Shown here piece after piece: positions 1 through 34,295 of a stretch of DNA of 34,295 nt; position 1 is the stretch's first letter; the number at the start of each line of letters is the position of its first letter. Both the position numbers and the translations under genes were made by a program. The notes under the pieces were generated by a model, which worked only from the letters and a program-made list of their open reading frames with translations, was not told the origin of the DNA and ran no database searches. This DNA is from Sulfurospirillum sp. (GTDB lineage: Bacteria > Campylobacterota > Campylobacteria > Campylobacterales > QNZT01), in the NCBI GenBank assembly GCA_024762875.1, contig JANTGR010000006.1, positions 1-34,295 of the forward strand, in the 5' to 3' direction.

Positions 1-220
1 ATCCTGCTAAGACATCAAATTTACCGTTTGCATCTGATTCATAGTTGTAATAAACTCCGTAAACTCTTTCTCCACCTTTATAATCTACCTCTACAGTTTC
101 ATAAAATTTTTGCCATATTGAACCTATCTTTGCAGTTTGAGGATTCATCTCATCCAAATTTTTTTTTATTGTTGTAATTCCATAGATTGTTCTTTCTTCG
201 ATTTCCTCTACTCTCATCAT
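1..220 (-). CDS. Partial GyrI-like / effector-binding domain protein (C-terminus beyond window start)
   Basis: Reverse complement from ATG at 220 reads MMRVEEIEERTIYGITTIKKNLDEMNPQTAKIGSIWQKFYETVEVDYKGGERVYGVYYNYESDANGKFDVLAG, open to the window edge; resembles GyrI-like small-molecule-binding domains. Confidence 0.7.
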   Translation of the reverse strand, partial: MMRVEEIEERTIYGITTIKKNLDEMNPQTAKIGSIWQKFYETVEVDYKGGERVYGVYYNYESDANGKFDVLAG

Positions 221-420
221 CTTCCTTTGTGTTTATTTGATAGCTTTATATAACTATTTATTAACTAACAAAACATACAAAACACCTCCATATTCCCACA
301 TTATCACACAGCAAAAATGCAAGATAATAATATTACCAATGAAACTATTTGTAAATTTTAATCATTATAACAAAAAATTAAAATAATTTAAAGCTTAAAA
401 TAAACTTTTAGCCCGAAATA

Positions 421-455
421 TGACAATTAACATACAAAGTGTGTGTTAATTGTCA
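421..455. repeat. Perfect 12-bp inverted repeat TGACAATTAACA...TGTTAATTGTCA in an intergenic region
   Basis: Arms 421-432 and 444-455, spacer TACAAAGTGTG. Confidence 0.8.
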
Positions 456-576
456 AAAAAGCCGTTATTTGTGCAAAGTGTTCATAGTATAGGCGCTTCT
501 TAGAACTCACCATTTCCAAAACAAAAAGATGATAAACTTTATCTACGAGCGATATCGCTTGACAGGAGAGGGAGAG

Positions 577-1332
577 ATGGGACAAAAACGCGCCGTAGCA
601 ACGAGGCTGCACACGACAAACGAAAGCATACCTATCGACATCCAGAAGCTTCATGATTGGAGTGCGCAGGTGTTGGAGTATTGTGATTTGTTGATTTTGG
701 TGATGGATGCGCGCTACTATCAGACGTTGGGTGGGATGTTTGAGAAGTTTGGTGATCGTGTTCAGGTATTTCATGTTGATCCGTGGATTAGCTTCACCCA
801 GCCACTGAACATGATCGTCGAAAAGGGCTTGGCACTGGGGGCGAGGTATGTGCTTTTTCAGAGCATCGAAGTGACTATCGAGAAAAAAGATGTCGCAAAG
901 CTCTTTGAAAGGATGGATGAGGACACGCTTGTCGTCGGTGCCAAGCTCCATGAAAAGCACGGCAGAAGAAGCGGCAAGCAGATACTGGATGGTTGGAATA
1001 CCCCATGGAACACCCTGGCTCTTTGGAACCTCCAAAAGCTGGGGCTTACGGGATTTTTGACGATCTCCTCTGGCAATATCGACGGTATTCCCGGTGGGGT
1101 AGAAGAGGTGGTGGCGATATCCTTGCTGCAACACTTCCAACCCCAAAAGATGAAAGCAAAACTCATCCGTCTCGCATCGGTGCATTGGGATGTCTCATGG
1201 GAGTGTGAACACCGCGTGAAGTATCATGATAGCAAGATGGCATCAAAGCAAGAACGCGCAAATGCCCAACTAGCAGTGCTTCATATCGTAGATGGAGTCG
1301 TAGATGTATGTGAGGAGAAGTATCTATCATGA
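577..1332 (+). CDS. Conserved hypothetical protein upstream of an oxidoreductase; likely start MGQKRAVATRL at 577 after GGAGAGGGAGAG
   Basis: ORF track 529..1332; internal ATG at 577 has a good RBS; ends at an ATGA overlap with the next gene. Confidence 0.75.
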   Translation: MGQKRAVATRLHTTNESIPIDIQKLHDWSAQVLEYCDLLILVMDARYYQTLGGMFEKFGDRVQVFHVDPWISFTQPLNMIVEKGLALGARYVLFQSIEVTIEKKDVAKLFERMDEDTLVVGAKLHEKHGRRSGKQILDGWNTPWNTLALWNLQKLGLTGFLTISSGNIDGIPGGVEEVVAISLLQHFQPQKMKAKLIRLASVHWDVSWECEHRVKYHDSKMASKQERANAQLAVLHIVDGVVDVCEEKYLS

Positions 1333-2528
1333 TAGATGTACTAGTCGTAGGAACGGGTGAATATGTCACAGGGATTGCAGGAGAGAGTGTTGTCGAGAGT
1401 GATAAGAGCTTTGGCGTGGTGGCGCTCTCGCTTTTTGATATGCGTCAGCGCGGTCTGATAGGAGAGATACACCTGGCAGGACGCAATGGCAAACGATTTG
1501 CTGCGATAAAAGAGCATTTTGAGAGACATATCAGAGGGGCTTATCATGATATGGATGTAGATTTTCATGCCTACCCCGATCAGCCTATCGTCGATGAAGA
1601 TGCGTACAAAAAAGCCATCATGATACTTCCAAAAGGCTCGGCAGTGCTTATCTTTACCCCAGATGACACGCACTTTGAGATAGCCAGGTTTGCGTTGGAA
1701 GCGGGTATGCAGGTACTCGTCGCAAAACCTCTTGTAAAGACAGTCGCAGAGCATGAAGCGTTGATGAAGTTGAGTCGTGAACAGGACTTGCTTTTGATGT
1801 TGGAAGTACACAAGCGATTTGATCCCCTCTATGCAGATGCGGTCGATGAGATACGCACGCTGGGGGATTTTTCCTATTTTAACGCGTATATGAGTCAGCC
1901 AAAGTCCCAGTTAGAGACCTTCAAGGCATGGGCAGGCATCAGCAGTGATATCTCCTATTATCTCAATGCCCATCATATAGACTTGCTTTCGTGGGCACTG
2001 CAAGATATCGCCAAGCCTGTGAGTGTGTATGCTGTGGCGTCGCATGGTGTGGCAGATGCACTGCTAAAGCGTGAGGTAGAAGATACTATTACGCTGACAG
2101 TCCAGTGGCAAAATCTCCAAAGCAACAATCTCGCGACTTCTATCCACACCGCTTCATGGATAGCACCGCCTAGTGATGTGCACTCCCAACAGCGCTTTTT
2201 CTATATGGGGCACAAAGGTGAGATCAACATCGACCAAGCCCATCGTGGATACACCCAGAGCAAGGATAGCACAGGCTTTAAGTCAGCCAATCCCCTCTTT
2301 ATGAAGTACACACCAAGAGAGGGCAAGTTCGCAGGACAGAGCGGCTATGGCTATCAGAGTATCGAGCATTTTATCAAAGCGGCTATCGCTTTAAAAGAAA
2401 AAACAACGACGTTAGAAGGGCTGAATAAAACTTTGCCAACTATTGCAAATACGCTTCAAACGACGGCTATTTTGGAAGCAGGATACAAAAGCTTGAGAAG
2501 TGGGGAAGTAGAAAGGATACTGTTTTAG
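1329..2528 (+). CDS. Gfo/Idh/MocA-family NAD(P)-dependent oxidoreductase
   Basis: VLIFTPDDTHFEIARFALEAGMQVLVAKPLVKTVAEHEAL...EVHKRFDPLY is typical of the family. Confidence 0.85.
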   Translation: MIDVLVVGTGEYVTGIAGESVVESDKSFGVVALSLFDMRQRGLIGEIHLAGRNGKRFAAIKEHFERHIRGAYHDMDVDFHAYPDQPIVDEDAYKKAIMILPKGSAVLIFTPDDTHFEIARFALEAGMQVLVAKPLVKTVAEHEALMKLSREQDLLLMLEVHKRFDPLYADAVDEIRTLGDFSYFNAYMSQPKSQLETFKAWAGISSDISYYLNAHHIDLLSWALQDIAKPVSVYAVASHGVADALLKREVEDTITLTVQWQNLQSNNLATSIHTASWIAPPSDVHSQQRFFYMGHKGEINIDQAHRGYTQSKDSTGFKSANPLFMKYTPREGKFAGQSGYGYQSIEHFIKAAIALKEKTTTLEGLNKTLPTIANTLQTTAILEAGYKSLRSGEVERILF

Positions 2529-2589
2529 CGGTATCCAAGAGCCTAAAAAAGAGAAATATTTAAACATTTGCAATTTTTAAAAAAATTAG

Positions 2590-2725
2590 TTATAATGAGC
2601 AGGATGTAAGATGAGGTTAGAGTTCATCTTTGGTAACTTAAGTATCACTACTGCTAGACCGAAAGACTCCCCGATTTTCACTCCGCTTCTTATAGAAGTG
2701 AAATTTATACAAAAGGCATTTACAA
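2590..2725 (+). promoter_or_regulatory. TATAAT-type promoter and long structured 5' UTR of the cold-shock gene
   Basis: TATAAT near 2592; leader of about 115-120 nt with hairpin CTTCT-TAT-AGAAG and flanking TTTCA/TGAAA. Confidence 0.5.
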
Positions 2726-2944
2726 ATGGCAGAAATCAAAAATGGAACAGTAAAATGGTTCAACGATGAAAAAGGTTACGGATTTATTCAACAAGAAGAT
2801 GGTGGGAGCGATGTATTCGTACACTTTCGTCAAGTAAACAACACAAGCGGTGGTCGTGTTTCTTTGGCAGAAGGTCAAGCAGTTACATTTGAAATCGGTG
2901 AAGGTCAAAAAGGCCCTCAAGCAGAAAACGTAACACCTTTATAG
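2726..2944 (+). CDS. Cold-shock domain protein
   Basis: [37 protein letters not shown]1/RNP2 cold-shock motifs. Confidence 0.97.
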
Positions 2945-2951
2945 TTTTTAA

Positions 2952-2985
2952 ACAGTTGTGATGTGCGGGGGCATATCACAACTGT
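2952..2985. terminator. Hairpin between convergent genes, likely bidirectional terminator
   Basis: ACAGTTGTGAT (2952-2962) / ATCACAACTGT (2975-2985). Confidence 0.65.
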
Positions 2986-2988
2986 GAT

Positions 2989-4317
2989 TTATTGTCCCCT
3001 CACTCTTTTTGAAAAAGCATTTTGGAAGAGTCCATTTGGATCTTCTTGATCTACAAAATGCCAAAAATCATCCCATTTTTTATAATTTTTCTTAAAATCC
3101 TCTGTCGTGATACGAAACTGTTTACCCCAATGCGGTCGTCCACTGTGTTTGAGCAGTATCCTGTCCACTTCTGAAAAATAGCGAAAATACTCCGGTTCTC
3201 TTCCATAAGGAAAGTGTATCTTTGTTCCGATAAAGCAGACATCTTCTCCCTGTGTAGGGCTCATCCAGAAAGTATCTTTTTTGACAAAACGTACTTCAAT
3301 AGGTGTATCGACACGCATCCCTGTTGTGTGAATCATCTCAATCAACTGGCGAAATACATCAAATGTCTCTTCTATTTTAAAGGCATATTCAACGACATCC
3401 TGCTTGAGTACATGCGGTAGGAAAAAAGCCCAGTGTGAAGGGTAGACACTCTGTGCACTTTCTCCCTCTTTTGGCAATAGCAGCTTACTCATCAGACGAT
3501 TGATAGATGGAACAAGAGAACGTTTGAAAGAAGCAAAAAAGAGTAAAAATTCATGGAAAAAATTGTTGATAATCACCCCGGTAAAACCATACGTCATCCA
3601 TTTTTTGAAGCTGGAACTGACTGGTTTATCTGTGCGGTTTCCCAGCCAAATCATAAAATCTGTCGTATGGGGAATCCAGATAAATTTAAAGTGGTCATTT
3701 TCTTTTAAGAGTGTGTCAAATTGTGACTCGATCATTTCAAGTGACATCTTTTTTTCTGTCACTTCGAGTTTAAAATAGGGTTCACACTGCAGCGTGATAT
3801 GGGTGATGATACCCAGCACACCCAGACCGACAGCATAGATATCAAATTCTGCATCACTGTTTTTAATGGTTTTTTTCTCACCACTGGGGGTAATGAGCCG
3901 AAATTCCAATACATCTGATACAAAAATACCATAATCCATACCACTGCCATGATAGCCTGTTGAACAGGCACCGGCAATATTGTCAAAGATATTGGTTCCA
4001 AGATTTTTCAGTGAAAGATTGTTCTTTTTGAGCTGCTTGATGAGAGAGGGGATGCGTATCCCTGCCTGCACAGTAACGCTATGCTGCACATGATCGATGT
4101 GCTCAATGGCATGGAACTTTTTCAAGGAGACGTTGATGCCTCCTTTATCTGCACAAAAGATGTCATTATAGGAGTGTTTGGCACCAACAACTTTGATAGG
4201 AGTATGGTTTTCGTTACATATTTTTACAAGATTTAAGATCTCTTCTTCGCTGGTTGGATAGACGATATCTTTAGGAGAACAGAAAGTAGTTTTTGCCCAG
4301 TTTTTGAGTTGTTTCAT
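2989..4317 (-). CDS. FAD-binding oxidoreductase, D-arabinono-1,4-lactone/L-gulonolactone oxidase family
   Basis: N-terminal VYPTSEEEILNLVKICNENHTPIKVVGAKHSYND FAD-binding region; C-terminal HWGKQF motif. Confidence 0.85.
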   Translation of the reverse strand: MKQLKNWAKTTFCSPKDIVYPTSEEEILNLVKICNENHTPIKVVGAKHSYNDIFCADKGGINVSLKKFHAIEHIDHVQHSVTVQAGIRIPSLIKQLKKNNLSLKNLGTNIFDNIAGACSTGYHGSGMDYGIFVSDVLEFRLITPSGEKKTIKNSDAEFDIYAVGLGVLGIITHITLQCEPYFKLEVTEKKMSLEMIESQFDTLLKENDHFKFIWIPHTTDFMIWLGNRTDKPVSSSFKKWMTYGFTGVIINNFFHEFLLFFASFKRSLVPSINRLMSKLLLPKEGESAQSVYPSHWAFFLPHVLKQDVVEYAFKIEETFDVFRQLIEMIHTTGMRVDTPIEVRFVKKDTFWMSPTQGEDVCFIGTKIHFPYGREPEYFRYFSEVDRILLKHSGRPHWGKQFRITTEDFKKNYKKWDDFWHFVDQEDPNGLFQNAFSKRVRGQ

Positions 4318-4345
4318 AAAAGTAACCTGTTTTTATGAAACATTT

Positions 4346-4375
4346 TATCATGATAGGGGTCAACCTATCATGATA
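4346..4375. repeat. Two copies of TATCATGATA separated by 10 bp, potential stem-loop
   Basis: ttTATCATGATAggggtcaaccTATCATGATAa; the extended arms TTATCATGATAGG / CCTATCATGATAA are complementary. Confidence 0.9.
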
Positions 4376-4380
4376 AGCAA

Positions 4381-5586
4381 CTATCTTTTGAGTAAATCAA
4401 TCATAAAAAAGTCAGAATCACCATTGCCATAGCTTTTTGTTTCTCCCACGATGACAAATGAGCCTCTAGCGGTTTTAGTCACTGCATGCGCCATATCTTT
4501 ACTCGCGCCTCCATAGAGATTGCCCCAGACAGAATGTCCTTTGCTATCGAGTTCTAAAACATAAAAGTCATATTTTCCGTGTCCGATTGATTTCGTGGTT
4601 CCTACAACTAAAAAACCGCCTTCAGGTGTGCTTGTGACATCATTGCCGTATTCAATGCTTTTAAACCCAAAAAGTTGGTGCCAGACCTGTTCACCATTTT
4701 TATCCAATCTCATGACATCAACATCTTTATGTTTGCTGCCATAAGACTCTGTTGCACCCGTTGTAACACAGCCACCGTCTTTGGTTGCAGTCAGACCATG
4801 CACGATGTCATCAGGCTCTTCTCCATAAGCTTTTGCCCAAAGCTGCTTGCCCTCTGGTGTTATTTTACTGATATAAAAGTCAAAATTACCATCATTATAA
4901 GAACTGGATCCGCCTGCAAGGATAAAGTTACCGTCACTGGATTTGACAATAGCATTGGCGATGTCGTCACGTTTGCCGCCAAAAGTTTTTTGCCAGATTT
5001 TATTGCCGTTTTTATCGAGTTTCAGTAGATAGATATCTTTTTCACCTTTACCAAAAGATTCAGTGGTTCCCACAGTGATCACGCCGCCATCTTTGGTCGG
5101 GGCAACACCATAAAGATACTCCGCATCATCTCCGCCATATGCTTTTTGCCACAGTAGTTTTCCATCAGGTGAGAATTTAACGATATAAGCATCTTTGTCA
5201 CCAGATTTATTAAAAGATTCTCCATAGCCAACCATCACAAGATTGCCATCGCTGGTCATCGTAACAGCGCTGCCCAGATCTCTTTTTTTACCACCAAAGG
5301 CTTTTTTCCAGAGTGTGCGTCCTTTGCTGTTCACACGGATAGCGCAGAGATCTTCCCTGCCATGTCCCATAGACCTGCAGGTACCGGCAACGATCACATC
5401 TCCATTTTTCAGCGCTATGACATCTGAAGCGATCTCTTTTTTACTGCCTCCAAAGGTACTTTTCCAGGTAAATTTCAACTCGGGTTTACTGGGCTTTTTG
5501 CTAGGACTGTTCTCTTGTTTTGCTACAGCCTGCAGACTCAAAAGTGAAGTCAGTATCAGTGGCAAAACCGCTTTTTTAATCATCAT
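4381..5586 (-). CDS. Secreted seven-repeat (about 52 aa) beta-propeller-like protein
   Basis: Signal peptide MMIKKAVLPLILTSLLSLQAVA; seven repeats of the form W-KTFGG-(KD)DIA-AV--T-DGG-IVVG-T-S-G-G--D-Y--KLD-NG. Confidence 0.85.
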   Translation of the reverse strand: MMIKKAVLPLILTSLLSLQAVAKQENSPSKKPSKPELKFTWKSTFGGSKKEIASDVIALKNGDVIVAGTCRSMGHGREDLCAIRVNSKGRTLWKKAFGGKKRDLGSAVTMTSDGNLVMVGYGESFNKSGDKDAYIVKFSPDGKLLWQKAYGGDDAEYLYGVAPTKDGGVITVGTTESFGKGEKDIYLLKLDKNGNKIWQKTFGGKRDDIANAIVKSSDGNFILAGGSSSYNDGNFDFYISKITPEGKQLWAKAYGEEPDDIVHGLTATKDGGCVTTGATESYGSKHKDVDVMRLDKNGEQVWHQLFGFKSIEYGNDVTSTPEGGFLVVGTTKSIGHGKYDFYVLELDSKGHSVWGNLYGGASKDMAHAVTKTARGSFVIVGETKSYGNGDSDFFMIDLLKR

Positions 5587-5606
5587 TTATCTCCTTTATA
5601 GTTGTA

Positions 5607-5653
5607 TGCTCTAAAGAAGTAGTATTGGTGAACGATGCTACTTCTTTAGAGCA
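5607..5653. repeat. Perfect 16-bp inverted repeat TGCTCTAAAGAAGTAG/CTACTTCTTTAGAGCA, loop TATTGGTGAACGATG
   Basis: Arms 5607-5622 and 5638-5653, in the divergent intergenic region. Confidence 0.9.
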
Positions 5654-5744
5654 CAAATTATTAGTATTTATTATACTTATATCTATATTAACTCCTACTT
5701 AACACTTATCATGATAGAAGTAAATGGTGGATATACTATCTCTT

Positions 5745-6287
5745 ATGAAACAAAAAGTATTAATATTGCATGGTTGGGGTGGCAGTGACTATCCGCATTG
5801 GCAGAGTTGGCTGGCTGGAGAGATTGCCAAGTCTTATGGCACAGTTTCTTTTCCGCTTTTGCACAATCCGCACTTCCCCAGTAAAAACAGACAGATGAAG
5901 CAGGTCAGGCAGCTGCTGCATGAATTTCAACCAGACATTGTTATCTGCCATTCCCTGGCAAATATCATCTGGTTTCATCTTTGCCAGGAAGGTGGGATAC
6001 CCCGGATCCAAAAGCTCTTGCTTGTGGCACCTCCAGCAAATACCTGTGATATTGAAATCATAAAAAAGTTTTTTCCCTATGAAATACCTGTCAATCTTTT
6101 TTCTCACAAGACACTGCTGGTTACTTCCACAAATGATCCTTACTTAACTGTCCAAGAGGCCAAAAGCTTACAAAAAGCATTGGGTATAGAGATGAAAGTA
6201 CTTGAAAATGCCGGTCATATCAATGCAGACAGCGGGTATGGTAAGTGGGAATGGGTACTAGAATGGGTGAAGCAGGAGAGAGAATAG
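5745..6287 (+). CDS. Alpha/beta hydrolase, RBBP9/YdeN-type serine hydrolase
   Basis: KVLILHGWGGSDYPHWQSWL... ICHSLAN nucleophile region, NDPYLTV, GHINADSGYGKW. The track starts at 5724; 5745 ATG (MKQKVLILHG) is more likely. Confidence 0.85.
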   Translation: MKQKVLILHGWGGSDYPHWQSWLAGEIAKSYGTVSFPLLHNPHFPSKNRQMKQVRQLLHEFQPDIVICHSLANIIWFHLCQEGGIPRIQKLLLVAPPANTCDIEIIKKFFPYEIPVNLFSHKTLLVTSTNDPYLTVQEAKSLQKALGIEMKVLENAGHINADSGYGKWEWVLEWVKQERE

Positions 6288-6480
6288 AAAATTGAACTGC
6301 TTCAAGCCCAAACAAGTCAGTTTACAATCGCAGTGCTGTGAAAGTAATACCAAATGAATATATGCAATTTCCGTTCTTTTAGGACGTTAGTTTTTCTTTT
6401 GTCTAAATTTTAATCAATCAAACAGGTAAAAAGTCACAATAGCATTGTATACTCATTGTAAAAATTACTGAGGAGTATTT

Positions 6481-7764
6481 ATGGCAAGTGGATTTAAGGC
6501 ACTAAAAGGACAGGGGCATTGGCCGACGCTGTTTGCAGCATTTTTATATTTTGATTTTTCTTTTATGGTGTGGACGATGTTAGGGCCGCTGTCTACAGAG
6601 ATTACAGAGTCTTTGGCAGCAGGTGGATTTATGATGAGCCCTTCCCAAAAAGCGACTTTACTTTCTCTCCCTATTTTATCAGGGGCACTTTTGCGGATAT
6701 TGCTTGGTTTTGGTGTTGATAAACTAGGAGCCAAAAAAACAGCACTGATAGCACAGGCTGTTGTTATATCTTCTCTCTTTTTTGCTTATCTGCAAGGTGA
6801 ATCTATCACGTACAGTCAATTACTTGTTGTTGCATTGGGACTTGGTTTTGCAGGGGCTTCATTTGCTGTGGCACTCCCACAGGCAGGTCAATGGTATCCG
6901 CCAAAACTGCAGGGTATAGTACTGGGTATCGCAGGTGCAGGAAACATTGGTGTAGTTATCGACTTTCTTTTTGCACCAAAGATTGCAGAGCTTTGGGGAT
7001 GGCAAGCCGTATTTTTGGTAGGTGGTATTCTTTCGACTATTATATTTATAGCGTACATGTTTATGGCAAAAGATGCACCAGCATCTGTTTATACTCCCAG
7101 ACCTAAAAAAATCAAAGATTATTTTAAATTGCTAAAAGATAAAGATACCTGGTGGTTTAATCTTTTTTATGCGGTCAGTTTTGGTGGATTTGTAGGATTT
7201 GCAGGTTATATGAAGGTGTATTTGATGAACACTTATCAGGCGGATATGTCTGCTTTTGGCTTGGATATGCTTGATGAAAGTAATGTGAAAGTTATTGCCG
7301 GTTATTTTGGTGCCCTTTGTATCTTCGCCGGTGCGGTTTTAAGACCGGTTGGTGGTAATATTGCAGATAAAATCGGTGGAATCAAATCGCTTTATTTTTT
7401 CTTTGGAACTGTAGCGATACTGGCAATTGTCAATGCGACAATGCACCTTCCTTTTTATATAGCTATCATTGTATTGTTCTTAATCATGGCCAATCTTGGG
7501 ATGGCAAACGGGGCAGTATTTCAACTGGTACCACAAAGATTTGGCAAAGATATCGGTATCATGACAGGTATCATCGGTGCAGCCGGTGGACTAGGCGGTA
7601 CGGCACTGATTAAAACATTGGGATGGAGTAAAGGGGCATTTGATGGCTATGCAGCTGGATTTGTGATCTTTGCATGTGTCGTTTTGCTGGCAGTTGCTGG
7701 TATATCTTTTGTCAAAACCAGATGGAGAACGACCTGGGGTGTGCAGGCAGGCGGAATCATTTAA
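6481..7764 (+). CDS. narK: MFS nitrate/nitrite transporter, NarK family
   Basis: FDFSFMVWTMLGPLSTEI, LLSLPILSGALLRILLGFGVDKLGAKK, NLGMANGAVFQLVPQRF(G) are NarK-family signatures. Confidence 0.93.
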   Translation: MASGFKALKGQGHWPTLFAAFLYFDFSFMVWTMLGPLSTEITESLAAGGFMMSPSQKATLLSLPILSGALLRILLGFGVDKLGAKKTALIAQAVVISSLFFAYLQGESITYSQLLVVALGLGFAGASFAVALPQAGQWYPPKLQGIVLGIAGAGNIGVVIDFLFAPKIAELWGWQAVFLVGGILSTIIFIAYMFMAKDAPASVYTPRPKKIKDYFKLLKDKDTWWFNLFYAVSFGGFVGFAGYMKVYLMNTYQADMSAFGLDMLDESNVKVIAGYFGALCIFAGAVLRPVGGNIADKIGGIKSLYFFFGTVAILAIVNATMHLPFYIAIIVLFLIMANLGMANGAVFQLVPQRFGKDIGIMTGIIGAAGGLGGTALIKTLGWSKGAFDGYAAGFVIFACVVLLAVAGISFVKTRWRTTWGVQAGGII

Positions 7765-7776
7765 TGAAGCAATAAT

Positions 7777-9408
7777 ATGGCAAATATTTCATTTTCAGGA
7801 TTTTCTCTTGCAAAAGGCACCAATCTCACAGGTGATGATGCTTTTGCAACCAAAAAATTGCATGATATAGCGATTGCTGTATTATGTGATGGTGTTGGCA
7901 GTGCTGAACATGGACAGGATGCCGCCAATCGTGTTACCAGTTTTCTGCTTCAATCTCTCAAGAACAGACCTCTTTCATGGAGTATAGAAAAATCCATTAC
8001 CCATTTTATTGAAAGTATCAATGCTATTTTATATCAGGAATCAATGGAAATGTGCGGGCGCGTAGAATTTGTTACAACTGTAACAGTCGTCGTCATTGCC
8101 GGAGATAGATTGTATGGTGCCAATGTCGGAGACAGTCGTATCTATATGCTGCGAAATGGTGTATTGACACAGCTTTCAAAAGACCATGCCAGTGATGAAG
8201 CAGGAATGGAAAATGTCTTAACAGCAGCGGTAGGAATCGCGCCTGAGATCGATATCTATTATTTTGAAAATGAGATAAAAGAGCATGATAAAGTATTACT
8301 TTGCAGTGATGGCCTCTATAATGTCATGGCAGAAAATTATTTGGCAAGGGATATTCCTCTTGGTGCAAATTTATTGGTTAAAAAAGCCAGTAAATTGATG
8401 GAAAACAACCTGCCTGATGATACAACAGCAGTTGTAATTGATATCAAGGGTACAGATCTGGTCAATGCACTCAAAAAAGAGCAGCTTACTATCCCTCAAA
8501 ACATCAAAAAGGGTGATGATTATGATGGATATAAACTTATAAAACCTTTGGTGCAAAATGAAAGAACCTGGCTTTGTACACAAAAAGGGCAAACATATGT
8601 CATCAAGTTTGCACCTCTTGAAGCGGCTGATGATACGCGTCTGTTAGATCTCTTTGTGAAGGAAGTCTGGAATGCCAAACGCCTTAAAGCAGGTTTTTTT
8701 CCAAAATCAGTCATACCTAAAAATCGAACATCCCGTTATTATATTATGCAGATGATAGAGGGTGATGAAGTCAAAAAATATCTTCAAAAAAGGCTGCTCT
8801 CTGTTGATGAAGGGGTCAATCTTGCGATTTTTTTACTTAAAATGAGTCAGTTTTTACTTAAATTTGACCTTGTTCACGGTGATATAAAACCTGAAAATAT
8901 CATACGCGCACAAAGAAAAGGCAAAACCTATTATAAGATGATTGATTTTGGTTCTATTGTAGAAATATTTTCGATCAATACCCGTGCGGGTACCCCAAGC
9001 TATCTTGCACCCGAGAGATTTAAGGGCGACAGTATCAATGAAAAATCAGAGATATTTTCTATCGGTGTGACACTATATGAAGCTTTAAGTGCAAAGCTTC
9101 CCTATGGTGAGATAGAACCATTTCAAACACCGACTTTTAAAGAAGTAAAACGATTGTCCAAACGCAATCCAAAAGTGCCTCTTTGGTTGGAAAGTGTGAT
9201 ATTAAAGGCAATTTCACCAGATGAAAATAGACGTTATCAAAACTATTCGGAGATGCTGTATGAACTGGAAAATCCTGAAACAGTCAAAGCTTTTTACAGC
9301 AAAGACACCCCTTTGCTGGAGAGAGATCCTCTGCTGACATGTCGCATCGGTCTTGGCCTGGTTATGCTTATAAATATTGTCCTGGTCTATATGCTAAGTA
9401 TGGGATAA
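7777..9408 (+). CDS. Bifunctional PP2C-type phosphatase / Ser-Thr protein kinase with C-terminal TM helix
   Basis: N-terminal PP2C motifs DGVGSAEHG, ANVGDSRIYM, SDGLYNV; C-terminal kinase VHGDIKPENII, MIDFGS, GTPSYLAPERF; terminal hydrophobic helix. Confidence 0.93.
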   Translation: MANISFSGFSLAKGTNLTGDDAFATKKLHDIAIAVLCDGVGSAEHGQDAANRVTSFLLQSLKNRPLSWSIEKSITHFIESINAILYQESMEMCGRVEFVTTVTVVVIAGDRLYGANVGDSRIYMLRNGVLTQLSKDHASDEAGMENVLTAAVGIAPEIDIYYFENEIKEHDKVLLCSDGLYNVMAENYLARDIPLGANLLVKKASKLMENNLPDDTTAVVIDIKGTDLVNALKKEQLTIPQNIKKGDDYDGYKLIKPLVQNERTWLCTQKGQTYVIKFAPLEAADDTRLLDLFVKEVWNAKRLKAGFFPKSVIPKNRTSRYYIMQMIEGDEVKKYLQKRLLSVDEGVNLAIFLLKMSQFLLKFDLVHGDIKPENIIRAQRKGKTYYKMIDFGSIVEIFSINTRAGTPSYLAPERFKGDSINEKSEIFSIGVTLYEALSAKLPYGEIEPFQTPTFKEVKRLSKRNPKVPLWLESVILKAISPDENRRYQNYSEMLYELENPETVKAFYSKDTPLLERDPLLTCRIGLGLVMLINIVLVYMLSMG

Positions 9409-9494
9409 ATGCTTATAATTTAAGCAGCATTGATAACAAATCAGAACTATTTTTGACTATACTAGAATGAGTAAGATCTGGGGATAGGAAAATT

Positions 9495-11075
9495 ATGCAA
9501 ACAACACCATTGGAAAGTTTTATCGATTATAAAGCTGATACAGGCATGCAGTGTGGGAACTATCATATAGATATCCCTAAACTCAAAGAGGGAGAGCAGT
9601 ACCGTTTTCATTTTGATATGCAGGCCTGTGTGGGTTGTCATTGTTGTGAAGTAGCCTGCAATGAGCAAAATAACAACACACCTGATATCAAGTGGCGTCG
9701 TGTGGGAGAGATGGAAGCAGGAACTTTTCCTGCAGTCAGTCAACTTTTTAACTCAATGTCCTGCAACCACTGTATCGATCCGGAGTGTTTAAAAGGCTGC
9801 CCGACAAATTCTTATATCAAATTTGATAATGGTATCGTTTATCATGATGATGATGTCTGTATCGGTTGTCAATACTGTACATGGAACTGTCCATATGAAG
9901 TACCTATGTTTAATCCTGACCGGGGTATTGTGACAAAGTGTCATATGTGTCATGAAAAGCTGGATGAAGGAGAGACACCCGCTTGTGTACAAGCCTGTCC
10001 CGGCGGTGCTATCGAGATAGAAGCGGTCAATGTCGAAAAATGGCTAGAAGAGGATATGGCAAAAGAAGGTGTTGCACCGCATCTGCCTGATATCTCAATC
10101 ACTAAACCGACAACACGTTATACTCTGGCAGCATTTAATGGAGAAGTAAAACCAGCAGATGAACATATATTAAAACCGGCACATGCTGAATTACCGCTCG
10201 TTTTTATGACAGTATTGACGCAAGTTTCTGTGGGTGGTTTTTTGGCACTTTTTTTAGGTTCTCTTTTACATTATTTTGGATTTAATCTGCCAAAACCAAG
10301 CGCTTGGCTGGCTTTGGCAGTATTGCTACCTGCAGCTTTGGGATTACCGCTTTCTGCCCTGCATCTAGGTCGTCCTATCATGGCAATAACAGCGATGAAA
10401 AATATCAAAACCTCATGGCTTTCACGGGAAGCAGCTGCATTGGGAGCATATGCCGGTGGCGCGACTTTGGTAGCGGCGCTCTATTTTTTGGGTGTTGATG
10501 GTTTTATCATGATAGCATTGCAGGCAGGAGTATTGGCAATCGGTTTAGCGGGAATTTATTCACAGGCAAAGATATACCGTATCAAAGCACGTCCTTCCTG
10601 GGATAGAAGTTCTACCGATAAGAAATTTTTTGGTACAGGTTATGTGGGATTTTTATTAACAGCTTTTGTGATGTTATTTGGTGATGCAGATAGATCGGTG
10701 ATGGCGATATTGGCATTGACACTGCTATTTGGGGCATATCAGATGTTTGTAATATATGAGGAAAATACCTTTTACAAGTATCTGAGTGAAAATGAAAAAA
10801 ACTATTATCAGCTTTCACGTACAAAAAGATTATTGGAAGAGCGATTTGGAAAATTGAAACAGATTCGTTTAATCACTTTGGCAATTTTTGCTTTGGGGAT
10901 GCCGATTTTAGCTATCATTTTGACAGCTTCAGGGATGATTACTGTTGCAGGTGTACTGCTTGGCGTAGCCATCGCAGGTGCACTGACAAGTGAGTTGATC
11001 GGACGATATCTATTTTTTAGAAGTGTGGTGCCTTTGGGGCTTGCGGGGAACTTTTTTGCAGGGAATCAACGATGA
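9495..11075 (+). CDS. Fused four-cluster 4Fe-4S electron-transfer subunit (DmsB-like) and DmsC-like membrane anchor
   Basis: ACVGCHCCEVAC, CNHCIDPECLKGC, CIGCQYCTWNC, CHMCHEKLDEGETPACVQAC followed by multiple TM helices (LPLVFMTVLTQVSVGGFLALFLG...). Confidence 0.9.
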   Translation: MQTTPLESFIDYKADTGMQCGNYHIDIPKLKEGEQYRFHFDMQACVGCHCCEVACNEQNNNTPDIKWRRVGEMEAGTFPAVSQLFNSMSCNHCIDPECLKGCPTNSYIKFDNGIVYHDDDVCIGCQYCTWNCPYEVPMFNPDRGIVTKCHMCHEKLDEGETPACVQACPGGAIEIEAVNVEKWLEEDMAKEGVAPHLPDISITKPTTRYTLAAFNGEVKPADEHILKPAHAELPLVFMTVLTQVSVGGFLALFLGSLLHYFGFNLPKPSAWLALAVLLPAALGLPLSALHLGRPIMAITAMKNIKTSWLSREAAALGAYAGGATLVAALYFLGVDGFIMIALQAGVLAIGLAGIYSQAKIYRIKARPSWDRSSTDKKFFGTGYVGFLLTAFVMLFGDADRSVMAILALTLLFGAYQMFVIYEENTFYKYLSENEKNYYQLSRTKRLLEERFGKLKQIRLITLAIFALGMPILAIILTASGMITVAGVLLGVAIAGALTSELIGRYLFFRSVVPLGLAGNFFAGNQR

Positions 11076-13378
11076 TAAAAAAAATAAAAGACTTTTTGGG
11101 AGTCGATATCAAAAATGACAAATATGCGTTGGTAGATGATGAAATATTTGGTAAAGTAGCCAAGTCTAAAAAGCCTGATAAGTGGATACGTTCGACTTGT
11201 GGATATTGCGGAGTTGGCTGCGGGCTCTATATCGGGGTCAAAGATGGCCAGCCTGTCTATACCAAAGGAGACCCTGCACATCCTGTGAGCAAAGGTACGC
11301 TTTGTCCAAAGGGTCTCAGTGAACATGAAATGGTACGTGCCAATAATCGTCTAACAACACCGCTAGTACGCAAAGATGGCCACTTGGCTCCTGTAGAATG
11401 GGATGAAGCCTTTAAAAAGGCAAGTGAGGCTTTTAAAGATGTAGCACAGAAACATGGTAAAGAGGCAGTAGCCTGTATCTCAACAGGGCAACTACTGACA
11501 GAAGAGTTTTATACACTTGGTAAATTTGTGCAACTGGGACTCGGAAGCAACAACTATGACGGCAATACTACACTGTGCATGTCCTCGGCAGTGATGGGAT
11601 ACAAACAATCATTTGGGTCAGATGGCCCTCCGGGGTGTTATGAGGACTTTTCGCATGCGGATGTTATCATGCTTATCGGGGCAAATATCGCGGATAATCA
11701 TCCTATCCTCAAACTCCATATTGCCAAAAATAAAAAGACAACAGGGAAAAAACCGACTATCATTGTAGTAGATCCCCGTCACTCCAAAACTGCCAATATG
11801 GCAGACATCTTTGTGCCGCTTAAACCACGTACCGATTTGGCACTTATCAATGGATTGTGTCATATCATCTGGGAGCAGGGCTGGGCGGATGAGAGCTTTA
11901 TGCGTGAGAAGGCAAGCGGTTATAAAGCATTTGTCAAACATATCCAAAATTACCCGCCGCAAGAAGTGGCCAACATCACCGGTATCGAAGTCAAAGTGCT
12001 TTATGAACTGGCACGCATCTATGCTGGAGCAGACAAAGCGATGTCTGCGTGGACAATGGGAGTCAATCAATCTGCCCTTGGAACCGATACGGTCTCAGCT
12101 ATTTGTAATATGGCGTTGATGACGGGGAATCTCGGTCGTGAAGGTGCATCACCATTTTCCATCACGGGACAGTGTAACGCGATGGGAACAAGAGAAAGCG
12201 GATTTACTTCTTCGATACCGGGATATCGTAATTTTGCAAGTTCGCATGATAGAGAAGAGTATGCGAGCATTGTCGGTGTTCCGACCGAGATTGTACCTGA
12301 TAAAAGGGGCTATGCCTATCCACAGATTATCGAGGGAATTGAAAAAGGTGAAATAAAAGCATTGTGGGTTGTGGCGACCAATCCGCTGGTGAGCTATCCT
12401 GACCAACCACGCCTAAGGGCTGCGCTTAAAAAGCTGGATATGCTTGTAGTACAAGATGCTTTTATGAGTGATACCGCTCAGCTGGCTGATGTCATTTTTG
12501 CTGCGGCAACATGGAGTGAGAAAGATGGGACTTATACCAACTCTGAGAGGCGTTGTAACTTGGCAAAAAAAGCGGTTGAGCCTATTGGAAAGAGTAAAAG
12601 TGACTTTCATATCGTAGTAGAGTTTTCCCGATACTTTGATGGGGCATATGAACTGTTGTTTGAGGGCTGGGAAGATCCTCGTGATGCTTTTGCTGAGTGG
12701 CAAAAAGTGAGTAAGGGACAGTTGTGCGACTATTCGGGGATGAGCTATGAAAAGATAGAGACACTAGGCGGTATCCAATGGCCGTGCAATGCAGAAAATC
12801 CAGATGGCACACCAAGACTCTATCATGATACAATGGAGTGTACAACCGAAGATGGCAAACCAAAGTTTATCTGTGCAGATTGGGAACCGATGGCGGAAAA
12901 TATCTGTGAGGGATTTCCACTCGTGTTAAACTCTGGGCGTACGGTAGAACAATTTCACACACGCACCAAAACAGGAGAGATAGCTATCCTTGACAATCTC
13001 GCCCCTGAAGCATGGATAGAACTCAATCCTAAAGATGCAGAAAAACTCCAGGTAAAAAGTGGCGAACGCATGGGTATATCCTCCCCACGTGGACGCATAG
13101 ACGATCTTGTTGTCAAAGTCACAGAAGGGGTGAGAGAAGGCAATATATTTGTACCGTTTCACTACAACACAGAGCTTATCAACACGCTCACACAATCACT
13201 TTTTGACCCAAAATCTTTTGAACCAAACTTCAAGCAAACCGCTGTACAGGTGCATAGTGAAAAAGTGCCTGAAGGGATAGTCTTTCCACAGACTGAGATC
13301 GTGGGAGAACTCTCTCATGATAAGGTGACTGAAGAAGTTAGTGGAGTAAAAGTGGAAGAAAAGGTTGCCAAGTCTTGA
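11072..13378 (+). CDS. nasA: Molybdopterin oxidoreductase, assimilatory-type nitrate reductase catalytic subunit
   Basis: N-terminal CGYCGVGCGLYIG...GTLCPKG 4Fe-4S motif, no Tat signal, adjacent to narK and nitrite reductase; overlaps the preceding ORF by 4 nt. Confidence 0.85.
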   Translation: MIKKIKDFLGVDIKNDKYALVDDEIFGKVAKSKKPDKWIRSTCGYCGVGCGLYIGVKDGQPVYTKGDPAHPVSKGTLCPKGLSEHEMVRANNRLTTPLVRKDGHLAPVEWDEAFKKASEAFKDVAQKHGKEAVACISTGQLLTEEFYTLGKFVQLGLGSNNYDGNTTLCMSSAVMGYKQSFGSDGPPGCYEDFSHADVIMLIGANIADNHPILKLHIAKNKKTTGKKPTIIVVDPRHSKTANMADIFVPLKPRTDLALINGLCHIIWEQGWADESFMREKASGYKAFVKHIQNYPPQEVANITGIEVKVLYELARIYAGADKAMSAWTMGVNQSALGTDTVSAICNMALMTGNLGREGASPFSITGQCNAMGTRESGFTSSIPGYRNFASSHDREEYASIVGVPTEIVPDKRGYAYPQIIEGIEKGEIKALWVVATNPLVSYPDQPRLRAALKKLDMLVVQDAFMSDTAQLADVIFAAATWSEKDGTYTNSERRCNLAKKAVEPIGKSKSDFHIVVEFSRYFDGAYELLFEGWEDPRDAFAEWQKVSKGQLCDYSGMSYEKIETLGGIQWPCNAENPDGTPRLYHDTMECTTEDGKPKFICADWEPMAENICEGFPLVLNSGRTVEQFHTRTKTGEIAILDNLAPEAWIELNPKDAEKLQVKSGERMGISSPRGRIDDLVVKVTEGVREGNIFVPFHYNTELINTLTQSLFDPKSFEPNFKQTAVQVHSEKVPEGIVFPQTEIVGELSHDKVTEEVSGVKVEEKVAKS

Positions 13379-13406
13379 GATGGATTTGAAGAATTGTAGA
13401 ATAGAG

Positions 13407-13489
13407 TGTTTTGAACAAACACACTAGTGAACGACTCTACAGCCGTTTTACGGCGCAGCCTTAGTGAATAAGTGTGTTTCTTCAGAACA
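13407..13489. repeat. Imperfect 19-bp inverted repeat around a 45-nt structured loop
   Basis: TGTTTTGAACAAACACACT (13407-13425) versus reverse complement of 13471-13489 TGTTCTGAAGAAACACACT, 17/19 identical; inner GCCG-TTTTA-CGGC hairpin. Confidence 0.8.
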
Positions 13490-13592
13490 TGCAATACTTT
13501 ATACCTATAAGCGTGAGTGTGTAAGTCTATTGATTAAAATTTATCCATTAAAGTGCATTTAAAATATTGTTTTTTTTGTACAATAGAAGTAC

Positions 13593-13617
13593 GGACACCT
13601 CTAAAAATCCTAGGCGC
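13593..13617 (+). repeat. Dispersed 25-bp repeat copy 1, nirA leader
   Basis: GGACACCTCTAAAAATCCTAGGCGC; 21/25 identical to the reverse complement of 27711-27735. Confidence 0.7.
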
Positions 13618-13645
13618 CCGTAATTTAATGAAGGATAGAGCTATC

Positions 13646-15526
13646 ATGACAGAACAGATCAAAATAGTCAGTGAACAACGCAATCAGAAAATCAATAAAA
13701 TAGAAAAGATTAAACCAAAGCGTACCATGCAGGAGGCTATGGATCTACTAAAAAGCTATGCAGAGACTGGCTATGATTCTATAGATAAAGACGATAAAGC
13801 TGTTTTTTTCAAATATTTTGGGATTTTTGATAAAGAAAAAAGCAATGGTGCAAATCACTTTATGTTACGTGTGCGTGTTCCATCGGGACAGTTAAGTGCC
13901 TCTCAGGCTAAAAAGATAGGAGAAATAGCCAAAGAATATGGAAACAATTACATTGATATAACGACACGGATGCAGATAGAACTTCGTTATTTGAAGATAG
14001 AAGATTTATATACAGTTTTAGAAGAACTGCAAAGTGTGGGTATCTCTACTTATCAAACAGGGATTGATAATCTTAGAAATATTGTTACAGATCCGCTTGA
14101 TGGACTAAGTTATGACAATGTGATAGAGACAAAAGAGCTGATCGAAAAGATGCAGGATATTTTTCTGCAAAAAGAGGAGTGGGTAGGGACACTACCTAGA
14201 AAATTCAATACTTCCATCTCTGGAAACTATGCCAACCGCTGTAATGTATTTGCCCATGACTGCTCATTTGCTCTGGCAGACAAAGATGGTGAATTTGGAT
14301 TTAATGTTTATTTAGGCGGGCGTGTTGGCATGCTGGCAAAAAATGCGGATGTGTTTGTGCGCCCTCATGAAGCAGTACCGTTTTTTGAAGCACTGATTGA
14401 GATCTTCAAAGAGTATGGCTTTCGTGACAATCGCAATAAGAACAGATTGCACTTTTTTATCGAAGCGGTGGGCATGGAGACACTGATAGAAGCGATCAAA
14501 GAACGCTCTGGACTGGCATTTCAAAGTGCAGGTCATCATCAAGTAGAACTTGAACATTTTGATGCAAAGTATGGAAAAGTAGCACAAAAAGATGGAAAAT
14601 ATGCACTACATGTTGTCGTACCTGCAGGTATATTTGACGGTCTTTCCATGATGGAAGCCGGGCAGATAGCCCATATGCACGGCAGTGGGATCCGGCTTAG
14701 TGTTGATCAAAATCTTTATATCACCGGAATCGACGCAGACGATGTGGATAAAGTTCTGGCATGGGATTTGTTTCAAACATATAAAAATGTCAATACGCCT
14801 TTTTACAACCATATGATTTCCTGTGCAGGTAGTGATAACTGTTCTTTTGGTGTGATACCAGGTAAAGTCGATGCTCTGGATATGTCGGCGTACCTGAGTG
14901 ATAAAATCACACTGGAAGATGCAAAAATACGTATCTACTGGTCTGCCTGTGTCAAAGGATGCGGCATCCATGAGCTGGGTGATATCGGACTGTTGGGATG
15001 TAAAGCAAAAGTAGAAGGCAAGGCAGTACCGGGTGTGGATATCATGATAGGTGGTAAGCTGGTAGCCGAAAGCCAGGATGCGCACACTCTGCTCAAATCA
15101 ATTCCGCTTGAAAAAGCAAAGTATTATGTGGAAGAATTGGTTTTGGAGTATAAAAGGTTGAAAAAACCCAATGAGAGTTTTGAAAAATTTAATGAACGGG
15201 TTTTAGTCAAGTACTCTTATGCTGCAGTGGCTTTTATGATGAGTTATAATTATCTCTTTAAAAACAATCCAAAACTTGAACTGGATGAAGACCCCAAAAC
15301 ATTCAAACATGAAGCTTTTGAAGTCTTTCATTTTGGTGAAAAACTCTACCGGTCAATCACCGGTGAGAGACCATATGGATTGGTGAAAAATTTTGTACCG
15401 GAAGGTAACAATATAACACTGGAAAGCAAAGAAAAATCTGCTGAAATCATCAATAAAATGATTGCTGCCAACAGCAGCCGTGCTGAAGTATTTTCTGAAC
15501 TATTGGTAGAGATGAATCAGTTCTGA
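13646..15526 (+). CDS. nirA: Siroheme nitrite/sulfite reductase, probably ferredoxin-type assimilatory nitrite reductase
   Basis: Cys motifs SCAGSDNC and ACVKGCGIH for 4Fe-4S/siroheme, context with nasA/narK. The track starts at 13553; ATG 13646 (MTEQIKIV, RBS AAGGAT) or 13628 is more plausible. Confidence 0.85.
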   Translation: MTEQIKIVSEQRNQKINKIEKIKPKRTMQEAMDLLKSYAETGYDSIDKDDKAVFFKYFGIFDKEKSNGANHFMLRVRVPSGQLSASQAKKIGEIAKEYGNNYIDITTRMQIELRYLKIEDLYTVLEELQSVGISTYQTGIDNLRNIVTDPLDGLSYDNVIETKELIEKMQDIFLQKEEWVGTLPRKFNTSISGNYANRCNVFAHDCSFALADKDGEFGFNVYLGGRVGMLAKNADVFVRPHEAVPFFEALIEIFKEYGFRDNRNKNRLHFFIEAVGMETLIEAIKERSGLAFQSAGHHQVELEHFDAKYGKVAQKDGKYALHVVVPAGIFDGLSMMEAGQIAHMHGSGIRLSVDQNLYITGIDADDVDKVLAWDLFQTYKNVNTPFYNHMISCAGSDNCSFGVIPGKVDALDMSAYLSDKITLEDAKIRIYWSACVKGCGIHELGDIGLLGCKAKVEGKAVPGVDIMIGGKLVAESQDAHTLLKSIPLEKAKYYVEELVLEYKRLKKPNESFEKFNERVLVKYSYAAVAFMMSYNYLFKNNPKLELDEDPKTFKHEAFEVFHFGEKLYRSITGERPYGLVKNFVPEGNNITLESKEKSAEIINKMIAANSSRAEVFSELLVEMNQF

Positions 15527-15528
15527 TC

Positions 15529-16674
15529 CTATTTTTGGTGGATCAAAAAGATATCTATACCGCCGTTACCATAGCTCTCTGTTTCTCCTGCGATGAAGAA
15601 AGAGCCATCTTTGATCTGGGTAACACCGTGTGCAATGTCCATCTTTTTGCCACCATAATGCCCACTGCCTTTGACTGTACCATTTTGGTCTATCATGATA
15701 GAGAGTATATCAGCACGTCCGTTACTCACAGACCTCGTTGATCCTACGATGAGATAATCCCCATTTTTTGCTGCTGTAACGGCAGTAGCATACTCTTTTC
15801 CTGTTCCGCCATAAGTCTTTTCCAGCAGTTTGTCACCGTCTTCGTTGATTTTGAGTATATAGGCATCCCCTTTGTGATGTACAAAAGATTTTGTTTTTCC
15901 TACCAGTACAAACTCTCCATTTTTCCCTTTTGCAATGGCGTTGAGTTCATCATCTTTCTTGCCCCCATAGGTCTCTTCCCAGAGTTGTTTTCCATTGTGG
16001 TCAAGTTTGACTACAAAACCGTCATAGCCGTTATCACCAAAGGATTCGCTTTTGCCTACGAGTATAAAATCGCCATTATCTGTCTCGACAACCCCTTTGG
16101 GAATATCCCAGTCTTTTCCGCCTGCTGTTTGCCTCCACTGCACTTTGCCCTCTTTTGTGAGTTTGAGTGCATAAAAATCATACGACCCTTTGCCAAATGA
16201 TTTACTGCTTCCAACAACCAACACACCGCCATCTTTAGTCGCTGTTACCGCGGTAGCCTGGTCTTTGCCATCTCCGCCTGCTGTTCTTTGCCAAAGCGTA
16301 TTGCCTTTACTGTCGACTTTGACGATAAAGTAGTCATAACCGCCTTTTCCAAAAGATTTGGTAGTGCCTACACCGACATAGCCTCCATCAGTAGTTTGTG
16401 TGACAGCTGTACCGTAATCTTTTCTCTCTCCTCCAAAGAATTTATTCCAGACTTTATGCCCTTTGGCATCCAGTTTGATGAGCGACATATCGTTTCTACC
16501 TTTACCAAAGGATCTTGTAGAACCTATCATGATAGCACCGCCATCATCGGTTGCTGTGATAGCATAGGCTATGTCATCTTTATCACCTCCAAAAGTTTTT
16601 TGCTTAAAAGATGTCTGTGTGGCTGAGAGGAGTGATAATGTGAGAAGAGAAGTGATCATGATAGATTTTGTCAT
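15529..16674 (-). CDS. Secreted seven-repeat beta-propeller-like protein, paralog of 4381..5586
   Basis: Seven repeats of about 52 aa with FGGDKDDIAYAITATDDGGAIMIGSTRSFGKG consensus; N-terminal signal peptide MTKSIMITSLLTLSLLSATQ. Confidence 0.85.
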   Translation of the reverse strand: MTKSIMITSLLTLSLLSATQTSFKQKTFGGDKDDIAYAITATDDGGAIMIGSTRSFGKGRNDMSLIKLDAKGHKVWNKFFGGERKDYGTAVTQTTDGGYVGVGTTKSFGKGGYDYFIVKVDSKGNTLWQRTAGGDGKDQATAVTATKDGGVLVVGSSKSFGKGSYDFYALKLTKEGKVQWRQTAGGKDWDIPKGVVETDNGDFILVGKSESFGDNGYDGFVVKLDHNGKQLWEETYGGKKDDELNAIAKGKNGEFVLVGKTKSFVHHKGDAYILKINEDGDKLLEKTYGGTGKEYATAVTAAKNGDYLIVGSTRSVSNGRADILSIMIDQNGTVKGSGHYGGKKMDIAHGVTQIKDGSFFIAGETESYGNGGIDIFLIHQK

Positions 16675-16752
16675 AAGAAACCCTTTATAAGAAATACTTA
16701 TGTAATTTTACATCTAAGCAAATTAAAATGCACTTAAAAAAGGGCTCTCAAG

Positions 16753-16782
16753 TTGACATAAATCGATGAAAAAAGGTATAAT
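16753..16782 (+). promoter_or_regulatory. Sigma70-like promoter TTGACA-N18-TATAAT
   Basis: TTGACA 16753-16758, TATAAT 16777-16782, upstream of the 16817 ORF. Confidence 0.7.
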
Positions 16783-16816
16783 ATTCTGATAAGAGATACA
16801 CTTCAAGGAGTATTTC

Positions 16817-17605
16817 ATGATAATACGAAAAATGCATGCCGCTGCCATGTTTTACCCATCCGATTGCCGAAAAATAGAAACGATGTTGGCACAGTTTTCA
16901 CAGAAAGCAGATTTTAAAAATTCTTTGCCATTCAAGCCCAAAGCGCTGATCGTTCCGCATGCTGGGTATATTTACAGTGGCTATACTGCCAACAGTGCAT
17001 ACAAGTTGGTCAATTCCAAAGAGATCAAACGTGTTGTAGTGGTAGGTCCCAGCCATAAAGTGCATATCAAAGGAGCCAGTATATCGCTGCAGGATGAGAT
17101 AGAGACACCTTGTGGAAATATCAGTGTGGACAAGTATTTTGCCAAGCTGCTGATGAAGCAGTATGATTTTCTCTCTTTTGATACCAAGCTGCATCATGAA
17201 CACTCCACAGAGACGCAGATGCCTTTTATACAACACTATTTTAAAAGAGCAAAAGTAGTAGAGATAGTCTATGGAGAGATCAACACTAGGATGTTGGCTC
17301 CCCTGATGGCGCAGGTGATGCAGGAGGAGGGAACTTTACTTGTTGTGAGTACTGACTTAAGCCATTTTTATACACTCGATGAAGCAAAAAAGCATGATGC
17401 TGTTTGTTTAAAAGCGGTGAAAACCCTGGACTATCAATCAACAAAAAATGGCTGTGAAGCCTGTGGACTAATAGGCCTTAAAGCACTCTTGCAAGTGGCT
17501 AAAGAGCATGCATATCATTCCAGACTGGTTGACTACCGCACCAGTTTTGATACAAGCCGTGATGCAAAAAGTGTTGTTGGATATATGTCAGCGTTGATTG
17601 GATAA
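16817..17605 (+). CDS. Memo-like protein (AmmeMemoRadiSam system protein B family)
   Basis: MHAAAMFYPSDCRKIE...KALIVPHAGYIYSGYTANSAY...VVVGPSHKVHIKGAS...VVSTDLSHF. Confidence 0.92.
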   Translation: MIIRKMHAAAMFYPSDCRKIETMLAQFSQKADFKNSLPFKPKALIVPHAGYIYSGYTANSAYKLVNSKEIKRVVVVGPSHKVHIKGASISLQDEIETPCGNISVDKYFAKLLMKQYDFLSFDTKLHHEHSTETQMPFIQHYFKRAKVVEIVYGEINTRMLAPLMAQVMQEEGTLLVVSTDLSHFYTLDEAKKHDAVCLKAVKTLDYQSTKNGCEACGLIGLKALLQVAKEHAYHSRLVDYRTSFDTSRDAKSVVGYMSALIG

Positions 17606-17610
17606 CAAGG

Positions 17611-19014
17611 ATGCATGCCGAGTCGTTGATAGCACTCTTTACGCCGCCTTTTTTTACGATCATCACAACCTTGCTCATTTTTGTGGTGATCGGGCATCTA
17701 CTTACGCAGCGGAAAAAACCTACCAGCACGATAGCGTGGGCTTTTACGATCATAGCGATACCCTATATCGGTATCTTTTTCTATATACTCTTTCATGGTC
17801 GGAAAATAAAAAAAATCATGAAAAATCTCAAAGCAATCCGTTTGCATAACAATTACAATGTCAAAGTAGATTGTAACTCAGAGATCGAAAAACTGCTGCA
17901 TAAAAATGGTCTTGCCAATGCCACTAGCGGCAATGCGTTTTACATTTGCAAAGATGGTGTAGATAGTTTTAGCCATCTTTTACAGATGTTGCAAGAGGCG
18001 CAGGAGAGTATCTATATCTTGACCTATATCTTTGGACAAGATGCAGTAACACGGAAAATTATAGAGATATTGACTGCAAAAGCAGCAGCCGGTGTTGAGG
18101 TCAAACTGCTTATTGATGCTTTTGGTTCACAGTCTTTGGAGTTTAGACCCGGGTTTTTAAAATCGCTTGAAGCAGCCGGTGGAGAGTACCACTTTTTTAT
18201 GTCATTGATCAAAGAGCCGATGAACAGTAAGCTCAATTTACGTAATCATAGAAAGATGATCGTTGTCGATCATGATAAGGTCATGAGCGGAGGTATCAAT
18301 ATATCGGCATCTTATCTTGCACTAGATCATAATGCCCGACTTTGGAGAGATTTGTCATTTATACTGCAGGGTGCTGCAGCGATACAGTATGAGGAGATTT
18401 TTCGTTATGACTGGGAGTCGGATGCCAAAACAAAACTGCGTCACTATAAGCGGAAAAAAGAGGAAATATCTGTCGGTGAGAGTATTGTGCAGGTGGTGCC
18501 TTCTGGTCCTGATGTAGATAGAGATGCTTTATATGAAGCGCTTCTTTTGGCAATATATGAAGCCAAAGAGAGGATTTGGGTTGTTTCTCCCTATTTTGCG
18601 CCGGATAGTTCTCTTGTGGATGCGTTGATTGTAGCAAAACATCGCGGTGTGGAGATAAAAATAATTTCTCCTTTAAGCTCTGATCACTTTTTTGTAGATA
18701 TTGCACGCAGTGCATTTTTAAGAGATTTGGCAAATGAGGGGATAGAGATACTTTTTTTTAAAAACCAAATGTTACACGCCAAGGCTTTTTTGGTAGATGA
18801 AAAGTGTGCAGTACTGGGCTCTTCCAACTTTGATTCAAGAAGTTTTTTTTACAATTTTGAAGTCGTGAGTTTTATCTATAGCAAAGAAGACATTTTGGCT
18901 GTAAAGCGATGGGTAGAGCTGCTGTTTTCAGAGTGTGAAAGTGGTATGAAAAAAGCTTCAAAAATACGCCTAGGAATAGAAAACTTTTTTAAAATGTTTG
19001 CACCGGCAGTATAG
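17611..19014 (+). CDS. cls: Cardiolipin synthase (two phospholipase D domains)
   Basis: N-terminal TM helices; LRNHRKMIVVDHDKVMSGGINIS and MLHAKAFLVDEKCAVLGSSNFDSRS HKD motifs. Confidence 0.93.
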   Translation: MHAESLIALFTPPFFTIITTLLIFVVIGHLLTQRKKPTSTIAWAFTIIAIPYIGIFFYILFHGRKIKKIMKNLKAIRLHNNYNVKVDCNSEIEKLLHKNGLANATSGNAFYICKDGVDSFSHLLQMLQEAQESIYILTYIFGQDAVTRKIIEILTAKAAAGVEVKLLIDAFGSQSLEFRPGFLKSLEAAGGEYHFFMSLIKEPMNSKLNLRNHRKMIVVDHDKVMSGGINISASYLALDHNARLWRDLSFILQGAAAIQYEEIFRYDWESDAKTKLRHYKRKKEEISVGESIVQVVPSGPDVDRDALYEALLLAIYEAKERIWVVSPYFAPDSSLVDALIVAKHRGVEIKIISPLSSDHFFVDIARSAFLRDLANEGIEILFFKNQMLHAKAFLVDEKCAVLGSSNFDSRSFFYNFEVVSFIYSKEDILAVKRWVELLFSECESGMKKASKIRLGIENFFKMFAPAV

Positions 19015-19022
19015 GAGACTGG

Positions 19023-19796
19023 ATGTATAGAAGATATTTACCATGGTTTGTAAAAGACTATCATGATAGAGTCTGCATTAAAGCACCACAACTGCAGACA
19101 TTGGAGAGTAAGCGATTTTCTCTTTTAAACTGGAATGTGCACAAAAACAATCATCACTATAAATGGCTGCAGGATTTTCAGCACATTTTACATCTTTATG
19201 ATCCTCACTTGATTTCTTTTCAGGAATATCAGACGATGAGTGAGCGCAGTATCATCGACAAACAGCGTGAGTTTGGGTATGGATTTTTTCCTAATATCAC
19301 TTTTAAACATCGTTCTTTTGGCTTGTTGAGTGCTGCAAAGTACAAGATTGAGCATTTTGATCCACTTTTGAGTGAAGGGGTAGAGCCCTTGATTAAAACA
19401 CCAAAAGTGAGCTTTGTAAGCCAATACCGCCTGCGAGATGGCAGCTTATTGACGCTTATCAATGTGCATATGATAAATTTTGTCAAAACCCAAAAATATA
19501 TCGCACAGATCAATCAGATAGAAGAGGCCTGCAGCAGATATGAGGGGGCATTGATCTTGAGTGGAGATTTTAATACCTGGAGTCATAAAAGGATGCATCT
19601 ATTGGAAAGTATGGTAAAAAAAAGTGCTTTAAAAGCAGTAAATTTTGAGCACTCTTTTCATAAAAAATCTTTTATACCGCATCCGCTTGATCATATCTTT
19701 TACAGAGGCGTGAAAGCTGTCAATTCTCAGGTACTCGATGGAATAAAAAGTTCAGATCATAAACCGATGCTGGTAACATTTGAACGCTTAGAGTAA
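19023..19796 (+). CDS. Endonuclease/exonuclease/phosphatase family protein
   Basis: LLNWNVHKNN, ISFQEY, LINVHMINF, ILSGDFNTW, HPLDHIFY, SSDHKPMLV motifs. Confidence 0.9.
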   Translation: MYRRYLPWFVKDYHDRVCIKAPQLQTLESKRFSLLNWNVHKNNHHYKWLQDFQHILHLYDPHLISFQEYQTMSERSIIDKQREFGYGFFPNITFKHRSFGLLSAAKYKIEHFDPLLSEGVEPLIKTPKVSFVSQYRLRDGSLLTLINVHMINFVKTQKYIAQINQIEEACSRYEGALILSGDFNTWSHKRMHLLESMVKKSALKAVNFEHSFHKKSFIPHPLDHIFYRGVKAVNSQVLDGIKSSDHKPMLVTFERLE

Positions 19797-20375
19797 GGAA
19801 AGAAGCCAGGTTTTGACATTGTCACCAAGCTGGTTCATTGCTATATCAAATGCTTTTACACCACCTTCGGCATCTAAAGAATCTGCCGGAATTTTTAGAC
19901 TGACATAGTGTCTGGCAAGTACTTTTTTTGCTTTTGTGTCGATAAGAAAAAAGCGCATTTTGATGATGGCATATGATGTTTGTTCATCAAACTGCTGGTA
20001 AAAATCTTCCACTGTACTTTGCAGCAGCCAGGGTGATTTGACGGGAGAGGATGCGGGAACAACGGCTTTGAAAATACCGCTTTGATCCAACTTGGAAACG
20101 AGAAAGGCAGCAAGCATATGGTTTGGTGTGTCACTCCATCGGCTAAATGCATAACTATCACGTCTTAGTGGCGTTTTGGCATAGAGAATAGTATCTTTTT
20201 TGATCTCTTTTGTACTGCGGGGAGTCGCTATTTTGAGTGTTTTATCTGTTATCATGATAGCAGGAATCGTGGAGGATGCATCGTATTTAAGTGTATAGAT
20301 ATTGACAGGATGCGCCTGCTTACTGCTGCATCCACTGATGAATAAGAGTATCATGATAGCGGCAAATAGTTTCAT
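19788..20375 (-). CDS. ABC-type transport auxiliary lipoprotein of an Mla-like system
   Basis: Lipobox MKLFAAIMILLFISGCSS; last gene of an mlaE-F-D-like operon; the track start at 20444 is probably too long. Confidence 0.8.
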   Translation of the reverse strand: MKLFAAIMILLFISGCSSKQAHPVNIYTLKYDASSTIPAIMITDKTLKIATPRSTKEIKKDTILYAKTPLRRDSYAFSRWSDTPNHMLAAFLVSKLDQSGIFKAVVPASSPVKSPWLLQSTVEDFYQQFDEQTSYAIIKMRFFLIDTKAKKVLARHYVSLKIPADSLDAEGGVKAFDIAMNQLGDNVKTWLLSLL

Positions 20376-20376
20376 T

Positions 20377-21258
20377 TTAGTTTTCTCCTGGTCCGGGTTT
20401 GAATGTTTTATGTTTAAAAAGAAGATCACTTGGACTATCTTCAATCGCTTCGACAGTCTCTTGCATCTTGCTTGAGAGATCGTTGATATTTTCTATCATA
20501 TCAGATATTTTTTGTACCATTGGATCTGAAATCTCTTTGAGATTATAATCTCCCTGCCGGATGGAAAGATTGATTCTTTTAGTCAGGTTTTTGATCGATT
20601 GTGAAGTGGTTTTAAACTCCTTTAAAGTTCCTGTTATCTCTGTGATTGATTCGCCACCCTGTTGAATCAGGGCTGTGATATCCTCTCTATTGTTGTTGAG
20701 TTCCTGGGTTACATCACTGATATTGGCCAGCGTACTTTCGATATTTTGCAAGTTTTTGTCACTGACAAGTCTATTGACTTTACCTAAAGTAAGTGAAAGT
20801 TTATCGCTGAGGTCTATAAGAATTTGATCCAGTTTGACAAAGAGAGACGGGGAAGATTTGATGACAGGTATCTCCCCCTTTTTTGCAACTAGAAGCGGAG
20901 CATGGGTATCGTGGCCGGATATCTCAACATAAGCAAGTCCTGTCATACCGTAAAATTTGAGTGTTGCCTGCATATCTGTTTTGATTTTGATGTCATGGTT
21001 GAGTTTGAGATAGACAGCTACAAGCTGGGTATCGGTAGGATGCACTTTGATATTTTCTACAACACCGGCATCAACACCCATATATTTGACAGAAGCATCT
21101 TTACTGAGCCCGGCGACGGATTCATCAAAATAGACCACAAAATGCTGCGGCTGTTCATAGCTGCTATATTTCATCAGCCAAAAAGCAAATCCAATTGCAC
21201 CGGTGATAAACAGTGCAACAAAAATACCGACTACTAAATAATTGACCTTACCTTCCAT
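20377..21258 (-). CDS. mlaD: MlaD/MCE-domain protein
   Basis: Single N-terminal TM then HFVVYFDESVAGLSKDASVKYMGVDAGVVENIKV MCE signature. Confidence 0.9.
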   Translation of the reverse strand: MEGKVNYLVVGIFVALFITGAIGFAFWLMKYSSYEQPQHFVVYFDESVAGLSKDASVKYMGVDAGVVENIKVHPTDTQLVAVYLKLNHDIKIKTDMQATLKFYGMTGLAYVEISGHDTHAPLLVAKKGEIPVIKSSPSLFVKLDQILIDLSDKLSLTLGKVNRLVSDKNLQNIESTLANISDVTQELNNNREDITALIQQGGESITEITGTLKEFKTTSQSIKNLTKRINLSIRQGDYNLKEISDPMVQKISDMIENINDLSSKMQETVEAIEDSPSDLLFKHKTFKPGPGEN

Positions 21259-22021
21259 GTTTGCATCCTAATCTGCTTTGTGCTCGTTTCCCTTTGAAGA
21301 AGTCATTGATAAAAGGATGATTGGATTGAAGGATCTCTTCAATACTGCCTGTTGCTATCACTTTTTTATCTCCCAATACAGCTATGTTATCGACGATCGT
21401 AAAGATAGAGTCAATATCATGTGTTATCATGATAATCGTCAAACCCAATAAATCCCTTAATTTTATAATCAATTCATCAAATTCTTCTGCGCCTACCGGG
21501 TCCAGGCCGGAAGTAGGTTCATCTAAAAAAAGTAATTTTGGCTCCATTGCTAAAGCCCTTGCAAGTGCGGCTCTTTTTTTCATTCCTCCACTGAGTTCTG
21601 AAGGATAAAGTCCAGCAGCATAAGATGGTAAACCTACCAAATCAATTTTGAGTCGTACCAAATCCTCTATCAGATCTGCTTCGAGGTTGGTATACTCTTT
21701 GAGTGCTACACCGATATTTTCTGCAACATTGAGAGAGGAAAAAAGAGCACCGGATTGAAAAAGTACACCCCAGCGTGTACGCAATATATGGGCATTTTCC
21801 AGTGAAAGAGTAGAGAGATTCTCACCCAACACTGTGATTTCTCCGGAAAATGGCTGCTGCAACATGATCATCTCTTTCAGCAAGACTGATTTACCTGCAC
21901 CACTACCGCCTAAAAGCCCAAATATTTCTCCTTCATGCACCTGCAGGCTGACTTTATCATGTACGGTGTTGTCACCAAATTTTGTCACTATATCTTTGAC
22001 TTCTACGATCACTTTTTTCAT
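21248..22021 (-). CDS. mlaF: ABC transporter ATP-binding protein, MlaF-like
   Basis: Walker A GGSGAGKS, signature LSGGMKKRAALARAL, Walker B LLFLDEPTSGLDP. Confidence 0.93.
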   Translation of the reverse strand: MKKVIVEVKDIVTKFGDNTVHDKVSLQVHEGEIFGLLGGSGAGKSVLLKEMIMLQQPFSGEITVLGENLSTLSLENAHILRTRWGVLFQSGALFSSLNVAENIGVALKEYTNLEADLIEDLVRLKIDLVGLPSYAAGLYPSELSGGMKKRAALARALAMEPKLLFLDEPTSGLDPVGAEEFDELIIKLRDLLGLTIIMITHDIDSIFTIVDNIAVLGDKKVIATGSIEEILQSNHPFINDFFKGKRAQSRLGCKHGR

Positions 22022-23157
22022 ATATGCAACTTTGTCAATATGATAGAAAAAACAGCATCACAGGCAATGACCAAAAAGATGGCATTGACCACACTGATTG
22101 TGGTATAGTAACCGATACTTTCTGTGTCACGGGAAACTTGCAATCCTCTAAAACAGCCGATGGTAGCAATCAGCCATGCAAAAAAAGGCCCTTTAAAGAT
22201 TCCGACCCAATAATGTTTTGTATCCAAGGCAGTTTGCAAATGTTCTAAAAATGATGAAAAAGAGATATGTAACTGTGCTTTGGCAACTACCATACCGCCA
22301 AATATACCCACTATATCTGCAAAAAAGATCAGCAAAGGCATCGCAATCATCAAAGCGATAATGCGTGGTAACACCAAAAATCTGAAAGGATCAAATCCCA
22401 TTGTGCGCATCGCATCAAGTTCTTCTGTGAGTTTCATCACACCCAGTTGCGCTGTATAGGCAGATCCGCTACGCCCTGCTACAACGATCGCGGTAATCAA
22501 TGGTGCCAGCTCACGGGTAATAGAGATGCCAATCATATCAACGATGAAGATGCTTGCACCAAATTTTTCCAACTGTACAGCGCTTTGATAGGCGATGACC
22601 ACGCCGATGAGAAATGCTGTTAATGCAATGATGCCAAGTGCTTTTATGGCAGAAGATTCTATATATTTGATGATGGCTTTATAACGTATAGATGAGGGAT
22701 GGCGAAAATAGTAAAAAAGCTGAATGGTAATCTCTCCCAAAAAAGTAAAAAAAGCGAGAATATCCTGTACAAAAAGTGTACTGCTTCGACCTAAATTTTC
22801 AAAAAAACGTTTCCATAATGATACTTTCTTTTTGTGCGGGATTTTTTGTGCGATATTATCCTGGAGAAGAGTATAAATTTTGGTATGTTCTTTTGAAAAA
22901 TTATTTTTTTCAAATGCTGCTGCTGCATGTATCAGGCGGTCTTCAAATTCCATGATAAGGATCATTCCTGCAGAATCAATCAATCCAGTCTGTGAAAAAT
23001 CCCAAATGATTTTGTCCTGGCTCAGATTTGTTCTCAGTAATTTTTTCAGTAATTTTTCCATGGGAGCTACAGTTGTGATGACCCAATCACCACTGCTTTT
23101 GATAATGACAGTGTGATGATTACGAATTAATTCCAATGCTGCATTATTAATTTTCAT
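22018..23157 (-). CDS. mlaE: MlaE-family ABC permease with N-terminal STAS-like domain
   Basis: N-terminal STAS-like IIWDFSQTGLIDSAGMILIMEF; MlaE core ELAPLITAIVVAGRSGSAYTAQLGVMKLTEELDAMRTMGFDP. Confidence 0.92.
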   Translation of the reverse strand: MKINNAALELIRNHHTVIIKSSGDWVITTVAPMEKLLKKLLRTNLSQDKIIWDFSQTGLIDSAGMILIMEFEDRLIHAAAAFEKNNFSKEHTKIYTLLQDNIAQKIPHKKKVSLWKRFFENLGRSSTLFVQDILAFFTFLGEITIQLFYYFRHPSSIRYKAIIKYIESSAIKALGIIALTAFLIGVVIAYQSAVQLEKFGASIFIVDMIGISITRELAPLITAIVVAGRSGSAYTAQLGVMKLTEELDAMRTMGFDPFRFLVLPRIIALMIAMPLLIFFADIVGIFGGMVVAKAQLHISFSSFLEHLQTALDTKHYWVGIFKGPFFAWLIATIGCFRGLQVSRDTESIGYYTTISVVNAIFLVIACDAVFSIILTKLHI

Positions 23158-23220
23158 ATCTAATTATATCATAAGTTATTAGGTTTTGTGGTGTGAGAAT
23201 AACGCTTTTTTAATGGAAAT

Positions 23221-23258
23221 AAAAAAGGGGGCTGATGGAAAACCACCAACCCCCTTTT
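23221..23258 (-). terminator. Rho-independent terminator of the multihaem cytochrome gene
   Basis: Minus strand reads AAAAGGGGGTTGGTGGTTTTCCATCAGCCCCCTTTTTT. Confidence 0.9.
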
Positions 23259-23285
23259 ATCAACATGGCTAACTAAAGTTGGAAA

Positions 23286-25718
23286 TTATTTCCAACCTTT
23301 GCTAACGATATTGCTTGATTTGCCGTATGGATATTTTTCAACCAATTCTTTTACAGAAAGTTTCTGATCTCCATCTCTCATAAAGTGTGCCAATGTGACT
23401 GAAGCCCAGTAGTCATTTTCATACTCTGTGCCGTCTAGCATATTTGGTACACCGTTTTTATTTGTTGTGTGACAAGCTGCACATGTTACAGGACCTGCAT
23501 ATTCACCATCAGGGCTGTATTGAAGTGCTTGTTCATGTGTTGTTTTATCAACTGTTCTATTTGGCCCGTCATATCTTGTAGAGTATAAACCATGTGCTGA
23601 TTCATGACAAGATTGACATGCGATATTACCATGCCCTTTAGAATATCTGAAAAGTGACAATTTATTTGGTTGATCGATTGGGAAGTACTGCCCACCCATA
23701 CTCTCAACAAATGGTGCGATGTGACAATCTGCACAATGAGGCTCTGACGCACTCAACCACCAGTCATTTCCGCCAGAAGCTGCTTTATAAGGTACTTCTC
23801 CACCAGTAGGATGATTCCATGGTTTAAGATCCAGTCCTTTTTTAGCTACATTTTTTACCAAAGTTGCTGATTCATGATCTGTATAATAACTCAGTGCTTC
23901 GTTGTTACCGGTAGTTTTTGGATCTGCATATGAGTTGAAAAGTTTAACATCTCCACCAGCCACTACATCGATAATTTCTTTGAGAGATTTGCCTCTGATA
24001 CTATCACCTGTTAATGTTTGTGCTTCTGTTATGTTATCAGCTTTGTACATTTTCTGTGCTACTTTTGTATGACAGTTTGTACAGTAAAGACCTCTCATTT
24101 TAGAGACAGGTTTTCCATGCTCGTCTTTCATACTGACTTCATTAAGTTGATGTTTACCATATTCATTTAAGAAGAAAGGCGGTTTTGCATCTGGATTGGA
24201 GTGTGCATCACGTCTAACATAACAACCACCACCACTATTTCTGATATCTTTACTGGAAAATCGACCTTTACCATATCTATCCGTGACTCTGTAAGGATTG
24301 GAGTCATCATTCATAGATGGATCCTGGAAGTGTGTAGGGTGACAGGATTGACATGCCTGTGTTCTACCTGCAGCATCTGGCATAGGTACCATACCCAAGT
24401 GGAATCCATGTATCGCTTCGGTTAATGTTTTGGCATGAACTGCTTTATAACCTGTTGCTGTTGGACGTGGTTCTTGCAGGTTCCCTGAAACATTGTCACC
24501 ATGACAATCGGCACAGTTGACTTCACCTACTTTACCCAAACGGTTACCCGGTGCATCGGATTTGTAGTCTGACAAAAATGTTGTACCATGGTGTGCATCA
24601 TGCAATGAAAGTATATTGATTGAAGATTCTGCAAGTCTTGCCATATATTCACTCTCATCCGGATAAGATTTCCAGTATGCATACTCTTTATCAGAAAGTT
24701 TTAGTCCTTCATCTCTTGCCATCTGTGCTGCTTTACCTTCTCTTGAGTGACAGGCATAACAGTTTGGTATATCTACCGGATTTGTTCCAAAATATTGTGT
24801 GACCTGATTGTTGGCATTTAGAACTGGTTTCCCCTCTTTTGTATGTAACTGAACCTGAGAATACTGAAATGGCTGGAAGTCTTTTTCTGTGACTGAGCGG
24901 ATCGTACCTCTTCTTGTACTGTCATTAAATGCTGTCAATGGAAGACCAAGCGCATCCCAAACATAAGAAGATGTCAAAGTCAGTGGAATATTTTTGACTT
25001 GTGGCACTAATGTATCTGTAAAAACGATATTTCCACCATGCTTTCCAGCATAAGTGAGATATCCGCCAGCTATAGATTGTCCTGAAGGTCCACAATCAAA
25101 CTTCACTTTGATCTGCTTACCAATTCGCAGTCTGTCTTTATCTGCAGCACCTGCAGGAATGGTACCTTCTAGATCTTTATAGATAAAGAGATGTCCCCAT
25201 ACATAGTTGGCAACATTATCACCCGGACTGTCAAAGTGACCATCTCCGTCGACATCTTTAGGTACAGACCAGTATTTCATCTTGTTACCTTCACTATATG
25301 AGTTGTCTTTTACATTATAGTAAAGCTTTACTTCATCATCCGGACTTAAAAGTTTTGGCAATTTGCCTTTTGCCCCACTTTGAATTGCTTGGGCTTGAAT
25401 AGAGTTATATGGCGGAATAACACAACAATAACTCATTTCAAAACCAACACAGTGCATACCCAGTTCATAGTTGATGAAAATATTGTAGTCATTTTTAGGT
25501 GCAAAGTGTACACCATCAGCTTTTAGTTTAGACATGCTAAACGGCGGGGTTTTTGTATATGTTGCCGGTGCTGTAGTTGTTGTAGAAGCAGATTTTATAT
25601 GTTTTGCCTCTGCAGCGACTGCATCATTGACTGCATCATTCGGCATGGCGCTGCATGCTGTGACAATAGCCACAAGTGAAAGTGCAGAAACAGCATAAGC
25701 GCTTTTTCGTAATTTCAT
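23286..25718 (-). CDS. Lipoprotein multihaem c-type cytochrome (seven CXXCH motifs)
   Basis: Lipobox VAIVTACSA; CYACH, CADCH, CQSCH, CTNCH, CADCH, CQSCH, CAACH. Confidence 0.9.
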   Translation of the reverse strand: MKLRKSAYAVSALSLVAIVTACSAMPNDAVNDAVAAEAKHIKSASTTTTAPATYTKTPPFSMSKLKADGVHFAPKNDYNIFINYELGMHCVGFEMSYCCVIPPYNSIQAQAIQSGAKGKLPKLLSPDDEVKLYYNVKDNSYSEGNKMKYWSVPKDVDGDGHFDSPGDNVANYVWGHLFIYKDLEGTIPAGAADKDRLRIGKQIKVKFDCGPSGQSIAGGYLTYAGKHGGNIVFTDTLVPQVKNIPLTLTSSYVWDALGLPLTAFNDSTRRGTIRSVTEKDFQPFQYSQVQLHTKEGKPVLNANNQVTQYFGTNPVDIPNCYACHSREGKAAQMARDEGLKLSDKEYAYWKSYPDESEYMARLAESSINILSLHDAHHGTTFLSDYKSDAPGNRLGKVGEVNCADCHGDNVSGNLQEPRPTATGYKAVHAKTLTEAIHGFHLGMVPMPDAAGRTQACQSCHPTHFQDPSMNDDSNPYRVTDRYGKGRFSSKDIRNSGGGCYVRRDAHSNPDAKPPFFLNEYGKHQLNEVSMKDEHGKPVSKMRGLYCTNCHTKVAQKMYKADNITEAQTLTGDSIRGKSLKEIIDVVAGGDVKLFNSYADPKTTGNNEALSYYTDHESATLVKNVAKKGLDLKPWNHPTGGEVPYKAASGGNDWWLSASEPHCADCHIAPFVESMGGQYFPIDQPNKLSLFRYSKGHGNIACQSCHESAHGLYSTRYDGPNRTVDKTTHEQALQYSPDGEYAGPVTCAACHTTNKNGVPNMLDGTEYENDYWASVTLAHFMRDGDQKLSVKELVEKYPYGKSSNIVSKGWK

Positions 25719-25816
25719 AATTACCTCCTATATGTTTTGGAACTATTATTATAAATGTTTCTTATTTAACAAAGGCTTAAAATATAAAAAAAAATTATAT
25801 TATATGAACCAATAAA

Positions 25817-25835
25817 GATAATTATTATCATTATT
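25817..25835. promoter_or_regulatory. Fur-box-like site
   Basis: GATAATTATTATCATTATT matches 16/19 of the classical consensus GATAATGATAATCATTATC. Confidence 0.45.
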
Positions 25836-25840
25836 TATGA

Positions 25841-25891
25841 TTTATACTATATTTTTAATGATTGATTAATTTTTAATCATTTTATACTATA
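25841..25891. repeat. Direct repeat TTTATACTATA, 40-bp period, enclosing inverted repeat AATGATT...AATCATT
   Basis: Copies at 25841-25851 and 25881-25891. Confidence 0.8.
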
Positions 25892-25948
25892 CAATCCATG
25901 AAATATGTTGATATGATGTGGATACAAAAAATTTGAAGGAGTAAGAAG

Positions 25949-27259
25949 ATGAAGTTTAGACTTTTAACTTTATTGGCTATGTTGCCGGCATTTGCATTTG
26001 CAGATGAGGCACCAAAACTAGATACAGGTGATACAGCGTGGATGATGGTGTCAACCGCATTTGTATTGTTGATGACACCCGCAGGACTGGCACTATTTTA
26101 TGCAGGTATGACACGTAGTAAAAACGCGTTAAATACATTTGCTATGGTAATGGGTGCATTTGTTATGGCTATGGTTGTATGGATTGTAGCAGGTTATTCA
26201 ATCGCATTTGGTGCATCAGAGAGTGCAGCAATACAAAATGTAATGGGCGGATTTGGAAATGTATTATTAAGTGGTATAAGCTGGAGTGATCTCAGTGGTT
26301 CATATCCTACTTATGTATTTGTAGCTTTCCAAGGTACCTTTGCAGCTATTACCGTAGCCATTGCTTCTGGTTCTGTTATCGGGCGTATGAAGTTTTCAAC
26401 TTGGATGCTGGTTGTAATTCTTTGGGGATTGATTGTTTATGCACCTATTACCCATATGGTATGGGGCGGTGACGGTGCTTATCTTTTTGATGCCGGTGCA
26501 CTTGACTTTGCAGGTGGTACAGTTGTACATATGAATGGTGGTTTGGCTGGTTTGGTCTTGGCTGTTTTAGTAGGAAAACGTGCCGGTTACCCTAAAACTG
26601 CAATGAAACCTTTTAGCATCATCCTGACAGCTGCAGGTGCAGCTATATTGTGGTTTGGCTGGTATGGATTTAATGGTGGTTCTGCATTTGGTGCAAATGC
26701 GATCGCTGGTTTAGCCGTTCTTACAACTACTGTTGCGACAGCTGCTGCTGGTGTGACTTGGATGGTTTTAGAGTGGATTATCTATAAAAAACCTACACTT
26801 TTAGGTATTGCTTCAGGTATAGTTGCCGGTTTGGTTGCGATTACGCCTGCTGCTGGTTTTGTAAGTGTCGGCGGGGCATTTATTGTAGGTATTGTTGGAG
26901 CACTAATCGGATTTTTCGGTGTAGTGGTACTGAAGAAAAAACTTGGATATGATGATAGTCTTGATGCTTTTGGTATTCACTTTCTAGCAGGTCTATGGGG
27001 TGCGATTGCAACAGGTATCCTGGCACTTAATGACAAAGATCTTTTATGGGATGGTCCACTTAAAGAGAGTGGAGACAGAATGGGACAAATCATGGTACAG
27101 TTTCAATCAGTATTGGTTGTAGGCGCATGGACCTTGATTGGTACAGTCATTGTTTATTTTATCGCTAGTGCTTTAACTGGTGGTGGTAGAGTGAATGCTG
27201 AAGATGAAGAGATGGGTCTGGATGAATCAGTTCACGGTGAGAAAGCAATCAACTTATAA
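25949..27259 (+). CDS. amtB: Ammonium transporter
   Basis: DTAWMMVSTAFVLLMTPAGLALFYAGMTRSKN; GGTVVHMNGGLAGLVLA; DDSLDAFGIHFLAGLWGAIATG. Confidence 0.97.
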   Translation: MKFRLLTLLAMLPAFAFADEAPKLDTGDTAWMMVSTAFVLLMTPAGLALFYAGMTRSKNALNTFAMVMGAFVMAMVVWIVAGYSIAFGASESAAIQNVMGGFGNVLLSGISWSDLSGSYPTYVFVAFQGTFAAITVAIASGSVIGRMKFSTWMLVVILWGLIVYAPITHMVWGGDGAYLFDAGALDFAGGTVVHMNGGLAGLVLAVLVGKRAGYPKTAMKPFSIILTAAGAAILWFGWYGFNGGSAFGANAIAGLAVLTTTVATAAAGVTWMVLEWIIYKKPTLLGIASGIVAGLVAITPAAGFVSVGGAFIVGIVGALIGFFGVVVLKKKLGYDDSLDAFGIHFLAGLWGAIATGILALNDKDLLWDGPLKESGDRMGQIMVQFQSVLVVGAWTLIGTVIVYFIASALTGGGRVNAEDEEMGLDESVHGEKAINL

Positions 27260-27290
27260 GCGTGCTTATATATTTAGAAAAAGGAGATAA

Positions 27291-27632
<342 letters not shown>

Positions 27633-27641
27633 GCTTACATA

Positions 27642-27678
27642 GAACCTTGTATGGACTTTTAAAGTCCATACAAGGTTC
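27642..27678. terminator. Near-perfect 18-bp hairpin downstream of glnB
   Basis: GAACCTTGTATGGACTTT-T-AAAGTCCATACAAGGTTC; no strong U tract follows. Confidence 0.6.
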
Positions 27679-27710
27679 AAATACTACAAATTTTGGATAC
27701 AATATACTGA

Positions 27711-27735
27711 GTGCCTAGAGTTTTTAGAGGTGCCC
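27711..27735 (-). repeat. Dispersed 25-bp repeat copy 2, protease leader, inverted relative to copy 1
   Basis: GTGCCTAGAGTTTTTAGAGGTGCCC, just downstream of TACAAT. Confidence 0.7.
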
Positions 27736-27761
27736 TTTAGTCAAAAATAAGTGAGCCCTAT

Positions 27762-29207
27762 ATGTATCTATTCAAAATTCTTATCATGATAATACTTTCC
27801 AGCTCTTTTTCTTATGCTGCTTTTGTACAAAATGGCATCAAAGATTCTATTGTAAAAATTTATGCTGTATCTAAAATACCCAATTATATGGAACCCTGGA
27901 ATGTTTCTATTGTCAGAGCAAGTGGTTCAGGGTCAATTATCAAAGATAATTTGATTTTGACCAATGCCCACGTCGTGGCAAACAATACCTTTATCGAAGT
28001 GCGAAGATATGGAGAAAGAAAACGTTATCAGGCGACTGTTCTCAGTGTTTCACATCAGGCAGATTTGGCATTGCTGCGTGTTGAAGACAAAGATTTTTTT
28101 AAAGGCGCAAAAGCATTAGAATTTGGTGTTTTACCCAAAATACAACAAAAGATTACTGTGTATGGCTTTCCTACCGGGGGTGATACACTGAGTGTAACAA
28201 CCGGTGTGGTTTCACGTATCGAACATATACGCTATGTACATAGTGGAGAGCGATTTTTGGGTATCCAGGTGGATGCTGCGATCAATCCAGGCAACAGTGG
28301 AGGGCCAGCACTGTCAGATGGTAAAATAGTAGGCGTAGTGATGCAGCAGAGACGTCACTCCCAAAATATCGGTTATTTGGTACCTGTCAATATGGTCATG
28401 CACTTTTTAACAGATATAAAAGATGGCAAGTATGATGGGTATCCTGATATCGGTATCCTCACACAAAGCATGGAAAACCCGGCACTAAAAAAGATGCATC
28501 AATTGGATGAGAATGTGACTGGGGAATTGATTATCAGTAAGCTGTACAACTGTATCGCAGGTGAGAGTATCAAAAAAGGAGATGTGTTAGCGGCTATAGA
28601 CGGACACAAGATAGAAAATGACGGTACAGTGGAATTTCGCCATCATGAGTTTACATCGTATAAATATTTCCTGGATATGCATCAGATGGGTGAGAGTGTT
28701 ATACTGGATATTTTAAGGGATAAAAAGATCATAAAAGTGCCTATTAAACTATTGCATAAAAGCAATGATTTTTTACTGGTCAAAACATTACAATATGATA
28801 AACGCCCCAGTTATTTTATCTTTGGCGGCTATGTTTTTGCACCTTTGACCAGCAATTTGCTCTCTTCTGTGCGAGGTTCTGTGCTTGAATTGCGTGCTTT
28901 AACAAGACAATGGCCAAGCGAAAAGAAAAAAGGGGCTGTTGTATTGGTGCGGGTCTTGGCAACGGAGTATAACCGTGGTGATCATGGTCTCAGGTTATGG
29001 CCGGTTGTCAGTATCAACGGAGAAACGTTTAAAGATTTTGCAGATTTTTACCAAAAATTGATACAAAGTAAAGGTGAATTTATACGCCTGGAAGATAGAG
29101 AAGGCTCACAAATAGCAATCAGTGTGAAGGATGCTAAGCGGGCAAAAGATATGATTTTGCAACGCTATCAAATAAAATCAGACAGGTCGATTGATTTAAT
29201 CCGCTAA
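27762..29207 (+). CDS. Secreted trypsin-like (Deg/HtrA family) serine protease
   Basis: Signal peptide; LTNAHVV, ADLALLRV, NPGNSGGPAL catalytic triad; PDZ-like C-terminal region. Confidence 0.9.
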   Translation: MYLFKILIMIILSSSFSYAAFVQNGIKDSIVKIYAVSKIPNYMEPWNVSIVRASGSGSIIKDNLILTNAHVVANNTFIEVRRYGERKRYQATVLSVSHQADLALLRVEDKDFFKGAKALEFGVLPKIQQKITVYGFPTGGDTLSVTTGVVSRIEHIRYVHSGERFLGIQVDAAINPGNSGGPALSDGKIVGVVMQQRRHSQNIGYLVPVNMVMHFLTDIKDGKYDGYPDIGILTQSMENPALKKMHQLDENVTGELIISKLYNCIAGESIKKGDVLAAIDGHKIENDGTVEFRHHEFTSYKYFLDMHQMGESVILDILRDKKIIKVPIKLLHKSNDFLLVKTLQYDKRPSYFIFGGYVFAPLTSNLLSSVRGSVLELRALTRQWPSEKKKGAVVLVRVLATEYNRGDHGLRLWPVVSINGETFKDFADFYQKLIQSKGEFIRLEDREGSQIAISVKDAKRAKDMILQRYQIKSDRSIDLIR

Positions 29208-29270
29208 TCTCGATATAATTCTTCCAGTAGTCTTCTATGGACTTCATTAAACAATAACCGGATAAATATA

Positions 29271-30311
29271 TTGGACTTACTTTCACTTGATTATCGTGAC
29301 CCCATTTATGGTGTCATTATCCTTTTTGCATTGATTTTTATTATCTCAACTGCCTCTTACTGGTGGGGGATTTTTAAGCATAAGGAAGATGAAACCAATA
29401 TTAAAAAATTTGTCAATAAATTTGATCAGTATCATAGTTTTGATGATTATAAGATGTTGATACGTAAAAAAGATCTTCCAACCGAATCGGCTATTCTCAT
29501 GGCGTTGACATATGAAAAAAGCGGAGAGTATGAGAAGGCAATCGAAATTTATCTCTCGATCCTGAAAAACATGGTCGGCCCTAAAAAACGCAAAGATGTT
29601 TTAACACTGCTTGGAAAGACTTATTATAAAGCGGGATTTTTACAAAAATCACGTGAGATTTTGTTGACCTCTCTTAGGCTGTATCCTAAAAATGAAGAAG
29701 CATTAACGTATCTCAGTGTGATTTATGAAACCCTGCGTGAATATGATAAAGCACTGCAAGTTTTGGATACTTTGGAAGAGTTTGGCTCAGATACAGGGCA
29801 AAAGAAGCTCTATTTTAAAACCCTGAGCATTTTGCATGATAAAAATTTGAAAGCAGAAAAAAAGATAAGTGCCTTGAAAAAACTTGGCCTTGAAAATAAA
29901 ATCATACAGAGAAAACTGTTTGAATTTCTCAAAAGCAATAACCTGCCTTTTGACAAGGCAATATTGCAGGCATATGATTTTAAAAACATTATGGATTTGC
30001 TATGGGTGACAAGAGTAGAACGATTTGATCTTGATTTTGTCAAAGAACAGCCCCTGCTGGCTGAAATATTTACAGCAAAAGGGGATATATTGGAGGCAAA
30101 TGAAAGTGATATATTTGAATTAAATGCTTTGATCAAGTTACGTTTGCAAGAAGATGAAAGTGCGGATATGAGTTTTTCATATATGTGTTCAAATTGTAAA
30201 AATGTTTTTCCGCTTTATTTTTACCGTTGTCCAAAATGTCAGCAGATTGATACAGCAGAAATTGAAACAAATCTAATAAAGAGAGGCTATGAAACAGGTT
30301 CATTTATATAG
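29271..30311 (+). CDS. TPR protein with N-terminal TM helix and C-terminal zinc ribbon (LapB/YciM-like architecture)
   Basis: TM segment VIILFALIFIISTASYWW, TPR repeats, terminal CSNCKNVFPLYFYRCPKC; TTG start per the track. Confidence 0.75.
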   Translation: MDLLSLDYRDPIYGVIILFALIFIISTASYWWGIFKHKEDETNIKKFVNKFDQYHSFDDYKMLIRKKDLPTESAILMALTYEKSGEYEKAIEIYLSILKNMVGPKKRKDVLTLLGKTYYKAGFLQKSREILLTSLRLYPKNEEALTYLSVIYETLREYDKALQVLDTLEEFGSDTGQKKLYFKTLSILHDKNLKAEKKISALKKLGLENKIIQRKLFEFLKSNNLPFDKAILQAYDFKNIMDLLWVTRVERFDLDFVKEQPLLAEIFTAKGDILEANESDIFELNALIKLRLQEDESADMSFSYMCSNCKNVFPLYFYRCPKCQQIDTAEIETNLIKRGYETGSFI

Positions 30312-30729
30312 TGATGGCTCCTCACTGGGCAACCCCGGCTATGGTGGGTATTGTGCTATTTTAAAATACAAGGGACATGAAAAGATAGCCAAAGGCGCCC
30401 AGGAACTTGCTACCAATAATCAAATGGAACTCAAAGCTGTGATAGAAGGGCTGAAACTGTTAAAAGAACCATGTGTGGTGGAGATTACCAGTGACTCCTC
30501 CTATGTTGTAAAAGGGATCAATGAATGGCTTGATGGTTGGATTAAAAAAGAGTTTAAAAAAGTCAAAAATCCCAAATTGTGGCAGGAATATCTGGAAGTA
30601 GCAAAAGGGCATCAGATTAAAGCATACTGGGTTAAAGGACATGCCGGACACGAAGAAAATGAAAAATGTGATAAAATAGCAAGAGGGGAAGCTGAAATGA
30701 TACAAAAAATGTCAGGAGAAAGAGTATGA
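30289..30729 (+). CDS. rnhA: Ribonuclease HI
   Basis: [62 protein letters not shown]. Confidence 0.97.
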
Positions 30730-31406
30730 AATGGCTTCGAGAACTAGAACAGCGCATTAACTATGAGTTTCATGATGAAGCATTGATCTTGGAAGCTTTA
30801 ACGCATAAAAGTTGTAAAAAGCCATACAACAATGAGCGTTTGGAGTTTTTGGGTGATGCGGTACTTGATTTGATTGTAGGTGAATATCTTTTTAAAAAAT
30901 TTCCAAAAGTAAACGAGGGTGATCTTTCCAAGTTAAGAGCATCGCTTGTCAATGAGAAAGGTTTTCAAAAGCTGGCCAACTCAATCGATCTGGGAAAGCA
31001 TATCTTTATTTCAGCAGCAGAAGAGAATAATCAGGGACGCAGTAAATCCTCAATCTGTTCCAATGCTTTTGAGGCATTGATCGGTGCAATCTATCTTGAA
31101 AGCGGTCTTAAAAAAGCAGAAGAGATTGCTTTGAAACTGCTGGAAGAGGCATATCCGAAGATAGATTTGCAAAGTGTATTTAGAGATTATAAAACAACAC
31201 TGCAGGAAATTACGCAGGCTAAAATGGGTGTGACACCCGACTACCATGTGATATCAGCGTCTGGTCCGGATCATAAAAAAGAGTTTGAAGTGATGATAAA
31301 AGTGAGTGGACAAGCCTTGAGTACAGCTAAAGGCAGTTCTAAAAAAGAAGCACATCAGGAAGCAGCAAGGATAGCTTTAGAAGTTTTAAAAAAGGAAGAA
31401 AGTTAA
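30726..31406 (+). CDS. rnc: Ribonuclease III
   Basis: [21 protein letters not shown] signature and C-terminal dsRBD. Confidence 0.97.
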
Positions 31407-32485
31407 TGTCCAACAGCTTTGGCAAAAAATTTATCATGACAACATTTGGAGAGTCACATGGCAGGGCACTGGGCTGTGTAGTTGATGGCGTACCGGCAGG
31501 TCTTAAAATCGATGAAGACTTTATCCAAAGTGAACTTGATAGACGAAAACCCGGAAAAAGCAAGTTTGAAACAGCCCGAAAAGAAGATGATAAAGTTGAA
31601 ATTCTTTCAGGTGTGTTTGAAGGCGTCAGTACAGGTACACCCATCGCAATGGTGATATACAATACCAATCAAAAAAGTAAAGATTACACCAATGTCAAAG
31701 ATCTTTTTCGTCCGGGGCATGCAGATTTTACCTATTTTCATAAATATGGTTTGCGTGATTATCGCGGAGGAGGAAGAAGTTCAGCGAGAGAAACAGCCGC
31801 CCGTGTGGCAGCAGGGGCTGTGGCAAAACTCATGTTAAAAGAACTGGATATTGAAGTGAAGAGCGGTACTTTTGCTATTGATGGGATAGAGGCAGAGCGT
31901 TTTGATTTTGAGGCTGCCAAAGAGAGCGAGATATATGCGCTGGACCAGACAAAAGAAGCGGCACAAAAAGAAGCTGTTTTGAAAGCTAAAAATGCCCATG
32001 ATTCTGTTGGCGGTGTGGCACTGGTGAAAATTATCAATACCCCTGTCGGATTAGGAGAGCCTATCTACTATAAAATGGATGCGCTGTTGGCTGATGCGAT
32101 GATGAGTATCAATGCAGTCAAAGGGGTAGAGATAGGAGAGGGCGCAGCATCTGCTTCAATGCTGGGTTCTGCGAACAATGATGAAATTAGCAATGAGGGT
32201 TTTTTATCTAACCACAGCGGGGGCTTGCTTGGGGGGATGAGCAATGGTGATGCCATTGATATCAAAGTCTACTTTAAGCCTACACCTTCCATCTTCCAAA
32301 AACAACAAACTGTAGATATTTACGCTAATGAAGTGACGTGTGAACTCAAGGGCAGACATGATCCCTGTGTGGCTATACGCGGATCGATTGTTGCTGAATC
32401 AATGGCCGCATTGGTAGTGGCAGATATGTTACTTTTAAACCTCGGATCCAAAATAGAGGATCTAAAAGCATCCTATACTAAGTAA
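31406..32485 (+). CDS. aroC: Chorismate synthase
   Basis: TFGESHGRALGCVVDGVPAGL; RPGHADFTYFHKYGLRDYRGGGRSSARETAARVAAGAVA. Confidence 0.98.
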   Translation: MSNSFGKKFIMTTFGESHGRALGCVVDGVPAGLKIDEDFIQSELDRRKPGKSKFETARKEDDKVEILSGVFEGVSTGTPIAMVIYNTNQKSKDYTNVKDLFRPGHADFTYFHKYGLRDYRGGGRSSARETAARVAAGAVAKLMLKELDIEVKSGTFAIDGIEAERFDFEAAKESEIYALDQTKEAAQKEAVLKAKNAHDSVGGVALVKIINTPVGLGEPIYYKMDALLADAMMSINAVKGVEIGEGAASASMLGSANNDEISNEGFLSNHSGGLLGGMSNGDAIDIKVYFKPTPSIFQKQQTVDIYANEVTCELKGRHDPCVAIRGSIVAESMAALVVADMLLLNLGSKIEDLKASYTK

Positions 32486-32504
32486 TTTATTTATTACTTA
32501 GTAT
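32475..32504 (+). terminator. 11-bp perfect hairpin overlapping the aroC stop codon
   Basis: ATACTAAGTAA-TTTATTTA-TTACTTAGTAT followed by a T-rich tract. Confidence 0.65.
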
Positions 32505-32701
32505 GTTTTAGTTTACCTTTTATTAACTATTTTCTCTTTTTTTGTTACCCTAGGTTACAGTTAAATTTTTAAAAAATTAAAAATGAAATTATTAGAATTG
32601 TGATTTTACTGAAATTCTTTCTTAAGAGAGTGTGTCCTACACTTATAACATAAATATATATTTGTTTTAAGACTGGTCTTATTTGGTTTATAAAAGAGGA
32701 G

Positions 32702-32774
32702 CAAAATAACCTTTGTTATTTTGTATGTTTAGTTAGATAGATAATAATGATTTATCTATTTTGAGGAGGAAAAA
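32702..32774 (+). promoter_or_regulatory. Structured leader of the small Cys-rich protein gene
   Basis: Hairpin CAAAATAAC-CTTT-GTTATTTTG (32702-32723) and a second weaker hairpin around GATAA...TTATC; strong RBS GAGGAGG. Confidence 0.55.
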
Positions 32775-33089
32775 ATGAAATTATTCGCAAAATTGGCTAT
32801 TTCTATGGTAGCAGTTGCAAGCATGGCTCAGGCTGACGTGACACTAGTTGGTGTTGATGGTGGTCTAACAGTATTGGGGCTTAGAGTAGGTGGTTATGCC
32901 GGCTTAACAGTAGGTACAAGACCAATTCATACTGCACCGGCTTATGGTACAGTTGTTCAAACTACAACAACTACAACAACTACAAATCCATGTTCTTATG
33001 TATGTGGACCATGTGAAGTGGTAACAGTACCAGCATGTCCAGCACCAAAACCAGCATGTCCTTGTCCTGCTGATCCTTGTGCTCAGTAA
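32775..33089 (+). CDS. Small secreted Thr-tract / Cys-Pro-rich protein, unknown function
   Basis: Signal peptide MKLFAKLAISMVAVASMAQA; TTTTTTTT tract; C-terminal CSYVCGPCEVVTVPACPAPKPACPCPADPC; strong RBS and terminator. Confidence 0.8.
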   Translation: MKLFAKLAISMVAVASMAQADVTLVGVDGGLTVLGLRVGGYAGLTVGTRPIHTAPAYGTVVQTTTTTTTTNPCSYVCGPCEVVTVPACPAPKPACPCPADPCAQ

Positions 33090-33109
33090 GCGCGAGTGCT
33101 TCTAAATAA

Positions 33110-33150
33110 ATTGAAAGTCGAGGGAAGGATCCAATGACTTTCAATTTTTC
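33110..33150 (+). terminator. Rho-independent terminator
   Basis: ATTGAAAGTC...GACTTTCAAT followed by TTTTCTTTCT. Confidence 0.85.
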
Positions 33151-33212
33151 TTTCTAATCTTATTTTTTACAAAATCATACTATCATTATAAAAAAATTGA
33201 AGTCTCATTATC

Positions 33213-33863
33213 ATGATAGAAAAAAAATTATTCTCCTGCCCCCTGTGCCGCTCATCACAACACTCTCTTTTTCATATATCTGAAAACAGAGAATACCATC
33301 TATGTCATACTTGCGATCTCGTGTTTGTTCCCAAACATTTTTTTGTCTCCAAAGAAGATGAAAAATCAAAATATAACCACCATCAAAACAGTCCGGAGAA
33401 TGTTGGGTATTGCAACTTTTTAGATAGATTATTGCTTCCTTTATCGACACATATAGAGGATGGAAGCAGGGGATTCGATTTTGGTTCGGGGCCTGGACCG
33501 ACTTTGTCGCTCTTGATGCAAGAGCGTGGGTATGAGATGGATATATATGATATCTTCTATCATGATAATAAAGCAGTATTTCAACAGCAGTATGATTTTA
33601 TCACCAGTACAGAAGTGATAGAACATCTACATCAACCTTTACAAGAGATAGAAAGGTTGTGGAAATGTTTGAAAGATGGCGGTGTGCTCGGCTTGATGAC
33701 AGCATTTCGTGTAGAGGATTTTGCCAATTGGTATTATAAACGGGATTTGACACATATTATCTTTTTTTCACCCAAGACTTTTCAATGGCTTGCAGCATAT
33801 TTGGATGCACTGTTATTGATACCAGAGAGTGGTGTGGTGATTTTAAAAAAGGAGCAAAGATGA
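33213..33863 (+). CDS. Class I SAM-dependent methyltransferase with N-terminal zinc-ribbon-like CxxC pairs
   Basis: CPLCRSS...CHTCDLVF; RGFDFGSGPGPTLSLL; FITSTEVIEHLHQP. Confidence 0.85.
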   Translation: MIEKKLFSCPLCRSSQHSLFHISENREYHLCHTCDLVFVPKHFFVSKEDEKSKYNHHQNSPENVGYCNFLDRLLLPLSTHIEDGSRGFDFGSGPGPTLSLLMQERGYEMDIYDIFYHDNKAVFQQQYDFITSTEVIEHLHQPLQEIERLWKCLKDGGVLGLMTAFRVEDFANWYYKRDLTHIIFFSPKTFQWLAAYLDALLLIPESGVVILKKEQR

Positions 33864-34295
33864 GTGAAAAGAAAAAAACAAGTCGTGATAAATTGCTTGA
33901 TGTGACTTTTGATGAAGTCTATATGTATGGATATTGTGGTGCCGCAACGGCGACTATCCTCAAAAAAGCCGGCGTTCCCAGAGGCTCGATGTATCACCAT
34001 TTTGAGTCAAAAAAGGCGCTTGTTTTGGCAATGATAGAGGAGCGACTGGTGCCAAAGGTACGGGAGTTTTTTGACTTTGAGATGAAAAGTGATATGTCCG
34101 CGATGCGCATCATCGAGTTTGCCATCAAAAGGATTGCTAGAAACAGGATGCTTATCACGCATGGCTGTCCACTTCATCGTTTGATGTTTGAGATGGGGGC
34201 TTTGGATGAAGATATCGCTAAAGCTTGTGAAGATGAGTTTGAGTATTTGGTTTCGTCATTTGAAAAGGTGCTACTCTTAGGGATGAAAGAGGGAG
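33860..34295 (+). CDS. TetR-family transcriptional regulator, C-terminus beyond window
   Basis: ATGA overlap with the methyltransferase; reads MSEKKKTSRDKLLDVTFDEVYMYGYCGAATATILKKAGVPRGSMYHHFESKKALVLAMIEERL, open to the window end. Confidence 0.88.
   Translation, partial: MSEKKKTSRDKLLDVTFDEVYMYGYCGAATATILKKAGVPRGSMYHHFESKKALVLAMIEERLVPKVREFFDFEMKSDMSAMRIIEFAIKRIARNRMLITHGCPLHRLMFEMGALDEDIAKACEDEFEYLVSSFEKVLLLGMKEG

Follow-up and report, generated by a model that had tools for sequence, protein, structure and literature searches.

A putative quinol-linked assimilatory nitrate reductase with an inverted, fused iron-sulfur/DmsC-type anchor in Campylobacterota

Within the window (the whole 34,295-nt stretch of DNA analysed, on contig C6 of a source genome of 2.28 Mb and 89% completeness), a nitrate reductase catalytic subunit of assimilatory type (Nas) is encoded directly behind FeSC, a single chain in which a four-cluster iron-sulfur subunit is fused to a DmsC-type membrane anchor. 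Judging from conserved residues, charge bias and the distribution of both genes, we place a probability of about 0.78 on FeSC-Nas being an N-side-facing, electroneutral menaquinol:nitrate oxidoreductase dedicated to assimilation, with NirA then making ammonium. Five genes occupy positions 6481-15526 in the order narK, PP2C/kinase, FeSC, nas and nirA; the first-pass annotation had reported this order with these coordinates, and matches to domain and family profiles located all five as described. The 4-nt overlap it had noted between the fusion gene and the reductase gene was also found (ATGA, 11072-11075). The features are as follows.

6481..7764, + strand: NarK-family nitrate/nitrite MFS transporter (nitrate uptake); TIGR00886 236 bits, MFS_1
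7777..9408, + strand: PP2C phosphatase plus Ser/Thr kinase, probable regulator; PP2C_2, Pkinase
9495..11075, + strand: FeSC, 526 aa, single chain of a four-[4Fe-4S] part and an 8-TM quinol anchor of DmsC/SoeC type; Fer4_11, DmsC, DMSO_dmsB 148 bits
11072..13378, + strand: Nas, 768 aa, cytoplasmic catalytic subunit of a Mo-bisMGD nitrate reductase; molybdopterin oxidoreductase match and active-site residues
13400..13520, no strand: high-copy palindromic repeat between nas and nirA, outside the mechanism; ~40 genome copies, hairpin fold
13646..15526 (ORF opens with GTG at 13553), + strand: NirA, siroheme ferredoxin-type nitrite reductase; NIR_SIR, NIR_SIR_ferr

FeSC has 16 cluster cysteines in four groups (45/48/51/55, 90/93/98/102, 122/125/128/132 and 149/152/164/168), all invariant in 60 homologues, and it matches both E. 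coli DmsB (38% identity) and DmsC, so that its earlier description as a single-chain, four-cluster DmsB-DmsC fusion holds. Two further cysteines beyond these ligands, C20 and C50 (window 9552-9554 and 9642-9644), are also invariant and lie in the motifs MQCGNY and CVGCxCCEVAC, respectively. FeSC thus unites what characterizes complex iron-sulfur molybdoenzymes, namely a four-cluster subunit and an NrfD/DmsC anchor with quinol-site residues. AlphaFold models of FeSC and Nas were single-chain and shallow (pLDDT 74 and 73.5); that of FeSC, confident in the membrane part and of low confidence in the FeS domain, matched PsrB, PsrC with bound menaquinone and ActC-like (alternative complex III membrane) chains. 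No record in the plasmid collection covered 80% of FeSC. A four-cluster/8-TM single-chain fusion also adjoins a molybdoenzyme in Thermomicrobium roseum (L123:3995-8456), where the FeSC profile matches only the FeS part.

The side of the membrane on which FeSC would work was read from the loops between its eight TM helices. In every one of 65 homologues, Lys and Arg residues number 18-25 (about 20) on the FeS side vs 0-3 (about 0.5) on the opposite side, and by the positive-inside rule this concentration places the FeS domain in the cytoplasm. E. coli DmsC, the FeS side of which is periplasmic, showed the opposite bias when used as a control (4 on the FeS side vs 8), whereas a SoeC-like protein encoded beside xsc was biased as FeSC is (20 vs 0) and shares with it the motif HLGRP...SWLSRE. 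We infer that the anchor of FeSC has the orientation opposite to that in DmsABC and resembles SoeABC in this respect, which would make it the second likely inverted anchor of the NrfD/DmsC type after SoeABC. The quinol-site residues of DmsC are Ser62, His65, Ser82 and Glu87 (PMC8076601); S287, H290, S307 and E312 of FeSC align with them and are invariant in all homologues.

Nas carries the residues expected of a nitrate reductase. Its N-terminal [4Fe-4S] ligands (C43/C46/C50/C78), the molybdenum-ligating Cys with the Met that follows it (C169-Met170), T365 and the motif GQCNAMGxRE are invariant in 43 homologues, and the signatures CM(A/S)SA and TGQCNAMGxRE occur in 18 of the 18 FeSC-linked enzymes compared, matching nitrate reductases. 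Formate dehydrogenase references instead show Cys/Sec-His (or Gln) and RG(Q/H)NNVQGA-type motifs; the positions of their His and Arg are Met170 and Thr365 in Nas, which has the TGQxNAMGxRE signature of assimilatory enzymes in place of RGxNNVQG. The first-pass annotation had also reported the reductase to be without a Tat signal, and this was confirmed: the motif was absent from 57 of 57 reductase homologues (and from 65 of 65 fusion homologues), while NapA controls were positive. The best tree united the FeSC-linked enzymes in one clade (100/100) that adjoined haloarchaeal NasA and was separate from NapA and formate dehydrogenase; grouping with Nas enzymes was supported at 98/95 and 95/90, with long branches at the join to haloarchaeal NasA. 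Phylogeny had been put forward as the way to place the reductase, and here the outcome was mixed: the best tree and the active-site residues side with nitrate reductases, whereas AU tests left a grouping with formate dehydrogenases or with NapA unrejected (P about 0.12), so the tree supports the placement without proving it. The predicted fold of Nas was closest to Desulfovibrio desulfuricans NapA, with formate dehydrogenases close behind. Ranking of NCBIfam matches was considered as evidence for a formate dehydrogenase and set aside: Fdh-alpha was the best match of Nas, yet it also topped the NarB-type and other nitrate reductases tested, the sole exception being haloarchaeal NasA (above its own cut-off), and the ranking is therefore uninformative for Nas.

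Coupling between FeSC and Nas extends across the phylum. Among 140 Campylobacterota genomes, the two occur in exactly the same 18 (11 genera; hypergeometric P = 5 × 10−23, uncorrected for kinship). They are retained together even where unlinked, lying on different contigs in two genomes (G003 and G026) and 50 kb apart in a third (G064). A set of 75 related loci was assembled from GTDB contigs by an exact-peptide scan, which therefore recovers close kin only (the loci with a record name are from Campylobacterota). FeSC and nas lie within 100 bp of one another in 47 of the 60 loci that hold both, and 21 show the identical 4-nt overlap, an arrangement far more frequent than chance would give. Pairwise distances of FeSC and Nas were strongly correlated (r = 0.96 over 47 loci; r = 0.98 over 17 common loci), compared with 0.83 for FeSC and Nir; values for FeSC and NarK were in the range 0.2-0.3, one of them 0.24. 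Taken with the conserved residues, the charge bias and the invariant quinol site, this association of the two genes across the phylum lends support to the quinol-driven cytoplasmic nitrate reduction suggested in the first-pass annotation, which continues to be a reading of sequence features. Upstream of FeSC in one locus (L048:6525-9924) lies a cassette, conserved also in L022, L031 and L043, that encodes a 196-aa unknown protein, a 553-aa COX1-family haem-copper protein (possibly a relative of NO reductase), a 201-aa unknown protein and a YcxB-like protein of 173 aa.

An assimilatory role is suggested by the company that the pair keeps. A NirA orthologue was present in 22 of the 140 genomes, comprising all 18 with FeSC-Nas, three with a soluble NarB-type reductase and one with neither, and nirA is often linked to the FeSC-nas pair; in Arcobacter-like relatives, nirB and nirD lie directly 3' of nas. 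The soluble NarB type was found in five genomes, among which the source genome (G000) is the only one that also has FeSC-Nas; there it is encoded on contig C123 (locus L121, 206-5471), divergently from an ABC transporter with an NMT1/NrtA-like substrate-binding protein. As 17 of the 18 FeSC-Nas genomes are without the NarB type, FeSC-Nas looks like their only assimilatory nitrate reductase. NarB replaces Nas in the other four genomes, three of which have NirA, so FeSC-Nas appears to fill the slot of the assimilatory nitrate reductase and the two types look interchangeable. NirA of the window scored 355 bits against the ferredoxin-nitrite reductase model, under its cut-off of 594, and the internal ATG at 13646 is a likelier start than the GTG at 13553. 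It has a C-terminal extension of ~100 aa that is common to Sulfurimonas-type NirA and missing from Arcobacter-type copies.

narK adjoins FeSC-nas in many relatives as well. On a betaproteobacterial plasmid, a homologue of the PP2C-kinase is flanked by an MFS transporter and by nirBD/nitrate reductase genes, and in Acinetobacter another adjoins a formate/nitrite transporter, so the protein seems to be a usual companion of nitrate and nitrite genes and not special to FeSC-Nas; a literature search on what such a kinase/phosphatase might do found mainly plant studies and nothing pertinent. A promoter scan yielded fewer sites than in shuffles and is uninformative. The repeat at 13400-13520 is an imperfect palindrome of about 95 bp that folds as a hairpin and resembles a MITE or REP element, with ~40 copies across the source genome at 86-96% identity; it had no match in Rfam and no copies in eight relatives, one of them of the same genus. 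Since it separates nas from nirA, it interrupts the operon. Two similar secreted proteins, PQQ/DUF5122 propeller-like, are encoded on the reverse strand on either side of the cluster (window 4381-5586 and 15529-16674), and the same strand encodes, at 23286-25718, an 810-aa multihaem c-type cytochrome with MtrC/C7-like matches that adjoins an MlaE/MlaD-like ABC operon.

The genes, their residues, the charge bias of the anchor, the co-occurrence and the gene coupling are direct observations; that the chains form a complex, that quinol donates the electrons, that nitrate is the substrate and that the role is assimilatory is our inference. As we picture the mechanism, FeSC and Nas would form a two-chain menaquinol:nitrate oxidoreductase at the cytoplasmic face of the inner membrane, and NirA, presumably with ferredoxin, would convert the nitrite into ammonium to be assimilated. 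As quinol would be oxidised on the side where nitrate is reduced, the first step is expected to be electroneutral, at a cost of quinol and of no low-potential ferredoxin. By established redox potentials, the drop from menaquinol to nitrate is large and favourable, whereas NirA requires electrons of low potential to reduce nitrite, and so each step probably has a donor of its own. Were Nas an ordinary soluble enzyme, FeSC would be an adjacent gene that serves some other redox enzyme. Ferredoxin or NAD(P)H does supply the known NasA and NarB enzymes, and FeSC is unlinked from nas in some relatives; however, the unlinked cases fall within exactly the same set of genomes, FeSC and Nas distances are far more tightly correlated than those of neighbouring genes, and domain searches of Nas and the cluster found no electron-entry domain or partner of the FAD, NAD(P)H or [2Fe-2S] kind, which together leave a soluble Nas unlikely.

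A cytoplasmic enzyme that drains quinol mainly for redox balance or respiration would fit the usual respiratory character of quinol-linked nitrate reduction and its draw on the respiratory pool, and NarB is there for assimilation in some genomes. We nonetheless regard such a role as improbable: NarB accompanies FeSC-Nas in only one of 18 genomes whereas NirA does so in all of them, often linked; a Tat-bearing NapA of respiratory type is already encoded in the source genome; and chemistry confined to one side of the membrane is not expected to conserve energy. Less probable still is that Nas feeds the quinone pool, either as a formate dehydrogenase or by oxidising sulfite in the manner of SoeABC. 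The top rank of Fdh-alpha, which also heads the lists of nitrate reductases, does not discriminate, and although the anchor resembles SoeC and the AU test does not reject the formate dehydrogenase clade, the His and Arg of those enzymes are replaced, the nitrate reductase motifs are invariant and the genes alongside are those of NarK, NirA and NirBD.

An assimilatory FeSC-Nas complex would combine parts known from several systems. Like NarGHI, it would reduce nitrate with quinol at the cytoplasmic face; in NarG, however, the ligand is Asp, and NarI is a cytochrome of the haem b type, whereas FeSC-Nas has a Cys ligand, a DmsC-type anchor and no NarG-family subunit (35 bits for Nas against the narG model, cut-off 1084). 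NapA, of the same MopB clade as Nas, works with NapGH, an FeS protein and a membrane quinol dehydrogenase, but is periplasmic and Tat-exported, and NapGH is not a DmsBC-type module. DmsABC has similar DmsB-like clusters, and the four residues of its DmsC quinol site recur in FeSC; it differs in facing the periplasm and in its Tat-exported DmsA with a Ser ligand, while FeSC-Nas pairs an inverted and fused anchor with a Cys-ligand Nas enzyme. SoeABC also comprises a four-cluster subunit and a DmsC-family anchor without a Tat signal, with a charge pattern that would place the FeS domain and quinone site on the N-side, but its catalytic subunit belongs to another MopB family, SoeB and SoeC are separate chains and its electrons run from substrate to quinone. 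With NasA/NarB/NasC, Nas shares active-site residues, cytoplasmic location and the setting of NarK and a siroheme nitrite reductase; it departs from those ferredoxin- or NAD(P)H-partnered enzymes in its four-cluster/anchor partner, as no member of the clade of Nas, Aio, Nap and cytoplasmic formate dehydrogenases has been associated with four-cluster or anchor subunits (PMC7331816). A review of NrfD/DmsC-type complexes includes no nitrate reductase and expects an inverted orientation for SoeABC alone (PMC8076601). Campylobacterota surveys, in the portions available, record NasA, NarB and NirA genes and mention no FeS/anchor partner of the reductase (PMC7952632, PMC5401914, PMC4288042), and a literature search that reached few subscription journals found no description of the FeSC partner. 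The module is thus of a known type (inverted, SoeBC-like) and so is the enzyme (Nas); their combination is undescribed in the literature searched.

Assimilatory and respiratory nitrate reductases are normally distinguished by electron donor, and FeSC-Nas seems to be of assimilatory type yet wired to quinol. If so, it would break the published rule by which four-cluster or anchor subunits never accompany enzymes of the Nas/Nap/Aio clade (PMC7331816). It would also account for how Sulfurimonas, Arcobacter-like and related vent bacteria, which appear as NasA/NarB-positive with no partner in the available portions of the surveys, could reduce nitrate. We think it likely, with somewhat less confidence than for the function of the pair itself, that a phylum-wide group of chemolithoautotrophs assimilates nitrate via a quinol-driven N-side complex of a Nas-clade molybdoenzyme and an inverted SoeBC-type module. 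With Nas seemingly hard-wired to the quinol pool, nitrate assimilation in these sulfur-oxidising marine Campylobacterota would compete with respiration, and ferredoxin would be spared for CO2 fixation by the reverse TCA cycle.
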